DNA of 64,000 bases from Sphingopyxis sp. (GTDB lineage Bacteria; Pseudomonadota; Alphaproteobacteria; Sphingomonadales; Sphingomonadaceae), in contig JAIXHQ010000007.1 of NCBI GenBank assembly GCA_030145715.1, positions 1 through 64,000 on the forward strand, given 5' to 3'. Positions 1 to 64,000 of this stretch are shown piece by piece. The first letter of the stretch is position 1. Each line of letters starts with the position of its first letter. The notes under the pieces were generated by a model, which ran no database searches, was not told the origin of the DNA, and saw nothing but the letters and a program-made list of their open reading frames with translations. A program made the translations under genes and the position numbers.

Positions 1-777
1 TCCACTCTCACTGGCGGGACGCTTGAGGATTTTACCCGCACCCTCCCGTCGCTCGGCGCGGTCTATCGCATCACCCCTAGCCTCTCCCTCTACGGGAACG
101 CGTCAAAGGGCTTTAAGCCCAACCAGGGAAATTACGACATTGACGGCAATCCGGTCGCCCCGGAGGACGCGCAGCAATATGAGGTCGGGATCAAGGCGCT
201 GCTCTTTCGGGAAAAGCTTGCCGCGTCGCTTGCGCTCTACGACATTCGTCAGAAAAACGTCGCTGTGGCCGACCCTCGATATCCTTACCCGGCGTTCCTG
301 TGTCGCGGCCAGAACCTCGTTTGCTACGAGTCGGTTCCCGGACAGACATCGCGCGGCGTGGAGTTTGAGCTGTCTGGCAAAGCCTTGCCACGTCTCGAAA
401 TGCGGGCGAACTACCGTTACGCTTCTGCCAAGATCGATTCAACGACAGCGACGCTCCCCTTTTACGCACCGCATCAAGGCAGCCTGTGGGCGACCTACAG
501 CTTCGGCGAGAACGGCAAGGGATTCTGGACCGGGATTGGCGTGTATGCTCGGAGCGCGCAGCGCGGGGGAACGCCGTTTATCCCGATGGCACGGGTGCCC
601 GGGCAGGTAAGGACCGACGCGAGCGTTGGCTACGATGGTTCGAACTGGTCGCTTACCGCAGGCGTCAAGAACCTGTTCAATGAACGGCTCTACCTAATCG
701 GATCCGGCAACTACGGAACGGGTATCGTGGATCAACCGCGCGAGGCCTATCTGACCTTGCGGTATCGCTTCTGGTAA
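1..777 (+). CDS. TonB-dependent outer-membrane receptor, C-terminal part (5' end outside window)
   Basis: The frame is open from the first base and ends in TAA after LRYRFW, the aromatic-terminated last beta strand of a TonB-dependent receptor. The 258 visible residues cover the end of the 22-strand barrel: alternating aromatic strands such as LYGNASKGFKPN and QYEVGIKALLF, then a late NWSLTAGVKNLFNERLY strand, a common receptor signature. It should sit in the outer membrane and import a scarce ligand with energy from TonB-ExbBD. The plug and TonB box lie outside the window, so the ligand cannot be read. It is followed on the same strand by an SbmA/BacA-like inner-membrane transporter and peptide- and thiol-handling genes, which suggests (inference) a peptide-like cargo rather than plain iron. 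A siderophore receptor remains possible. Confidence 0.9.
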   Translation, partial: STLTGGTLEDFTRTLPSLGAVYRITPSLSLYGNASKGFKPNQGNYDIDGNPVAPEDAQQYEVGIKALLFREKLAASLALYDIRQKNVAVADPRYPYPAFLCRGQNLVCYESVPGQTSRGVEFELSGKALPRLEMRANYRYASAKIDSTTATLPFYAPHQGSLWATYSFGENGKGFWTGIGVYARSAQRGGTPFIPMARVPGQVRTDASVGYDGSNWSLTAGVKNLFNERLYLIGSGNYGTGIVDQPREAYLTLRYRFW

Positions 778-854
778 CAGGCCGCATAGGCTTCCCTTTT
801 GACCGGGGCAGCCCTGGGACGACCAAAGGACCATATGTTCGGCGGATAACGACA

Positions 855-882
855 GCACCGACGGAACGACTTCCGTCGGTGC
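855..882 (+). terminator. Hairpin between receptor and ABC transporter genes
   Basis: A perfect 10-base inverted repeat, GCACCGACGG and CCGTCGGTGC, with an 8-base loop lies 77 bases after the receptor stop and 37 bases before the ABC gene. No clear T run follows. It may be a weak terminator or an mRNA-stabilising or attenuating stem that lets the receptor be made in excess over the downstream genes. Confidence 0.45.
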
Positions 883-919
883 GGGCAACGGCCCGCATTC
901 CTTCTTAGAGAGTATAATC

Positions 920-2698
920 GTGATTTCATCAGAAGACGCCCTGACGAACCCCTCCGCCGCATTTGCGGCGGCCACTGACAAGGCGCCCGAGAGTCCGCGC
1001 GGGACGCTCAAAGTGGACCTGAGACATGTCGGCCGCCTGTTGTGGATGTACATCAAAGCCGACAAGATCATCGGCCCGCTGCTCATTCTTTGTCAGTTGG
1101 TGCCGACCGTCGGTGCGGCCGTCGTGTTCATGCAGATGCAGGTCAGCCTTGCGGGCATCACCAATGCTCTCGTCGATAAGAATGTATCGGTGATTCCCGG
1201 GCTCACCACGCTTGTGGTCGTGCTGAGCCTTGCCGGTCTTGCCGTGGGCGTGCTGACGCGCTGGACAAGCTATGTCCTGCGCATCCGGTTCCGCTCTGTT
1301 GTCACCGCCAATTACCTCGACAGGTGGCTGGCGTCGGACCGCTACTATCATCTGGAAAGGCGCGCGAACCTCGATCATCCCGAGCAGCGCATTCAGGAAG
1401 ATGTTTTCCAGTTCATGGAGCAGCTCCTCGAAATCGCGCCGATGTTGCTCAACACCGTCACGGCGCTGGTCCTCTATTCGGGACAGCTTTATTCGCTATC
1501 GCCACCAGTCAATTTCGGGTTCATCGGGATTCCTCAAGAGATCCCCGGTTTCCTTCTTTACTTCGCACTCGGCCTTTCAATCCTGTGGACCGTCCTGACG
1601 CACTGGATCGGTCGGACATTGACCCGGATCGAAGTCGTCCGTCAGCGCCTCGAAGCGCAATTCCGTCACCAGATGGCGGGGGTTCGCGAAAATGGTGAAT
1701 CGATCGCCTTCGCTCGCGCGGCAGGCGCCGAAGGAACGCGCCTGACGTCGACCTTCAGCCTAATCCGGCAGAACTGGCGCCACTATACATTTTCGAACAT
1801 CAAGATCATGTTTTTTGGCGGTATTCCGGAAACCATCCTCACGCTTGCGCCGCCGCTGCTGGCCATTCCGTACGTTCTGAGCGGCCAGATGAAGGTGGGC
1901 GACATCGCCCTGCTGACGGTGTCGCTACGCCAAGTCTATAACGCGATCGGTATCTTCGTCGTCCTTTATGGTCAGCTCGCGATCTTCCGTTCGTCCGTCG
2001 CCCGTCTGCGGCTCATGGATGACCTGCTGTCGTTCGAGCCAAAGAGCGACATCAAGGTGACGCGTGGCCGCGACAATGCCATCGAGATCCGCGGACTTGC
2101 GATCGCGTTCCCCGACGGCAGCCGAATGACCGAAGTCGGAAATCTTGACATCGCCCCTGGCAAAAACCTCCTGATCCAAGGGCCCTCGGGCGCGGGCAAA
2201 AGCACGTTGCTGCGCAGTATCGCCGGCCTCTGGCCCTTCGGATCCGGCGAAGTCGATCTTCCGTCGGACGCGCGGGTCGCCTTCCTGCCGCAGCGCGCCT
2301 ACATGCCGGATGGCACGCTCGCCAGCCTGATGGCCTATCCGGACATTCCCGGCCGGCACAGCGACGCCACTTACATCGGCCTTATGGAACGACTCGGCCT
2401 GGGCCACCTGACCAGTTCCTTGCACGAGCATGGTGCGTGGCATCGAATCCTGTCCGGCGGCGAACAGCAACGGATCGCAGCGATCCGGGCGGTGCTGGCA
2501 CGGCCAGACTATCTGTTCCTCGACGAGGCAACCAGCGCACTCGATCCCAAATCGGAGGAACGCGTTTACAAAATGCTGACCGACGAATTGCACGACACCG
2601 CCATCGTCTCGGTCGCGCATCGCGAGGCCGTCGCCCAATACCACGATCAGCGGCTTGTGATCGATCAGGGCGTCGCTCGTTCCCCGGCGACCGCATAA
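920..2698 (+). CDS. SbmA/BacA-like ABC transporter, fused membrane and ATPase domains
   Basis: This 592-residue half-transporter has an N-terminal membrane domain (about residues 40-340, six hydrophobic spans) of the SbmA/BacA (ABC_membrane_2) type, including RWLASDRYYHLER followed by HPEQRIQEDV, the family's conserved stretch. A nucleotide-binding domain follows: Walker A GPSGAGKSTLL, signature LSGGEQQR and Walker B YLFLDEATSALD. Fused SbmA-like proteins such as mycobacterial Rv1819c import peptides and hydrophilic molecules including corrinoids; YddA-like relatives are less well understood. The start is GTG at 920 with only a weak AGAG upstream. Between a TonB receptor and intracellular thiol and peptidase genes, it probably completes a two-membrane import route. 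Direction and cargo are inferred. Confidence 0.88.
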   Translation: MISSEDALTNPSAAFAAATDKAPESPRGTLKVDLRHVGRLLWMYIKADKIIGPLLILCQLVPTVGAAVVFMQMQVSLAGITNALVDKNVSVIPGLTTLVVVLSLAGLAVGVLTRWTSYVLRIRFRSVVTANYLDRWLASDRYYHLERRANLDHPEQRIQEDVFQFMEQLLEIAPMLLNTVTALVLYSGQLYSLSPPVNFGFIGIPQEIPGFLLYFALGLSILWTVLTHWIGRTLTRIEVVRQRLEAQFRHQMAGVRENGESIAFARAAGAEGTRLTSTFSLIRQNWRHYTFSNIKIMFFGGIPETILTLAPPLLAIPYVLSGQMKVGDIALLTVSLRQVYNAIGIFVVLYGQLAIFRSSVARLRLMDDLLSFEPKSDIKVTRGRDNAIEIRGLAIAFPDGSRMTEVGNLDIAPGKNLLIQGPSGAGKSTLLRSIAGLWPFGSGEVDLPSDARVAFLPQRAYMPDGTLASLMAYPDIPGRHSDATYIGLMERLGLGHLTSSLHEHGAWHRILSGGEQQRIAAIRAVLARPDYLFLDEATSALDPKSEERVYKMLTDELHDTAIVSVAHREAVAQYHDQRLVIDQGVARSPATA

Positions 2699-2741
2699 AA
2701 CCGGCCATTCCGCGCCCCAGCTTCCCCCAGGAGATTTACAG

Positions 2742-3074
2742 ATGTCAACAATCGACGAAATTTCGACCGAGGCGTTCGAGAAGGAGGTGATGGAATCGAC
2801 AATTCCTGTCCTCGTCGACTTCCATGCAGAATGGTGCGGACCGTGCAAGGCGGCCTATCCGGCGCTTCTCGATCTGGCGAACGAATTCGACGGCGAGGTG
2901 CGCATCGTCCAGGTCGATATCGAGGCGGAGCCCGCGATTGCGAAGGCTTATGATGTTCGAGGCGTGCCGACCTTCCTCATGGTAAAGGACGGTGAAGTGA
3001 AGGAGCGCTTCTCGGGAGCCCTCACGCGCGGCAAGCTTTCGGCGCTGTTCGAACGCTATTTGGCGGCGGAATGA
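2742..3074 (+). CDS. Thioredoxin, first copy (WCGPC)
   Basis: A 110-residue single-domain cytoplasmic thioredoxin with no signal peptide. The canonical active site WCGPC is at about residues 30-34, the buried Asp is in LVDFHAEW and the cis-proline loop is VRGVPTF, so it should be a redox-active dithiol reductase. AGGAG lies 9 bases before the ATG. It is the first half of a duplicated pair: its stop overlaps the next start as ATGA, and the same thioredoxin + companion arrangement recurs from 3968. A thioredoxin reductase gene in the same locus (7350-8330) could recharge it. Disulfide reduction in an imported peptide or in the companion protein is the simplest role (inference). It is probably not the housekeeping trxA, which normally has no such neighbours. 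Confidence 0.92.
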   Translation: MSTIDEISTEAFEKEVMESTIPVLVDFHAEWCGPCKAAYPALLDLANEFDGEVRIVQVDIEAEPAIAKAYDVRGVPTFLMVKDGEVKERFSGALTRGKLSALFERYLAAE

Positions 3075-3919
3075 AAGCCATGACGTTTGACGAAGGACGC
3101 AAGCAGGCGCTGCTCGATGACTTCCGGGAAGACGGTCCGCTGGCAAAGGCGTGCCTTGGCGCGCCCGAAAGCGGGGGGACAGAGTCGGTCGCCGCAGAGA
3201 GCGGGCTTCACGTCGCGCTCCTCAAACTGCTCGTCGCGCTCGGCGGCCATAGCCGCGATCCGGAAAGTCTTGCCTTCTACCTCGATCTCCTTTCCAGGAT
3301 TCCGGCCGGAACGAATGGCCTTGATCTCGTCCGCAGCTGGTACGCGGCGATCTGGGAGTTGCCGGGGGTCGGCATCGCCAGCGGCATCAAATCGACAGCG
3401 GCCTATGCAGACGCATCCGCCGTCATTGCACTTGTCAGCGACAGCCGGTCGCATCCAGTCGCGCCCCAAGAATGGCGGCAGGCGCGTGCGGCGCTTTCGG
3501 CGATTGGCGAAAATATCGCCCCTGCGGAGCCCGTGCTGGCGATGGCCTGGGACCTTGATCGGGTTCCCGGCGCCAGCGCAGACGTCTTCTACGGCTGGCA
3601 ATCGGCTACCACACTTCAGATCGAGCAGCGCCTCGGATGGACGATCGCGGACGCCGACCGCCTTCGGCCGGCCTTCGAGGAGTTCAGCAAGCACGCTCTT
3701 GCCGTGGCAGGGCCGCCGGACAAGGACGATGACGGCTGGATGTCCCGCTACAGCGCGGCGCTCGAGACGTGCTGGGCGGACCGCTCCGACCTTTCCGGTC
3801 TGAAACAGCGTTACGATGCCGTGAACGCAGCAGTTGCCGACGATCGGGCGGCAGTGACGGCAGCTGCGCGCAAGGCCCTGATCGAGTGTGCGAAAGCAAC
3901 GAAGGCGGATTCGATCTAG
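3071..3919 (+). CDS. Unrecognised alpha-helical protein, companion A of thioredoxin
   Basis: I do not recognise this family. It has 282 residues, no signal peptide, no membrane span and no catalytic motif I can name; composition is Ala/Leu/Trp/Asp-rich and predicted mostly helical. It is clearly paralogous to the protein at 4303-5199. Shared blocks in the same order are GTxxLDLxRxW (about residue 79), WRQxRxxLxAI (about 136) and AWD followed by ADVxxxWQxA (about 158-178). Cysteines are few and not in a CxxC. The start overlaps the thioredoxin stop (ATGA), so the two are probably translationally coupled and act as a pair. A second in-frame ATG at 3080 is possible. It may be a partner or client of the thioredoxin; no function is claimed. 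Confidence 0.8.
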   Translation: MKAMTFDEGRKQALLDDFREDGPLAKACLGAPESGGTESVAAESGLHVALLKLLVALGGHSRDPESLAFYLDLLSRIPAGTNGLDLVRSWYAAIWELPGVGIASGIKSTAAYADASAVIALVSDSRSHPVAPQEWRQARAALSAIGENIAPAEPVLAMAWDLDRVPGASADVFYGWQSATTLQIEQRLGWTIADADRLRPAFEEFSKHALAVAGPPDKDDDGWMSRYSAALETCWADRSDLSGLKQRYDAVNAAVADDRAAVTAAARKALIECAKATKADSI

Positions 3920-3967
3920 CCGGTAACGCGCGAACACTCTCTGCTTTTTTTTCCAAGGATGAACGAC

Positions 3968-4303
3968 ATGACCAGCATAGAGCAAATCAGTGAAGAGGCG
4001 TTTTCAGACCGGGTTCTGCGATCGTCGATGCCGACCTTGGTCGATTTCGGGTCCAAGTCCTGCGGCGTTTGTCTGGCCAACGCGCCGGCGGTACAGAATG
4101 TCGCGGACGAATATGAAGGCGAGCTATCGGTCGTAAAGGTCGATGTGGAAGCTTCGCCCGGACTGGCAAATACTTACGCTGTCCGGAGCCTGCCGACCCT
4201 GCTGATGTTCAAGGGCGGCGAAGTCGTGGACAGGATGATGGGGCATCTGACGCGCAGTTCGCTCGCACGTTTCGTCGAAAAGCATCTGGAAAGCGGCGAA
4301 TAA
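3968..4303 (+). CDS. Thioredoxin-like protein, second copy (SCGVC)
   Basis: A 111-residue thioredoxin-fold protein, co-linear with the copy at 2742-3074: MTSIEQISEEAF aligns with MSTIDEISTEAF and the cis-proline segment is VRSLPTL. The active site is SCGVC. The tryptophan before the first cysteine and the proline between the cysteines, both near-invariant in thioredoxin, are lost, which should raise or alter the redox potential. An upstream ATG at 3959 touches the AAGG ribosome-binding site, so the ATG at 3968 (9 bases further, matching the paralogue's start) is preferred. The stop overlaps the next start (TAATG). It could be a specialised reductase, an isomerase-like protein or a docking protein. 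The fold is certain; the altered function is inferred. Confidence 0.87.
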   Translation: MTSIEQISEEAFSDRVLRSSMPTLVDFGSKSCGVCLANAPAVQNVADEYEGELSVVKVDVEASPGLANTYAVRSLPTLLMFKGGEVVDRMMGHLTRSSLARFVEKHLESGE

Positions 4304-5199
4304 TGCCCGACACTGCATTCAGGAACGATCCCGCCCTGAAAGCGCGGGCCATCGCCGACATCGCCGACACGCCGCATCCCGGCTGGACCAATGTGGCGAC
4401 CGACGAAGACCGGCTGGCATGCGCCGAGACCTTCGGCCTTTCAGCCAATCTGATCAGCCTTCTCTCGGTGGCGTCGAACTTTCCCTACTGGGACGGCTCA
4501 AAGGATTTCATGCTGGAATGCCTTGGCGCCATTTCGGTCGGCACCGACAGTCTTGATCTGGCAAGGCAATGGGCGGTCTCACGTTGGTACGATGGAGATC
4601 ATGCCGTCGGCCCGGTCCTCGCGGGGACGCCTGCCCATGCAGTTGCGAAGGCGGTGTTTATCGCTGCTGGCGACAGCGGGGAGCGGACCGTCGCGAGCAA
4701 GACCTGGCGGCAGTTTCGCACGCAGCTTGCGGCGATCGAGGGTCTGTCGCCGCCGGAAGCCGCCAATGCGGATATCGCGGCCGCCCTCGCCTGGGACGAG
4801 ACCGTTGCGATCGGTGTCTATGCCGATGTCTGGAAGGCCTGGCAGGAAGCGATCCGCATCGGCAAGGATTTCGCAGCCGGCTGGAGCCAGGAAAGCCAGG
4901 ACCAGATCCTACAGGAAATTCGCGACGCCAGCATCGAAGCGCATGCCAGGGTCAGCCCCCGCTTCGGTGGCGAGATCGTCTCCGAAGAAGCTCATGCGGC
5001 CCAGAACACCGAGATCAACAGGATATTGGAGGCGTCGCCCTTGAATCAGACGCGCCTGGCGCTGCTCGAATATTGGCAGTCTGGCACGCCAGCCATGATG
5101 GCCACGCGGGAAACCTCCCTCGCTACCGTGCGCGCAGCATGTAGTGGCACATTCGCCGACATCCGGAAGACCATGGTCGAGAATCCGACCGCCCTTTGA
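4303..5199 (+). CDS. Unrecognised alpha-helical protein, companion B of thioredoxin
   Basis: A 298-residue protein of unknown family and the paralogue of the product of 3071-3919; see that entry for the shared blocks. Here they read GTDSLDLARQW, TWRQFRTQLAAI, LAWDE and YADVWKAWQEA. It has no signal peptide or membrane segment and is predicted helical. Divergence is strong outside these blocks, so the duplication is old or the copies have specialised. It overlaps the stop of the SCGVC thioredoxin by one base, repeating the coupled arrangement of the first pair. The 95-base gap to the peptidase gene contains no obvious terminator. A protein-handling or substrate-binding role next to the thioredoxin is only a guess. 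Confidence 0.8.
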   Translation: MPDTAFRNDPALKARAIADIADTPHPGWTNVATDEDRLACAETFGLSANLISLLSVASNFPYWDGSKDFMLECLGAISVGTDSLDLARQWAVSRWYDGDHAVGPVLAGTPAHAVAKAVFIAAGDSGERTVASKTWRQFRTQLAAIEGLSPPEAANADIAAALAWDETVAIGVYADVWKAWQEAIRIGKDFAAGWSQESQDQILQEIRDASIEAHARVSPRFGGEIVSEEAHAAQNTEINRILEASPLNQTRLALLEYWQSGTPAMMATRETSLATVRAACSGTFADIRKTMVENPTAL

Positions 5200-5293
5200 T
5201 CACCGAAGGAGCCGGATCCTGTCCGGTTCCACCGCCCGACCAACTAGCGATAGCGCACGGCCCGATCGACGGGTCAAACTTCAAGGAACCCCA

Positions 5294-7312
5294 ATGACCA
5301 CCAAGTCCTCGCCCGCTGCCGATCCGTATCTCTGGCTTGAGGAAGTCGAAGGCGACGAAGCTCTCGGCCAGGTCAAGAGATGGAACGAGCGAACGTCCGC
5401 GACCGTGAGTGCCAGCCCGCTCTTCGCAGCCTATGAACGACGCGCGCGCGAAATCTATGACGACGAACGACGCATCGCGATGCCGTCGGTCTTGGACGGC
5501 TACATCTATAATTTTTGGTCGGACAAGACAAATTTGCGGGGAGTTTGGCGGCGCTCGCCAGAGGCTGCTTATCTATCGGGATCCCCGGAGTGGGATGTGC
5601 TGCTCGATGTCGACGCCTTATGCGAGACAGAGAACGCCAATTGGGTTTGGGGCGGCGCCGACATCCTTCGTCCAGACGGCGATCGTGCTATCGTGATGTT
5701 ATCCGACGGCGGCAAGGACGCAGTCGTCGTCAGGGAATTCGACCTCCAGACGCGCACTTTCGTCGTCGGAGGACACACGGTCCCCGACGCAAAAACCCAG
5801 ACTTCGTGGCTCGACCGGAATGCGATTTTCATCACCAGCGATTTCGGTGAAGGGTCGCTTACCGCGTCAGGATATCCACGACAGGTTCGCAAATGGATCC
5901 GCGGCACGGAGCTCGCGGACGCACCGTTGATCGACGAGGTTGCGGTGGACGAAATCCGCGTTCACGCTTTCGTGGCACGCGACACCACTGGCGCCTGGCC
6001 AGTCATAGTCCGGCAGAAGAGCTTCTGGTCGAGTTCGGTATTTCATCTGGCGCCCGATGACCAACTCCATGCGGCACCTCTACCAGCGAGTGCGACGCTT
6101 GTCGGTTCGGTCGGCGGCTTCATGGTAGCGCAGCTTCATGAAGACAACGACGCCGGACCTGCAGGCGCACTGGTCGCTTACGACATTGCAGCCGTGGTCG
6201 AGGGCAAGCAGCCAGACCTCGAGCTGGTGCTGAACCCACCTCATAACGGTTCGATAGAGGCTGCGAGCGGCGGCAAGAGCACCTTGTTTGCCAGCCTGAT
6301 CGAGAATGTCGTAGGAAGCATCGTTCGACTGGACCGGAGTGCCGAGGGCGTCTGGATCGCGACGAAATTGCCGGCGCCCGAAAATAGTTCGATCTTCCTC
6401 GCCGCAACCGATCCGGATTCTGATCGCCTGTTCTTCATGTCGGTTGGCTTGACGACGCCGCAGACACTCCATCTTTATGCGCCCGGCGAACCGGTTCGCG
6501 AAATAGCCAGCGCGCCGACCAGGTTCGATGCCGATCTTTATTCGGTCGAGCAGAAATTTGCGACGTCCGCCGACGGGACGCGCGTGCCCTACTTCCTCGT
6601 GAAGCCGAAAGCGGCGGTCGGTCCAGTGCCGACTCTTCTCTATGCCTATGGCGGGTTTCGCGCCTCGACCCTTCCCAGCTATGTTGGTCCGCTGGCGCAG
6701 TTTCTTCTTGAGGCGGGATGCGCCTACGCGATCGCGAATATACGCGGGGGCGGCGAATTCGGGCCTGCTTGGCATGCCGCCGCCTTGCGCGAAAACCGGC
6801 AGCGCGCCTTCGACGATTTCCACGCCGTCGCCGCCAATCTGAAGGCTGACGGAACTACCAGCAGGCTTGGCATCTATGGCGGGTCGAACGGGGGCCTGCT
6901 GGTCGGCGTTGCCTATACCCAAAAGCCGGAACTGTACGACGCTGTTATCTGTTCCGTGCCGCTCGCCGACATGCAACGCTATCATAAGTTGCTGGCGGGT
7001 GCGTCATGGGTCGGCGAATATGGTGATCCGGACAATGCCGATGACTGGGAATTTCTGTCGCGCTATTCGCCCTACCATAATCTGTCGGCGGACGCGGCAT
7101 ATCCACCCGTTCTGTTCCAGACATCGACCAAGGATGACCGCGTTCACCCCGGCCATGCGCGCAAAATGGCCGCGCGGATGGAAGAAATGGGTCACCGGAT
7201 CGATTATTACGAAAACATCGACGGCGGCCATGGCGGATCGGCTGACAACAGCCAGGCAGCCCATGTTTCGGCGCTGCTTACCACCTGGCTCAGAACCCAG
7301 TTGGACATATGA
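5294..7312 (+). CDS. Prolyl oligopeptidase family serine peptidase (S9)
   Basis: At 672 residues this has the two-domain S9 layout: a seven-bladed propeller gating domain (about 70-410) after an N-terminal DPYLWLEE segment, then an alpha/beta-hydrolase domain. The triad is visible: Ser in GGSNGG (about residue 535), Asp in [10 protein letters not shown] (about 617) and His in GGHGG (about 649). No signal peptide is seen, so it should act in the cytoplasm on short peptides, usually cutting after proline. The start is ATG 5294 with AAGGA 7 bases before it; longer readings would run back into the previous gene. Related S9 enzymes act as lasso-peptide isopeptidases in sphingomonads. No lasso biosynthesis genes are visible here, so degradation of an imported peptide is the better reading. 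Confidence 0.92.
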
Positions 7313-7349
7313 GAGTGGGAGCCGAAATCGCGATGGGAAGAAAAAGGCA

Positions 7350-8330
7350 ATGACGGCGAACCATAGCAAGGTGCTCATCATCGGGTCCGGGCCGGCAGGT
7401 TACACCGCCGCGATCTATGCCGCCCGTGCGGCGCTCGCTCCCATGGTTATCGAAGGGATGCAGCCGGGCGGCCAGTTGACCATCACAACCGATGTGGAAA
7501 ACTGGCCGGGAGATGCCAGCGTCATGGGGCCCGACCTGATGATGCGGATGGCTGAGCATGCCACAAATGTCGGCGTCTTGAGAGTGTCAGACATGATCGT
7601 GGAGGTGGACTTATCGCGCCGCCCCTTCCTGGCCGTCGGCGACAGCGGCACCCATTACACCGGCGACACGATGGTGATCGCCACCGGAGCGTCGGCGCGT
7701 TGGCTCGGCCTGCCCAGCGAGACAGCCTATCGCGGCGCCGGCGTATCGGCTTGTGCAACATGCGACGGATTCTTCTACAAGGGATCGGTCGTCGCCGTCG
7801 TCGGCGGCGGAAATACCGCGGTAGAGGAGGCACTCTATCTCACCAATTTTGCCGAGAAGGTCTATCTTGTCCATCGCCGCGACACGTTACGCGCAGATCG
7901 TACAAACCAGGCCCGATTGGCTGCAAATCCCAAGATCGAACCGATCTGGAATGCGGAAGTGGCAGAGGTGCTGGGCAATGGCGGGGTCGTAACGGGTATC
8001 GCAATACGCAACACCCGTAGCGGCGAGATGTCCAACCGCGACGTCGCCGGACTTTTTGTCGCTATCGGCCACGATCCGGCGACCGCCCTTTTCAAGGGCC
8101 AGATTCATCTTGACGACGAAGGCTATATCCGGATCGCATCTGGATCGACAGGCACTAGCGTCGCCGGTGTATTCGCGGCTGGCGACGTACAGGACAAGGT
8201 GTTTCGTCAAGCGATCACGTCGGCCGGCATGGGCTGCATGGCGGCGCTTGAGGCCGAGCGCTACATCGCCGACCTCAACGCGCGCACAACCGCTTCGTCG
8301 GTTACGGTCGAAGGCAACTCCCTCGCGTAG
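7350..8330 (+). CDS. trxB: Thioredoxin reductase (NADPH), locus-specific copy
   Basis: A 326-residue flavoprotein of the low-molecular-weight thioredoxin reductase type. It has the FAD motif [16 protein letters not shown] at the N-terminus, the redox centre CATCDGFF at about residues 137-144, the NADPH motif [10 protein letters not shown], a HRRDTLRA phosphate-binding loop and a C-terminal [11 protein letters not shown] motif. All residues needed for NADPH-dependent turnover are there, which argues for a true reductase rather than the oxidase-type relatives that form disulfides in natural products. It lies 37 bases after the peptidase, starting at ATG 7350 after AAAAAGG. It probably recharges the two thioredoxins of this locus. 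Whether it is the only trxB in the genome cannot be seen. Confidence 0.93.
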
Positions 8331-8481
8331 GTTAAGGCGCAGTCAGGTCGAGCAAACAAGGCCCTTTTGGACGCCAGCCCCTGATCCGCTGCCACACCAA
8401 AAGGCGGCTCCGCCGAAGAGTGAGTGCTCAGAGAGGAAAACGTGGCCCCGCCACCGATCTCTCGATCGACAAAATGAAGGA

Positions 8482-9750
8482 ATGCGCGTGAAATATCCCG
8501 GAAATCTGTCCTCTTCGGATATTGTAACACCTGCCGACATCGAGGCCGCCGGCTTACGGATCGCCGACGTCATCATGCAGACCCCATGCCTGGGCAGCGA
8601 AACGCTGTCTTCGCTTACCGGCTGCAAACTCCATCTCAAATTCGAGAATCTTCAGTTCACGGCAAGCTTCAAGGAGCGTGGCGCACTCAACAAGCTTCTG
8701 CTCCTGAGCGATAGCGAGCGCGCCGCCGGTGTCTGCGCGATGTCCGCTGGGAATCATGCGCAGGGTGTGGCCTATCATGCCAGGCGGCTTGGGGTTCCCG
8801 CAACGATTGTGATGCCGAGGGGCACGCCGCTGACAAAGATTACCCGCACGCGCGGCCATGGTGCCCGCGTCGTTATCGCGGGCGATAATCTCAGCGAAGC
8901 CTTACAGGTGGCGGAAGCGACCGCGGATGCGGATCGGCTGACATTCGTCCATCCGTTTGACGATCCCGCCGTCATAGCCGGGCAGGGAACCATCGCTGCC
9001 GAGATGTTGTTTGCTGCGCCGGAAATCGACACACTGGTTGTTCCGATCGGCGGCGGCGGCCTGATTTCCGGCATTGCGGTCGCTGCGAAAGCGCTGAAGC
9101 CCGGGATACGGATCGTTGGCGTCCAGTCCTGCACCTATCCGTCCATGAAACGAGCGCTTGAGGGCGAGACGGCGCCTGTCACGGACGGATTGACGATCGC
9201 TGAGGGCATTGCCGTCAAGACAGCGGGTGCGCTCACGCGCGAAATCGTCAGAGACTATGTCGATGACATCCTGCTGGTCGAAGAAGAGGCGATCGAGCGT
9301 GCCGTGGCCCTGCTGTTGTCGATCGAAAAAACGGTGGTCGAGGGTGCCGGCGGAGTGGGGCTTGGAGCCTTGTTGCAGTATCCGGAGATGTTCGCGGGTC
9401 GGACCGTCGGCACAATATTGTCGGGTGGCAATATCGATCTTCGCGCCATCGCCGATGTCGCGATGCGCGAACTGGCGCGATCTGGCCACCTGCTTCGGTT
9501 CGACGTTCCGATCGCGGATCGGCCGGGCGCGCTTGCGGACATCGGGCGGATCCTGGGAGATGTGGGCGCGAACATCCTCAGCGTCTCGCATGACCGGATG
9601 AGTTTGACGCAAAATCAGCGAGGGGCGGTGCTCACGGTCGTGGCGGAAGTCCAGGACTATGATCATGGCGAAGCCGTTCTGGAGGCGCTGCGTGCAAGAC
9701 TCTTCCTTCCAAGCGCGCATTTCTCGTCCGGCCAACAGCGGATCAGTTGA
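8482..9750 (+). CDS. ilvA: Threonine/serine dehydratase with ACT domain (threonine ammonia-lyase)
   Basis: A fold-type II PLP enzyme of about 422 residues. The Schiff-base lysine is in FTASFKERGA, the substrate loop is SAGNHAQGVA, the phosphate loop is GGGGLISG and a C-terminal ACT-like domain (about 345-410, IADRPGALADIGRIL) follows. It deaminates threonine to 2-oxobutyrate, or serine to pyruvate. The symbol is by family; this short-regulatory-domain form is often catabolic (TdcB-like). Start: AAGGA touches the ATG at 8482, whereas GTG at 8488 has ideal spacing and may be the real start. As the last gene of the peptide locus it could consume Ser/Thr released from the cargo or remove dehydroamino acids (inference). 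A 150-base gap separates it from trxB. Confidence 0.9.
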   Translation: MRVKYPGNLSSSDIVTPADIEAAGLRIADVIMQTPCLGSETLSSLTGCKLHLKFENLQFTASFKERGALNKLLLLSDSERAAGVCAMSAGNHAQGVAYHARRLGVPATIVMPRGTPLTKITRTRGHGARVVIAGDNLSEALQVAEATADADRLTFVHPFDDPAVIAGQGTIAAEMLFAAPEIDTLVVPIGGGGLISGIAVAAKALKPGIRIVGVQSCTYPSMKRALEGETAPVTDGLTIAEGIAVKTAGALTREIVRDYVDDILLVEEEAIERAVALLLSIEKTVVEGAGGVGLGALLQYPEMFAGRTVGTILSGGNIDLRAIADVAMRELARSGHLLRFDVPIADRPGALADIGRILGDVGANILSVSHDRMSLTQNQRGAVLTVVAEVQDYDHGEAVLEALRARLFLPSAHFSSGQQRIS

Positions 9751-10039
9751 CCGTGCCAGCGGACCGCAGAGGATTGCATGGATGGTCCTCGCAAGAGCTC
9801 GCCCTACCCCTCCTCAAAGCCCTGCGCTGACAGCATATTCGTCTGCGAGTCTTCTTGGTCGATGAAGCCGAACAGACCGGCGGTCCGTCCGACCCACCAT
9901 AGCCCCGCACATACATCGCCGCTCGCGTCACCTGCTCTCCGCAAATCCGTACACGACCTACACAAGCGGCCCCGCACCAGTCACCGATGCGTGCAGCGTT
10001 ACGCGAATGCTGTCTGTCGGAACGAAGTCTGGGCTCACC
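9751..10039. other. Intergenic region between convergent gene blocks, nothing recognised
   Basis: About 290 bases lie between the plus-strand dehydratase and the end of the minus-strand catabolic operon. I see no RNA gene, convincing open frame or strong T-tailed hairpin. Short unrelated-looking frames on both strands could be relics of a decayed gene, but none matches a family I know. Confidence 0.4.
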
Positions 10040-11821
10040 TCACGGCTCGGGCATTTCAGGCATGGTGAACCAGCCGAGAAACGCCTCGATCTCTTTCACC
10101 GGCCCGCCCGCCACGCGCGGCCCTGTGCGCCCCAGCAATGCTGCGGGCTTCGAATGCCCCTGAAGGAAGTTCACCCACTCAATTTTCGGCACGCTCAACC
10201 GAGCGGCACCTTTCGCTCCGCCGCGCGTCACTTCGGCAACCCCATCGCGAACCGACACGAGATAATCGCCATCCTCGCCGTCGAAATTGATCACCAGACG
10301 GCCCGACGCCCCGTTCGCGGCGACCGGATCGATACGGCTTTCGAGAACCTGGACCAGATCGAACCCGGGCGACCGGGCCACGACGTCGGGCGCGGTCATG
10401 CCCAGATAGGCGTACGGCGGCGGGCCAAAGCGATCGACCTTGCCCTCCAGCGCCAATGCTTCGGTCATATAGAAATTATGCGCCTGAAAACCGAGCGCGC
10501 GGCGTGCGAGCTGGCGCAGCGCCGCTGCCTTGGCTTGCCGCGCCTGTCCGCTGTTCGGCCCGGCATCGACGGCATAGCCCGCAAGCTTGGCCGCCAGATC
10601 ATATTCACCGCGCGCCGTCGCGGCGGCGGCGGCGGCCAGGATCCTCGCTTCGCCTCCGAAACCCTCGACGATGCTGCGCGACAGGCGGGCCTTGCTCGGC
10701 GGATTGAGTTCGGCCGTATCCTCGTCGAACCAGCCGATAAGGCCGCGATAGACGCCGCGCAGCGCGTAATCGAATTCGGAATATATCTGGTTGAGCGAGG
10801 GTTCGTCGACAAAACGCTGCGGCAACCGGGTGCGCTGGACGATCTCGTCGGGCGTCCAGCCGAGATTGATGCCCCGGACCGCCTGATTGAAAACAAAGGA
10901 ATAGGCGTCACGATGCAGCGTCAACCGCGCCTCGATCGCTTCGCGGCCGGACAGGGGAGCGCCATGCACCGGCAGATAATGCTCGGGGCCCAAGGCCCGG
11001 ACGTCGTCCAGGCCCTGAATGATTTTTTCAGGCGGCCGATATTCCTCGCCCCGCAGCGTGTAGAGCGGATAGAACATGTTCGTGACGCTGTTGGTCATCA
11101 CCGTCTTCAGGCTGGGCACCCAGACCGTCAGGCTGTCGTTGGTATCGACCTGCGCCCATTTGAAGGTGAACGCCATGCCGCCGATCATGACGGTTTCACC
11201 GTCGGCGACCGTCCGCGTAACCGGCATGAAACCGCTCTTCAGCTTTTCCGGGTCGGTAAATTCGGGCTCCGGCGTCGCAACTAGCGCGTCCGCACCGGTG
11301 CGCGGCAAATAGCCGCCGAACTGCATATTCGCGCGGCGCACCAGCAGCGGCGCGCGAACGAGCGAACGGTTACGCTGGTTGGCGGCAAGGCCCGGATGAC
11401 CGAAAACGGGAATGTCGCGCCCTTCGGCAATGGCCTTCGCGCCGGCGGTGTAATGGCTGTGTGAATAGATGATCGCGATGATCGGCTTTTTGGTGACCTT
11501 GCGGATCTCGCGCAGGAAATACTCGCCTTGCCCGATGTTGCTGCCGGTGTCGTAAACGACAATCCCCTCGGGCGTTTCGACGAACGCGCTATTCGACAGC
11601 GCATAGCCCGAGATGATCCACGCGCCCGGCCGAACCTCTATCGTCCGCGGGTCGCTGCGCATGTAGGGGTCGCGTCCCAGCTTTGCGTTAACGATCGCGC
11701 CATTGGGCATGGTCTCAAACGCGACCGGCTCGCCGCCATTATAAGAGTTGGGCTTGTCGGCCGCCGCCAGAGGCGATTGGCTGACAAGAGCGATGAGCGA
11801 GCAGGTCAGGATCGTGCGCAT
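10040..11821 (-). CDS. Metallo-beta-lactamase-fold, alkylsulfatase-like protein with degenerate metal site
   Basis: This 593-residue protein has a signal peptide (MRTILTCSLIALVSQSPLAAA) and should be periplasmic. It has the three-part layout of alkylsulfatases such as SdsA1/YjcS: an MBL domain (about 60-340), an alkylsulfatase dimerisation region with LYTLRG and GWTPDEIV, and a C-terminal SCP2-like domain (about 470-590). The metal motif THxHxDH appears as SHSHYTAG: two histidines remain, but Asp and the last His are replaced by Thr and Ala. The region that carries a Glu ligand in the family reads TNSVTN. One downstream His in YLPVHGAP is kept. It is therefore either inactive, uses one metal, or has a different chemistry. 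It is the last gene of the operon read from 20285. Confidence 0.8.
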   Translation of the reverse strand: MRTILTCSLIALVSQSPLAAADKPNSYNGGEPVAFETMPNGAIVNAKLGRDPYMRSDPRTIEVRPGAWIISGYALSNSAFVETPEGIVVYDTGSNIGQGEYFLREIRKVTKKPIIAIIYSHSHYTAGAKAIAEGRDIPVFGHPGLAANQRNRSLVRAPLLVRRANMQFGGYLPRTGADALVATPEPEFTDPEKLKSGFMPVTRTVADGETVMIGGMAFTFKWAQVDTNDSLTVWVPSLKTVMTNSVTNMFYPLYTLRGEEYRPPEKIIQGLDDVRALGPEHYLPVHGAPLSGREAIEARLTLHRDAYSFVFNQAVRGINLGWTPDEIVQRTRLPQRFVDEPSLNQIYSEFDYALRGVYRGLIGWFDEDTAELNPPSKARLSRSIVEGFGGEARILAAAAAATARGEYDLAAKLAGYAVDAGPNSGQARQAKAAALRQLARRALGFQAHNFYMTEALALEGKVDRFGPPPYAYLGMTAPDVVARSPGFDLVQVLESRIDPVAANGASGRLVINFDGEDGDYLVSVRDGVAEVTRGGAKGAARLSVPKIEWVNFLQGHSKPAALLGRTGPRVAGGPVKEIEAFLGWFTMPEMPEP

Positions 11822-11838
11822 GCTTTCCCCTTCAATAT

Positions 11839-13173
11839 CTATTGCGCCGCCGCGCGTTCGAGCGGCGGCAGCCGGTAATCGCCCGTCAGAAGTTCATCCT
11901 TCGGAAGATAGGCGCGGAAGACGACGCCCCAGTTCTTGCCTGATGGCGCGGGTAGCCAGTTTGAGGCACGATCCGGCGTTGCCGGGCGATCGGCGCTGAT
12001 CGTCAATTCCAAAGAACCGTCCGAAGCATAGCGGAGGCCCGGCGTGCGATCGCCGATGGCGTATCGCGCGATCGGGTTGTCGATCAGGAAGAAACGACCG
12101 TCGTCCGCGCGTTCATACATGGTGAGCGACCAGAAGCCGTTGACGGCCGGCATCCCCCCGCTCTCGAAACGCATGCGATAACCCTGCCCCGACGGGAAAT
12201 AGATGTTACCGCCGGGGCCAATCGCCCGCATATACATCGCCTCGACCCGCGGCAGCGCACCCAGCCCACCGAGCGCAACCTGCCCCCGATAGAGATAATC
12301 CTCGCCATAAATGCCGCAATTTGCCTTGGGATAGGCCCAGTTGTTGACCGGCGCGCCCTGACGGCGCGGTCCGGCAAGTCGGGCGCGACCGGCATCGAGG
12401 CCCGCCGCGATCATTTTTGCGTCCTCGTCGGAAAAGCGGCTCGCGTCGAACCCGCCGTCGGGCCGGATGCCCAGGGGCGCGAGACGCGCGAACAGCAGTT
12501 CGTCGGTAACCGGGGGCGCATTCTCGACAATCAATCGCTGGATCGTGTCGAGCAAGGCCGCCCATGGCGCTTTGCGCGTGGCATAGGATCCGGGCACGGG
12601 CCGTTCCGGGCCGCTGACCTTGATCCCGTCCTGCAACGCGTGCACCGCCGGAAGATCGGCTTCGCCGTCGATCAAGGTGCGCACGAGCATCCACACCGCG
12701 TTGGTCGGCGACTGGATCATGTGGAAATCGGTGCGTCCGTCCCGCGGCCCGACCAATGTATAGCGACCGCCCGCGTCGCCGGTCGTGCGCGAACCGAGAA
12801 CCGCGAAATTGTTGCCGTACATGTCCATGAAGGCAACCGAATGATAGCGGTCGCCCATCGACGGGACCTCGATCGTGACTGGACCACCGCCAAGATCGAT
12901 CCACGCGCGCGAATAGAGCGTATCATTGTTCGGCGACGTGACCGAACGGAACGCGGGCGTGGCCAGCTTTCGATCATGGAAGACGCGATTGGGAACGGCC
13001 CCTTCGTTCGCGAAGGATGCCGCGCGCGATGCCGCATTCTCGATCAGCGGCATCGCATAGATCAAGGCCTCCTCGGCGGCGGCCGAGAGAGAATGAGGGG
13101 AGAGAGCCCAGGAATTCCCCGCCGCGAACATGGTGCCAAAACTGCCTGCCGCAAGGAACGTCCGTCGTCTCAT
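11839..13173 (-). CDS. DUF1254/DUF1214 domain protein, Tat-type signal
   Basis: At 444 residues it starts MRRRTFLAAGSFG, a twin-arginine-like leader, so it is probably exported folded. The N-terminal half carries DUF1254 features (TSPNNDTLYSRAWIDLGGGPVTIEVP, then DRYHSVAFMDMYGNNFAVLGSRTTG) and the C-terminal half DUF1214 features (GFWSLTMYERADDGRFF, GDR). These paired domains are widespread in exported proteins of unknown activity. GGAGAG lies before the ATG. It lies 60 bases downstream of a second protein of the same family and 17 bases upstream of the MBL-fold gene, in one operon. It may act on the same substrate as its neighbour. No catalytic residues can be named. Confidence 0.88.
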   Translation of the reverse strand: MRRRTFLAAGSFGTMFAAGNSWALSPHSLSAAAEEALIYAMPLIENAASRAASFANEGAVPNRVFHDRKLATPAFRSVTSPNNDTLYSRAWIDLGGGPVTIEVPSMGDRYHSVAFMDMYGNNFAVLGSRTTGDAGGRYTLVGPRDGRTDFHMIQSPTNAVWMLVRTLIDGEADLPAVHALQDGIKVSGPERPVPGSYATRKAPWAALLDTIQRLIVENAPPVTDELLFARLAPLGIRPDGGFDASRFSDEDAKMIAAGLDAGRARLAGPRRQGAPVNNWAYPKANCGIYGEDYLYRGQVALGGLGALPRVEAMYMRAIGPGGNIYFPSGQGYRMRFESGGMPAVNGFWSLTMYERADDGRFFLIDNPIARYAIGDRTPGLRYASDGSLELTISADRPATPDRASNWLPAPSGKNWGVVFRAYLPKDELLTGDYRLPPLERAAAQ

Positions 13174-13233
13174 TCTCTCTCTCCTGCCAGAGACGGGATT
13201 ATCATATCCCGTTCGCGCCGCCAGGTTTCGGGA

Positions 13234-14661
13234 TCAGCCCTGCGGAACGGCGCAAGCGCCGCTCTCGTCGCAAACCTCGATCTCGGGAAGCTTGTAGCCG
13301 GGCGCGAACGCCTCGGGCCGCGGGCGGTAGAGGCGCATGAGGAGATAAAAGCTCTCGCGCTTGACCGGCAGCCAGTTCGCGCTCTTGTCCTTCGGTTTGT
13401 CGGCCTGGATCAAGATCACGGCCGATCCGTCCTTCTGCCGCTTGATCAGCTTTGGATCGCGGTCGCCAACCGAATAGATGCCGGCATCGTTCGGGATGAG
13501 GTCGCGGGTCGCGCCGCCATAAGACGTCAGCGACCAGAAGGCATCGACGGGCATGTCCTTCGGCACGACGATCCGGTAACGCTTGGTGCCGTTCAGCGGA
13601 TTGCCAGCGAGGTCCGAACGGTATCGCGGATAGACCGCTTCTTCGGGCGCATTGGCAAGCAGACCCGAATATTCGATCGCCGCGCGCTGGAAATAATCGG
13701 TGCCATAGACGCCGATCTTGGTCTTCACCGGCGCCCAGCCACGCAGGTCCCACATGCGTGCCTGTTCGACGGCCTTGCGCGCATCGGCAATCGCGGCCTC
13801 GAGTCCGCGCCGCGTTGCAGGCGTAATTTTGGCGGGGTCAAAGGTCGATTTCGGGCCGATGCCGATCAGGTCGAACTGATCCAGCAGCGCCTGCTCACCC
13901 TCGATCGGGGCGGCTGCTTTCAGATAGCGATTGGCCAGTACGAAGAAATCGATGTTGCCAAGTATGTCTGCCTTGACCGGCTGCGGCTTGGGCGGCGCCG
14001 GCGTTCCCGGTGCCTCCACCATCTTGAACGCATTGACAAGCGCGCTCACCGCCTTCACCTCATGCGCGCCCTTGATCAGAACGCGGCCGAAGACGATGCC
14101 GCGGTCGGTTTTCATGCGGACCAGATTCATCCCCGCCGGAGCCGTGCCCTTCCACGTCGGTCCGACCAGATAGACCTGCTGCGCCTTGTCGCCGGTGGTG
14201 CGGCTTCCCGTATGCGCGTCGGTCTCCGAAAAGAAGTTGACGAAGTCGAGATTATAATAGCGGCCGCCCGTATCGGGCGCGTCGATGATCGCGGGCCCTT
14301 GGCTCACGTCGTACCACGCCTGGAAATAGAGCGTGTCCGAATTGGGCGAGCGACCCGCGAAGGGGCCACCGGGCAGCGTCAGCTTGCCCACCGAATAAAA
14401 GCGGTTGACCGGCGCATAAGCGCCGGTGGGGTCCAGACCGGGATTGGTCTGAAGATACATGAGCCGTTCGTAATCGACCATCGGATAGGCATAGATGTAG
14501 GCGAGCGAGCCGATCGTCCGCGCGAGGGTTTCCTGCCGATATTCGGTTGCCGCCACGATCTCCTCGCGTGTCCCCTGCGCCTGTGCCGTACCGGGAAATG
14601 CGGCCATCAGCGTCATCGCCAGCAGGGCTGTCGTCGGAAGTCTGTGTCTGGATGCCGTCAT
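13234..14661 (-). CDS. DUF1254/DUF1214 domain protein, Sec signal
   Basis: A 475-residue exported protein with a cleavable Sec-type leader ending in AQAQ. DUF1254 covers about residues 50-190 (IYAYPMVDYERLMYL, SPNSDTLYFQAWYDVSQGPAIIDAP, YYNLDFVNFFSETDAHTGSRTTG) and DUF1214 about 350-455 (AFWSLTSYGGATRDLIPNDAGIYSVGDRD). It is only distantly alike to the Tat-exported copy next door, so the two are old paralogues. AGGAG precedes the ATG. It follows the TonB receptor gene by 68 bases, fitting a periplasmic step just after import. Its biochemical role is unknown. Confidence 0.88.
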   Translation of the reverse strand: MTASRHRLPTTALLAMTLMAAFPGTAQAQGTREEIVAATEYRQETLARTIGSLAYIYAYPMVDYERLMYLQTNPGLDPTGAYAPVNRFYSVGKLTLPGGPFAGRSPNSDTLYFQAWYDVSQGPAIIDAPDTGGRYYNLDFVNFFSETDAHTGSRTTGDKAQQVYLVGPTWKGTAPAGMNLVRMKTDRGIVFGRVLIKGAHEVKAVSALVNAFKMVEAPGTPAPPKPQPVKADILGNIDFFVLANRYLKAAAPIEGEQALLDQFDLIGIGPKSTFDPAKITPATRRGLEAAIADARKAVEQARMWDLRGWAPVKTKIGVYGTDYFQRAAIEYSGLLANAPEEAVYPRYRSDLAGNPLNGTKRYRIVVPKDMPVDAFWSLTSYGGATRDLIPNDAGIYSVGDRDPKLIKRQKDGSAVILIQADKPKDKSANWLPVKRESFYLLMRLYRPRPEAFAPGYKLPEIEVCDESGACAVPQG

Positions 14662-14729
14662 CTTGATATTCTCCTCTCATGTCTGGGAGGCCCTGCTCGA
14701 GCGCCTCCCTCCAGATTGCTCAGTGGCGC

Positions 14730-17072
14730 TCAGCGGAACCGAAGCTTGAAACCGGCGCGGACCGTCATCGGATCGCCGACGACGCAGCGTTGCAGCGTTC
14801 CGCCGGTGGCCGGGTCGTTGACCCCCAGAGGGCCATTGAGCGGCTGCGAGGTGATGATCGTGCAATAACCCTTGTCGGTCAGATTCTCGCCGCCGACATA
14901 GGCTTCCCACTTATCGTCGGTGCTGAAGATGCTGAGCCGCGCGCCGAGCAGGCCATAGGCCGCCTGGACGGTCTGCGGATTGCCGTCACCCGCGGTGCCG
15001 ATGTCCGACGCGCTCTGGAAAGAGAGGTCGGTCGAAAGGCTCCAGCCGATGCTGCCCGACAATTCGCCTTCATATTTGGCGTTGGCGATGCCCTGCCAGC
15101 GCGGCGAAGTCGGCGCGCGGCGACCGGTCAGATCCTGCACGCCGCCAAAGCCGGGAAGTCCGGGCGCGTTGCGGAAATCGGTATATTCGGACCAGAGCCG
15201 CGTGCCCGTGACGCCGACTGACAGGCCGCGGACCGGACGCGCCGTCAGTTCGAATTCGACGCCCTGCTGGCGGATGCTGCCCGCGTTGCGGACGCTGAAG
15301 GCGGTGCCGTTGTAGCTGCGGAGCTGGAAATCGTTGACGTCAGTGCGGAACAAGGTCGCGTTGGCAGTCAGCTTGCGGTCGAGGAACTGCGACTTGATGC
15401 CGAGTTCCCAGTTGGTCGTCGTCTCGGGGCGGAAAACGCGATTGCGTCCCAGCGTCGAGCCGTTGCCCGCATCGAAGCCGCCCGATTTATAACCCGTCGC
15501 CCAGGTTGCAAAGACGATCGTGTCGGGTGCGAGGTCATAGGTGATGTTCGCGCGGTAGGTGACTTTCCCGCCGTTGAAGATCAGGTTGTTCACCAGATCG
15601 TTGGCGCGCAGCACATTGGCCGTGTTGAAGACGCGCGAATCGAGATCGCCGCGCTTGCTGTCGTGCGAATAGCGGATGCCGCCGGTGAGGTGCAGGCGGT
15701 CGGTGACATTGAAGGTCGCCTGACCATAGCCCGCCATGCTTTCGGTCTCCTGCTCGAAAGCGAAGGTCGAGGCGCGGGCAAGCGGGCCCGCGTTGCAGGC
15801 CGCCAGGCGCGCCGGCGCCGCGTAAGCGATGATGCTTGAGCAATAGCCCGACCCCAGGTTCATCACCTCGTCGAGACCATAAACCTCGCGGAAATAATAA
15901 AGGCCGGCGACGAAGCTGAGCTTGTCGTCGAACAGATCGTCGGGCGAGCTGATCTGCAGTTCCTGCGAATGGGACTTGCTCGAGAAACGCGCATCGCGAC
16001 CAAAGATGTCGGCGGAGGTCAGCGAGCTGTCGCCCTCGATCTGATGCGCGCTCCATTTGCGATAGGAGCTGAGCAGCCGGATCGTAAAGCCGTCGGCGTC
16101 GAGCGAGAGGTCGCTCGCCACGCCATATTGCTCGTCGCGCAGCGAGCCGTCGGTCGAGTGACCCGCGCGGAAGGTGTAGGTGTTGTCAAGGATCGGCACG
16201 CGCCCGCCGGTGCGTGTAATGAAGTTCGCCCGCGCCGCCGGCGTAAAGCTGTCGGCGACCACCGACTGCTGGCCCTGTCCATCGCCCTTGACCTGCTGAT
16301 AATCGCCGCGAACGGTCCAGGTCAGCGTGTCGGTCAGCTCAAGCGCCAGCGCCGCGCGCGCCGACAGCAGGCGGCTGTAGCCAAAGTGCCTGCCGGTGAG
16401 ATCGTTCCTCCCGAAGCCGTCGGTCTCGTCATACAGGCCGGAGATGCGGAAGGCCGCCCGGTCGCTGATCGGGGTGTTGGCGATGATGTTCAGACGGCGC
16501 CGGTCGTACGAGCCATATTCGCCGTTCACTTCGAGCAGGAATTCGTCGTCGGGACGTGTCGTGTGAAAACTGATCGCGCCCATCGATGCGTTGCGGCCGA
16601 ACAATGTCCCCTGGGGTCCGCGCAGCACTTCGACGCTGGCAATATCGTTCAGTCCCGCCAGCAGCGAACCGGGGCGCGGGATATAGATGCCGTCGACGAA
16701 AGCGCCGACGCTCGGTTCGATCGCCGAATTGCCCGACGAGCCGATACCACGGATCGCGAGGCGCGTATTGGCCGATTGCTGCGCCTTCTGCACCGAGAAG
16801 CTGGGCACGACGCGCTGGAGTCCGAGGATCGAGGTCACGCCGGCCTCTGCCAGCCGTTCCTCGCCAAGCACGGTCAGCGAAATCGGGACCTTTTGCGCGC
16901 TTTCGGAACGCTTCTGCGCGGTGACGATGATCTCGCCGCCGCTGAGATCCTCCGTCGTCTGATCCGCGACGCCGGCGTCTGCGCCGGCCACAACGGTATC
17001 GGCATCCTGCGCGAACGCTGGCGACGCCGCGACAACGGCCGCCAAGGCGCTGGAGATAAACAAGCTTTTCAT
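14730..17072 (-). CDS. TonB-dependent receptor of the catabolic operon
   Basis: A 780-residue outer-membrane receptor. The chosen start MKSLFISSALAAVVAASPAFAQ gives a clean signal peptide and has AGGGGA 8 bases upstream; a longer frame to 17120 overlaps the dehydrogenase stop. The TonB box region is EIIVTAQKR, the plug carries VEVLRGPQGTLFGRNASMGAI, and the protein ends KLRFR with an aromatic-rich last strand. Carbon-source receptors of this class are common in sphingomonads. The gene lies 28 bases after the acyl-CoA dehydrogenase and is followed by exported DUF1254 proteins. The cargo is probably an organic acid, ester or surfactant-like carbon compound later activated to a CoA thioester (inference). 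Iron-complex uptake is less likely in this context. Confidence 0.93.
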   Translation of the reverse strand: MKSLFISSALAAVVAASPAFAQDADTVVAGADAGVADQTTEDLSGGEIIVTAQKRSESAQKVPISLTVLGEERLAEAGVTSILGLQRVVPSFSVQKAQQSANTRLAIRGIGSSGNSAIEPSVGAFVDGIYIPRPGSLLAGLNDIASVEVLRGPQGTLFGRNASMGAISFHTTRPDDEFLLEVNGEYGSYDRRRLNIIANTPISDRAAFRISGLYDETDGFGRNDLTGRHFGYSRLLSARAALALELTDTLTWTVRGDYQQVKGDGQGQQSVVADSFTPAARANFITRTGGRVPILDNTYTFRAGHSTDGSLRDEQYGVASDLSLDADGFTIRLLSSYRKWSAHQIEGDSSLTSADIFGRDARFSSKSHSQELQISSPDDLFDDKLSFVAGLYYFREVYGLDEVMNLGSGYCSSIIAYAAPARLAACNAGPLARASTFAFEQETESMAGYGQATFNVTDRLHLTGGIRYSHDSKRGDLDSRVFNTANVLRANDLVNNLIFNGGKVTYRANITYDLAPDTIVFATWATGYKSGGFDAGNGSTLGRNRVFRPETTTNWELGIKSQFLDRKLTANATLFRTDVNDFQLRSYNGTAFSVRNAGSIRQQGVEFELTARPVRGLSVGVTGTRLWSEYTDFRNAPGLPGFGGVQDLTGRRAPTSPRWQGIANAKYEGELSGSIGWSLSTDLSFQSASDIGTAGDGNPQTVQAAYGLLGARLSIFSTDDKWEAYVGGENLTDKGYCTIITSQPLNGPLGVNDPATGGTLQRCVVGDPMTVRAGFKLRFR

Positions 17073-17100
17073 ATCCAATCCCCTACGATTTTTTCTTTGT

Positions 17101-18750
17101 TCAAAATTGCTGGCGCGCAAGGACCGCGCTCACATCGAAATCGGCCGGCAAGGCGCCAAAGGTCATGGCGCGGCCCGCTCCGAGGCGGCTCTGACAGAAG
17201 GCGTCGGAAACGGCCGACGGCGCGAACTGCACGAGCAAGGCGCCCTGCAGGACGAGCGCCATGCGTTCGGCGACCCAGCGGCCGCGCATTTCGGGAACCG
17301 CTCCCTTGTCGATCAGCGCGAACAGCTCGTCCGTCGCGGCGTCGAGATGGCGATTGACGCCGCGCGCGGGCGCGATCTCCGAACGATAGCCTTCGAGCGC
17401 CAGCGGCTCGCGCGACAGGGTGCGCAGGATGTCGAGCGCGATGACATTGCCCGACCCTTCCCATATGCCGTTGAGCGGCGATTCACGGAACAGGCGCGGC
17501 ATCGGGGTTTCTTCGACGTAACCGACGCCGCCGTGGCTCTCCATGCACTGGAAGACGAAATTGGGGTTGCGCTCGCACAGCCAATATTTGGCCAGCGCGA
17601 CCGCGAGGCGCGCGAAACCCTGTTCGACTTCGTCCGTGCCGTCAAAGACGCGGCCGGTGCGCGCAACGAGCGCGACCGCCGCCTCATATTCGACCGCGAG
17701 GTCAGCGACGACCATGCGCATGATCGGCTGGTCGATCAGTGTGCGCTGGAACGCGCGGCGGCCCTGGACGTGATGCACCGCCTGCGCGAGCGCCATCCGC
17801 ATGATACCGAGCGTACCCGATATGGTGCCGAGCCGGTTGTGGTGGACCATCTCGAGGATATTGTTGACGCCGCGCCCTTCCTCGCCGAGCCGCCAGGCGA
17901 CTGCGCCATGATATTCGATCTCGCTCGACGCATTGGACTTGTTGCCCATCTTGTCCTTGAGCCGCATGACGTGGATCGCATTGCGGTCCCCGGTCGGCGT
18001 GATCCGGGGGACGAGGAAACAGGTCAGCCCACCCGGCGCATGGGCAAGGGTCAGGAAGCCATCGCTCATCGGCGCCGAACAGAACCATTTGTGACCGATG
18101 AGGCGATAAAGGCCGCTGTTTCCCTCGATCGGTTCGGCGCGCGTCGTGTTGGCACGCACGTCGCTGCCGCCCTGCTTCTCGGTCATCGCAATGCCGACGG
18201 TGATGCCGGCCTTTTCCGCGATCGGCCGCAGCGGCGCGTCATATTGCCCGCCGACGATCGCATCGATCCACGGCTGCGCGACCTCGGGGTGGCTGTTGAA
18301 TGCGCCGACCGCCGAATAGGTCATGTTGATCGGGCACATCGTCCCGGCTTCGGCCTGGGTGAAGAGCGCGAGCAGCGCGGCATGGCCCAGGTGGCGTCCC
18401 GGCTCATCGACCAGCCACGACACGTCATGGACATTATGCTCCATCGCGAGCGTCATCAGCTCGTGATAAGAGGGATGGAAGCGCACCTCGTCGACACGGC
18501 GGCCATACCGGTCGAAGCTGATCAGCTCAGGCGGATAGCGGTTCGAATGATCGCCCAGTTCGAGCACACGCTCGCTGCCCAGCACCTCGCCCAGTGCGGT
18601 CATGCGTTTGTCGAGCCACGGCCCCGCCTCGCGCAGCACCGCCTCGCGCATCGCGGTATCGATCAGATAGAGGTTACGGCCCGCGAATTCGGGCGGCTGG
18701 TTGGTGACCTCGTGTGTCTGCAGGATAGTCGCGGGAGAGAAACGGGGCAT
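17101..18750 (-). CDS. AidB-like acyl-CoA dehydrogenase
   Basis: 549 residues from MPRFSPAT (GAGGA upstream). The N-terminal extension is typical of AidB/isovaleryl-like flavoproteins. The substrate/FAD loop is GIAMTEKQGGSDVRANTT (about 185-202), followed by GHKWFCSAPMSD, and the C-terminal helices include MESHGGVGYVEETPMPRLFRESPLNGIWEGSGN, a strong family signature. It should oxidise a CoA thioester with FAD in the cytoplasm. AidB itself has weak dehydrogenase activity and binds DNA, but the operon with an acyl-CoA ligase argues for a metabolic role. It lies 14 bases after the ligase gene. The substrate is unknown. Confidence 0.92.
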   Translation of the reverse strand: MPRFSPATILQTHEVTNQPPEFAGRNLYLIDTAMREAVLREAGPWLDKRMTALGEVLGSERVLELGDHSNRYPPELISFDRYGRRVDEVRFHPSYHELMTLAMEHNVHDVSWLVDEPGRHLGHAALLALFTQAEAGTMCPINMTYSAVGAFNSHPEVAQPWIDAIVGGQYDAPLRPIAEKAGITVGIAMTEKQGGSDVRANTTRAEPIEGNSGLYRLIGHKWFCSAPMSDGFLTLAHAPGGLTCFLVPRITPTGDRNAIHVMRLKDKMGNKSNASSEIEYHGAVAWRLGEEGRGVNNILEMVHHNRLGTISGTLGIMRMALAQAVHHVQGRRAFQRTLIDQPIMRMVVADLAVEYEAAVALVARTGRVFDGTDEVEQGFARLAVALAKYWLCERNPNFVFQCMESHGGVGYVEETPMPRLFRESPLNGIWEGSGNVIALDILRTLSREPLALEGYRSEIAPARGVNRHLDAATDELFALIDKGAVPEMRGRWVAERMALVLQGALLVQFAPSAVSDAFCQSRLGAGRAMTFGALPADFDVSAVLARQQF

Positions 18751-18764
18751 ATATTGTCCTCGGG

Positions 18765-20285
18765 TCAGGCGTTCGAATGGGCGGGTTCGGCCGCGAACAT
18801 GGCGCGCAGCGCATGTTTCATGACCTTGCCGGTGGGGGTGCGGGGGAGCGTGTCGGCGGTGAGGACACGGCGCGGCATCTTGTAAGGTGCAAGACGCCCC
18901 TGCAGCGCGACCTGGAGAGCGGCGGCGGTCGGCGCGGTGCCGGGTGTCGGGACGACGACCGCGACAACCGTCTCGCCCCATTCGGGGTGCGGCAACCCGA
19001 TGACGGCGCAATCGGTGATGCCGCCAGCGGCCATCAGCGCGTCCTCGACTTCCTTCGAATAGACATTCTCGCCGCCGGTGATGATCATGTCCTTCAGCCG
19101 GTCGACGATGAACAGATAGCCGTCGGCATCGACCCGGGCGAGATCGCCGGTCTTGTACCAGCCGGCATCGACGACGGCGCGCGTCGCCTCGTCATTGCCC
19201 AGATAGCCGGTCATCAGCCCGGCCGAGCGGAGCCAGATTTCGCCGACCCCGTCCGCCTCGACATCGCGGCCGGCTTCATCGACGACCCGCATATCGACAC
19301 CGGGCTGGGCGCAGCGTCCGATCGATCCCGCTTTCGCCTGCTGTTCATGCGGATAGAGGACCGTACCGCTCGGCCCCGTTTCCGTCATGCCATAGACCTG
19401 GAAGAAGCGGTCGGTCTGATATTCGGTGGCGAGACGCTGAGAGAGTTCGGCGCCGATCGGGCCTCCGCCATAGAAAAGCGCGCGGACCGACGAAAAGTCA
19501 GACCCTGCAAGTCCGCCCGGCCGCCCCAGCGGCAGCGAGAAGGACACCGGTGCCCCGAAATAGGCCGTGATCCGGTCTTCCTGCAGCGACGCGATGAACG
19601 CCTCGGGCTCATATTCGGGGAGCATCACGATCGTACCGCCGACCAGCAGCGTGCTCATTGCGAAATTGTTGAGCGGCGCGGCATGCCAGATCGGCATGGC
19701 GATCAGCATCCGCTCGTTGGCGGTCATCGCAAAGGTGAGCGCGCTCTGGGTGGCGGTCGTCCGCATGGTCCCGTGGCTGTGGACGCAGCCCTTGGGATTG
19801 CCGGTCGTGCCCGAGGTGTAGAGAATTTCGGCGGGAGCGGCGTCCGGCACGTCGACCGAATCAAACCGCAATACGCTGTCATCGTCCGGCGATTGCCCGA
19901 TCGTGTCGAGACGGGTGACGGCGAACGTCCCTGCGCCCTCGACTTCGTTCAGCGTCGCCACGAGATCGGGGTCGGCATAGACCAGCTTCACCCCCGAATG
20001 CTCCAGAATATAGGCGCATTCAGGCGGCGCGAGCTTATGGTTCATCGGAACAAGTATGGCGCCGACGCGCCATACCGCCATCATCGCGACGAGGAATTCG
20101 GGCCTGTTGCGCGAAAAGATCGCGACGCTGTCACCCTTTCCGATCCCGGCTTCGGAAAGCCGACGGGCTTCGCGGTGGCTGGCTGCGACCGCGTCGGCAT
20201 AGGTCCAGATCGAACCACCGCATTCGGCAAAGGATTTGGTGGGTTCACGGCGCGCCGACGCGTCGATGATGCTCACGATGTTCAT
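18765..20285 (-). CDS. Acyl-CoA synthetase (AMP-forming), first gene of the catabolic operon
   Basis: 506 residues from MNIVSIIDASARREP, with AGAGGA upstream. Adenylating-enzyme motifs are complete: P-loop YTSGTTGNPKGCVHS (about 166), MTETGPSGT, YKTGDLARVDADGYLFIVDRLKDMI and the catalytic lysine in PRTPTGKVMKHAL near the C-terminus. It activates a carboxylic acid to its CoA thioester using ATP. A longer frame reaches 20351 but has no ribosome-binding site. It is divergent from a GntR regulator across an intergenic region with two palindromes, so this is probably the regulated promoter for the whole operon down to 10040. CaiC- or cyclohexanecarboxylate-type ligases are the nearest class I can suggest. 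Confidence 0.92.
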   Translation of the reverse strand: MNIVSIIDASARREPTKSFAECGGSIWTYADAVAASHREARRLSEAGIGKGDSVAIFSRNRPEFLVAMMAVWRVGAILVPMNHKLAPPECAYILEHSGVKLVYADPDLVATLNEVEGAGTFAVTRLDTIGQSPDDDSVLRFDSVDVPDAAPAEILYTSGTTGNPKGCVHSHGTMRTTATQSALTFAMTANERMLIAMPIWHAAPLNNFAMSTLLVGGTIVMLPEYEPEAFIASLQEDRITAYFGAPVSFSLPLGRPGGLAGSDFSSVRALFYGGGPIGAELSQRLATEYQTDRFFQVYGMTETGPSGTVLYPHEQQAKAGSIGRCAQPGVDMRVVDEAGRDVEADGVGEIWLRSAGLMTGYLGNDEATRAVVDAGWYKTGDLARVDADGYLFIVDRLKDMIITGGENVYSKEVEDALMAAGGITDCAVIGLPHPEWGETVVAVVVPTPGTAPTAAALQVALQGRLAPYKMPRRVLTADTLPRTPTGKVMKHALRAMFAAEPAHSNA

Positions 20286-20370
20286 GCCGCAAATCCTCTC
20301 CACGCTCGCGTCGTCTCCTCGTTCGCTGGGAGCCGATCGCTGACGCAACATATGCCGCCCACTCGAATTA

Positions 20371-20395
20371 TGTCAACATGTCGATTGTTAACAAT
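20371..20395. promoter_or_regulatory. Two operator-like palindromes between acyl-CoA ligase and GntR gene
   Basis: ATTGTTAACAAT (20384-20395) is a perfect 12-base palindrome. TGTCAACA (20371-20378) resembles its core TGTTAACA (20386-20393) and lies 15 bases away. Both sit in the only divergent promoter region of the catabolic block, between starts at 20285 and 20462. They are the best candidate binding sites for the GntR regulator. The surrounding sequence is noticeably AT-rich. Confidence 0.55.
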
Positions 20396-20461
20396 ATACA
20401 TGCGACTTGGGTTTGCATCGATACCTGCTAGGAGGTGGAGGCGCAGCACGAAGGGGAAGGC

Positions 20462-21196
20462 ATGGACGACCGGGAATTTTGCGAGGCAATGCAGGCGATT
20501 GGCCATGGCGATCGCTCGTTCAGCCTGCTCCGGAGGGACGCCGCGCGACGGCCGCTGGCAGCGAGCGAACAGATTGCCGATCAACTGGCCGAGGAGATTG
20601 CCCGCGAAATCATCCCGCCCAGAGGGGCGCTCCGCGAACAGGCGCTGGCCGAGCGATTCGGGGTCAGCCGCGGCCCGATCCGTGACGCACTGCGCTTGCT
20701 CGAACGCGACGGCCTTGTTCAGCACTCACCGAACCGTGGCGCCGTCGTCACCGATTATTCGATCGTCGAGATGCGCCATATCGCCGACATCAGTTGGCCG
20801 ATGACCCGGCTGCATCTCGGTCTGATCTATAAAAGGGTTTCGGACGAGAGTTTTCAGGCCATGCTCGACGCACAGAGGCGGGTCGGCCAGCATCTGCTGC
20901 GCGACGAGCCCGTCGCATTCGCGCTGGCGCTCGCCGCCATGTCGCAAAAACAGGCGCGTTTCGTCATCGGCCGACCCGGCGAACTGATCCTCCAACTGCT
21001 TTATCGGCCCTCGATCCGCTACACGATCGCCGGCCTCAAATTCGATGGCGCAAGCAAAGCGGCACATGATGCCTGGCAGGCCTATATAATGGCCACGGAA
21101 AGCAGGAATTCGGACGAAGCCGCACGGGTGGTCCTGACGATGCTGCGAGACATTCACCTGCCGATCTTGGAGAAAGAAGCCGAAGCACAATTCTAA
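20462..21196 (+). CDS. GntR family transcriptional regulator (FadR-subfamily-like)
   Basis: 244 residues from ATG 20462 (AGGGGAAGG just upstream; GTG 20435 would add nine residues). The winged helix-turn-helix is at about residues 40-100: IADQLAEEIAREIIPPRGALREQALAERFGVSRGPIRDALRLLERDGLV. The C-terminal effector domain is helical as in FCD, but the usual histidine ligands are not obvious (the helix reads FALALAAMSQKQARF), so effector binding may be metal-free. It is divergent from the acyl-CoA ligase operon and likely represses it until a pathway intermediate binds. Autoregulation through the shared palindromes is plausible. Confidence 0.9.
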   Translation: MDDREFCEAMQAIGHGDRSFSLLRRDAARRPLAASEQIADQLAEEIAREIIPPRGALREQALAERFGVSRGPIRDALRLLERDGLVQHSPNRGAVVTDYSIVEMRHIADISWPMTRLHLGLIYKRVSDESFQAMLDAQRRVGQHLLRDEPVAFALALAAMSQKQARFVIGRPGELILQLLYRPSIRYTIAGLKFDGASKAAHDAWQAYIMATESRNSDEAARVVLTMLRDIHLPILEKEAEAQF

Positions 21197-21567
21197 GCCG
21201 AAAAGCTGCCGATGCGGCTAGGGTCAGGACCCTAGTGGTCCCATCATGCCGCTCCGACGAATGCCGGATGTCCCGTTCCAACATTATGCGTACGACGGCT
21301 TTCGGGTATGACCGTGTCGAGATTGAAACGGCCGACCTCGGGCGATAGCTGGCATATAATTCATTAGGGGAAAAACGGCCTTCGGACGATCGTCGACAAA
21401 GACCATAGCGACTGCCTTAGTCGCTCATCGATAGGCTCGGATTGCGGACATGCTCTTCGAGCGAATGAAATTTTTTGCAGGATTTAGGGTGCAAGCCTTA
21501 TCAAATCGGCCCCAAAGTGTGGGGCAGAAATATAAAACGTAATATTTTCAATTTCTTGGGTAGGAAA
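21197..21567. other. Gene-poor stretch with an 18-base palindrome, next to tRNA-Ala
   Basis: About 370 bases hold no convincing gene. CTAGGGTC-AG-GACCCTAG (21218-21235) is a near-perfect palindrome soon after the regulator's stop and might be a terminator, though without a T tract. The sequence near 21470-21560 is AT-rich for this genome. It faces the 3' end of the tRNA, so it may contain scars of integration, but no integrase fragment or attachment repeat could be identified by eye. Confidence 0.4.
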
Positions 21568-21643
21568 TGGTGGAGCCTAGCGGGATCGAACCGCTGACCT
21601 CCTGCATGCCATGCAGGCGCTCTCCCAGCTGAGCTAAGGCCCC
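21568..21643 (-). tRNA. tRNA-Ala (anticodon GGC)
   Basis: Read on the minus strand the 76 bases begin GGGGCCTTAGCTCAGC and end AGGCTCCACCA, with an encoded CCA. The acceptor stem GGGGCCT pairs with AGGCTCC (one G-T pair), the anticodon stem CCTGC/GCAGG encloses ATGGCAT, giving anticodon GGC, and GGTTCGATCC forms the T arm. All cloverleaf elements are present. Confidence 0.96.
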
Positions 21644-21768
21644 GTACCATGTCGCGGTCGCCTGGGTGGTGCGACCGGGACGCCGCCTTTAGCAGCGCCG
21701 TCGCGCGATGCAAGGGGCCAAATGATCTTGCGATGCTTTTTTGGCCCCCGAACCTCGCGCGGGTAAAA

Positions 21769-22092
21769 TCAGGTTTCGACGTCTTCGTCGTCGCCGGTAT
21801 CGACGCCCAGATCGTCGTCGCCGCCCAGGTCGACGTCGTTGTCCGGCGAATCGCTGTCTTCATCGACATCGACGTCGAGATCCAGATCTTCGTCGGCGCC
21901 GTCTTCCTTGGCGGCCTTGCCGGGCTTTTCAATCTGTTCGAACGGCATGGGCTGCTTCGATTTCAGCACCGATTCCGGAATCCAGTTATAACCGCAATTG
22001 ATGCAGTTGATCGGATCATCCTTGGTCAAATCATAGAATCGGGTGGCGCATTTCGGGCAGCTACGCTTGGTGCCCCATTCAGCCTTTATCAT
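21769..22092 (-). CDS. TIGR02300 family zinc-ribbon protein with acidic tail
   Basis: 107 residues. The first 45 form a small ribbon with two CxxC knuckles, CPKC and CINC, and the family's FYDL motif (RFYDLTKDDP). The rest is an extremely acidic tail of Asp/Glu runs (about residues 65-107). TIGR02300 proteins are nearly confined to alphaproteobacteria and their function is unknown; a nucleic-acid or ribosome-associated role would suit a zinc ribbon with an acidic tail (inference). The gene is divergent from aroA, its usual neighbour in sphingomonads. Confidence 0.93.
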   Translation of the reverse strand: MIKAEWGTKRSCPKCATRFYDLTKDDPINCINCGYNWIPESVLKSKQPMPFEQIEKPGKAAKEDGADEDLDLDVDVDEDSDSPDNDVDLGGDDDLGVDTGDDEDVET

Positions 22093-22217
22093 AATTACCT
22101 CGTAACCCTTTGGAAACAGGATAGAAATATCGGAAGGACGACGGCATTTGAAAAGCTGTCCGTCAAATCGGCGTGCGCCTTGCCAGATTGCAAGGCCGCT
22201 GTCAAAAGCCGCACGCC

Positions 22218-23546
22218 ATGACTGACCATATCGCCATCCCGCGCAGCTTTTCCGCCTCTGTTCCGCTCAAGGGCCGGATCATGATCCCGGGTGACAAGAG
22301 CATCTCGCACCGCTCGCTGATGCTCTCTGCGCTGGCGGTCGGCGAAAGTCGCGTCACCGGCCTGCTCGAAGGGCATGACGTGCTCGCGACAGCAGCGGCG
22401 CTTCAGGCGATGGGAGCGGCGATCGAACGCCGCAGCGACGGCGAATGGCGCATTCATGGCGTCGGTGTCGGCGGGCTGCTCCAGCCGCGCAAAGCACTCG
22501 ACATGGGGAACAGCGGCACGTCGACGCGCCTGCTGATGGGCCTTGTCGCCAGCCACCCGATCACCGCGACCTTTGTTGGCGACGCCAGCCTGTCGGGCCG
22601 CCCGATGGGTCGCGTCATCGATCCGCTGACGCAGATGGGCGCCGACATCAACGCCTCGCCCGGCGGCCGCCTGCCGCTGATGGTGCGCGGCCTGGCGCCC
22701 GCCATTCCCCTTGCCTATCGCCTGCCGATGGCGTCGGCGCAGGTAAAGAGCGCGGTGCTGCTCGCGGGGCTCAACACCCCCGGCATCACCGAAGTCATCG
22801 AACCCGTGCCGACGCGCGACCATAGCGAACGGATGCTGCGCGGCTTCGGCGCCGAGTTGAGCGTCGATACGGGCGCCGACGGCGCGCGCCACATCCGCAT
22901 CCGCGGCGAGGCCGAGTTGAAGCCGCAGGTCATCGTCGTTCCCGGCGACCCGTCATCGGCCGCCTTTTTCATCGTCGCCGCGCTGATCGTGCCGGGGTCC
23001 GATGTCCTGATCGCCAATGTCGGCCTGAACCCGACCCGCGCCGGATTGGTGGATGTGCTGCGCCAGATGGGCGGCGACATCGAGACGATCGACGCGCGTG
23101 AGGTCGGCGGTGAGCCGGTTGCCGATCTGCGCGTGCGCCACAGCGCGCTGAAGGGCATCGCCGTCGATCCCGCCGTCGCGCCGAGCATGATCGACGAATT
23201 TCCGATCCTCTTCGTCGCCGCCGCGCTGGCCAAGGGGCGCACGACGACCACCGGGCTCGACGAATTGCGGGTCAAGGAAAGCGACCGCCTGGCGGTCATG
23301 GCCAGCGGACTTGCGGCCATCGGCGCGCGGGTCGAGGAAAGCGAGGACGGGCTGGCGATCGACGGCACCGGCGGCGACCCGCTGCCCGGCGGCGCGACCA
23401 TTGCCGGCCACCTCGACCACCGCATCTGCATGAGCTTCGCGATCGCCGGACTGGTCAGCAAGGCCCCGGTGACGATCGACGATGTGGCGCCGGTGGCGAC
23501 CAGCTTCCCCAATTTCGAGGCGCTGCTCGCCGGGCTTCAGCAATGA
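22218..23546 (+). CDS. aroA: 3-phosphoshikimate 1-carboxyvinyltransferase (EPSP synthase)
   Basis: 442 residues. It transfers enolpyruvate from PEP to shikimate 3-phosphate in the aromatic amino acid pathway. The substrate-binding [13 protein letters not shown] motif is near the N-terminus, [15 protein letters not shown] and [13 protein letters not shown] follow (the RPM variant is the class II type), and [14 protein letters not shown] is near residue 352. The start is ATG 22218 ([11 protein letters not shown]); an upstream ATG at 22173 adds a poorly conserved leader. The stop overlaps the cmk start (ATGA). The residue matching the E. coli Gly96 position is Gly, unlike the Ala in the glyphosate-tolerant CP4 enzyme, so tolerance is not predicted from this site alone. 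Confidence 0.96.
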
Positions 23547-24172
23547 TTATCGCGGTCGACGGGCCGACGGCTTCGGGCAAGGGCACCCTCGCCCGCCAGC
23601 TTGCCGACCATTTCGGCCTGCCGGTGCTCGATACCGGGCTGCTCTATCGGGCCGTGGGCTATCAGACACAGCTCAACCATGGCGACGCCGACAACGCCGC
23701 CGACGCCTTGGCCGCGTGCGATTTCCCCGACAGCCTGCTCGACGACCCCGCGCTGCGCTATGAAACCACCGGCGGCCTGGCCAGCCGCGTGTCGGTTCAT
23801 CCGCAAGTCCGCGCCGCACTGTTCCAGCGGCAGGTGGATTTCGCGAACCAGCCTGGCGGCGCGGTGCTTGACGGACGCGACATCGGCACGGTGATCGCGC
23901 CCCATGCCGACGCCAAGCTGTTCGTCACCGCCAGCGTCGAAGAACGGGCGCGCCGCCGCCACGCCGAAATGCGCGCGCGCGGCGTCGATGTGAGCGTGGA
24001 GGCGGTGTTGGCCGACGTCCACGCCCGCGACGCGCGCGACACGGGGCGCGCCGATGCCCCGCTGCTGCGCGCCGGTGACGCCATGCTGCTCGACAACAGC
24101 GACATGGACCGCGAAGAGGCCCTCGCCGCCGCGATCGCTTTTGTCGAGGAGCGCCGCAACGCGCGTGGCTGA
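23543..24172 (+). CDS. cmk: Cytidylate kinase
   Basis: 209 residues. It phosphorylates CMP/dCMP with ATP. The P-loop [11 protein letters not shown] is at residues 7-17, with [12 protein letters not shown] next and [22 protein letters not shown] (about 111-132) as the family signature; the lid is [10 protein letters not shown]. The start overlaps the aroA stop by four bases. The order aroA-cmk-rpsA is conserved across proteobacteria and links nucleotide supply with ribosomal protein synthesis. Confidence 0.96.
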
Positions 24173-24447
24173 AACCGGCTTTCCACCTTGCTTTTGCTGG
24201 GGGTGCGGATTATAGGCGCGCCATCCGACGGGCTGTTTGCCGGTCGAGGTGTGGACGAACCGCCGCTCGAATATAGAGCGTCGGGCGCGGCGGGGCTTAC
24301 CCATCGCGCCCATTTTGCTTTGCCCCGCCTTGGCTTGCAGGTCGCCCCCAGGATGTCTTGCACCGCATCCGGCGGGCAGGACGGATCGGCCACAAGACCA
24401 GCGGAACCAACCGCTTGGCCGGAACAATTGAGTAAGGAAGAACATCC
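24173..24447 (+). promoter_or_regulatory. rpsA leader region with inverted repeat
   Basis: The 275 bases between cmk and rpsA hold a stable inverted repeat, GGCGGGGC (24289-24296) and GCCCCGCC (24322-24329), with a 25-base loop. No gene is convincing here. A long leader before rpsA fits known autoregulation of S1 translation in other bacteria, but homology to those leaders cannot be judged by eye. The rpsA ribosome-binding site is AAGGAAG just before ATG 24448. Confidence 0.4.
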
Positions 24448-26160
<1,713 letters not shown>

Positions 26161-26187
26161 TCCTCCTTTCCGCCGCCAGCCAATAGG

Positions 26188-26226
26188 AAAGGCCCGCAGA
26201 GCGTCCCTCTGCGGGCCTTTTTCTTT
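26188..26226 (+). terminator. Rho-independent terminator after rpsA
   Basis: AAAGGCCCGCAGAG and CTCTGCGGGCCTTT form a perfect 14-base stem around a 5-base loop, followed by TTCTTT. It lies 27 bases after the rpsA stop. Confidence 0.92.
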
Positions 26227-26358
26227 CGGTCATATATTTTGACCGGACAGGGATTCATGATACGTTCGCCGGGCGTTGGGAGGGGTCTCGCGCACAAGAA
26301 ACCGGCAACGACCGGCCGCCTCTTGGGCGGGAGAAGCGTGAAAGATTAGGGGAAACAT

Positions 26359-26637
26359 ATGATCCGGTCAGAACTGGTTCAAAAGATCGCCAGCGAAAAC
26401 AGCGATTTGAGGCTCGAAGAAGTCGAGCGCATTATTGACGTTTTTTTCGATTCCATCGTGGACCAGCTTGCAGCGGGTGGCCGTGTCGAGCTGCGCGGAT
26501 TCGGGGCGTTTTCGACCCGTTCGCGCGAGTCGCGCACGGGCCGCAATCCGCGCACGGGCGCGTCGGTCGATGTGAAGGCGAAAAGCGTGCCCTATTTCAA
26601 ACCGGGCAAGGAAATGCGCGAGCGTTTGAACGGCTGA
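26359..26637 (+). CDS. ihfB: Integration host factor beta subunit
   Basis: 92 residues of the HU/IHF DNA-bending family. The beta-arm signature [27 protein letters not shown] is at about residues 41-67, with [15 protein letters not shown] at the end. The start [11 protein letters not shown] and position after rpsA match IHF-beta rather than HU. It pairs with IHF-alpha (not in this window) to bend DNA at promoters and recombination sites. It has its own leader between the rpsA terminator and ATG 26359. Confidence 0.95.
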
Positions 26638-26654
26638 CCAAATCCGGCCGCGCT

Positions 26655-26674
26655 ATCCCGGCGAAAGCCGGGAT
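26655..26674. repeat. GAAA-capped hairpin after ihfB
   Basis: ATCCCGGC-GAAA-GCCGGGAT is a perfect 8-base stem with a GNRA tetraloop, starting 17 bases after the ihfB stop. Sequences of this type recur between genes in sphingomonads (from memory). No T run follows, so it is more an mRNA-end or repeat element than a classical terminator. The next 90 bases repeat variants of ATGTCGCGA without coding. Confidence 0.6.
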
Positions 26675-26800
26675 TCCATTCCCCCGATCGGCGTCATGTC
26701 GCGATGTGTCATGTCGCGACGTATCGCGATGTCGGCCCCTGTCGATCCTTGTCGGCCTGACGCAGGTGCGGCCTGACGCGGAACGTCGTTCGTCCGCCTG

Positions 26801-27568
26801 TCAGTTCTTCAGCCGGTATCCAGTGCGGAACATCCAGAAGATAACGCCAAGGCAGAGCGCCAGAAACAGCGCGACCGCGGCCATGCTAACCCCGATCCCG
26901 ACGTCGCCCTGTCCAAAAAAGGTCCAGCGAAACCCGCTGATCAGATAGACGACCGGGTTGAACAGCGTGATCGTCCGCCAGGCGGTCGGCAGCATGTCGA
27001 GCGAATAAAAGGCGCCGCCCAAAAAGGTGAGCGGATAGATGACCAGCATCGGAACGACCTGAAGCTGCTCAAAGCTTTTCGCCCAGACCCCGATGATGAA
27101 GCCGAACAGGCAAAATGTCACCGCCATCAGCACCATGAACGCCGCCATCAACAGCGGGTGCGCGACCTGCACGTCGACGAACAGATGCGCCGTGGCAAAA
27201 ATGATCGCGCCGATAATCAGCGACTTTGTCGCCGCCGCGCCGACATAGGCGACCACCGTTTCCAGCGGCGACAGCGGCGCCGACAGCATCTCGTAAATCG
27301 TGCCCGACCATTTGGGCATATAGATGCCGAATGATGCGTTGCTGATGCTTTCGGTAAACATCGTCAACATCATCAGGCCGGGCACGATGAACGCGCCATA
27401 GGGCACATTGCCGACTTCGGTCATCCGGCTGCCGATCGCCGAACCGAAAACCACGAAATACAGCGCGGTGGTGATCACGGGCAACATCAGGCTGGTCCAC
27501 ACCGTGCGTCCAAAACGCGCGAGTTCGAACACATAGATCGCGCGCACGCCGCGCCAGTTCGCGGTCAT
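26801..27568 (-). CDS. ABC-2 type transporter permease
   Basis: 255 residues with six predicted membrane spans. Typical ABC-2 features are the N-terminal [27 protein letters not shown], the [32 protein letters not shown] cytoplasmic loop (about 80-111) and [20 protein letters not shown] near the end. The start overlaps the ATPase stop by three bases, so the two are co-translated as one exporter. This pair resembles the YadG/YadH type exporters whose substrate is not established. The stop is at 26801, followed by no clear terminator. Confidence 0.93.
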
Positions 27569-28503
27569 GCTGCGGCTCCCTTTGTTTCATGCACTAGGCC
27601 GACGAAAATATCCTCTAGCGAGCTTTGTTTCGTATGCAGGTCCTTGAACGCGATCCCGATGTCGCTCATCCGCCGCAGCAGCGACGGCACGCCGGTCGCT
27701 TCGGCCTGGCTGTCGAATTCATAAACCAGTTCATGCCCGTCACCCGCCAGTTCCAGTTTCCAGTCGGCCAGTTCGGACGGCAGCGCGCCGAGCGGTTCGG
27801 CCAGGTTGAGCGTCAGCGTCTTGCGCCCCAGTTTCTTGATCAGCGCATTCTTCTCTTCGACCAGGATCAGTCGCCCGCCAGTGATAACCCCGACGCGGTC
27901 GGCCATTTCCTCGGCCTCCTCGATATAATGGGTGGTCAGGATGATCGTGACGCCGCGTTCGCGAAGGCCGCGCACCATGTTCCACATGTCGCGGCGCAGT
28001 TCGACATCGACGCCCGCGGTCGGCTCGTCGAGAAACAGGATCTCGGGCTCGTGGCTGAGCGCCTTCGCGATCATCACGCGCCGCTTCATCCCGCCCGACA
28101 ATTCCATGATTTTCGAATCGCGCTTGTCCCACAGCGACAGGTCGCGCAGCAATTGTTCGATAAAGGCGGGATCGCGCGGCTTGCCGAACAATCCGCGCGA
28201 GAAACTGACCGTCGCCGTTACCGTTTCGAACGCATCGGTGTGCAATTCCTGCGGCACCAGCCCGATCAGCGTCCGCGCGGCGCGATACCCCAGCGCATGA
28301 TCGTGCCCGCCCACGGTCACCGTTCCGGCACTCGCCGTCACGATGCCGCAGACGATGCTGATAAGCGTCGTCTTCCCGGCGCCATTCGGCCCCAGCAACG
28401 CGAAAATCTCGCCCTTGTTGATCGTCAGGTCCACACCGCCCAACGCCGTGTGGCCGCCCTTATAGGTTTTTCCGAGACCGGAAATTTCAAGAACCGCTGT
28501 CAT
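27565..28503 (-). CDS. ABC transporter ATP-binding protein (ABC-2 exporter, YadG-like)
   Basis: 312 residues from [17 protein letters not shown]. Walker A is [13 protein letters not shown], the signature [19 protein letters not shown], Walker [13 protein letters not shown], and the H-loop [15 protein letters not shown]. The C-terminal 70 residues form the extra domain seen in DRA-type exporter ATPases. It powers the permease encoded directly downstream. A longer frame exists upstream to 28593 but has no supporting ribosome-binding site and would approach the tRNA-Leu gene. Substrate unknown. Confidence 0.94.
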
Positions 28504-28593
28504 GGCCCGCCGTCTAGCCGAGCCGCCGCACCGCGTGAAGCGGCAAACATCGCTTGACCTCCGCGGCCCCTTCGGCTTGACCGGCGACGACAT

Positions 28594-28679
28594 GCGGACG
28601 TGGCGAAATCGGTAGACGCAGCAGACTTAAAATCTGCCATCCTCTGGGTATGCGGGTTCAAGTCCCGCCGTCCGCACCA
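28594..28679 (+). tRNA. tRNA-Leu (anticodon TAA)
   Basis: 86 bases beginning GCGGACGTGGCGAAATCGG and ending CGTCCGCACCA. The anticodon stem-loop CAGACTTAAAATCTG gives TAA, the long variable arm CATCCTCTGGGTATG is that of a class II tRNA, and the acceptor stem GCGGACG/CGTCCGC pairs fully. CCA is encoded. It is divergent from the ABC exporter operon. Confidence 0.96.
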
Positions 28680-28806
28680 GCAACCGACGGCTTGGCGGCA
28701 GGCGGCCTCGCGGGCCGCGTCCCGTTGGCGGCGGCGCGTTTTGTCCATGTGGACCGGGATAGCCCTATTCCGGTTTCGCGGCACATGGTTATGATCGAAC
28801 AGCAGG

Positions 28807-30333
28807 ATGCATGAGGTACGACGCGCAATGACGATGTGGGGCAGATATGGACGCACCGCCATGGCGACGGCCGCTGTCGCCGGCGTTGCGCTCATCCTGT
28901 CGAGTTGTGGCCTGTTCGGCGCGCGCGGGCCGGTGACGATCGCAGCGATCGGCCCGCTCAATATCAGCGCCAATCCGCGCGGCGGAGACGTTTCGGAGGC
29001 CAATCTCGCGCTGCTCGACGCGACGTCGCAGGGGCTCGTCAGCTATGATGGCGAGGGGCAGATCGATACCGGGCTGGCCGATCGCTGGACGGTCACGACC
29101 GACGGGCGAAGCTATATCTTTCGTCTGCGCGAAGCCAAATGGACGAACGGGCACAAAGTCACCGCCGAAGAGGTCGCGGCGATCCTGCGATCCTATCTCG
29201 CGCCCGCCAGCCATCATGTCCTGAAAAATGATTTTCCAGAGATTGAGACGATCAAGGCGATGACCGACACCGTCATCGAAATCCGCCTGTCGGTTCCGCA
29301 ACCGGCGATCCTCGAACTGCTCGCACAGCCGTCGATGGCGATCGTCAAGAAAGAGATGCGCTGGGGCCCGATGCGCGCGCGCAAGATCGGCGGGGCCATG
29401 CTGCTGTCCCCCGTCCCCGACCCGCTGGCCGAGGATCAGGAGGCGGCCGAGGCGGCGGCGGCCGATCCGGCGGCGTCGATCGAGCTGGTCGGAGCATCGC
29501 CGGAGGTTGCCATGGCGCGTTTCAAGAACGGCTATGCCGACGGCGTCATCGGCGGCCGTTTTTCCACCCTGCCCTATTTCGTCGCGTCCAATATCGGCCG
29601 GTCGCGGCTGGTGGTCGATCCGGTGCCCGGGCTGTTCGGCCTGTCCTTCGTCCGCGCCGAGGGCTTTCTGGCGACCGATACGAACCGCGAAGCCCTTGTC
29701 CGCGCGATCCGGCGCGAACGGCTGGTCGAAGCATTCGGCCTGACCGAATGGCAACCGCAGGTCACGCTTCGCCCCGCGCTTTACACCCGCGACGGTGGCC
29801 CCGCACCGATGCTCCCTGCTTGGGCCGAATATGACGAAGCGTCGCGGCTGGCGCAGGCGAAGCGGGTCGTCGATGCCTGGCGCAGCGCGGGCCGGGACAT
29901 CGAACCGCTGCGCATCGCGGTTCCCGACGCGCCGGGGGGCCGCATCCTTTTCGCCTATGTGTCGGCCGATCTGGCAGCGATCGGCGTGCCCAGCCGCCGT
30001 GTCGCGATGACCGCCACCGCCGACCTTCGCCTGATCGACGAGGTCGCGCCGAACGATGACCCCCTCTGGGCGCTGCGCCGCCTGTCCTGCCGCCGCGACA
30101 CGCTGTGCAATCGCGAGGCGCAGGGGCTGATCGATCAGGCGACGCGAAACATCGACATCGGCCAGCGCCGCGCACAGATTGGCGAAGCCGAGACCGTCCT
30201 CGCCCGTTATGTCCCCTTCATTCCGCTCGCCACGCCGCTCCGCTGGTCGGTCGCGTCACAGCGCCTGACCGGATTGCGCGCGAACGGCCGCGCACAGCAC
30301 CCATTGAATCACCTGATCACCATACCCAATTGA
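28807..30333 (+). CDS. Peptide/nickel-type ABC substrate-binding lipoprotein (SBP_bac_5)
   Basis: About 500 residues. The N-terminus has a hydrophobic stretch ending ALILSSCG, a lipobox, so it is probably anchored to a membrane as a lipoprotein. SBP_bac_5 features include GLADRWTVTTDGRSYIFRLREAKWTNGHKVTAEEVAAIL (about 85-125) and a C-terminal VPFIPLATPLRW. Members bind oligopeptides or nickel for Opp/Dpp-type importers; no permease or ATPase genes accompany it. ATG codons at 28807, 28828 and 28834 are all possible starts, none with an ideal ribosome-binding site. It follows the tRNA by 127 bases and precedes a DUF4112 gene. Confidence 0.85.
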   Translation: MHEVRRAMTMWGRYGRTAMATAAVAGVALILSSCGLFGARGPVTIAAIGPLNISANPRGGDVSEANLALLDATSQGLVSYDGEGQIDTGLADRWTVTTDGRSYIFRLREAKWTNGHKVTAEEVAAILRSYLAPASHHVLKNDFPEIETIKAMTDTVIEIRLSVPQPAILELLAQPSMAIVKKEMRWGPMRARKIGGAMLLSPVPDPLAEDQEAAEAAAADPAASIELVGASPEVAMARFKNGYADGVIGGRFSTLPYFVASNIGRSRLVVDPVPGLFGLSFVRAEGFLATDTNREALVRAIRRERLVEAFGLTEWQPQVTLRPALYTRDGGPAPMLPAWAEYDEASRLAQAKRVVDAWRSAGRDIEPLRIAVPDAPGGRILFAYVSADLAAIGVPSRRVAMTATADLRLIDEVAPNDDPLWALRRLSCRRDTLCNREAQGLIDQATRNIDIGQRRAQIGEAETVLARYVPFIPLATPLRWSVASQRLTGLRANGRAQHPLNHLITIPN

Positions 30334-30374
30334 TTGGATGACGCCCATCTTCGGGCGTTGGTGAAAGGACTCCG

Positions 30375-30797
30375 ATGGCCCCTTCGACGCCCAATCCCGA
30401 CGCGATCTTCGACGCGCTGGTGCGCGACCGCAACGATCCCGCGGCGCTGCGCAAACGGGTCGAGACGCTCGAAATGCTGCTTGAACGCGCTTTCGTCGTC
30501 CCCGGCATCAACCGGCCCGTCGGGCTCGACGCGATCATCGGCCTGATCCCTGTCGTCGGCGACGTCGTCGCGGCGACGATGGGCGCCTATCTGATATGGG
30601 AAGCGCGCAACCTGGGTATGCCAAAGTGGAAGATCTGGCGGATGGTCGGCAATCTGGGCGTCGATACCGCGCTGGGCGCGATTCCGCTTATCGGCGATGC
30701 GTTCGACTTTTTCTTTCGGTCGAACACGCGCAATCTGCGGATCATCAAGAAGCACCTCGACAAGCATCACCCCGGAACGATCATCATCGATCAATAA
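30375..30797 (+). CDS. DUF4112 domain protein
   Basis: 140 residues. The core, VGLDAIIGLIPVVGDVVAATMGAYLIWEARNLGMPKWKIWRMVGNLGVDTALGAIPLIGDAFDFFFRSN (about 54-121), has two glycine/proline-rich hydrophobic helices, each followed by GD, as in DUF4112. It is probably a small inner-membrane protein with two spans. AAAGGA lies upstream of ATG 30375. Function unknown; it lies 41 bases after the lipoprotein gene and may share its transcript. Confidence 0.9.
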   Translation: MAPSTPNPDAIFDALVRDRNDPAALRKRVETLEMLLERAFVVPGINRPVGLDAIIGLIPVVGDVVAATMGAYLIWEARNLGMPKWKIWRMVGNLGVDTALGAIPLIGDAFDFFFRSNTRNLRIIKKHLDKHHPGTIIIDQ

Positions 30798-30847
30798 TAT
30801 GGCGGGCCATCCGCGCCCGCGCACCGCTTATGAAAAATCCGGCTTAA

Positions 30848-32014
30848 ATGTCGCCGGTTCTGCACGTTAAAGACGGCATGACCACCAAAGCGACAGCATC
30901 GAACGAGCCGGTAGGGCGGCTTATGGGTTGGCTGGGGCTGCGCCAGAAGCGCGGCGGCCCTGCGGAGCATGAACATATGCTCCCCGACGGGGGCGGTCCG
31001 CGCGACCTGCTACGGCTCGCCCGCCATCAGTTGATCGGCACGATCATGGCCTTTCTGGTCGACAATGACCTGGAGGTGTCGGCCACGAACCTGCTGCTGG
31101 CCCATGGTGCCTTTTCGGGGTCGAACCCGCATCTGGCGCGCCAGATTGCCAGCCGGTCGCTGACGCCCGGCGGCATCACCCAGAAATGGCTGAACGAATT
31201 GTCCGAACAGGACAGCGGCCAGCCGGACCGCGCCGACCTCGACCGCCTGATTACCCGGCTGGAAACCAACCTCGAATCGTTCCACACCCACACGAAGGAA
31301 GCCCGGACGGTCACCAGCGACTATGGCACCGAGTTGGAACAGCATGTCTCCGACCTCGAACAGCTCGAAAAAACCGGCCGCATCGTCTCCAGCCTCGCCG
31401 ATCTGGCGAAGGTGATGCTCGACCGGACGCGCAGGGCCGAGGACGATATGCGCAAGAGCGAGGAAGAGGCAAAGGCGCTGCGCCGCAGCCTCGCCCGTGC
31501 GAAGCGCGACGCCGAAGTCGATTTTCTGACCGGATTGCCCAATCGTCGGGCGTTCGAGGTCCTGCTCGACCGTCATTATCGCGAAGCGCGCGAAAAATGC
31601 GAACCACTCACCGTCGCCTTTTGCGACATCGACGAATTCAAACGGGTCAACGACCTGCACGGCCATGAAGCGGGCGACCGTGTCATCAAGGCGATCGCCG
31701 ACACGCTGGCGCGGATTTCGAACGATCAATGCCATGTCGCGCGCCATGGCGGCGAAGAATTCGTCATGCTGTTCTGCGGCCTCACGCCCGGACAGGCGGC
31801 ACAGAAACTCGACAATGCGCGCGAAACGCTGGCGGACCGCCGCCTCATCAATCGCAAGACCGACGAACCATTCGGCCAGATTACTTTTTCAGGCGGGGTC
31901 GCGGACGTCTTTGGCTATGCCGACACGCGCGCCGCCCTAAAGGCCGCGGACGAGGCTTTGTACCGGGCAAAGTCCGGCGGACGAAACCGCGTCGAAATCG
32001 CCGATCCAGCTTGA
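30848..32014 (+). CDS. Diguanylate cyclase (GGDEF domain)
   Basis: 388 residues. The C-terminal GGDEF domain (about 225-385) starts DFLTGLPNRRAFEVLLDR and has FCDIDEFKRVND for metal binding and an intact GGEEF in ARHGGEEFVMLF, so c-di-GMP synthesis from GTP is likely. An RxxD inhibitory site at the usual place before GGEEF is absent (NDQC instead). The N-terminal 150 residues are a soluble helical domain of no family I know, followed by a heptad-rich linker (about 160-225) suited to dimerisation. There is no membrane segment. Starts at ATG 30848 or 30878 are both possible. Confidence 0.92.
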   Translation: MSPVLHVKDGMTTKATASNEPVGRLMGWLGLRQKRGGPAEHEHMLPDGGGPRDLLRLARHQLIGTIMAFLVDNDLEVSATNLLLAHGAFSGSNPHLARQIASRSLTPGGITQKWLNELSEQDSGQPDRADLDRLITRLETNLESFHTHTKEARTVTSDYGTELEQHVSDLEQLEKTGRIVSSLADLAKVMLDRTRRAEDDMRKSEEEAKALRRSLARAKRDAEVDFLTGLPNRRAFEVLLDRHYREAREKCEPLTVAFCDIDEFKRVNDLHGHEAGDRVIKAIADTLARISNDQCHVARHGGEEFVMLFCGLTPGQAAQKLDNARETLADRRLINRKTDEPFGQITFSGGVADVFGYADTRAALKAADEALYRAKSGGRNRVEIADPA

Positions 32015-32041
32015 ACGGCTTCCCGCGAGGGGGCGGGGGAA

Positions 32042-32077
32042 CCACGGGCGGTCACGCTTTGGCGCGGCCGCCCGTGG
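32042..32077. terminator. Hairpin between convergent genes
   Basis: CCACGGGCGG and CCGCCCGTGG form a perfect 10-base stem with a 16-base loop midway between the diguanylate cyclase stop and the end of the sugar transporter gene. T runs are poor on both sides, so it may act as a bidirectional terminator of modest strength. Confidence 0.6.
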
Positions 32078-32086
32078 ACTTATCCA

Positions 32087-33382
32087 TCAGGCCGCGGGGC
32101 GTCTCGCGTAATAGCCAAAGCTCGCGATCACGGCATAGCAAAGCGCGGGAAGCAGCAACGCCGTGCCCAGGCTGCCGGTCAGATCGGCAACCGCGCCCGT
32201 CGCGAGCGGGACGATGGCGCCGCCAAAGATCGCGACATTGATGATGCCCGACCCGTCGGCGGCCCGGCTGCCCAGCTTTTCGGACGCAAGGCTGAAAATC
32301 GTGGGAAACATGATCGCGTTCATCAACCCAATGGCCAGCAGGCTATAGCCCGAAACCATGCCGGTCGTGCTGGTCGAAATCAGGATCAGCGTGATCGCGC
32401 CGAGCGCGACACTGGCCAGCAGCTTGCCCGGACTGACCGCCCGCATCAGGGCCGACCCGATAAAGCGTCCGACCATCGCGCCGCCCCAGTAAAGCCCGAT
32501 CAGCTTGCCCGCGGCCTGTTCCTGCAATCCCATGACGCCGGGTTGCATCAGATAATTCACGACCAGCGAACCGATCGACACTTCTGCCCCGACGTACAGA
32601 AAGATGCAGAGCGCGCCAAAACCAAAGCGGGGGCGCTTCAGCAGGTCGAGCCCGGCCAGACCGGCGCTCGCTTCGTGCCGTTCGCCCTTCAGCCGGTTGC
32701 GGAACATCCAGACCGCCGCCGCCACCACGAACAGCGCGACGGCGATCCCCAGATAGCCGTGGACGATCGCCTGGCTTTCGGCGGTGCGATAGGCGTCGAG
32801 TTCCGCGCCCGACAGATCAGCCGCCGTCACCGTGGCAAGGCTGCCCAGGATCAGTATCGAACCGACGACGGGAAAAACCGTGGTGCCCAGCGAATTGAAA
32901 GCCTGTGCAAAGGTCAGACGGCTGTGCGTCGTCTCCGGCTTGCCGAGCATCGAGATCAGCGGGTTGGCGACGACCTGAACGATCACCACCCCGCTGGCGA
33001 GGACGAACAAAGCGAACAGGAACAGGCCATAGACCGCATTCTGCGACGCCGGAATGAACAACAAACATCCGACCATCATCGTCAACAGCCCGGCCACCGC
33101 GCCGCGCATATAACCGATCTTCTTGACCAGCTTTGCCCCCGGGATGCCGATAACCAGATAGGCGGTGAAGAAACAGAACTGCACCAGCATCGCCTGCGTG
33201 TAATTCAGCGTGAACAGCTCTTTCAGCTTGGGAATGATGACGTCGTTCAGCGACGTGATCCCGCCAAAGATGAAGAACAGGCCCATCACGAACAGACGCA
33301 GTTCGGGGGCGTCGACGTGCGTTCCTCCCCCATTGCCGACGATCGGATCGCCGGTTGATGCCATATCGGGCGCTAATGCCAT
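32087..33382 (-). CDS. MFS sugar transporter, FucP/GluP family
   Basis: 431 residues and twelve predicted membrane spans. FucP/GluP family markers are FFIFGGITSLNDVIIPKLK in span 1, FFTAYLVIGIPGAKLVKKIGYMRG after span 2, VVANPLISMLGKPETTHSRLTFAQAFNSLGTTVFP (about 140-175), and MFPTIFSLASEKLG in the C-terminal half. The family co-transports hexoses such as glucose, galactose or fucose with protons. GGGGAGAG precedes the ATG. It follows the secreted glucosidase gene by 44 bases, so it probably imports the sugar that enzyme releases. Confidence 0.93.
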   Translation of the reverse strand: MALAPDMASTGDPIVGNGGGTHVDAPELRLFVMGLFFIFGGITSLNDVIIPKLKELFTLNYTQAMLVQFCFFTAYLVIGIPGAKLVKKIGYMRGAVAGLLTMMVGCLLFIPASQNAVYGLFLFALFVLASGVVIVQVVANPLISMLGKPETTHSRLTFAQAFNSLGTTVFPVVGSILILGSLATVTAADLSGAELDAYRTAESQAIVHGYLGIAVALFVVAAAVWMFRNRLKGERHEASAGLAGLDLLKRPRFGFGALCIFLYVGAEVSIGSLVVNYLMQPGVMGLQEQAAGKLIGLYWGGAMVGRFIGSALMRAVSPGKLLASVALGAITLILISTSTTGMVSGYSLLAIGLMNAIMFPTIFSLASEKLGSRAADGSGIINVAIFGGAIVPLATGAVADLTGSLGTALLLPALCYAVIASFGYYARRPAA

Positions 33383-33426
33383 GTTTCTCTCCCCAACCTC
33401 TTTCAGGTCAACTTGTCAGGGTTTTG

Positions 33427-35904
33427 TCATTTTGCGGCGGGTGGGCAAGGCAGATTCTCGCCAACCGCTTCTACATTCGTATTCAACAGCGTCGCGGCCA
33501 GGCCCTTGTCGCCCTGCACCGTCAAAGCATAATCGACCTGCCGCAGATTGGCGCCGGCATCGGCAAAACAGCGCAGCGGAACCTTGATCGTCGAAACCTG
33601 TCCGATCGGCGCGGCCTTGACCAGCGCGCTGATGTCAAAGGCGGCGCCGCCGAGCGCGATCTTGACGGGCGAGCCGCCGACCGCGTCGATCCGCCAGTCG
33701 ATGCGCAGCGCAAAGCTGTTGTTGAGCTGGCGCGACAGGTCGGCATAGGGCCCCGACAGGTTCAGCGATGCAGGACCGCTCCAGACAAAGGATTTGCCAT
33801 CTTCCTGCGCCCGGACATCGACCGAGCGTGTCGCCAACAGGCCGTTGGGGCTGGAAACGGGCGGGGATTCGACGGGGCGCGCGCCCCCCGCATCCACAAC
33901 CGTCAATGTCCAGGGTGTGCGCGCCCTGCCGCCCGAAAAGAAATTTTCGACATTCAGCGCGGCACTGATGTCGACGCCCAGTTTCTCCGACAGCGGCGGC
34001 ACCACGGTCTTGTCGCCATATTTCAGGCCATAGCCCACGGCGAATTGGGGATTTTCGACCGGCGATTTGGCGTCGGCAGGCCATGCGAAGGGCAAGGTGC
34101 CGGTAAAGCCGCGCGCGGTCTTTCCATCCTTGCCGGCGACGATCACGTCGGCGATGCCCGCGCCCTGCGACCCCGGCAACCAGGCGGCGACAAAGGCGTC
34201 GGCCGCGTTGATCTCCGGATTGGTGAACATCGGGCGGCCGGACAGGAACAGCGCCACGACCGGAATGCCCGCGGCCTTCAGCGTCTTGAGCGTGGCCAGG
34301 TCGGCCGCTTCCGACGGCTGATAGTCCAGCGTGGGCACGTCGCCCTGAAATTCGGCATAGGGCATCTCGCCAAACACCATGATCGCGACATCGGGCTTTT
34401 CGGTAAAGCTGCCGCTGGCCGACAGCGTCGCCTTGCCCCCCGCGTCGCCGATCGCCTTGCCCAGCGCCTCCCAGATGGTCTGGCCATTGGGGAAATCGGA
34501 TCGCACCACGTCGGTGCCTTGCCAACTGATCGTCCAGCCGCCCGACTGCATCGCCATATTGTCGGCGCCGGGTCCCGCCACCAGCACCTTGGCGCCGGGT
34601 TTGATCGGCAGGATATTGCCGTTGTTCTTCAACAGGACCAGCGACTTCGCCACCGCCTCCCGCGCGACCGCCAGATGGTCGGGGGTTCCGATCGCAGAGA
34701 CATTCCCACGATTGACCTGCCCTTCGGCAAACAATCCCAGCTTATATTTCACGCGCAGGATACGGCGCACCGCATCGTCGAGCCGCGCGGCGGGGATCAC
34801 GCCGTCCTTTGCCTGTTTCAGCGTGGTTGCGTACAATCCCTTCCAACTGTCGGGCGCCATGAACATGTCCAGCCCGGCGTTGATCGACTGGGCGCAATCG
34901 GTGACGCTGCATCCCGCGACCTGACCATGGCCATTCCAGTCGCCGACGACAAAACCGGCAAAGCCCAGCTTGTCCTTCAGCACGTCGGTCAGCAGGCCCT
35001 TGTTGCCGTGATGCTTGACGCCCTGCCAGCTCGAAAAGCTTGCCATGACCGTCAGCGCACCGGCATCGATCGCCGCCGGATAGCCCATGGCGTGCTTTGC
35101 GATCAGTTCCTTTTCATCGATCTTGGCGTCGCCCTGATCCTTGCCTTCGAACGTTCCGCCATCGGCCAGGAAATGCTTGGCGGTCGCGGCGACATGTTGC
35201 TCGCTGACGCTGCGACCGGCGACCAGCGCGCCCTGCAGGCCAAGGGTCATCGCCTTGCCATATTCGGCGACCAGCTTCGGGTCGGCGCCATAGCCTTCAT
35301 AGCTGCGGCCCCAGCGCAGATCCTGCGGCACGGCGAGCGTCGGCGCAAAGGTCCATTCGATCCCGCTGGCTGCGATCTCCGCCGCCGTCACGGCGCCGAT
35401 GCGCTGGATCAGTTCGGCATCGCGCGCCGCGCCCAGCCCGATATTATGCGGGAACAGCGTTGCGCCGGGAATATTATTGTGGCCGTGCACGGCATCGACG
35501 CCAAAGATGATCGGGACGGCAATGCCATTGGCCTGCGGGCGCAGCGACACCGCGCGAAAATCCCCGACCAGCTTGGCCCAGTCGGCCGCGCTCGACCGTT
35601 CATTGCCGTTCGGGCCGCTGTTCCCGCCCGCCAGGATCGACCCGAGCGGATAGGTTTCAAGGTCCTTGGGCGTGATCGTGCTGATGTCGGCCTGGATCAA
35701 CTGGCCGACCTTCTGTTCGACCGTCATTTTCCGGATGAGCGCATCAATGCGCGCCTCGGTCTTGGCGTCGGAAATGGCGGTCGGGCTTTTCGCCGTCGGC
35801 CACAATTCGGGGTGAACTTTCGCCGCTTCGGCCCCAGCGGTCTGTGCGGCGGCGGTTCCTGCCAAAAGCAGCGCGGTCGCCATAACCATTGCCTGTCGGC
35901 GCAT
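33427..35904 (-). CDS. Exported glycoside hydrolase family 3 beta-glucosidase
   Basis: 825 residues with a signal peptide (MRRQAMVMATALLLAGTAAAQ). The GH3 N-terminal barrel contains VPIIFGVDAVHGHNN and the nucleophile Asp in GFVVGDWNGHGQVAGC (about 305). The C-terminal alpha/beta domain has VLLKNNGNILPIKPGAKVLVAGPGAD. A third beta-sandwich domain of the ExoP type (about 665-825) extends beyond many GH3 enzymes, suggesting activity on beta-1,3/1,4-gluco-oligosaccharides in the periplasm. GGGAGAG precedes ATG 35904; an ATG four codons earlier is less likely. An operator-like motif lies 20 bases upstream of the start. Confidence 0.94.
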   Translation of the reverse strand: MRRQAMVMATALLLAGTAAAQTAGAEAAKVHPELWPTAKSPTAISDAKTEARIDALIRKMTVEQKVGQLIQADISTITPKDLETYPLGSILAGGNSGPNGNERSSAADWAKLVGDFRAVSLRPQANGIAVPIIFGVDAVHGHNNIPGATLFPHNIGLGAARDAELIQRIGAVTAAEIAASGIEWTFAPTLAVPQDLRWGRSYEGYGADPKLVAEYGKAMTLGLQGALVAGRSVSEQHVAATAKHFLADGGTFEGKDQGDAKIDEKELIAKHAMGYPAAIDAGALTVMASFSSWQGVKHHGNKGLLTDVLKDKLGFAGFVVGDWNGHGQVAGCSVTDCAQSINAGLDMFMAPDSWKGLYATTLKQAKDGVIPAARLDDAVRRILRVKYKLGLFAEGQVNRGNVSAIGTPDHLAVAREAVAKSLVLLKNNGNILPIKPGAKVLVAGPGADNMAMQSGGWTISWQGTDVVRSDFPNGQTIWEALGKAIGDAGGKATLSASGSFTEKPDVAIMVFGEMPYAEFQGDVPTLDYQPSEAADLATLKTLKAAGIPVVALFLSGRPMFTNPEINAADAFVAAWLPGSQGAGIADVIVAGKDGKTARGFTGTLPFAWPADAKSPVENPQFAVGYGLKYGDKTVVPPLSEKLGVDISAALNVENFFSGGRARTPWTLTVVDAGGARPVESPPVSSPNGLLATRSVDVRAQEDGKSFVWSGPASLNLSGPYADLSRQLNNSFALRIDWRIDAVGGSPVKIALGGAAFDISALVKAAPIGQVSTIKVPLRCFADAGANLRQVDYALTVQGDKGLAATLLNTNVEAVGENLPCPPAAK

Positions 35905-35923
35905 TGTCTCTCCCATCCGTCAA

Positions 35924-35937
35924 TGTGAACGTTATCA
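35924..35937. promoter_or_regulatory. LacI-type operator candidate upstream of the glucosidase gene
   Basis: TGTGAACGTTATCA: the central AACGTT is palindromic and the outer TG/CA pair matches, the form of many LacI-family operators. The same motif lies before the LacI gene (38284) and twice before the large TonB receptor gene (44919, 44936). Confidence 0.65.
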
Positions 35938-35989
35938 AACTTCTCTCGCATAGCGACCGGATGAAATCAATACCTCTGTTCGGCAGGGG

Positions 35990-37201
35990 TCAGCGGCGCG
36001 AGGCCAATGTCGCCAACAAAAGCACGGCCATCGCGATCAGCACCGCCAGCAGCAGAAAAAGCGTTTCAAATCCGAACCCTGGGACGATCGAAATCGTCAA
36101 CCACGGCATGATGAGCGACGGCATGGTATTGGTCAGGTTAAAGACGCCCAGATCGCGCCCGCGCCGATCCGAACGCGGCAGGATGCGCAGCGTCTGACTG
36201 GAGTGAAGCGACAGGAATACCGTCGTGGCGACGCCGAACAACAGGTAATTGCCCTTCGCCATATCGATGTCCGTCGCCAGCGCCATGCCCACCATCCCGC
36301 CGCCCGACACCGCGGCGCTGACCACCAGCGGCAGAAACGGCCGATCGTTGCGATCGGCCCAGCGCCCCCCGATCAGCGCGATCGGAACGGCGAGCGTCAG
36401 GGCAAGACTGAACAGCCGCGCCTTTTCATTGTCGTTCATCGCCGGATCGATCGAACGGAACCAGAAATACAGGTAAGCGAACAGCGCCGCCTCGGCGATC
36501 TGGACCAGCAAACGTGCCAGCCACATCCGTATCGCGGGCGCCGCCGGTCGCGGCGCGCCATCGATCTGCTCCCCATCGACCGGCGCGCGCGCGGTGGGCC
36601 GCGCCGCCAGGTCGGGAAAGGATTGCGGCCGACCGAACAGCAGCACGGGCAGGACCGCGGCCGCCGCCAGCAACGCGATGACGCCCAGCCGCTGGTCCGC
36701 CGAAACCAGCCCCGGCCAGGTGACGAGCGCGCCCGACCAGGCGCCCAATGCGGGCGAAAAGGCAAGAAGCCCGCCCAGCAGTCCCTTTTGCCCGTCGGGA
36801 ACGCAGTCCCCTGCCCAGGCGGCAAGCGGACCCAGCATCATGTTGAGCGCCATTTGCCAGGCGATCATGATGCCCAGCAGCGTCCATAGGTCGTGCGCCA
36901 GCGGCACCATCAACAACAGGCCGATGGTCAACGTCAGCCCGGTGAATATCCAGCCGCGCCGATTGCCGGTGACGTCGCTGAGCCAACCGAATACGATACC
37001 CGACGCGCTGGCCGCGATCGCGCCGAAAAAGGTGACATAGCCCAACGCCTCCACATCCGCCGCTCCCGCCAGGTCGGTCATCCGCGACGGCAGCCAGATT
37101 GTCAGAAACGGGACATAGGCGATCGCCCCGCCTGCCGCAGCAAGCGCATAGAGCAGCAGGAACCGGGCGGACTGGCGGTGCGAAGCGCCGGTGTCAGCCA
37201 T
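35990..37201 (-). CDS. MFS transporter, nucleoside/sugar permease-like
   Basis: 403 residues and twelve predicted spans. The N-terminal LLLYALAAAGGAIAYVPFLTIWLPSRMTDL and SASGIVFGWLSDVTGNRRGWIF (loop 2-3, with the MFS DxxGxRR-like motif) identify the superfamily. The layout resembles sugar MFS proteins often beside glycosidases in sphingomonads. The start at 37201 overlaps the LacI gene stop by 8 bases, so regulator and transporter share a transcript. The substrate is probably a mono- or oligosaccharide from the same locus. The glucosidase promoter lies between this gene's end and 35904. Confidence 0.88.
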   Translation of the reverse strand: MADTGASHRQSARFLLLYALAAAGGAIAYVPFLTIWLPSRMTDLAGAADVEALGYVTFFGAIAASASGIVFGWLSDVTGNRRGWIFTGLTLTIGLLLMVPLAHDLWTLLGIMIAWQMALNMMLGPLAAWAGDCVPDGQKGLLGGLLAFSPALGAWSGALVTWPGLVSADQRLGVIALLAAAAVLPVLLFGRPQSFPDLAARPTARAPVDGEQIDGAPRPAAPAIRMWLARLLVQIAEAALFAYLYFWFRSIDPAMNDNEKARLFSLALTLAVPIALIGGRWADRNDRPFLPLVVSAAVSGGGMVGMALATDIDMAKGNYLLFGVATTVFLSLHSSQTLRILPRSDRRGRDLGVFNLTNTMPSLIMPWLTISIVPGFGFETLFLLLAVLIAMAVLLLATLASRR

Positions 37202-38258
37202 GGACGGCGAGCGGGGGCGCCGCGGTCGATCCGCGCTCGACCAGCCCCCCCTGCACACGTGTCGCTTCGGCCGGGCGCGGGGCGCCGCGCTGGGCCGCGA
37301 TGATGAGTTCGACCGCCCGCGATACCGTCTCCGCCACCGGCTGGTCGATCGCGGTCAGTGCCGGCTGGGCAAAGCGCACGATCGGCGTGTTGTCGAAACT
37401 GACGACCGACAATTGCCCCGGCACGTCAATCTCCATCGCACGCGCGACCTCCAGCGTCGCCAGCGCCATCTGGTCGCTGCTCGCGATGATCGCGGTCGGC
37501 GGGTTGGCGGCGCCAAGCAGATGGCGCGCCGCGGCAGAACCCGATGCAAAGCTAAAGTCGCCGTCGGCCAGCAACCCCTGCGTGGACAGCCCGGCCGACG
37601 CCATTTCGGCCTCCCAGCCCTCGACGCGCCAGCGGCTCAGGCTATATTCGGGCGAACCGGCAATGAACCCGATCCGTTCATGGCCCAGGTCGATCAGGTG
37701 GCGCGTCGCGCGATGCCCCGACCCCTCGTCGTCCATCGTCAGCGCGATCCCCGCGGCGCCGCCACGCGACCCGATGCGCGCAAAGGGGATTTTCTGCTGG
37801 TCGAGCAGGCCGACGATCAGCGGATTGTCGGAATGCGGCGGGGTCAGGATAACGCCGTCGGGCTGCAAGGCAGCAATCGCGGCGAGCAGTTCGCGTTCGA
37901 CATGGTCGTTATGCGTATCGACCAGTTCAAAGATCATGCGATAGCCATATTCGGCGCATTTCAACATGCCGCCGAGCAGCATCTGGTCGACCCAGTCGAC
38001 ACCCTGTCGGCCGCGCCAATCGGCAATCGTGCGCTCGCGATCGTTGATCGCCAGGATCAGATAGGATCGCGACCCGCTCATCCGCTGCGCGGCGATCGAC
38101 GGCACATAGCCAAGCTTGTCGATCGACGCCTGGACGCGCTCCTTCATTTCCGGGCGGACGTTGGGTTCGTTGTTAATGACGCGGCTGACCGTTTGCAGCG
38201 ACACCCCCGCGTCGGCCGCAACATGCTTGATCGTAACCGACTGCCGCCGACGCCCCAT
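37194..38258 (-). CDS. LacI family transcriptional regulator
   Basis: 354 residues. The N-terminal helix-turn-helix, VTIKHVAADAGVSLQTVSRVINNEPNVRPEMKERVQASIDKLGYVPS, is the family signature with the hinge helix. A periplasmic-binding-protein-like effector domain follows (about 62-345; GVILTPPHSDN, GHERIGFIAG, AIIASSDQMALATLEVARAM). It is expected to repress sugar-uptake genes until an oligosaccharide or hexose binds. A motif matching those before its neighbours lies 25-40 bases upstream, so autoregulation is likely. Its place among glucosidase, transporters and TonB receptor makes it the local regulator. Confidence 0.95.
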   Translation of the reverse strand: MGRRRQSVTIKHVAADAGVSLQTVSRVINNEPNVRPEMKERVQASIDKLGYVPSIAAQRMSGSRSYLILAINDRERTIADWRGRQGVDWVDQMLLGGMLKCAEYGYRMIFELVDTHNDHVERELLAAIAALQPDGVILTPPHSDNPLIVGLLDQQKIPFARIGSRGGAAGIALTMDDEGSGHRATRHLIDLGHERIGFIAGSPEYSLSRWRVEGWEAEMASAGLSTQGLLADGDFSFASGSAAARHLLGAANPPTAIIASSDQMALATLEVARAMEIDVPGQLSVVSFDNTPIVRFAQPALTAIDQPVAETVSRAVELIIAAQRGAPRPAEATRVQGGLVERGSTAAPPLAVHG

Positions 38259-38283
38259 TATATTCGCTGGCCCCCTATTGTCT

Positions 38284-38297
38284 TGCGAACGTTAACC
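38284..38297. promoter_or_regulatory. LacI-type operator candidate upstream of the LacI gene
   Basis: TGCGAACGTTAACC shares TGnGAACGTTAnC with the sites at 35924, 44919 and 44936. It lies just upstream of the regulator's own start, consistent with autoregulation. Confidence 0.6.
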
Positions 38298-38352
38298 AAA
38301 TCATCGGCATAACGCCAGCCGCTAACCCGATCTGCGCCCATATTTCCGCGTC

Positions 38353-39855
38353 TCACGCCGCCTGCGGCACCGCCGCGCCGCAATAGCGTGCGACATAATC
38401 CTGGTGCGACGGCAGGCTCGCCACCGTCTGCCCGACGTCGCCGCGGATCGTCGACAGCAACCGTTCCAGTTCGTCGTCGCGCAGCTTTTCCGCAATGGGG
38501 TGATAGCTCTGCGGCTCGATCCCCTGCCCCATCATCACCTGCACCCAGCTATTTTCGGCGAATAGTTCCTCGTTCCTGCGGAACACGCGCCCGGTTTCGC
38601 GGAACAGTTCGATTTTCTGTGCCAGTGTGTCGGGGATCGGCATCGCCGCGCAATGGCGCCAGAACGGGCTGTCGCGGCGGTTCGTGACCTTGTAATGCAG
38701 GACCAGGAAATCGCGGATCTGCACCATGTCCTGCATCTGCTGGTCGTTGAACTCGGCAATATCGCGTTCGCTGACCCGGCCGGCCGGCAACATGCGGATA
38801 AAGCGCAGAACCGATCGCTGAATCAAATGGATGGCCGTCGATTCCAGCGGCTCCATAAAGCCCGCCGACAAGCCGACGGCAACGCAGTTGCGATACCATT
38901 GGCGCCGCCGCGTCCCCGCCGTAAAGCGCAGGAAATTGGGCTCGGTCAGTGCTTCGCCCTCGATATTGCCCATGATCCGGTCCAGCGCGGCATCGCGGTC
39001 GAGGTAGCGGCTGCAATAGACAAGGCCGTTGCCCGTCCGATGCTGCAACGGGATGCGCCATTGCCAGCCCGCATCATGCGCCATGACGCGCGTATAGGGC
39101 ATCGGCGGATGCACATTGGGCGTCTGAAGCGCGATCGCGCTGTCGCACGGCAGCCAGTTGCTCCAGTCGTCGAACCCGGCGTGCAGCGCGCCTTCGATCA
39201 ACAGCGCCCGGAACCCGGTGCAATCGATGAAGATGTCGCCCTCGACCCGGCGGTCGCCGTCAAGGATCAGCGCCGCGATGTCGCCCGTCTCGCCATCCAG
39301 TTCGACGCGCGCGATTTTGCCCTCGATACGCCTCGTTCCATCGGCTTCGGCCATTTCGCGCAGAAAGCGCGCATAAAGGCCCGAATCGAGTTGATAGGCA
39401 TAGTTCATCCGGTCATCGGGCAAATGCGCGAACTTCCCCGCGATCGCCGCCTGCAACTCCATACAATAATCGTCATAGGGCTGGTCATGCCCCTTGGTCC
39501 GGCCATGCAGCCAGAAATGCTGGAACCCGGCCGACCAATGATCCTTGCCGGTCATCCCAAAACTGTGAAAATATTGGGTGCCCAGGTCTTTCCAGTCGTC
39601 GAACAGGATGCCGAGTTTGAACGTCGCCTGCGTCGCGCGCATGAAATCGGCTTCGTTGATGCGCAGGATCCGGTTGAAATTGACCAGCGGCGGGATGGTC
39701 GATTCTCCGACCCCGATCGTGCCGATCGCCTCCGATTCCATCAGTGTCAGATCGACCGCCTCGCCCAGTGTGCGCGCGATCGCGGCGGCGGCCATCCAGC
39801 CGGCCGTTCCGCCGCCGGCGATAACGATCCGCCGCACCGCTTTTCCCTCACTCAT
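38353..39855 (-). CDS. Tryptophan-halogenase family flavoprotein
   Basis: 500 residues. The FAD motif GGGTAGWMAAAAIAR is at residues 14-28, the position of the catalytic lysine is kept in ATFKLGILFDDW (about 80), and the halogenase signature WxWxIP is GWQWRIPLQ (about 265). Members of this sphingomonad/Caulobacter group are encoded with TonB receptors, SapC and cupin proteins in sugar loci, and no halogenated product is known for most of them; a different oxidation of a carbohydrate, or a modification of a surface protein, is possible. It overlaps the upstream cupin gene by 8 bases. Confidence 0.92.
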   Translation of the reverse strand: MSEGKAVRRIVIAGGGTAGWMAAAAIARTLGEAVDLTLMESEAIGTIGVGESTIPPLVNFNRILRINEADFMRATQATFKLGILFDDWKDLGTQYFHSFGMTGKDHWSAGFQHFWLHGRTKGHDQPYDDYCMELQAAIAGKFAHLPDDRMNYAYQLDSGLYARFLREMAEADGTRRIEGKIARVELDGETGDIAALILDGDRRVEGDIFIDCTGFRALLIEGALHAGFDDWSNWLPCDSAIALQTPNVHPPMPYTRVMAHDAGWQWRIPLQHRTGNGLVYCSRYLDRDAALDRIMGNIEGEALTEPNFLRFTAGTRRRQWYRNCVAVGLSAGFMEPLESTAIHLIQRSVLRFIRMLPAGRVSERDIAEFNDQQMQDMVQIRDFLVLHYKVTNRRDSPFWRHCAAMPIPDTLAQKIELFRETGRVFRRNEELFAENSWVQVMMGQGIEPQSYHPIAEKLRDDELERLLSTIRGDVGQTVASLPSHQDYVARYCGAAVPQAA

Positions 39856-40882
39856 TGCTCAGGCTCCTCAACAGAAAGGCGCGCAGCCTCCCGGCGCTCT
39901 CGGGCGTGAGCGGGGCCAGGATGCTGCGCGCGTTTTCGGGAATATGGTCGACGGCACTTCCATCATTTTCAAAGACATAATGTTCGAACTGTTCGCGCCA
40001 CATCGCCTTGTCCTCTGGCGGCAGGTCGCGAATGGCGAGCATCGCATGGTGAAGCGCCGCCTGCGGCTGACCAAGCCACGCGGGGCTGCGCCGCCACCAA
40101 TAGTTGACCAGGATATTGAACGCCTCCAGCCCCTCGACATGGTGCCACCACATCGACGGGATGAAGATCGCATCGCCCGGCTCCAGCTCGACCGTCTGCG
40201 CTTCGGCCATCGCATCGACGAAGCGCGGATGCGCGGCAAGGTCGGGCGCGTCGAAATCCACCAGGCTGATCACCCGTCCGGCGGGCGTGTTGTCGATGGG
40301 TCCAAGATAAAGGTCGCGAAACGAACTGGGCGGAAACAGCGTGAAACGGCGGCGTCCGACCGCGCAGCAGGCAAGATTGTCGGGAAGGTCGTTGTGCGCC
40401 GCAATCTGGGTCCGCGTCCCGATCCAGATGCTTTTCATCGGGTCGCGGTCGCCCAGATCGATCGGATTGGCGGTGTCCAGCCCATCGAAATGCGACGGAA
40501 TATCGATCGAGGCGAGATAGACGGTGCGGGCCTCGCCCAGCTCCTCCGCCTTGTCGATGCCGGCAAAAATGTCGGCAAGCTGGCCCGTCCCGACCCGAAA
40601 ATTCATCGCCATGTCGGCGTCATAGAACAGCCGCCCGTCATGTCCGGGGGGGCCGATCGACACCTTGAACGGACGCGTGCGGGCATGGTCGAGCAGATGG
40701 CGCCGGGCATCGCGCGGGCCGCGCCTGCCCGCCTGAACCAATGGCCAGTCGGCGACCAGCCCGCGAACGACAAAGGGTTCGCGCGCGCCCTTCAACAGCG
40801 CGTCGAGCCCCGCCGCCTTGTCCCATATGCGTTCCGGCACCCGCGCCAGACGGTCATAGATGCGTCCCGCCGGTTCAGCCAC
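39848..40882 (-). CDS. Cupin_8 / JmjC-like domain protein
   Basis: 344 residues, GTG start. The entry strand EPFVVRGLVADWPLVQAG (about 36) is typical of cupin_8. The Fe(II)/2-oxoglutarate facial triad is suggested by HND in IAAHNDLPDNLAC (about 165) and His in PSMWWHHVEGL (about 247). It is probably an oxygenase acting on protein or a small molecule. It overlaps SapC upstream and the halogenase downstream by 8 bases each, so the three are translated together and probably act in one modification step. Confidence 0.9.
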   Translation of the reverse strand: MAEPAGRIYDRLARVPERIWDKAAGLDALLKGAREPFVVRGLVADWPLVQAGRRGPRDARRHLLDHARTRPFKVSIGPPGHDGRLFYDADMAMNFRVGTGQLADIFAGIDKAEELGEARTVYLASIDIPSHFDGLDTANPIDLGDRDPMKSIWIGTRTQIAAHNDLPDNLACCAVGRRRFTLFPPSSFRDLYLGPIDNTPAGRVISLVDFDAPDLAAHPRFVDAMAEAQTVELEPGDAIFIPSMWWHHVEGLEAFNILVNYWWRRSPAWLGQPQAALHHAMLAIRDLPPEDKAMWREQFEHYVFENDGSAVDHIPENARSILAPLTPESAGRLRAFLLRSLSNE

Positions 40883-41603
40883 CGCGAAGCCTGCTATTCT
40901 TGCGTTCGATCAGGACCGAAAGCTGCGACAGCGAAGCCATCGCCATGAACATCGGCATCAGGTGGCCGTCGGCATGGAGCGCCCCCAGCGCCGCCGCGTC
41001 GAGCGCCTGGACGCGCGCTTCGTCGATGATGTGAAAACCGACCAGCGAATGGACCGATCCATTGTCCAGCGTCACTTCCAGGCTAAAGGGTTCGAGCAGT
41101 TCATAGGCGCGCAGCGCGTCGTAAAAGGCCGCGCCTTCGCGATACCCCTGGTCGAGATCGCCCAGCCGTTCGGCGACCGCCTCCAGATAGGGGGTCGCCA
41201 TGCCCAATGGGTCGAACAATCTTACGCCGTCGATGTCACCGTCCGCGGCGATCCGCGCATGGCCCATGTCGATATGGATCTGCCCCGGCCCATCTCCGTC
41301 CGCCGGACGACCGACCAGAAAGGGCTGGATGGCAAGCGACAAGGGACGATAGCGCGCGTCCCAGCGATCGCCATCGAGGAACAGATTCTCACCCGTCTCG
41401 AAACCGAAAAGCGCCAGCGCGTTGAAATCGTCGCGCCCCACCTCCCGGCGGAACAATATGGGGAAATGCGCCTGGACACGGCGAAACTCGCGCGGAACCG
41501 TCAGCGTCGCCATCATATCATCGCCCCATTGGGCACCGGCTCCGGTGTGGATGTGCAGATCGCGGTGGATATTCTTGTCGAGGACGGCGTGACGGCTCAT
41601 CAT
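40875..41603 (-). CDS. SapC family protein
   Basis: 242 residues from MMSRHAVLDKNIHRDL (AGGAAG upstream; the adjacent ATG at 41600 is equally possible). SapC features include VPREFRRVQAHFPILFRR and a middle LFLDGDRWDARYRPLSLAIQPFLVG block. The name comes from a Campylobacter S-layer protein secretion locus. In sphingomonads the gene is constantly found beside a TonB receptor and a halogenase, with unknown function. It is soluble, with no signal peptide. A terminator-like hairpin and a 15-base tandem repeat separate it from the receptor gene. Confidence 0.9.
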   Translation of the reverse strand: MMSRHAVLDKNIHRDLHIHTGAGAQWGDDMMATLTVPREFRRVQAHFPILFRREVGRDDFNALALFGFETGENLFLDGDRWDARYRPLSLAIQPFLVGRPADGDGPGQIHIDMGHARIAADGDIDGVRLFDPLGMATPYLEAVAERLGDLDQGYREGAAFYDALRAYELLEPFSLEVTLDNGSVHSLVGFHIIDEARVQALDAAALGALHADGHLMPMFMAMASLSQLSVLIERKNSRLRGG

Positions 41604-41632
41604 GATTCTTCCTGTCGCACGGCCTGGGCCGC

Positions 41633-41662
41633 CGTATCGGGCCAAGGCGTATCGGGCCAAGG
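41633..41662. repeat. 15-base perfect tandem repeat, two copies
   Basis: CGTATCGGGCCAAGG occurs twice in direct succession, followed by a third partial start (CATATGGGG). It lies 30 bases upstream of the SapC start, in the presumed leader or promoter. It may be replication slippage or paired binding sites. Confidence 0.8.
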
Positions 41663-41802
41663 CATATGGGGACGGTGGCTGGCGCTACGCAGAGCAAAGA
41701 CCCGCCATCGCGCGCGTGCGGCGCCGCCGCTCACGATAACTGTCCCTTGATCGCGCTGTCCATTGCCATCGATCCTAGGCCAGCGCGCCCCTTCCGTCAC
41801 GC

Positions 41803-41836
41803 AAAAGAGCCGCACCTGCAAAGGCGCGACTCTCTT
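41803..41836 (-). terminator. Terminator after the large TonB receptor gene
   Basis: Read on the minus strand, AAGAGAGTCGC and GCGGCTCTTTT form a stem with one G-U pair, ending in a short U run. It begins 34 bases after the receptor stop and would lower, but not abolish, read-through to SapC. Confidence 0.6.
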
Positions 41837-41869
41837 GGCTTGCGACCCGGCGGAAGGACTCACCCGCCT

Positions 41870-44866
41870 TTAGAAACTGACCCTGACCCCCGCCGCATAG
41901 CGGGCAAAGCCCGGCTGGACGAAAGTTACGTTATTCTTGGTGCGAAGATGCCCGCGGCGTCCTTCACCCGTCAGGTTGATCGCTTCGACAAAGGCCGTAA
42001 ATCCGGGGATGAACTCATAGCTCGCGCTCGCGTCGATCTGCCAATAGGCTTCGGTATAGAATGGGTTGGGGCCCGTCCCTGCCAAAAACTCATCGCGCCA
42101 GTTCCACGCCACGCGCGCCTGCAATCCCTTTTTGTCGTAAAAGGCGACGGCATTGGCGCTGTCGCTCAGCCCGGTCAGCGCGAACTGCGGAACCGACGAT
42201 GGCTTGGCATTGTCATAGACCGCATCGCCGTTGACGATCGTATAGTTCAGGATCACGCCGAAACCCGTATCCCACAGGCTGTGCTGAAGCGCGAACTCCC
42301 AGCCGTTGAGCATCGCCGTCTGATCGCTGTTGATCGGCGTCGAAATCTGGAAATTGACCAGCGGATCGCCAGGCGCTGCATTGATGACATTGCCGGTGAC
42401 CGTGTCCGGGAAGTTTGTGATGATATATTGGCGGATATCCGCGACGGTGGCGCTCGATCCCAGCGCCGCAACGGCGGCGTTCCAGCGCGGACCGTTCACC
42501 GGGGTCGTCAATCCGAACGCGTCGGTATCGATGCGCGTCGAAGAGATGAAATTGCTCACATTCTTGCGGAAATAGCCCACCGACAAATAGCTGTCGCGTC
42601 CATAATACCATTCCGCCGACAGGTCGATATTCTTGGACTTATAGGGGATCAGGCCCGGATTGCCCTGTGCGCCGGTGCCACCGCCGACGCGGAACAGCGT
42701 GTCGATCGTGCGGCCGCCCTGCATACTCGCATAGTCGGGGCGCGTGATCGTATGGCTGTACGATGCGCGCAACTTCACACCGTCCATCGGCGCGACGTTG
42801 AAATCGATCGAGGGAAGCCAATTGGTGTACGAACCCTTGAAGCGCGTGAAATCGCTGTCGCCCGAAAAGACGACGTTGAGTTCATTGTCCCCGACCCAGG
42901 TGGTGGTCGCCGGAACAGGCACCAGCGCCGACGACGAGATGTCGGTCGTTTCATACCGAAGACCGGCCACCAGATGCGCGGGATTCTGGAACAGGTCGAA
43001 CACCGTCGCGACCTGAAGATAGGGGGCCAGCGTCCGTTCGCTGATACGCCGGTCGGTGTTGAACGTCGCAAGGCAAGTGCCCGGCTGCGCCTTACCCGTG
43101 GCGGGGTTGCTGCACGCCTGGTATTTCTGCTCGATCAGGTCCGCCATGCGCACGAAATCAAAGGTGTAAAAGCTCGGGATCATCCCAGGCTTGGCATAGC
43201 CGGGGAATTTGTCGGGCACGGTAGCCAACTGGAAAATATCGTCGGGAATATCCGACGCCGGTCCGGCACCGCTCCAGGTATCGTCATTCTGGACCGTGCC
43301 AAAGGCCGAACGCACATTGCTATCGACATAGGATACGCCGAAATCGATGCTGTCGAGGAAGCCGCCGTCATGGTCGTACCGCCCGCGCAACTGCACCTGG
43401 TTGATCCGGTTCCGGAAATAGGCGTTGCGGAACGCGCTGCCGGTCGGGGTGATCAGCGAAGGATTCAGCGCATCGATACCCGGCTGCATATTATAGGAAA
43501 TGATCGGCAGATCATTCTCGAAGTTGATCGTCTGATTGGCGACGCCGAACACCGCAGTGCCCAGCGACATGCTCGACCCGAAACGATTGACGGGCTTTAC
43601 CACGGCGGTCGAACTATGCGCATCCAGCCCGATTTCCACCCCGTCCGGACCCTTCCATTCGAGGTTGAAGCCCAGCGACTTATTCTCCGCCCGATTTTCG
43701 GTCAGGCCGCCGCTATACGACAGATCCTTGCCGACATATGTGGCACTCGGCGCAGCAAAGCGTTCGGTGTAGAAAAGCGGCGCGGCGACGGGGCCGTCGG
43801 TCCATGCGCTCGACGTGTCTTCATGGTTGAACCACACGCCGACATTGCTGTTCCGCGTCTCGACCGTGTTGCGCGAATAGATATAATCGACCGTCGCGGT
43901 CAGATTGTCGGTCGGACGGAATTGCAGCACCGCCTGGCCGTTGATGCGTTCGCGGTTGATGTCATTCAGGTCATAGGACGCATTCTGCGGCACCTGATAG
44001 ACGTCATTCCCTTCGGGACGATTGGTGATGTTGGGATAGCGCGGATCAGGTTCCACGACGCCATTGACCACGCGCGTCGGCTGTGCCAGCCCGCCCCATT
44101 TATCGACATCGCTGCCCAGATAGGCGTCGCGCCAGCCCACATTGGCGGAATTGTTGCTCGACTTGCGCTTCTGATACGAACCCGCGATCAAAATGCCAAT
44201 GCGGTCGTCGGCCAGCGTCGTGCTGAAGATGCCGGAAACTTCGGGGGTGATCGACGTGCCCTGGTTCCGCGAGCTGTCATAGACGCCCTTGACCGACAGG
44301 CTGCCGCGCATCCCAGGATTGTCCAGCGGACGCGGCGTGCGGATATTGATCGTCGACCCGATGCCGCCCGATTCGACGGTGGCACGGCCGCTCTTATACA
44401 CCTCGACCCCGGCAACGCCTTCCGACGCCAGATTGGCAAAGTCGAACGAACGCGACGACGGCGCGCTGCCGCCATCGCCGATATTGGCGGTGGGGATCTG
44501 GCGGCCATTGACCGTTACCAGATTGAACTCGGGACCGAAGCCGCGAACCGTGACCAACTGCCCCTCGCCATTCTGGCGGTCGATCGACACGCCGGTGATG
44601 CGCTGCAGCGATTCGGCCAGGTTCGTGTCGGGGAATTTGCCGATGTCTTCGGCGGAAATCGCATCGACGATGCCCTGCGCTTCGCGCTTGATATTGGCCG
44701 ATGCGGCAAGGCTTGCGCGGATACCGGTGACGACGATTTCGTCGCCGATCACTTCGCCTTCTGCGGGCGCCTCCTGCGCGGCAGCGACCTGCGCCATGCC
44801 GATCATAGACAGCGCTGACGTGCCCACCAAAAATTTGGCAAGCCATTGCTTTTGATACGCCCGCAT
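41870..44866 (-). CDS. Large TonB-dependent receptor (carbohydrate type)
   Basis: 998 residues. The leader MRAYQKQWLAKFLVGTSALSMIGMAQVAAAQ and TonB box-like GDEIVVTGIRASL are followed by a plug with IGKFPDTNLAESLQRITGVSIDR and VTVRGFGPEFNLVTVNGR, the TIGR01782-type signature of large sphingomonad/Xanthomonas receptors used for oligosaccharide uptake. The protein ends FARYAAGVRVSF. GGGAGTAATAGGGG precedes the ATG, and two operator-like sites lie 53-83 bases upstream. With a periplasmic glucosidase and hexose transporters nearby it probably imports glucose-containing oligosaccharides (inference). Confidence 0.95.
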   Translation of the reverse strand: MRAYQKQWLAKFLVGTSALSMIGMAQVAAAQEAPAEGEVIGDEIVVTGIRASLAASANIKREAQGIVDAISAEDIGKFPDTNLAESLQRITGVSIDRQNGEGQLVTVRGFGPEFNLVTVNGRQIPTANIGDGGSAPSSRSFDFANLASEGVAGVEVYKSGRATVESGGIGSTINIRTPRPLDNPGMRGSLSVKGVYDSSRNQGTSITPEVSGIFSTTLADDRIGILIAGSYQKRKSSNNSANVGWRDAYLGSDVDKWGGLAQPTRVVNGVVEPDPRYPNITNRPEGNDVYQVPQNASYDLNDINRERINGQAVLQFRPTDNLTATVDYIYSRNTVETRNSNVGVWFNHEDTSSAWTDGPVAAPLFYTERFAAPSATYVGKDLSYSGGLTENRAENKSLGFNLEWKGPDGVEIGLDAHSSTAVVKPVNRFGSSMSLGTAVFGVANQTINFENDLPIISYNMQPGIDALNPSLITPTGSAFRNAYFRNRINQVQLRGRYDHDGGFLDSIDFGVSYVDSNVRSAFGTVQNDDTWSGAGPASDIPDDIFQLATVPDKFPGYAKPGMIPSFYTFDFVRMADLIEQKYQACSNPATGKAQPGTCLATFNTDRRISERTLAPYLQVATVFDLFQNPAHLVAGLRYETTDISSSALVPVPATTTWVGDNELNVVFSGDSDFTRFKGSYTNWLPSIDFNVAPMDGVKLRASYSHTITRPDYASMQGGRTIDTLFRVGGGTGAQGNPGLIPYKSKNIDLSAEWYYGRDSYLSVGYFRKNVSNFISSTRIDTDAFGLTTPVNGPRWNAAVAALGSSATVADIRQYIITNFPDTVTGNVINAAPGDPLVNFQISTPINSDQTAMLNGWEFALQHSLWDTGFGVILNYTIVNGDAVYDNAKPSSVPQFALTGLSDSANAVAFYDKKGLQARVAWNWRDEFLAGTGPNPFYTEAYWQIDASASYEFIPGFTAFVEAINLTGEGRRGHLRTKNNVTFVQPGFARYAAGVRVSF

Positions 44867-44918
44867 CCCCTATTACTCCCAAAAAGGGCCGCTCTTTGGT
44901 CGGCGGCATGACACTCGA

Positions 44919-44949
44919 TGTGAACGTTATCTAAATGGGAACGTTATCA
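44919..44949. promoter_or_regulatory. Paired LacI-type operator candidates upstream of the TonB receptor gene
   Basis: TGTGAACGTTATCT (44919-44932) and TGGGAACGTTATCA (44936-44949) are direct copies 17 bases apart, so they lie near one face of the helix only if DNA is slightly twisted. Both match the sites at 35924 and 38284. Confidence 0.7.
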
Positions 44950-45038
44950 GTGTCAACGGATGCCCATCGTTTCGGCGTCATAATTTTGCAGCATTTTTTG
45001 CAGCAAACGTATGCAGCAAAAATCGGCGCGATGAAAAT

Positions 45039-45929
45039 TCAGCGGCTCCACCGGGCGAATATGGCGGTCGGCAGCAACAGCCCCCTCGCCTCCTCGCGCA
45101 CCGCCAGTTCGCCGCACTCGACCGTCCCCGGCAGATCGGCAAAAAGTTGCGCCAGCAACTCACCGATCGCGAGCGCCGACATCCGGACCGCATAAACGGT
45201 CAGGAACAGCGCGCGGCTGTCCGCATCCAGCAGCCGGCGACAATCGGCCAGCAGCGGCGCCAGCCCGTCCTCGATCTGCCAGCGTTCGCCGCCGGGGCCG
45301 CGACCGAATTTCGGCGGGTCCAGCAGGATCGCATCGTACCGCCGTTCGCGCCGCACTTCGCGCGCCGTGAACTTGCCGGCATCATCGACGATCCAGCGAA
45401 CGGGCTTGTCCGCCATATCGGCGAGCGCCGCATTCTCCCGCGCCTGTGCCACCGATTTTTTTGATGCATCGACATGGGTGACCGACGCGCCCGCCGCGGC
45501 CAGCGCCTGGCTGCCCACCCCGGTATAGCCGAACAGGTTCAGAAAGGCGGGATCGGCCTTGTCGGCGACGCGCCCGCGCAGCCAGTCCCACACCGGCACC
45601 ATATCGGGAAAAAAGCCGAGGTGGCGAAACGCGGTGCATTGCGCCGTAAAGCGCGCCTCGCGCCACGCGAGCGGCCAGCCTTCGGCGGGGACGGGCTTGT
45701 TGTAATACCAGCGGCCACCGCCGTCATCGTCCGACGCGGGGATGAACTCGCCATCGGCGGCGTCCCATTCGCCTGGCGACAGGGCGGGCGCCCACATCGC
45801 CTGCGGCTCGGGCCGGATAAAGCGATATGGCCCATAGCGTTCGAGCTTGCGCCCTCCCCCGCTGTCCACCAGCCCATAATCGTCCCACGCCTCTCCGACC
45901 AGCGTGACGAGCGGCAGCAGATCAGCCAC
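45039..45929 (-). CDS. Class I SAM-dependent methyltransferase (RlmI-like)
   Basis: 296 residues. The Rossmann SAM-binding motif is FLNLFGYTGVGSQALAAAGASVTHVDASKKSV (about 128-159) and the catalytic motif IV is AILLDPPKFGRGPGGERW (about 204), as in 23S rRNA cytosine-C5/guanine methyltransferases of the YccW/RlmI and RlmK groups. The PUA domain of RlmI is missing; the first 110 residues form a different beta-rich segment (YRFIRPEPQAMWAP). The target is probably rRNA but unproven. The start overlaps the thrC stop by 8 bases; this is the last gene of the long operon from 53816. Confidence 0.88.
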   Translation of the reverse strand: MADLLPLVTLVGEAWDDYGLVDSGGGRKLERYGPYRFIRPEPQAMWAPALSPGEWDAADGEFIPASDDDGGGRWYYNKPVPAEGWPLAWREARFTAQCTAFRHLGFFPDMVPVWDWLRGRVADKADPAFLNLFGYTGVGSQALAAAGASVTHVDASKKSVAQARENAALADMADKPVRWIVDDAGKFTAREVRRERRYDAILLDPPKFGRGPGGERWQIEDGLAPLLADCRRLLDADSRALFLTVYAVRMSALAIGELLAQLFADLPGTVECGELAVREEARGLLLPTAIFARWSR

Positions 45930-47319
45930 GCGCCGCTTCCGCCAGGACGAACGCCTTTACCGCGTCATAGTCGCCCGGCAGACGTTCATAGCGTTCCTCG
46001 CGATCGAACAGATTGCCCAGCCGCGCGGGCAGCGGCGGACGCACGCCGGTCGCGCGTTCGACGGCTTCACGGAATTTCGCCGGATGCGCGGTCGCCAGCG
46101 TGACGACGGGAATATCGTCGTCGATGTCGAGCGCGCGCGCGGCGGCAAGCCCGACCGCGCTGTGCGGATCGATGATCTGCCCGCCATGCTCCTGCGCCCA
46201 GCGCAGCGCGAGCGCCATGGCATCGCCATCGATGCTGGCACTGGAAAACAGCCCGCGCGCACCGGCCAGCATGTCCGCCGGGATCGTCATCGCGCGCCGG
46301 GCGTCGAACTCGCCCATCATCGCGGTGATCGCCGCGCCGTCGCGGCCCGACAGGTCGAACAGCAACCGTTCGAAATTGCTGCTGACCTGAATGTCCATGC
46401 TGGGCGTCGCCGTGGGCGTGACCGTCCCGGCACTGTAATCGCCGCTGGTCAGCGCGCGGTGGAGGATGTCGTTGACGTTGGTGGCGACGACCAGCCGTGC
46501 GACCGGCAGCCCCATCTGCGCGGCGACATAGCCCGCGAACACGTCGCCGAAATTGCCGGTCGGCACGCTGAACGCCACCGGGCGGTCGGGTCCGCCCAGC
46601 CGCACGGCGGCATAGAAATAATAGACGACCTGCGCCATCAACCGCGCCCAGTTGATGCTGTTCACCGCCGACAGCGTGACCTGGCTGCGCGCCTCTTCGT
46701 CTCCGAACAATCGCTTCACCATCGCCTGCGCATCGTCGAAACTGCCGTCGATGGCGATATTATGAACGTTCGGCGCCAGCACGGTGGTCATCTGACGCCG
46801 CTGGACGTCGCTCACCCGGCCTTCGGGATGCAGCATGAAGATGCGGATATGCTCGCGGCCCGCGACCGCCTCGATCGCCGCCGATCCGGTATCGCCCGAC
46901 GTCGCACCGACGATGGTGATGTCGGTGTCGCCGCCCGCCAGGAACGTCTCGAACAATTGGCCGAGCAATTGCAGCGCGACGTCCTTGAACGCCAGCGTCG
47001 GCCCGTGAAACAGCTCCAGCAGCCAGTGGCGATGGTCGAGCTGGACCAGCGGGGTCACGGCATCGTGGCTGAACCGGCCATAGGCGGCGCGGCACAGTCC
47101 GCGCAATTCATCCTCGGTCAGCACGCCTGCGACGAACGGGCGCATGACGCGAACCGCCGTTTCGGCATAATCCAGCCCGGCGAGCGCGCGAATATCCTCG
47201 ACCGACATCTGCGGCCATTTGGCGGGCAGATAGAGGCCGCCATCGCTGGCAAGACCGGCAAGGGTCGCGGCACGAAAGTCGAGGGTCGGCGCAGAGCCGC
47301 GGGTGCTGATATATTCCAT
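45922..47319 (-). CDS. thrC: Threonine synthase
   Basis: 465 residues. It converts O-phosphohomoserine to threonine with PLP. Recognisable parts are the N-terminal MEYISTRGSAPTLDF and GGLYLPAKWP, the PLP lysine in FHGPTLAFKDVALQLLGQLFE (about 110), the phosphate-binding GATSGDTGSAAIEA, and SVPTGNFGDVFAGYVA. Length fits the long bacterial form. It is preceded by surF1 (27 bases) and is the usual distal passenger of the cytochrome oxidase operon in sphingomonads. Confidence 0.96.
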   Translation of the reverse strand: MEYISTRGSAPTLDFRAATLAGLASDGGLYLPAKWPQMSVEDIRALAGLDYAETAVRVMRPFVAGVLTEDELRGLCRAAYGRFSHDAVTPLVQLDHRHWLLELFHGPTLAFKDVALQLLGQLFETFLAGGDTDITIVGATSGDTGSAAIEAVAGREHIRIFMLHPEGRVSDVQRRQMTTVLAPNVHNIAIDGSFDDAQAMVKRLFGDEEARSQVTLSAVNSINWARLMAQVVYYFYAAVRLGGPDRPVAFSVPTGNFGDVFAGYVAAQMGLPVARLVVATNVNDILHRALTSGDYSAGTVTPTATPSMDIQVSSNFERLLFDLSGRDGAAITAMMGEFDARRAMTIPADMLAGARGLFSSASIDGDAMALALRWAQEHGGQIIDPHSAVGLAAARALDIDDDIPVVTLATAHPAKFREAVERATGVRPPLPARLGNLFDREERYERLPGDYDAVKAFVLAEAARG

Positions 47320-47346
47320 GGCGGACCAGCGCCTAGCGGGAGAGGA

Positions 47347-47991
47347 TCAAGCCCGCAAGCGGCGACGAACCGCCAATATATAGATGACCAGCGCCGCGAC
47401 CGCGAACAGGAACCATTGCCCGGCATAGGCCAGGTGGTTGTTCGGCGTATCGGCGGCGGACGGCACCGCGCTGGCGCGCAGGTTCGCGACCGGCTGGTCG
47501 GCGATCAGCATCGCGCGCGCCGGCACCGCCGTCCCCATCATCCGTTGTATCACCGACGGCTGCTCCGGACCGGGGACGATCGTTCCCGACACCGTGCCGC
47601 CGCCCCAGTTGGGCTGCGCAAAATCATCGCCGATCCCGACATCGATCAGCACCCCCGGCCCTTTGCCGCCGGTCCGGCAATCGGCGATCATCCGGATACC
47701 GGAATCGCCTTTTCGGTCGGTGCCGCTGCGCGGGTCCCAGCGAATGGGCCCCACGCACATGACGCTGCTCTTGCGGTACAGCATGGCTTCGGGGACGGGC
47801 GGCGTCGCGGGATAGGCGACCGGCGCCGTCATCGCGCTGTTCCGCTCGAACAGCGCGATCAACGCCTGCTTCTCGCTCATTCGCTGAATCTGCCAGACGC
47901 CCAGCGCGATCATCACCGCAACCGACGCGAGCACAAGGATCGTCGGAATGACGGGCCAGCCACGCGGCGCTTTTGGGGCGGTATCAGTCAT
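47347..47991 (-). CDS. SURF1 family cytochrome oxidase assembly protein
   Basis: 214 residues with two membrane spans, one at residues 15-33 (VIPTILVLASVAVMIALGVWQIQRM) and one near the C-terminus (HLAYAGQWFLFAVAALVIYILAVRRRL). GVWQIQR after span 1 and the NNHLAYAGQWFLFA segment are SURF1 hallmarks. It helps to insert haem a into COX1. The start lies within four bases of the DUF983 stop (8-base overlap), tying it to the oxidase operon. Confidence 0.93.
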   Translation of the reverse strand: MTDTAPKAPRGWPVIPTILVLASVAVMIALGVWQIQRMSEKQALIALFERNSAMTAPVAYPATPPVPEAMLYRKSSVMCVGPIRWDPRSGTDRKGDSGIRMIADCRTGGKGPGVLIDVGIGDDFAQPNWGGGTVSGTIVPGPEQPSVIQRMMGTAVPARAMLIADQPVANLRASAVPSAADTPNNHLAYAGQWFLFAVAALVIYILAVRRRLRA

Positions 47992-48346
47992 CGCTCAACT
48001 TTCCTTCGGCGGCCTGGCGCTGATGCTCGCTGGCAAGCAGCGCCGCCTTGCCGACGCGAAGGCCATAGACGACCGCAACGACGGTCAGCGGCACCCACAA
48101 TATGACATGCACCCACAGCGGCGGGGCCAGGGCGGCATCCAGCGTCAACGCCAGCGCGATCAGCAGCGCGCCGATAATCAGCGTCAGAAAGGCCGCGGGT
48201 CCGTCACCGACATTATACTGCCCCCGGTCCAGCCCGCACGACGGACAGCGTTCGCGAAAAGCGGCGGCGCCTTGAAACAGGCCGCTCGCCCCGCATTCGG
48301 GGCAGAGGCCAAAAAGGGCAGCGCGCCAGATCGGCGGCTGCCCCAT
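47984..48346 (-). CDS. DUF983 family membrane protein
   Basis: 120 residues from MGQPPIWRAALFGLCPECGASGLF. A zinc-ribbon-like pair, CPECG and CPSCG, at the N-terminus is followed by two membrane spans (about 55-75 and 80-100), the DUF983 layout. It is constantly encoded beside cox11/ctaE/surF1 in alphaproteobacteria, so a role in oxidase assembly, perhaps metal or haem handling, is likely though unproven. Its ribosome-binding site is weak; a much longer reading frame upstream is not protein-like. Confidence 0.9.
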   Translation of the reverse strand: MGQPPIWRAALFGLCPECGASGLFQGAAAFRERCPSCGLDRGQYNVGDGPAAFLTLIIGALLIALALTLDAALAPPLWVHVILWVPLTVVAVVYGLRVGKAALLASEHQRQAAEGKLSDD

Positions 48347-48371
48347 TTGCTTATTGTCACCCGTGGGCAAT

Positions 48372-49247
48372 TTAGTGCGCGGCGATCGGCGCGCCCCAGC
48401 CACCCCAGACATAGATGATGACAAAGAGGAACAGCCACACGACGTCGACGAAGTGCCAATACCACGCCGCGGCTTCGAAACCGAAATGCTGCGTCGGGGT
48501 AAAATGGCCCTTATAGGTGCGGGCAAGGCAGACGATCAGGAAGATCGTGCCGACCAGAACGTGGAAACCGTGAAAGCCGGTCGCCATGTAGAAGGCCGAG
48601 CTATAGTTGCTCTGTCCGAACGGCCACGGCGCGTTCATATATTCATAGGCCTGGATCGTCGAAAAGACGACGCCGAGGATGATCGTCAGCCACAGGCCCT
48701 TTTTCAACCCTTCGCGATCGCCATGGATCAGCGAATGGTGCGCCCAGGTGACCGTCGTCCCCGAACAGAGCAGGATCAGCGTGTTGAGCAAAGGCAGCGA
48801 GAAAGGATCGATGACCTCGATGCCCTTCGGCGGCCACATGGTGATCGCGTCCGCGCCTGCCTGCCCGAACAGCGACGTCACCGCGCCTTCGGCATATTCG
48901 ATCGGCACCGGGAACAGCGAGAAATCGAACCAGGCCCAGAACCAGCCGACAAAGAACATGACCTCCGATGCGATGAACAGGATCATGCCATAACGCAGGT
49001 GCAACTGGACGACCGGGGTGTGGTCGCCGGCATGGGCTTCGTTGATGACGTCCGACCACCAGCTGAAAAAGGTGGCGATGACGCCCATGAAGCCAAGGCC
49101 CAGGACCCATTTGCCGACGCCGCCGAAATAATCGTCGTGCATCGCCATGACGACGCCGAAGAACATCACCAGCGCGGCGACCGATCCGAAAAGCGGCCAG
49201 ACGCTGGGATTTACGAGGTGATAGTCATGATGTTTCGCACCGGACAT
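48372..49247 (-). CDS. ctaE: Cytochrome c oxidase subunit III
   Basis: 291 residues from MSGAKHHDYHLVNPSVWPL. Seven spans are predicted. COX3 markers are YGMILFIASEVMFFVGWFWAWF (about 104-125), WAHHSLIHGDR, and the C-terminal HGFHVLVGTIFLIVCLARTYKGHFTPTQHFGFEAAAWYWHFVDVVWLFLF. It stabilises the aa3 oxidase core and holds lipid. It lies between cox11 (81 bases) and DUF983 (25 bases). A longer frame begins at 49292 but MSGAKHHDYHL matches family starts. Confidence 0.96.
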   Translation of the reverse strand: MSGAKHHDYHLVNPSVWPLFGSVAALVMFFGVVMAMHDDYFGGVGKWVLGLGFMGVIATFFSWWSDVINEAHAGDHTPVVQLHLRYGMILFIASEVMFFVGWFWAWFDFSLFPVPIEYAEGAVTSLFGQAGADAITMWPPKGIEVIDPFSLPLLNTLILLCSGTTVTWAHHSLIHGDREGLKKGLWLTIILGVVFSTIQAYEYMNAPWPFGQSNYSSAFYMATGFHGFHVLVGTIFLIVCLARTYKGHFTPTQHFGFEAAAWYWHFVDVVWLFLFVIIYVWGGWGAPIAAH

Positions 49248-49328
49248 GGCGTTTTTCCCGTTTTTAGCAGCCCCAGCGGCGCGATTCCCCATCGCTCGCC
49301 GGTCGTTGATTGACTCTTGATCGCGGCC

Positions 49329-49889
49329 TTAGCTGGCCTTTTTGCCCTCGTCTACAGGGTGAAAGGTATAGCTGAGGGTGATTTCCTGAATGTCGCGCGC
49401 GTCGGGGTCGTCCATGATCTTGGGGTCGACAAAGAACAGCACGGGCATCCGTATCTGCTGCCCCGGCTCCAACCGTTGCTGGGTGAAGCAGAAGCACTGG
49501 ATCTTGGTAAAATATTTCCCCGCCTGAATGGGCGTGACGTTGAAACTGGCGGTGCCGACGACCGGCTGCGCCGAATTATTCTGGGCGATGAAAATCGCCA
49601 TGTCCCGCGCGCCGACGCTGACCGTGTCGGTCGGCCGTTCGGGATAGAATTTCCAGGGCAGTTCGGGCGACACATTGGCGTCGAAACGGATCGACATCGT
49701 GTCTTTCAGGATCGTCGGTTCGGCGGCCGCGGCGACCGGATCGAACCGCTGCGTCGTCCCGCCGAATCCGGTCACCCGGCAAAACAGGTTGTAAAGCGGC
49801 ACCGCCGCAAACCCCAGCCCGACCATGGCGAGCGCCAGCAGCGATGCCAGCCCCGCCGTCTTGGCCTTGGGCGACAGCGCCATCTTCAC
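49329..49889 (-). CDS. ctaG: Cytochrome c oxidase assembly protein, CtaG/Cox11
   Basis: 186 residues. One N-terminal membrane span (about 12-32) ends in AAVPLYNLFCRVTGFGGT, the conserved Cox11 entry, with Cys in LFC. The copper-binding CFCF motif is in KIQCFCFTQQRLEPG (about 134) in the periplasmic domain. It delivers copper to the CuB site of COX1. GTG 49889 has GGGGA seven bases upstream and overlaps the preceding stop as GTGA, so it is preferred over ATG 49883. Confidence 0.95.
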   Translation of the reverse strand: MKMALSPKAKTAGLASLLALAMVGLGFAAVPLYNLFCRVTGFGGTTQRFDPVAAAAEPTILKDTMSIRFDANVSPELPWKFYPERPTDTVSVGARDMAIFIAQNNSAQPVVGTASFNVTPIQAGKYFTKIQCFCFTQQRLEPGQQIRMPVLFFVDPKIMDDPDARDIQEITLSYTFHPVDEGKKAS

Positions 49890-50035
49890 TTCAATATCCC
49901 CATCTTCGCGATGGTGATGAAAAAGAACAGGATCGCCAGCCCGCCCAGCAGCAAAGCCATCAGGTTGGCGCGCGAACGCTGGCGGCGGCGATATTCCGCC
50001 TCGTCAAAAGGTTCAGGCGTCGGTTCGTCGGTCAT
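49886..50035 (-). CDS. Small single-span membrane protein of the oxidase operon (49 aa)
   Basis: This short gene encodes [20 protein letters not shown], then one membrane span ([19 protein letters not shown]) and a short tail. Its ATG overlaps the ctaB stop (ATGA) and its TGA overlaps the Cox11 start (GTGA), so it is locked into the operon at both ends, the strongest evidence that it is real. Very short proteins with an acidic N-terminus, a basic YRRRQR patch and one span are common at this place between ctaB and cox11 in alphaproteobacteria (CoxF-like, from memory). It is probably an oxidase accessory or assembly factor. Function unproven. Confidence 0.85.
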
Positions 50036-50943
50036 AGGGGCCACCAATGGTCGGCGACAACCGCGCCGAACAAAATGAAAAGATAGGCGATGGAAAAGGC
50101 GAACAGGCGCTTTTCAGGCTGCATCAGGTCGCCGTCGCCGGTGCGGCGGGTGCCGACCTGAACCGACAGCGCCACGAACAGCGTCGACAGGATGATCGCG
50201 GTCCAGCCATAGAGCGCGCCGGTATAGCCAAGCGGCCACGGCGCGATCGCCGCAGCCGCCATGATGATCGCATAGAAAAGAATCTGGCGCCGCGTCGATT
50301 TCTCGCCCGCGACGACTGGCATCATCGGGATTCCCGCCGCGGCATAATCCGACCGCACGAACAGCGCGAGCGCCCAGAAATGCGGCGGCGTCCACAGAAA
50401 GATGAGCAGGAAAAGCAGCACGGGCAGCGGTGCGATCGAACCCGTTGCCGCAACCCAGCCGATCAGCGGCGGAAAGGCGCCCGCGGCCCCGCCGATGACG
50501 ATATTCTGCGGCGTTCGCGGCTTCAGCCACATCGTATAGACGAAAACATAGAACAGGATCGAACCCGCCAACAACAGGGTCGCCTGCCAGTTCGACGCAA
50601 ACAGCATCAGGAACAGCGAAAAGGCGGCAAGCCCCACGCCGAATTGCAGCGCGGTCTGCCGATCGAGCCGCCCGGCGGGAAGCGGACGGCCCTGCGTCCG
50701 CTTCATCTTGGCGTCGAGCCCCGCCTCATACCATTGGTTGAGCGCGCCCGAAGCCCCTGCCCCCAGCGCGATCGCAAGGATCGACGAAAAGGCGAGCACC
50801 GGATGGACCTGTCCGGGGGCCGCCAGCAAACCGCACAATGCGGTGAACACCACCAGCGACATCACGCGCGGCTTGGTCAGCGCGAACAGGTCGCGCCAGT
50901 CGGCGGGAAGCGCCGTTTCGCCATGGGTCAGGCTCTGCGCCAT
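50032..50943 (-). CDS. ctaB: Protoheme IX farnesyltransferase (haem O synthase)
   Basis: 303 residues from [38 protein letters not shown]. It is a UbiA-family membrane prenyltransferase with about nine spans. The first aspartate-rich motif lies in [23 protein letters not shown] (about 80) and the second region in [25 protein letters not shown] (about 196). It farnesylates haem b to haem O for oxidase assembly. It lies 73 bases after ctaD. A frame extending to 50979 includes an unsupported leader. Confidence 0.96.
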
Positions 50944-51016
50944 GATAACTCCGGCCGGAAAGGTCAGGCCCCCTGCCACACATGGGCAGGGGGCGAAACC
51001 GATCGGGCGATAAACG

Positions 51017-52690
51017 TCACGCGATCCGGGGCAGTTCGTTGAACTGGTGGAACGGCGGCGGGCTCGACAGCGTCCATTCGAGCGTCGTCGCGCCTTCGCC
51101 CCACGGATTGTCCGCGGCCTTCTTGCCCGCGAACAGCGAGTAGATGATGTTCACGAAGAAGAACAGCATCCCGACGCCCATCACGACATAGCCGAGCGAC
51201 GAGACATAATGCCAATAGGCATAGGCCTCCGCATAGTCGGGATAACGGCGCGGCATGCCCTGCTGACCCAGGAAGTGCTGGGGGAAGAACATGATGTTCA
51301 CGCCGATGAAGAAGACCCAGAAATGCAGTTGGCCCAGGACTTCGCTGTACATCCGGCCCGACATTTTCGGGAACCAGTAATAAAAGCCGGCAAAGAGCGA
51401 GAAGACCGCGCCCAGCGACAGCACATAGTGGAAGTGCGCGACGACATAATAGGTGTCGTGCAGGTTGGTGTCGACGCCGCCATTGGCCAGCACGACGCCG
51501 GTGACGCCGCCCACGGTGAACATGAAGATAAAGCCGAGCGACCAGACCATCGGGGTCTTGAAGCTCAACGACCCGCCCCACATGGTGGCGATCCAGCTAA
51601 AGATCTTGATGCCCGTCGGGACCGCGATGACCATCGTCGCGGCGGTGAAGTACATCTTCAGGTTCACGCTCATGCCGACGGTGAACATGTGGTGCGCCCA
51701 CACGATAAACCCGACGACACCGATCGCGACCATCGCATAAGCCATGCCCAGATAACCGAACACCGGCTTGCGGCTAAAGGTCGAGATGATCTGGCTGACG
51801 ATACCAAAGCCCGGCAGGATCATGATGTACACTTCGGGGTGACCGAAGAACCAGAAGAGATGCTGATAAAGGACGGGATCTCCGCCGCCAGCCGCATCAT
51901 AGAATGCGGTGCCGAAATTGCGGTCGGTCAGCAGCATTGTGATCGCCGCGGCGAGAACCGGCAGCGCGAGCAGCAACAGGAAAGCGGTGACGAGAACCGA
52001 CCACACGAACAGCGGCATCTTGTGCAGCGTCATGCCCGGCGCGCGCATGTTGAAGATGGTGGTGATGAAGTTGATCGCACCCAGGATCGACGCCGCGCCA
52101 GCAAGGTGGAGCGAGAAGATCGCCATGTCGACCGCCGGTCCAACCGAACCGCTGGTCGACAGCGGGGCATAGACCGTCCAGCCGGTGCCGGCGCCGTTAC
52201 CGCTGCCGCCGGGGACGAACAGCGACCCCATCAGCATGACGAACGCGACGGCGGTCAGCCAGAAGGATACATTGTTCATGCGCGGGAACGCCATGTCGGG
52301 CGCACCGATCATCAACGGAACGAACCAGTTGCCGAACCCGCCGATCATGGCGGGCATGACCATGAAGAACACCATGATAAGGCCGTGGGCCGTAATCATC
52401 ACGTTCCAGAAATGCTTTGCGGCGGTCAGATCCTGCGCGCCGCCAAGCGCCTGCGCCCAGGTTCCCAGATATTGGATGCCGGGCTGCGCGAGTTCAAGAC
52501 GCATCAGGCCCGACAGACCACCGCCGACGATACCGGCGATGATCGCGAAGATCAGGTAAAGCGTGCCGATGTCCTTGTGGTTCGTCGACATGAACCAGCG
52601 GACGAAAAAGCCCGGAGTGTCGTGGTCATGGTCGTCATGCGCGTGGTCGGCATGGCCATGCGCGGGAGCAGTTGCAGCAATATCGGTCAT
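51017..52690 (-). CDS. ctaD: Cytochrome c oxidase subunit I (aa3)
   Basis: 557 residues. The N-terminal His/Asp-rich stretch ([17 protein letters not shown]) precedes [20 protein letters not shown]. The haem a ligand is in [24 protein letters not shown]; the CuB ligands and the cross-linked Tyr lie in [17 protein letters not shown] and [10 protein letters not shown]; haem a3 and a ligands are in [17 protein letters not shown]. This is the proton-pumping core of the terminal oxidase, with twelve spans. It follows ctaC by 16 bases. The His-rich leader could bind metal; similar leaders occur in related species. Confidence 0.97.
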
Positions 52691-52706
52691 CTGTCGGACC
52701 CCTTGG

Positions 52707-53816
52707 TTATTTCTTGGCGGCCGGAGCGGCGGCGGGCGCCGCTGCCGGAGCAGCTTCAGGTGCAGCGTTGGTCGGGGCGGCGGCGGCCGGCACAGCGGCG
52801 GCAGCGGCCGAAGCGGGCGCGGCGGCGGCCGGAGCTTCGGCGACCGGACCTGCCGGATTGCCGCCCTTCGAACGGACCCATGCTTCCCACTTGTCGACGG
52901 GAAGGACCTCGACGGCGATCGGCATATAGCCATGATCGACACCACACAGTTCCGAACATTGACCGTAATAGACGCCGACCTTTTTCGCGGTGAAGGTCGT
53001 TTCGTTCGCGCGGCCGGGGACCGCGTCCATCTTGGTCCAGAAAGCGGGAACCGCAAAGCTGTGGATCACGTCCGCGCCGGTGATGATCAGCTTCACCTGG
53101 CGACCGACGGGAACGACCATGCGATTGTCGACGGCCAGATGATAGGGCTCGCCCGCGGCTTCGGCCTGTTCCTTCGGCAGGATCTTGGACACATATTCGC
53201 CGATGCCCTGGTCGGGATAGGCATAGCCCCAATACCATTGATAGCCGGTGACCTTGATCGTCAACGCTTCCTTCTTCGGCGGTTCATACTGCGCCGCGAG
53301 CAAACGGATCGACGGCACCGCGATCACCGCGAGGATCAGCACCGGAATGGCGGTCCAGATGATTTCGATAAAGGTGTTGTGCGTCGTCTTTGACGGGACG
53401 GGGTTGGCCTTGGCCCGGTAACGGAACATCACCCAGAGCAGAAGGCCAAGCACGAAGAGCGTGATAATGGTGATCATGGGCAGCAGCAGGACATGGTTGA
53501 ACCAATATGCCTGTTCGCCGATCGGGCTGACCTGCGGCTGGAAATCGATGCCCGCGTCGATCGGCTGACCGATGCCGGGGGTCGGCTTCATCGGGACATA
53601 AGTCGCATCCCCAGCCGGAACGGCCGTGCTCGTCGTCGCTGCCGCCGTCGCCGGTGCGGCCGCGTCCGCAGCCACCGGAGCCGGATTCGCCGCAACCGTC
53701 GCGGCGGGTGCTTCGGCCGGGGCCGTCGCGGGCGTCGCGGGCGTTTGGGCATGGCCCGCGCCCACCGCGCCAAGCGACAAAGCTGCCGCAATTACAAGGG
53801 TTTTCAAGCTCTTCAT
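52707..53816 (-). CDS. ctaC: Cytochrome c oxidase subunit II with Ala/Pro-rich extensions
   Basis: 369 residues, longer than the usual 250-300. A signal peptide ends in GHAQ. A low-complexity Ala/Pro/Thr segment (about 25-68) follows, then two spans (about 105-130 and 150-170) and the CuA domain with [22 protein letters not shown] and [14 protein letters not shown], all CuA ligands present. The last 50 residues are again Ala/Pro-rich, ending AAKK. It takes electrons from cytochrome c. It is the first gene of the oxidase operon, and its promoter region (53817-54048) is shared with divergent pyrE. Confidence 0.96.
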
Positions 53817-54048
53817 AAGGATAGTGCCGCCCGTTGCCTGTTGTTCTTATCGATGGTCCGCCCCCTCGCCGCAAACGCCGGACACAGGTCGCGGCAGCCG
53901 ACGGAGAGGCTGAAACTCGCGGGCGCTATAGACCCGCTTGCCGCTTGCCTCAAGCATCTCTAACACTATTTTGCGGCTGGATAATCTTCACCGCCAAAAC
54001 TGGGTCGTCCATGGCGGGCGACATATTGGATAAAAGAACAAATCTCCC

Positions 54049-54639
54049 ATGACCGATGACGAAATCCTGGCCGAATTCCGCGCCGCCGACGCGCTGCTGC
54101 AGGGGCATTTCCTGCTCTCGTCCGGCCGCCACAGCGAATATTATCTGCAATGCGCGCGCGTCCTGATGGACACGGACCGCGCCGGGCGCCTGGCCATCGC
54201 CCTTGCCGCCAAGCTGCCGCGCGACCTGAAACAGGCGATCGACGTCGTCGTTTCGCCGGCGATGGGCGGCGTCATCATCGGGCATGAAATGGGCCGCGCG
54301 CTGGGCAAGCCCGCGATTTTCGTCGAACGGCCGACCGGCACGTTCGAATTGCGCCGTGGCTTTACCATCGATCCCGGCACCAGAGTGTTGATGGTCGAGG
54401 ATGTCGTGACCACCGGCCTGTCGTCGCGCGAGGCGATGGATGCAGTGCGCGCCGCAGGCGGCGAGATCGTCGCCGAAGCCGCGCTCGTCGATCGCTCTGC
54501 GGGCAGCAATATCGATCTTGGCGTGCCTTTCTATCCGCTCGTCGCGATCAATTTTCCGACCTATGCGGCGGACGAACTGCCGCCCGAACTTGCGGGCACG
54601 CCCGCGATCAAGCCCGGCAGCCGGAGCGTCACGGCTTGA
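54049..54639 (+). CDS. pyrE: Orotate phosphoribosyltransferase
   Basis: 196 residues. It transfers PRPP ribose to orotate in pyrimidine synthesis. The PRPP-binding motif [21 protein letters not shown] is at about residues 113-133, the N-terminal [17 protein letters not shown] is typical of the short alphaproteobacterial form, and [20 protein letters not shown] follows. It is the first gene of a tight plus-strand operon, overlapping pdxJ by four bases. Confidence 0.95.
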
Positions 54640-55379
54640 TCGGCACCGCCCCTTCCCGCCTGCGGCTGGGCGTCAACATCGACCATGTCGCGACGATCCG
54701 CAATGCGCGGGGCGGTGAGCATCCCGACCCTGTTCGCGCCGCGGAGATCGTGGCGGCGGTCGGCGGCGACGGCATTACCGCGCATCTGCGCGAAGACAGG
54801 CGGCACATCCGCGACGACGATCTTGCGCGCATTCAGGCGGCGACCGACCTGCCGCTGAATCTGGAAATGGCGGCCACCGACGAAATGGTCGAAATCGCGC
54901 TGCGCCACAGCCCGCACGCCGCCTGTATCGTCCCCGAAAAGCGCGAGGAGCGCACAACAGAGGGCGGGCTCGACGCCGCGGGTCAGCATAATCACCTGGC
55001 CCCCATCGTCGCCCGGCTGAATGACGCCGGAATCCGTGTCAGCCTGTTCATCGAGCCCGACCCCCGGCAGATCGAGGCCGCGATGCGGCTGCGCGCGCCG
55101 GTCGTCGAATTTCACACCGGCCGCTATGCCCATGTCGAGGGGGAGGAGCGGGCCGCCGAACTCCGCCGCCTTGCCGACGCGGCCGCGCTGGCGTGGAAAA
55201 ATGGCATCGAACCCCATGCCGGGCATGGCCTGACCTATGAAAATGTCGTGCCGGTCGCGGCGATCCCGCAGCTCGCCGAACTCAACATCGGCCATTATCT
55301 GATCGGCGAGGCGATCTTTACCGGGCTGGAAGATGCCGTGCGCCGGATGCGTGCCCTTATGGACGAGGCGCGCGGGTGA
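54636..55379 (+). CDS. pdxJ: Pyridoxine 5'-phosphate synthase
   Basis: 247 residues. It condenses 1-deoxyxylulose 5-phosphate with 3-amino-2-oxopropyl phosphate to form vitamin B6. Family motifs are [19 protein letters not shown] (start), [16 protein letters not shown] (about 46), and [12 protein letters not shown] (about 197). The start is TTG 54636, overlapping the pyrE stop (TTGA); CCGGAG lies upstream at good spacing and no ATG is available before the conserved region. The order pyrE-pdxJ-acpS-lepB is conserved in this group. Confidence 0.96.
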
Positions 55380-55627
55380 GAAAATCCCAATATATTGAGA
55401 AGCAATGGCACGCGTCCGTGCGCTTTCTCAAGATATTCTCATTTTTCATTCTGCTGATCATCGGCATGAACATTTGGCAGGATGCCGACGCTGGAAAGCC
55501 GTTTGACTGGATTTATCTTGTCTACGGCGCAGGCTTCCTGCTCTGGACAGGCATCCTGTATATTTTCATGCGATTGATCTTCAAACTCGGGCGCGCCAAA
55601 ACCTTGCATGACGAGCGTCGCCAATGA
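55376..55627 (+). CDS. Small two-span membrane protein between pdxJ and acpS (83 aa)
   Basis: I do not recognise this protein. It starts with GTG overlapping the pdxJ stop (GTGA) and ends overlapping the acpS start (ATGA), so it is locked into the operon. It has two membrane spans (about residues 19-33, [15 protein letters not shown], and 45-68, [24 protein letters not shown]) and a basic C-terminus. Its base composition is visibly more AT-rich than its neighbours, which can reflect membrane-protein codons or recent insertion. No function is suggested by motifs. Confidence 0.82.
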
Positions 55628-56025
55628 TCATCGGCCTCGGTTCCGACCTCTGTAATATAGAGCGTATCCAAAGCTCGCTCGACCGCTTTGGCGAACGGTT
55701 CGAAAACCGGGTGTTCACCGATGCCGAGCGCGCGAAGGCGGCGGGGCGGCCGTTCACCCGCGCCGGAACCTATGCCAAGCGGTTTGCCGCCAAGGAAGCC
55801 TTTTCCAAGGCGGTCGGCACGGGGTTCAAGCGCGGGGTGTTCATGAAGGACATCGGCGTCGTCAACGCCCCTTCGGGCGCGCCGACGCTGGCGCTGACCG
55901 GGGGCGCGGCCGAACGACTGGCGCAGATGACACCGTCCGGCCACACCGCACATATCCACCTGACGCTGACTGACGATCATCCCTGGGCACAGGCGTTCGT
56001 CATCATCGAAGCAATCAAGGACTGA
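55624..56025 (+). CDS. acpS: Holo-[acyl-carrier-protein] synthase
   Basis: 133 residues. It attaches 4'-phosphopantetheine from CoA to ACP. The metal-binding Asp is in [15 protein letters not shown] (residues 2-16), and the catalytic Glu in [16 protein letters not shown] (about 55-70). Length and both motifs are standard. It lies inside the pyrE-pdxJ-acpS-lepB operon with a four-base overlap upstream and five bases before lepB, the usual alphaproteobacterial order. Confidence 0.95.
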
Positions 56026-56030
56026 CATTC

Positions 56031-56873
56031 ATGGCGCGGGACAAAAGCAGCGGCAAGGACGACGGCGGCTGGTTCAAGCTGATCCGCGATGTCGCGGTGA
56101 TCCTCCTCCTCGTGCTCGGCATCCACAGCTTCCTTGTCAAGCCTTTCTATATTCCGTCCGATTCGATGATGCCGGTGCTGCGCAACGGCGACCGGTTGAT
56201 CGTCAGCAAATATCCCTATGGCTGGTCCTATTCCTCGGTCAGCTTTCATCTGGCGCCAAAGATAGCCGGCCGCCTGTTCGGCAAGCTGCCCGAACGCGGC
56301 GACATCGTCGTGCTGGAACATCCGGTGACGCGGATCGATTATATCAAGCGGGTGATCGGCCTGCCCGGCGACACGATCGAACTGCGCAACGGCGAACTCA
56401 GCATCAATGGCAAGCCGGTGAAGCGCGAGGTTCAACCTTTGCTGTCGATCCCGGTGGACCCCAACCTGCCCGGCCCCGACAGCAGCCTCGGCCGTTTCGC
56501 GGGCCGCGATGCCGCTGGCCGCGCGGTGCTCGAACTGCCGATCGTGCGCGAAACGCTGCCCGGTGGCGCAACGTTCGACACGATCGACATGGGGCCCGGC
56601 TATGAAACCGACAATTATGGCCCGACGACCGTTCCCGCGGACCATCTGTTCCTGATGGGCGACAACCGCGACGGGAGCGCCGACAGCCGCGTCGACACGA
56701 ATCGAAAGGGCCTTGGCGGCGCCGTTCCCTTCGATGCGATTGCCGGGCGCGCCGAAATCATCAGCTTTTCGACCGACGGGACGGCCCAATGGTATAACCC
56801 GCTAAGCTGGTTTAACGCCTTTCGTTCGGGACGGGCGGGAACCGACCTGCGACCCGAACGTCAAAGCGAATAG
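56031..56873 (+). CDS. lepB: Signal peptidase I
   Basis: 280 residues. The single N-terminal span (VAVILLLVLGIHSFLVKPF, about 22-40) leads to the catalytic serine in PSDSMMPVLRNGD (about 47) and lysine in DYIKRVIGLPGDTIELRNG (about 104-110). The C-terminal LFLMGDNRDGSADSR is box E. It cleaves Sec signal peptides in the inner membrane. It follows acpS by five bases. In many relatives rnc comes next; here an AI-2E-family transporter gene takes that place. Confidence 0.96.
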   Translation: MARDKSSGKDDGGWFKLIRDVAVILLLVLGIHSFLVKPFYIPSDSMMPVLRNGDRLIVSKYPYGWSYSSVSFHLAPKIAGRLFGKLPERGDIVVLEHPVTRIDYIKRVIGLPGDTIELRNGELSINGKPVKREVQPLLSIPVDPNLPGPDSSLGRFAGRDAAGRAVLELPIVRETLPGGATFDTIDMGPGYETDNYGPTTVPADHLFLMGDNRDGSADSRVDTNRKGLGGAVPFDAIAGRAEIISFSTDGTAQWYNPLSWFNAFRSGRAGTDLRPERQSE

Positions 56874-56891
56874 GACAACGGGGAAGAAACC

Positions 56892-58019
56892 ATGGCGGCG
56901 ACAGGAAAAACCACCGGAACGCGCGCTGCTGCCGCCGTTGCCAAGGCCAAATCACATGCCGAAGCGCCCGGCCCCACCGAAATTCGCAGCCAGCTTGTCC
57001 GCACCGAACTTTTGAAAGCGGGCGTGTGGATCGGGCTGGCGCTGCTCATCGGCCTGTGCGTCGTTCTGATCCAGCCGATTCTTTTGATTTTCGCCGCGAT
57101 CGTGATGGCGTCGATGCTCGACGGCGGAACGCGGCTGCTTGGCCGTGTCCTGCCGATCGGCCGCGGCTGGCGCCTGCTGATCGTCTGCCTGTCGCTTCTT
57201 GCCTTCATCGGATGGACGATCATGTTCGCGGGGTCACAGATCGCCGATCAGGCGGCGACGCTGCAAACCGTGGTGATGGCGCAGATCGAACGCATCGCCC
57301 AATGGGCGAGCAGCCATGGCGTAGGGAATTTTCAGCTCGACACGAAAACGATCGCGGAAAATCTCGCGGGGACCTTTGGGCGGGTGACCGCGGCGGTCGG
57401 CACGGTGCTGGGCGCGCTGACCAGCTTTGTCATGATCCTGGTGCTCGGCATCTTCATCGCGATCGAACCGCGTCTGTACGAACGCGGCGTCGCGTGGATG
57501 CTTCCGATGAAAAGCCGTGAGAATTTCTATATCACCACGGCGCGCATGGGTTTCACGCTCCGGCGCCTGATGGCGGGCCGCCTGCTGGGTATGCTTGTCG
57601 AAGGTATCGGGACATGGCTCGCCTGCCTTGCGGTCGGCATCCCGATGGCCGCGCTGATGGGGCTGCTGACCGGCCTGCTCGCTTTCATCCCGAACATCGG
57701 CGCCATCGTGTCGGGCGTATTGCTCGTCCTCGTCGGCTTCTCTGCCGGGACCGACACGGGCCTGTGGGCGATCGCCATCTATTTCATCGTCCAGACGGTC
57801 GATGGCTATCTGATCGTTCCGATGGTGGCCAAAAAGACCGTCGATCTGGCCCCTGCCCTCGTCCTCGGCGCGCAGATATTGTTCGGCGCGCTGCTGGGAC
57901 TGATGGGCCTGTTCCTCGCCGATCCGATCGTCGCGATGATAAAGGTCGCGCTTGAACGCGAAGCCGAACGCAACGCCGGCGCCGATGCTGGCGAAACGAA
58001 AGCGGCGGCGAACAGTTAA
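56892..58019 (+). CDS. AI-2E family transporter
   Basis: 375 residues with about eight membrane spans in the family arrangement: two at the N-terminus (about 45-75), one at about 95-115, and a C-terminal cluster (about 225-360) with MLVEGIGTWLACLAVGIPMAALMGLLTGLLAFIPNIGAIVSGVLLVLVG and QTVDGYLIVPMVAKKTVDLAPALVLGAQILFGALLGLMGLFLADPI, its strongest signature. Members export diverse small molecules; the name does not prove AI-2 transport. Start ATG after GGGAAGAAACC. It is downstream of lepB by 18 bases. Confidence 0.92.
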   Translation: MAATGKTTGTRAAAAVAKAKSHAEAPGPTEIRSQLVRTELLKAGVWIGLALLIGLCVVLIQPILLIFAAIVMASMLDGGTRLLGRVLPIGRGWRLLIVCLSLLAFIGWTIMFAGSQIADQAATLQTVVMAQIERIAQWASSHGVGNFQLDTKTIAENLAGTFGRVTAAVGTVLGALTSFVMILVLGIFIAIEPRLYERGVAWMLPMKSRENFYITTARMGFTLRRLMAGRLLGMLVEGIGTWLACLAVGIPMAALMGLLTGLLAFIPNIGAIVSGVLLVLVGFSAGTDTGLWAIAIYFIVQTVDGYLIVPMVAKKTVDLAPALVLGAQILFGALLGLMGLFLADPIVAMIKVALEREAERNAGADAGETKAAANS

Positions 58020-58032
58020 GCTCGCCGCCGCT
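58001..58032. terminator. Bidirectional terminator between AI-2E and FKBP genes
   Basis: AGCGGCGGCGA and TCGCCGCCGCT form a perfect 11-base stem around a 10-base loop that includes the AI-2E gene's TAA stop. Short T-rich ends are present on both strands (TTTATC and TTTCGTTTCG), so it can serve both convergent genes. Confidence 0.75.
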
Positions 58033-58056
58033 TTATCATCGTATCGAACCGCCGCC

Positions 58057-58599
58057 TTACGGCTGCGGCGGACCAGCCGGAGCGCCCGGAACGCCGCCCG
58101 GAACGCCCTGCATCATCTGTTGCTGCTGCATCATCTGCTGTTGTTGCTGCATCTGCTGCTGCATCGCGCGAACTTCCGCTTCGGACCGGAAATCGAGCAG
58201 GGTCACGGTGAAATGCAGCGTGCTGCCCGCCGGGATCGGCCCCGCCGCGCGGTCGCCATAGCCAAGCTGCGGCGGAATGGTGATCTTGTACTCGCCGCCC
58301 TTTTTCATGCGGGTCAGCGCCTCGGAAAAGCCCGGAACGACCTGCGCGACCTGCATCGGCGCCTGTTCGTTGGCGTCAAAGACGGTGCCGTTGTCCAGCT
58401 TGCCTTCATATTTCACCAGCACGACATCGGACCGCGACGGGCTGCTGCCCGTTCCTTCCTTGATCACCTCGAACCCGATGCGCGGCGTCATATGCCAGGC
58501 AAAGGTAGCGCCGGCGACAATCAGCGCGGCCAAGCCGAACCACATCAGCCACAGGCCGCCCTTGTTCACCGGACGCAATGGAACCGTCGTTACGCTCAT
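58057..58599 (-). CDS. Membrane-anchored FKBP-type peptidyl-prolyl isomerase with Gln/Met-rich tail
   Basis: 180 residues. A single N-terminal span (about 15-36, GLWLMWFGLAALIVAGATFAW) anchors a periplasmic FKBP domain (about 45-142): VVLVKYEGKLDNGTVFDAN, PGFSEALTRMKKGGEYKITIPPQLGYGDRAAGPIPAGSTLHFTVTLLDF. It should catalyse proline cis-trans isomerisation in envelope proteins. The C-terminal 35 residues are a low-complexity Met/Gln run followed by Gly/Pro repeats (GVPGGVPGAPAGPPQP). A longer frame upstream of 58599 translates repeat DNA and is not the start. Confidence 0.92.
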   Translation of the reverse strand: MSVTTVPLRPVNKGGLWLMWFGLAALIVAGATFAWHMTPRIGFEVIKEGTGSSPSRSDVVLVKYEGKLDNGTVFDANEQAPMQVAQVVPGFSEALTRMKKGGEYKITIPPQLGYGDRAAGPIPAGSTLHFTVTLLDFRSEAEVRAMQQQMQQQQQMMQQQQMMQGVPGGVPGAPAGPPQP

Positions 58600-58730
58600 C
58601 TTGGATGATCCTTCCGCTGCCCCGACCGGGGCAAAATGCTGGCGAGGCCTATAGGCGGAGCGGCGCGCACCGGTCCAGAGGCAATTATGCGCGAGTGTGG
58701 GATTTGGAGTGGGAAGCGGACATTCTTTCT

Positions 58731-58846
58731 CCCCTCCCGCAGGCGGGAGGGGTCGGGGGTGGGCCAGCAGCGGCGCGAATGCCCACCCCGCTACGACTAG
58801 GGCGCAAGCGCCCAAGTCTCGCCGCCCCTCCCGCCTGCGGGAGGGG
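58731..58846. repeat. Multi-hairpin palindromic repeat element (REP/MITE-like)
   Basis: Two near-identical 22-base palindromes, each CCCCTCCCGC meeting GCGGGAGGGG, lie at 58731-58752 and 58825-58846. Between them are a further stem, GGGTGGGC with GCCCACCC (about 58756-58778), and a GGGCGC-AA-GCGCCC palindrome near 58800. The whole 116-base block can fold into several nested hairpins. It lies in 490 gene-free bases upstream of the FKBP gene. Such elements are common as dispersed non-autonomous repeats. Confidence 0.75.
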
Positions 58847-58900
58847 ATTAGCTCGCTTGTTCAAATGACCGCAAATGGTCGAAATCCACCTTCCCAAACG

Positions 58901-58975
58901 TTTCGCGCAGAGGCGCAAAGACCGCGAAGAAACAATGTCATCCTCTCTGCGACCCCGCGCCCTCTGCGCGAATTT
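58901..58975. repeat. Imperfect inverted repeat, CGCGCAGAGGCGC type
   Basis: Left arm TTTCGCGCAGAGGCGCAAAG (58901-58920) is inversely related to CCCGCGCCCTCTGCGCGAA near 58954-58972. It resembles dispersed cgcagag-rich repeats seen between genes in many proteobacteria (from memory). It does not code for a plausible protein. Confidence 0.6.
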
Positions 58976-59026
58976 TCCATATCGTCGCGGCCCTTGCCGA
59001 CCGTCATGCCCGCCGCGCGCACGACG

Positions 59027-59060
59027 AAAAAGGGCGCCGCGTTGCCGCAGCGCCCTTTTT
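59027..59060. terminator. Terminator after rpsU (bidirectional)
   Basis: GGGCGCCGCG and CGCAGCGCCC, with a small loop and one mismatch, are flanked by AAAAA on one side and TTTTT on the other. On the minus strand it lies 28 bases after the rpsU stop and ends in a five-T run. Confidence 0.88.
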
Positions 59061-59088
59061 CGATCAATGTCCCGAATGGGAGACGGTC

Positions 59089-59295
59089 TTATTTGATACC
59101 GTCGCGTTCCATCCGCTTGCGCTCCATCTTGCGGGCGCGGCGGACGGCGGCGGCGCGTTCGCGCGCACGCTTTTCGCTGGGCTTTTCGTAATGACGGCGC
59201 AGCTTCATTTCGCGATACACGCCCTCGCGCTGCAGCTTCTTCTTGAGCGCGCGAAGGGCCTGGTCGACATTATTGTCGCGAACGATGATCTGCAT
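59089..59295 (-). CDS. rpsU: 30S ribosomal protein S21
   Basis: 68 residues from [60 protein letters not shown], the full S21 signature with a basic C-terminal helix. It binds the 30S platform near the 3' end of 16S rRNA and helps start-site selection. An eight-residue longer start at 59319 (MNMETTRR) has a better-placed GGAG but does not match family starts. Followed by a strong terminator. Confidence 0.95.
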
Positions 59296-59602
59296 ACGCC
59301 GTGTCGTCTCCATGTTCAAAACGATCCACGGCCCCCGGATGCTTCGGGTTCGCCATAAATCGCCGATATTCGGGCAATAAAAGAAGCGCCGCGATCACGC
59401 GACGTTCCGATGAAGCGCCGACTAGAGAGATTCGCGCCAAAAAGCAAGCCCCCGCGCGGCAGGCCGTGCCGCCCCGCCAGCGGGTCGCCCTGCCCGTTCG
59501 CGGGCCTGCCTCTTCGCGCACCTTTCCCTGCGCGGGATTGTGCGAAGCCCGTCGCCTGTGGCATAGGTAGCAGGACGAAACTAACATCAAAGGGACAGGA
59601 AG
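59296..59602. other. Divergent promoter region, rpsU / class II aldolase
   Basis: About 307 bases separate the two divergent genes. They contain promoters by position and GC-rich inverted segments around 59452-59535 (CGCGCGGCAGGCCGTGCC, GCCCGTTCGCGGGC). No tRNA, riboswitch or open frame is convincing. Confidence 0.4.
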
Positions 59603-60367
59603 ATGGCGACCCAGCTCAAGCGCAACAGCAAATATAGCGAAGCCGAATGGACGGCGCGGCAGGAACTGGCCGCCTGTTACCGCATCTTTGCGATGATGGG
59701 CTGGGACGAAATGATCTTCAACCACATCACGGTGAAGGTGCCGGACGAAGAGGGCAGCTACCTCATCAATCCCTATGGCATGCATTTCAGCGAGGTAACG
59801 GCCTCGACCCTCATCAAGATCGACATCGACGGGAACAAGGTTGACGCGGACAATCCGTGGCACGTCAACAAGGCCGGGTTCGTCCAGCACAGCCTGTTCC
59901 ACCGCGTCCTGCCCGACGCCCATGCGATCATCCACACCCACACCACCGCGACGGTCGCGGTCTGCGCGCTCGAAGGCGGGCTCCAGCCGGTGAATTTCTA
60001 CGCCTGCAATTTCGCCGGCCAGCTCGCCTATCATGATTTCGAGGGGGTGACGGTGCGCGAGGAAGAGGGCGAGCGACTTGTCCAGAACCTGGGCGACAAG
60101 CGCATCCTGATGCTCCGAAATCATGGCCCCGTCGTGATGGGCAAGACGCTGACCGAGGCATTCATCAAATATTGGGCGCTCCAGCGCGCGTGCGAGATTC
60201 AGATGGCGACGATGACCATGGGCAAGCCGATCATCGTCCCGCAGGACGTCGTCGCGGTGCATCAGCGCGACCTGTTCATGGCATCGATCCCGGGACAGGC
60301 GGGCAAGGCCGAATTCGACGCGATGGTGCGCAAGGTGGACAAGATCGACACAAGTTGGCGTGACTAA
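59603..60367 (+). CDS. Class II aldolase/adducin family protein
   Basis: 254 residues. The family fold is shown by ELAACYRIFAMMGWDEMIFNHITVKVPDEEGSYLINPYGMHFSEVTAS (about 15-70), the metal-binding histidines in IIHTHTTATVAVCALEGG (about 110-127) and ILMLRNHGPVVMGKTLTEAF (about 170). Relatives are fuculose- and ribulose-phosphate aldolases or epimerases, but this subgroup without a sugar locus has no known substrate. AAAGGGACAGGAAG precedes ATG 59603. It is followed by the ferredoxin-like subunit after 27 bases. Confidence 0.92.
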   Translation: MATQLKRNSKYSEAEWTARQELAACYRIFAMMGWDEMIFNHITVKVPDEEGSYLINPYGMHFSEVTASTLIKIDIDGNKVDADNPWHVNKAGFVQHSLFHRVLPDAHAIIHTHTTATVAVCALEGGLQPVNFYACNFAGQLAYHDFEGVTVREEEGERLVQNLGDKRILMLRNHGPVVMGKTLTEAFIKYWALQRACEIQMATMTMGKPIIVPQDVVAVHQRDLFMASIPGQAGKAEFDAMVRKVDKIDTSWRD

Positions 60368-60394
60368 TCCCGCCGGGGCGCTAACAGGGGTCGT

Positions 60395-60940
60395 ATGACA
60401 CGCTTCTCGGTCAACGACCGCCCGGTCGAATATCGCATGGAACCCGAAACGCCGCTTTTGTGGGCGCTGCGCGATGCGTCGAACCTGACGGGCACCAAAT
60501 ATGGCTGCGGCACGGGCGAATGCGGCGCCTGTACCGTGGACATCGATGGTGAGGCGATTCGCAGTTGCATGGTCACGATTGCCGAATGCGAGGGCCGTTT
60601 CGTCACGACGATCGAGGCGCTGTCACGCGATCGCAGCCATCCGGTCCAACAGGCGTGGGTCGCCGAACAGGTCCCGCAATGCGGATTTTGCCAGTCGGGG
60701 ATGATCATGGCCGCCGCCGCGCTGCTGCGATCGAACGGCAACCCCAGCGATGCCGAAATTGACGCGGCCATGACGAATATCTGTCGTTGCGGCACCTATC
60801 CCCGCATCCGCGCGGCCATCCGCCGGGCGGCCAGCGTGATGCGCGGCGAGGAACGGATCGCCGCCGCGCCGCCGCCGGGTATCCGCCCCGAAGACGCGGC
60901 GCGCGCCGTGCCCGCGCTCCGCCTGCCGCCGGGCACCTGA
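60395..60940 (+). CDS. 2Fe-2S subunit of a xanthine dehydrogenase-family oxidoreductase
   Basis: 181 residues. The first [2Fe-2S] centre is GCGTGECGACTV (about 42-53) with Cys in RSCMVT, and the second is CGFCQSGMIMAAAALL (about 96) with NICRCGTYPRI (about 129), matching small subunits such as isoquinoline 1-oxidoreductase alpha or CO dehydrogenase CoxS. It should pass electrons from a molybdopterin subunit to an acceptor. No molybdopterin subunit gene is adjacent: an aldolase-like gene lies before it and an RcnB-like gene after. It may be an orphan or serve a large subunit encoded elsewhere. The C-terminal 30 residues are Pro/Ala-rich. Confidence 0.93.
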   Translation: MTRFSVNDRPVEYRMEPETPLLWALRDASNLTGTKYGCGTGECGACTVDIDGEAIRSCMVTIAECEGRFVTTIEALSRDRSHPVQQAWVAEQVPQCGFCQSGMIMAAAALLRSNGNPSDAEIDAAMTNICRCGTYPRIRAAIRRAASVMRGEERIAAAPPPGIRPEDAARAVPALRLPPGT

Positions 60941-61072
60941 CCCGCGAACGCCATATAGCTGAACCACAGGCAACGGCACGGTCAGCCTTCGATCATCTTG
61001 CCAGGCGTAAGACTCACTTCATCATCCCGGCTGGCGTGTCAGTGATCGGGATATGAGTTGGAGAATGGTGAG

Positions 61073-62047
61073 ATGAAAAAGATGCTTGGAGGATTGCTCA
61101 TCGCGGCGACGATCCTGACGCCCATCGCACCGGCCGCCGCACAGGCGCCGGGCGAGCGGATGCAAATCGCGCAGCGCGGCGATCATGGCGGACAGCGCGG
61201 CGGCGGCGGCGGCGAAGCACGCCGTGGCGGAAACGGTGGTGGCGGAAACTGGGGCGGTCAGGCCCGTCCCGAACGCCAGCCCAGCCAACAGCCCTATGTT
61301 CAGCGCGAACAGCGCAGCGAAGGCCGCCAGTGGCAGCAACGCGGCTATGACCAGCAACGGCAGGAACAACGCCAGCAATGGCAGCAACGCGGCGATGTTC
61401 AGCAGCGCGAGGCCCAGCGCGAACAATGGCAGCAGCGCCAGGCCGAACAGCGCCAACGCGGCGGAATCGAAGACGGAAACCGCAACCGCGACGGTGGCAC
61501 CTACGACCGCAACCGCGACGGCCGCATGGACCGTCAATGGGATCGCAACCGGGACGGTCAGGTCGATCGCCAGTGGGACCGCAATCGCAATGGCCAGGTC
61601 GATCGGCGCTATGACCAGAACCGCAACGGCGACCTCGACCGGCGCTGGGACCGTAACGACAATAATCGCGTCGACCGGCGTTACGACCGCAATCGCAACG
61701 GCTATGTCGACCGCAGCTATCGCGGCGAACGGAACGACCGCTGGAACCGCGATTGGCGCAGCGACCGCCGTTACGACTGGCGCAGCTATCGCGACACCAA
61801 CCGGAGCCACTACCGGATGCCGCAATATTACAACCCGTATCGCGGTTATGGATATACGCGGTTCAGCATCGGCTTCACGCTGAACTCGCTATTCTATGGC
61901 CAACGCTATTGGATCAACGATCCCGGCTATTATCGCCTGCCGCCCGCTTATGGGGGGTATCGCTGGATCCGCTATTATGACGACGCACTTCTGGTCGATA
62001 CCTATTCGGGTGAAGTGATCGACACGATCTACGATTTCTTCTGGTAA
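61073..62047 (+). CDS. RcnB-like exported protein with Gln/Arg-rich and calcium-loop-like repeat regions
   Basis: 324 residues from MKKMLGGLLIAATILTPIAPAAAQ (signal peptide; TTGGAG upstream). Three regions follow: a Gly/Gln/Arg-rich segment (about 40-135), six tandem 11-residue repeats of DRNRDGxxDRQ/RW type (about 145-215), and a C-terminal RcnB-like domain (about 235-324; SHYRMPQYYNPYRGYGYTRFSIG, GYYRLPPAYGGYRWIRYYDDALLVD). RcnB proteins are periplasmic and affect nickel/cobalt homeostasis in E. coli. The repeats have the DxNxDGxxD spacing of calcium loops. A terminator array follows. Function uncertain; periplasmic metal or envelope role inferred. Confidence 0.88.
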   Translation: MKKMLGGLLIAATILTPIAPAAAQAPGERMQIAQRGDHGGQRGGGGGEARRGGNGGGGNWGGQARPERQPSQQPYVQREQRSEGRQWQQRGYDQQRQEQRQQWQQRGDVQQREAQREQWQQRQAEQRQRGGIEDGNRNRDGGTYDRNRDGRMDRQWDRNRDGQVDRQWDRNRNGQVDRRYDQNRNGDLDRRWDRNDNNRVDRRYDRNRNGYVDRSYRGERNDRWNRDWRSDRRYDWRSYRDTNRSHYRMPQYYNPYRGYGYTRFSIGFTLNSLFYGQRYWINDPGYYRLPPAYGGYRWIRYYDDALLVDTYSGEVIDTIYDFFW

Positions 62048-62076
62048 TTCCTTTCGGTTATCAGAAGGCAAACTGC

Positions 62077-62165
62077 GGGGGCCGGCTTGTCCGGCCCCTC
62101 TTTTTGCGGCGCGCCGGCTTGTCCGGCCCCTCTTTTTTGCGGCGTCGGCTCGTCCGGCCCGACCT
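62077..62165 (+). terminator. Triplicate terminator array
   Basis: A 31-base unit with the stem GGCCGGCTTGTCCGGCC and a T run occurs about three times in direct repeat (62077-62105, 62112-62138, then a diverged third near 62142-62165). The first two end in CCTCTTTTT or longer and look like working rho-independent terminators after the RcnB-like gene. Confidence 0.8.
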
Positions 62166-62235
62166 TTATCGCTAACCCACTTGCCCTGCCCTTCCCAACG
62201 CTGCACAGCAGGATGGAATGAACAGGGGAGCAGAT

Positions 62236-63516
62236 ATGCGAAAATCGGGATTGGCTACCGCCGCGGCGGTCACTCTGGCGCTGCTGGGTGCCGGATCGGC
62301 AGAGGCGCGCACGACGGTCATCTATGCGGGCAATGTCATCACCGACGCGGGTAAAGGTCGGCAGGGTCCATCGACCGTCGTCGTCACCGATGATCGCATA
62401 ACGTCGATCTCCGCGGGTCGCGCCGAAGCGCCTGCGGGCGCAGAGGTCGTCGATCTTGGCGACAAGACATTGCTCCCCGGCCTGATCGACCTCCACGTCC
62501 ATCTGACCGGCGATCCCGGCGGCGACTATCGCCTCCAGGCTGTCGAGCCCGACGAATGGGGCGTCGTCGTCGGCGCGAAGAACGCGGCGATCACGCTGCG
62601 CGCCGGGTTCACCACGGTGCGGGAAGCGGGGTCCGGACAATATACCGCCTATTCGCTGCGCCGCGGCACCGCGAACGGATTTATCGAGGGGCCGCGCATC
62701 GTGGCTGCGGGACCTGCCTTATCGATCATCGGCGGGCATGGCGATGTGACGGGGTTTCGTGAGGACATCCACGCGGTCCTCGACGAAGGCTATACCTGCA
62801 CCGGTGCCACCGAATGCGCCGAAAAGGTCCGCAAGGCCTCGCGCGCGGGCGCCGACGTCATCAAGATTACCGCGACCGGCGGCGTCTTGTCGCAACAGGG
62901 TCGCGGGCTTCAGGGCCATTTCACCAGCCCCGAACTGCAAAGCATCGCCGACACCGCGCACACATTGGGGCTGAAGGTCATGGCCCATGCCCATGGCGCG
63001 GGCGGCATCGCGGCGTCGGCGGCGGCGGGGATCGACAGCATCGAACATGGCACCTTCGCCGACGATGCCGCGCTCAAGATCATGAAGGCCAAGGGCACCT
63101 ATCTTGTCCCGACCCTGATGGCGTTCGAGGGCATCCGCGAACGGCTTGGCAAGGGCATCTATACCCCGACGGTCGAGGAAAAGGTGCGGATGACGATGAA
63201 TGACGTGGGCAAGGCGGTCGTCCGGGCCAAGGCGCTGGGCGTGCCGATCGCGTTCGGCACCGACGCGGGCGTCTTTGAACATGGCCGCAACGGCAGCGAG
63301 TTCGCGCTGCTCGTCAAATATGGGCTGACGCCGGGCGAAGCGCTGGCGAGCGCCACGACCGTCGCCGCAAAGCTTTTGTCGATGGAAAATGAAATCGGCC
63401 GCATCGCGCCCGGCATGTCCGCCGACATGATTGCCGTCAGCGGCGATCCGCTGAGCGATGTCCGCACGCTGGAAAAGGTCGATTGGGTGATGGCGCGCGG
63501 CCGGATTGCCGACTGA
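62236..63516 (+). CDS. Exported metal-dependent amidohydrolase
   Basis: 426 residues from MRKSGLATAAAVTLALLGAGSAEA, a signal peptide, with AGGGGAG at ideal spacing; an in-frame ATG six codons earlier is less likely. Amidohydrolase motifs: metal ligands HVH in LIDLHVHLTGD (about 81), a lysine in ADVIKITATGGV (about 213), histidines in VMAHAHGAGG and SIEHGTF (about 255-280), and Asp in PIAFGTDAGVF (about 340). The group includes imidazolonepropionase-like enzymes and Xaa-Pro peptidases. The periplasmic substrate may be a peptide or cyclic amide. Confidence 0.92.
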   Translation: MRKSGLATAAAVTLALLGAGSAEARTTVIYAGNVITDAGKGRQGPSTVVVTDDRITSISAGRAEAPAGAEVVDLGDKTLLPGLIDLHVHLTGDPGGDYRLQAVEPDEWGVVVGAKNAAITLRAGFTTVREAGSGQYTAYSLRRGTANGFIEGPRIVAAGPALSIIGGHGDVTGFREDIHAVLDEGYTCTGATECAEKVRKASRAGADVIKITATGGVLSQQGRGLQGHFTSPELQSIADTAHTLGLKVMAHAHGAGGIAASAAAGIDSIEHGTFADDAALKIMKAKGTYLVPTLMAFEGIRERLGKGIYTPTVEEKVRMTMNDVGKAVVRAKALGVPIAFGTDAGVFEHGRNGSEFALLVKYGLTPGEALASATTVAAKLLSMENEIGRIAPGMSADMIAVSGDPLSDVRTLEKVDWVMARGRIAD

Positions 63517-63526
63517 CGCCGGCGGA

Positions 63527-64000
63527 TCACGCGGCGCGGTGCACTTGCCTCCGCGCCGCGACCGCCGCCGTCTGCCCGATGAACAGGCCCAGATCGACCG
63601 ACGCCGCAAATTTCACCCCGACGCGATTTCCGGTCGACCAGCGCGCTTCGGCGTCCAACAGATGTTCCGGGGCGAATTCAAGGACCAGCGGCGTCCCCTT
63701 CGGAACATTCCACAGCCCCTCGACCAGCGCGCCGCCGGACGACATGTTGCGGACGATCGCTTCATATTGGTGGCCGCCGCTGGCGACCTGGATCGTGCGG
63801 AATGTCGAAAAGCGCGGCTCGCGCGTGGTCTTGTAACCGCATGGTTCGGCCCGGCCGCCGCCATCGCGCAACAACGCCAGCACCTCGGCCATATCCATCG
63901 GCTTGCCATAGATATAGCCCTGGACATGGCTGCACCCCAGATTGCGGATCAGGGCCAGGTCGTCGTGCGTCTCGACGCCTTCGGCGGTGGTTTCCATCTT
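63527..64000 (-). CDS. EAL-PilZ protein, C-terminal part (5' end outside window)
   Basis: The frame runs to the window edge without a start of its own. It shows the end of an EAL domain (TAEGVET, then GCSHVQGYIYGKPM) followed by a PilZ-type beta-barrel with the RxxxR-like TTREPRF and NMSSGGALVEG (N/DxSxxG) motifs that bind c-di-GMP. The protein may hydrolyse and sense c-di-GMP; the EAL catalytic residues are outside the window. It is convergent with the amidohydrolase gene, 10 bases apart. Confidence 0.88.
   Translation of the reverse strand, partial: KMETTAEGVETHDDLALIRNLGCSHVQGYIYGKPMDMAEVLALLRDGGGRAEPCGYKTTREPRFSTFRTIQVASGGHQYEAIVRNMSSGGALVEGLWNVPKGTPLVLEFAPEHLLDAEARWSTGNRVGVKFAASVDLGLFIGQTAAVAARRQVHRAA

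Follow-up and report, generated by a model that had tools for sequence, protein, structure and literature searches.

A predicted helical protein family coupled to thioredoxin lies in gene sets suggestive of peptide import and reductive degradation

In a 64,000-nucleotide stretch of Sphingopyxis sp. DNA (the window), two paralogous genes of an apparently new protein family, here called P, each overlap the gene of a thioredoxin and lie between genes for a TonB-dependent receptor, an SbmA/BacA-like transporter, a peptidase and a thioredoxin reductase (TrxB; Table 1). An earlier note on this DNA had described the P-thioredoxin pairs but missed their setting; from the gene neighbours we infer that each pair is part of a whole import and degradation gene set. 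On balance, we favour by a modest measure the reading that the locus imports peptides by a TonB-dependent route and degrades them reductively, with P as a thioredoxin-bound adaptor. Both the P family and a step that reduces and then digests the imported chain look new.

Table 1 Features of the P locus in the window
Feature	Position	Strand	Remarks
TonB-dependent receptor, C-terminal part	265..777	+	PF00593 1.4e-17; gene cut by contig start
SbmA/BacA-like ABC transporter with its own ATPase domain, BclA-like layout	920..2698	+	start codon unsettled
Thioredoxin 1	2742..3074	+	CGPC; PF00085 1.1e-27; by eye no signal peptide
P1	3071..3919	+	282 aa; helical, thioredoxin-coupled; 4-nt overlap with thioredoxin 1
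Thioredoxin 2	3959..4303	+	CGVC; PF00085 1.6e-21
P2	4303..5199	+	298 aa; P1 paralogue; 1-nt overlap with thioredoxin 2
S9 prolyl-oligopeptidase-type peptidase	5294..7312	+	PF00326 2.8e-46, PF02897 1.1e-25
Thioredoxin reductase (TrxB)	7317..8330	+	TIGR01292 385.1 bits, cut-off 343.45
Threonine ammonia-lyase (PLP)	8470..9750	+	NF005600 558.3 bits, cut-off 496

The reading frames and lengths that the earlier note gave for P1 and P2 were correct, as were the overlaps with their thioredoxin genes, and all three ordered blocks that it listed (GTxxLDLxRxW, WRQxRxxLxAI and AWD...ADVxxxWQxA) are present in both proteins. Its description of two divergent paralogues was likewise borne out by an identity of 32% over 176 amino acids (BLASTP, E = 9e-17). 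When an HMM was trained solely on the other, larger branch of the family, P1 scored 25.0 bits and P2 30.3 bits, compared with maxima of 10.4 and 7.1 bits for 1,000 shuffles of each against the same HMM. The two thioredoxins are 47% identical over 107 amino acids and both exceed the Pfam cut-off for PF00085; thioredoxin 1 scored 96.5 bits against TIGR01068 of NCBIfam (cut-off 96.8).

No significant match to P1 or P2 was found in Pfam and NCBIfam (best E 0.5 and 0.098), nor to P1 among PDB sequences. The family as a whole gave weak matches only in Pfam, NCBIfam, PHROGs and PDB sequences (best E across the family 0.012 for Pfam, 0.018 for NCBIfam and 0.026 for PDB), and membership of a known family was therefore dropped, in keeping with the earlier proposal of a new family without a recognisable domain. 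P is predicted to be essentially all-helical, and a Foldseek search of the P models against the PDB returned nothing at E <= 0.001. The structural neighbour ranked first for both models, each folded alone, was 2q9r, a protein of DUF416, the family of E. coli YjaG. Its scores (Z 9.8, 148 residues, rmsd 3.7; and Z 7.3, 140 residues, rmsd 4.8) lie above those of the next-ranked neighbours (Z 6.0 and 5.5), but unrelated helical proteins also reach such Z values. As P had no Pfam match to DUF416 (PF04222) and profile-profile comparison was negative (hhalign E 0.58 and 0.46), DUF416 was kept as a fold lead only and not as a family assignment. TPR models did not match P in Pfam scans; no TPR entry stands near the top of the VIA-align lists, which is no evidence against a TPR fold.

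The analysis covered 25 loci with 28 P copies after removal of redundancy. A thioredoxin gene lies immediately upstream of P in 20 of the 28 copies and is fused to it in 5, giving 25 of 28 (24 of 27 if the Klebsiella pneumoniae locus is omitted, which was found using a thioredoxin-P query biased to fusions). Coupling is thus strong, as the earlier note had claimed, but not obligate, because three copies have neither arrangement. A thioredoxin is nevertheless present somewhere in the same cluster for 27 of 28 copies, so its absence beside homologues, which the note had named as refuting the pairing, is not the rule; only for one copy (G1158) was none seen, and its locus also lacks a transporter and a peptidase. 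All 26 thioredoxins, fused ones included, carry the CxxC motif (24 by script, 2 by eye). The fusions, of 412-442 amino acids, come from three genomes (G1303, G1207 and G1166), one K. pneumoniae plasmid and one Burkholderia glumae plasmid; two public records of such fusions name the product thioredoxin or thioredoxin-domain protein. One further genome (G1209) has a P-S9 peptidase fusion, with a thioredoxin gene just upstream.

The sample was drawn as follows. With the window's own genome counted, searches gave 3 of 298 genomes within the family with the P1 query and 7 of 397 within the family, 1 of 385 at class, 7 of 396 at order (including G080) and 7 of 398 at phylum level (including G1347). 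We left out G080 (E 8.1e-4, 59 amino acids, two in-frame TGA codons), G048 (E 7.8e-4; surroundings unlike a P locus, missed by the family HMM) and Cupriavidus necator pBB1, in which the match covers half of the thioredoxin-P fusion. G1347/L132 and three phage or plasmid proteins were counted as distant superfamily rather than P, and the identical P proteins of G954 and an N. capsulatum plasmid were counted once. Of the matching Burkholderia and Paraburkholderia plasmid records (51 + 2), one entered the counts. As DNA, the K. pneumoniae fusion gene matched nothing in E. coli genomes and, among plasmids, only its own record. Several named carriers came from Chinese cabbage, mango, tomato and rice (record source) and poplar (species name); Cys-rich defence peptides are common in plants.

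The neighbours of P recur. A TonB receptor was present in 24 of 25 loci, an SbmA/BacA-type ABC transporter in 23 (three by annotation only) and a peptidase in 22, with receptor and transporter neighbours recurring across alpha-, beta- and gammaproteobacterial loci. These neighbours make the peptide-handling role suggested in the earlier note likely. Loci with a Cds1-like cysteine desulfhydrase (13 of 25; 9 of 21 among those found outside the Cds1 scan) and with TrxB (7 of 25, the window among them) were fewer, and the absence of TrxB from 18 loci and of the Cds1-like gene from 12 counts against the import-degradation reading. Among 76 Cds1-like loci without P, we counted thioredoxin in 1, M3 peptidase in 4, and ABC transporter and TldD/TldE in none. 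This comparison set spans a broader range of taxa, includes some shorter contigs and was scored against proteins taken as references from P loci; it also scored 0 TonB receptors, yet some were visible by eye. The records of the K. pneumoniae, B. glumae and M. currus loci carry annotated TonB/ExbB/ExbD genes, sigma factor/FecR genes or both; elsewhere, labels for ECF sigma, FecR, TonB/ExbB/ExbD and 5-oxoprolinase were assigned by eye or by BLAST to eye-labelled proteins.

In the window, the transporter exceeded the cut-offs for PF06472 (114.7 bits), PF05992 (55.8 bits; cut-off 24) and PF00005 (66.7 bits; cut-off 25), and is 52% identical to the transporter of the G281 locus and 32% to that of S. 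populi. It resembles BclA in joining the SbmA/BacA-type domain to an ATPase domain (PMC12003926) but, unlike known BclA and SbmA/BacA proteins, is bound in an operon with a receptor, thioredoxin and peptidases; the main text of that paper does not mention thioredoxin. The partial receptor matched TIGR01783 at 5.2e-21, under the model cut-off. For the S9 peptidase, we took the ATG at 5294 rather than the 5144 start of the longest ORF, and saw no signal peptide by eye. TrxB is 69-79% identical to the TrxBs of other P loci and 57% identical to the other TrxB of its own genome (G000:C14); the non-locus TrxB of G242 reaches 68%, close to the 69% of the G281-locus copy. A second TrxB was encoded elsewhere in all four tested genomes with a locus TrxB (G000, G281, G242 and G029). 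The threonine ammonia-lyase is possibly the last gene of the set, its membership being uncertain. In G029, TrxB and a Cds1-like gene share a contig with P but lie ~20 kb away from it, and an L-serine ammonia-lyase gene comes after TrxB. No Cds1-like gene was found in the window or the rest of its source genome (87.8% complete). The S. populi Cds1-like protein scored 540.3 bits against NF052478 (cut-off 600; next-best model 152.9 bits); M. tuberculosis Cds1 converts cysteine to H2S and pyruvate (PMC8389258).

Peptidases vary by locus, with S9 in the window, TldD/TldE, M3 or S9 elsewhere and none seen in the B. glumae and G977 loci. An M16 peptidase was found in two of 25 loci, on K. pneumoniae and Sphingomonas sp. 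NY01 plasmids (one by annotation only), in both cases adjoining the receptor gene. FusC-type M16 enzymes reside in the periplasm and the M. currus peptidase, an S8 enzyme with RTX repeats, looks secreted, so the peptidases need not all be cytosolic.

The model that we favour builds on gene content, gene order, homology, the fusions and the lack of a conserved cysteine in P, all seen directly; the substrate, the inward direction of transport, a location in the cytosol, the binding of P to thioredoxin and its role as an adaptor are inferences added to these. A peptide with disulfides (or rich in thiols) would cross the outer membrane through the TonB receptor and then be carried into the cytosol by the SbmA/BacA/BclA-type transporter, an inward direction being assumed because of the transporter's family. 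Thioredoxin-bound P may then hold the arriving peptide while thioredoxin opens its disulfides, to be recharged by the TrxB of the locus. The peptidases (S9, TldD/TldE or M3, none with a known export role) would digest the chain, and PLP enzymes would remove the freed amino acids (Cds1-like elsewhere, possibly the threonine ammonia-lyase in the window). A domain that is joined to thioredoxin in certain genomes but to an S9 peptidase in another, as P is, has the pattern expected of an adaptor.

Known systems share parts of this layout. The CnoX chaperedoxins (PMC6282202) resemble the thioredoxin-P fusions in placing an N-terminal thioredoxin before a helical domain in one chain, but P lacks a TPR-model match, is usually a separate protein and occurs in an import context rather than in general stress protection. 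The Fus and YddB-PqqL systems, like the P loci, cluster a TonB receptor with a processing protease that varies by cluster, and are sporadically spread (PMC6793856). They differ from the P loci in the thioredoxin-P module, the SbmA/BclA-type transporter, TldD/TldE, M3 or S9, the Cds1-like enzyme and TrxB, and in place of the Fus-type M16 (FusC/PqqL-like) protease the window has its S9 peptidase. The main text of PMC6793856 mentions no thioredoxin, TldD or ABC transporter, and we found no open-access paper that describes a TonB/SbmA/thioredoxin/peptidase gene set by title or abstract.

The Fus resemblance underlies a rival reading that we consider rather unlikely, in which an iron-sulfur or metal-cysteine protein is imported, thioredoxin-P and the peptidases strip its Cys-bound metal and iron is the prize; Cds1 would then be explained by cysteine release. 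The partial receptor of the window and the receptor of G242 match TonB siderophore-receptor models best, several loci have sigma factor/FecR regulators, the NY01 stretch carries a heme-binding protein gene ~9 kb from P and the two receptor-adjoining M16 enzymes resemble FusC/PqqL as described in PMC6793856. However, no M16 gene was seen in 23 of the 25 P loci, the window's included, and the transporter's family imports peptides.

Still less probable is a RiPP pathway in which a precursor is bound by P, has its leader trimmed by TldD/TldE and its thiols set by thioredoxin, and is exported by the ABC transporter. TldD/TldE act in RiPP maturation, one of 10 P members weakly matched the maturation protein ApyI (NCBIfam, E 0.018) and the N. 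olei S9 peptidase weakly matched a lasso isopeptidase model (69 bits; cut-off 400). Against this, end-to-end gene packing in G029 and S. populi leaves no inter-gene room for a precursor, no modifying enzyme recurs among the labelled genes and the loci instead carry an importer-type transporter, a receptor and catabolic lyases; we recognised no precursor or modifying enzyme in the ORFs of those loci that were read, the window being cut at its left end. A role for P as an enzyme or redox client that thioredoxin recycles, beside a separate uptake operon, fits the thioredoxin adjacency and the clustered TrxB (window and G281) but is highly improbable, because no cysteine column exceeds 5 of 25 P sequences, which argues against the client role raised in the earlier note, and given the G1209 fusion and the receptor and transporter that recur across three proteobacterial classes.

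Phages and plasmids encode further members of a larger superfamily that includes P, a link absent from the earlier note. The first ~130 residues of Ala-rich hypothetical proteins (for example, phiXaf18_37, QFR59591.1) match the P family, with four proteins scoring 20.6-50.8 bits against the P-family HMM compared with shuffle maxima of 5.7-13.4, and a BFVD phage protein aligned with a P model at E 2.5e-5 (TM 0.50/0.58), albeit with an rmsd of 10.3. Unlike P, these relatives have a C-terminal half of Ala-rich repeats (4 of 4), and the DNA read around them, ~4 kb in three cases and 20 kb in the fourth, shows no thioredoxin or transporter. Searches with single sequences found no match to P1 in plasmids or viral contigs and none to P2 in phages.

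To our knowledge, the fate of disulfide-locked peptides after SbmA/BacA-type uptake is little studied. This gene set brings together a receptor, an SbmA/BacA-type transporter, peptidases and a thioredoxin system of its own, with an unstudied protein, P, that may link reduction to proteolysis; the natural thioredoxin-P fusions make the adaptor claim easy to test. More tentatively, and with some doubt, P could be the founder of a class of thioredoxin-dedicated peptide adaptors, in effect a split, non-TPR chaperedoxin from a superfamily shared with phages, and SbmA-type TonB import could feed a reduce-and-digest line by which bacteria eat or disarm defensin-like peptides of their hosts.

The window starts on base 1 of its contig (G000:C7:1, G000 being its own genome), and the genes from the receptor part to the threonine ammonia-lyase are all co-directional, with overlaps of 4 nt between thioredoxin 1 and P1 and of 1 nt between thioredoxin 2 and P2. 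An earlier note had described P1 and P2 as divergent paralogues of a new family (here P) that share ordered sequence blocks and lack a recognised domain. This description held: the two proteins align as homologues with 32% identity across 176 aa (E = 9e-17), the named blocks occur in both, and sequence searches with either returned no known match.

Genes of the P locus in the window
Feature	Position (nt)	Strand
TonB-dependent receptor, C-terminal part	265-777	+
SbmA/BacA-like ABC transporter with own ATPase domain	920-2698	+
Thioredoxin 1, CGPC	2742-3074	+
P1	3071-3919	+
Thioredoxin 2, CGVC	3959-4303	+
P2	4303-5199	+
S9 prolyl-oligopeptidase-type peptidase	5294-7312	+
Thioredoxin reductase (TrxB)	7317-8330	+
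Threonine ammonia-lyase	8470-9750	+

A family-level scan with P1 matched 3 of 298 genomes, of which one is that of the window and one a marginal match. A five-sequence profile found P in 7 of 397 genomes of the family and in 1 of 385 of the class, that one being the window's own; with a 14-sequence profile the counts were 7 of 396 genomes for the order and 7 of 398 for the phylum, each taking in the window and one dubious match. Scanning named genomes for a PLP enzyme like cysteine desulfhydrase (Cds1-like) revealed P in 4 of the best 80 loci, from at least 594 relatives (Sphingomonas populi, S. yabuuchiae, Sphingobium cyanobacteriorum and Novosphingobium olei). By record title, these 80 loci spread widely (actinomycetes, Photobacterium, Vibrio, Microvirga and others). 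Plasmid searches added P from N. capsulatum, S. parapaucimobilis, Sphingomonas sp. NY01, Methylobacterium currus, Klebsiella pneumoniae and Burkholderia glumae, the N. capsulatum protein being identical to that of same-family genome G954. The non-redundant tally is 28 copies in 25 loci, with three copies in genome G281 and two in the window. Separately, 51 Burkholderia plasmid records match P, and in all 16 matches listed the matching place itself carries the annotation trxA thioredoxin.

These proteins fall into a window-like branch (P1, P2 and one G281 copy) and a larger one; hhalign aligns the two across 180 columns with E = 5.1e-5 and a probability of 67%. When built from the larger branch alone, an HMM scored P1 at 25.0, P2 at 30.3 and G281 Pa at 49.3 bits, and four fusion or distant members at 36.9-81.3 bits; the best score among 1,000 shuffles of each of the seven sequences was 12.6 bits. 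Judged by sequence, the two branches are one P family.

A thioredoxin gene lies directly upstream of P in 20 of 28 copies, mostly overlapping it, and in 5 of 28 the two form a single chain (Trx-P fusion; 421 aa in G1303, 442 aa in G1207, 428 aa in G1166, 417 aa on the K. pneumoniae plasmid and 412 aa on the B. glumae plasmid); the K. pneumoniae locus came from a Trx-P query, a search biased towards coupling, and the coupled count without it is 24 of 27. In M. currus the order is P, SbmA/BacA-like transporter, thioredoxin. A FecR fragment (read by eye) and an ABC gene flank one G281 copy, whose cluster holds two further Trx-P pairs, and in G1158 P follows a TonB receptor with no thioredoxin within the stretch read. 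A CxxC motif is present in all 26 thioredoxins or fusions (24 by script, G281a and G361 by reading), and P has no conserved cysteine (at most 5 per alignment column in 25 sequences). On B. glumae plasmid pwszb (L147), the fusion adjoins TonB/ExbB/ExbD and ABC transporter genes, with dimethylsulfone monooxygenase and FMN reductase genes nearby.

Across the 25 loci, thioredoxin was found in 24, a TonB receptor in 24, an SbmA-type ABC transporter in 23 (those of the B. glumae, S. parapaucimobilis and NY01 plasmids by record annotation alone), any peptidase in 22, a Cds1-like gene in 13 (S. parapaucimobilis by annotation alone; a share inflated by the four loci found via Cds1, and 9 of 21 among the remainder) and TrxB in 7. 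The G1158 stretch contained neither ABC gene nor peptidase, no peptidase was seen at the G977 and B. glumae loci, and the S. cyanobacteriorum locus lies at a contig edge, its upstream receptor and ABC gene beyond view. In G029, TrxB and Cds1 share a contig with P, at a distance of ~20 kb. The S. populi locus reads receptor, ABC, TldE, TldD, thioredoxin, P, TrxB, M3 oligopeptidase, Cds1-like. Peptidase type varies by locus (TldD/TldE, M3, S9, M16, S8), and the Trx-P pair is kept. Of 76 Cds1-like loci that lack P, scored in the same way, one had thioredoxin, four had M3 and seven a Ser/Thr lyase; neither ABC nor TldD/E turned up in any. This contrast is only indicative, because the comparison loci cover a broader taxonomic range, come in part from shorter contigs and were scored using P-locus proteins, a scoring that misses TonB receptors visible by eye.

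Between P and the M3 gene of G361 (L021:9290-9478) there is just a 62-residue ORF with a 17-residue TrxB match, as if this operon copy had lost TrxB, and two open frames make up the M3 gene of G036 (L024:10300-12612). An M3-Cds1-like pair without P occurs in stretches L029, L031 and L026; in the first two it adjoins a large gene that by eye resembles 5-oxoprolinase, suggesting a set for the catabolism of glutathione or gamma-glutamyl peptides.

In G1209, a P domain of ~300 aa runs into an S9 peptidase in a single 935-aa frame, which is immediately preceded by a separate thioredoxin and has a Cds1-like gene downstream; N. olei has a separate gene of the same S9 type after P. This fusion, known from one genome and possibly due to a lost stop codon, gives P the position expected of an adaptor, with thioredoxin on one side and the peptidase on the other.

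All four tested genomes with a P-locus TrxB (G000, G281, G242 and G029) carry another elsewhere. With TrxBs from other P loci the window TrxB shares 69-79% identity, and with the second copy in its own genome 57%, although the G242 non-locus TrxB, at 68%, counts against a clean locus/non-locus split. That second copy (G000:C14:20376-21365) has one in-frame TGA reported in the matched stretch. For the Cds1-like PLP enzyme of other P loci, the best-fitting model is that of L-cysteine desulfhydrase Cds1, at 540.3 bits and so short of its curated cut-off, 600; Mycobacterium tuberculosis Cds1 converts cysteine to H2S and pyruvate (PMC8389258). A Cds1-like gene is absent from the window and the rest of its genome (87.8% complete). 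In G029 an L-serine ammonia-lyase follows TrxB, where the window has its threonine ammonia-lyase.

AlphaFold2 models from six-sequence alignments predict essentially all-helical folds for S. populi P (mean pLDDT 87.4, pTM 0.83; five models 81.7-87.4) and, less firmly, P1 (82.1, 0.76; 64.4-82.1). Foldseek against the PDB gave neither a match at E <= 0.001. The top-ranked structure from a second aligner was 2q9r (DUF416) in both cases (Z 9.8 over 148 residues, rmsd 3.7; Z 7.3 over 140, rmsd 4.8). Such values do not suffice when proteins are helical, and comparing profiles against five DUF416 proteins gave a negative result. Among viral structures, one phage protein matched (E = 2.5e-5, probability 1.00, TM 0.50/0.58, rmsd 10.3). 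Independently, P-like N-terminal ~130 residues occur in a G1347 Ala-rich protein, a Xanthomonas phage phiXaf18 protein and proteins of two plasmids (20.6-50.8 bits versus shuffle maxima of 5.7-13.4). This makes P one specialised branch within a broader superfamily that has phage and plasmid members. Besides their P-like N-terminal part, these hypothetical phage and plasmid proteins (phiXaf18, L137:1465-2319; L138, L139, L132) carry long Ala-rich repeat tails.

Our searches of the open-access literature gave no description of this gene set. The nearest kind is protease-associated TonB import, Fus and YddB-PqqL; in the main text of the paper on it (PMC6793856) thioredoxin, TldD and ABC transporter have zero occurrences; M16, the defining feature of the Fus type, is not found in the window. 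In architecture, CnoX (PMC6282202), with a TPR domain in P's place, comes nearest to the Trx-P fusions. The sequences show the genes, their fusions and conservation and the lack of a conserved cysteine in P, and we infer binding, location, substrate and flux. In the most likely scheme the receptor and SbmA/BclA-type transporter, judged by protein families, would import a peptide, which thioredoxin and TrxB would reduce and the peptidases of the locus digest, with cysteine and hydroxy amino acids then removed. The purpose may be nutrition, detoxification of defence peptides or iron piracy; P itself would be an adaptor, bound to thioredoxin, holding the peptide and handing it to the peptidase.
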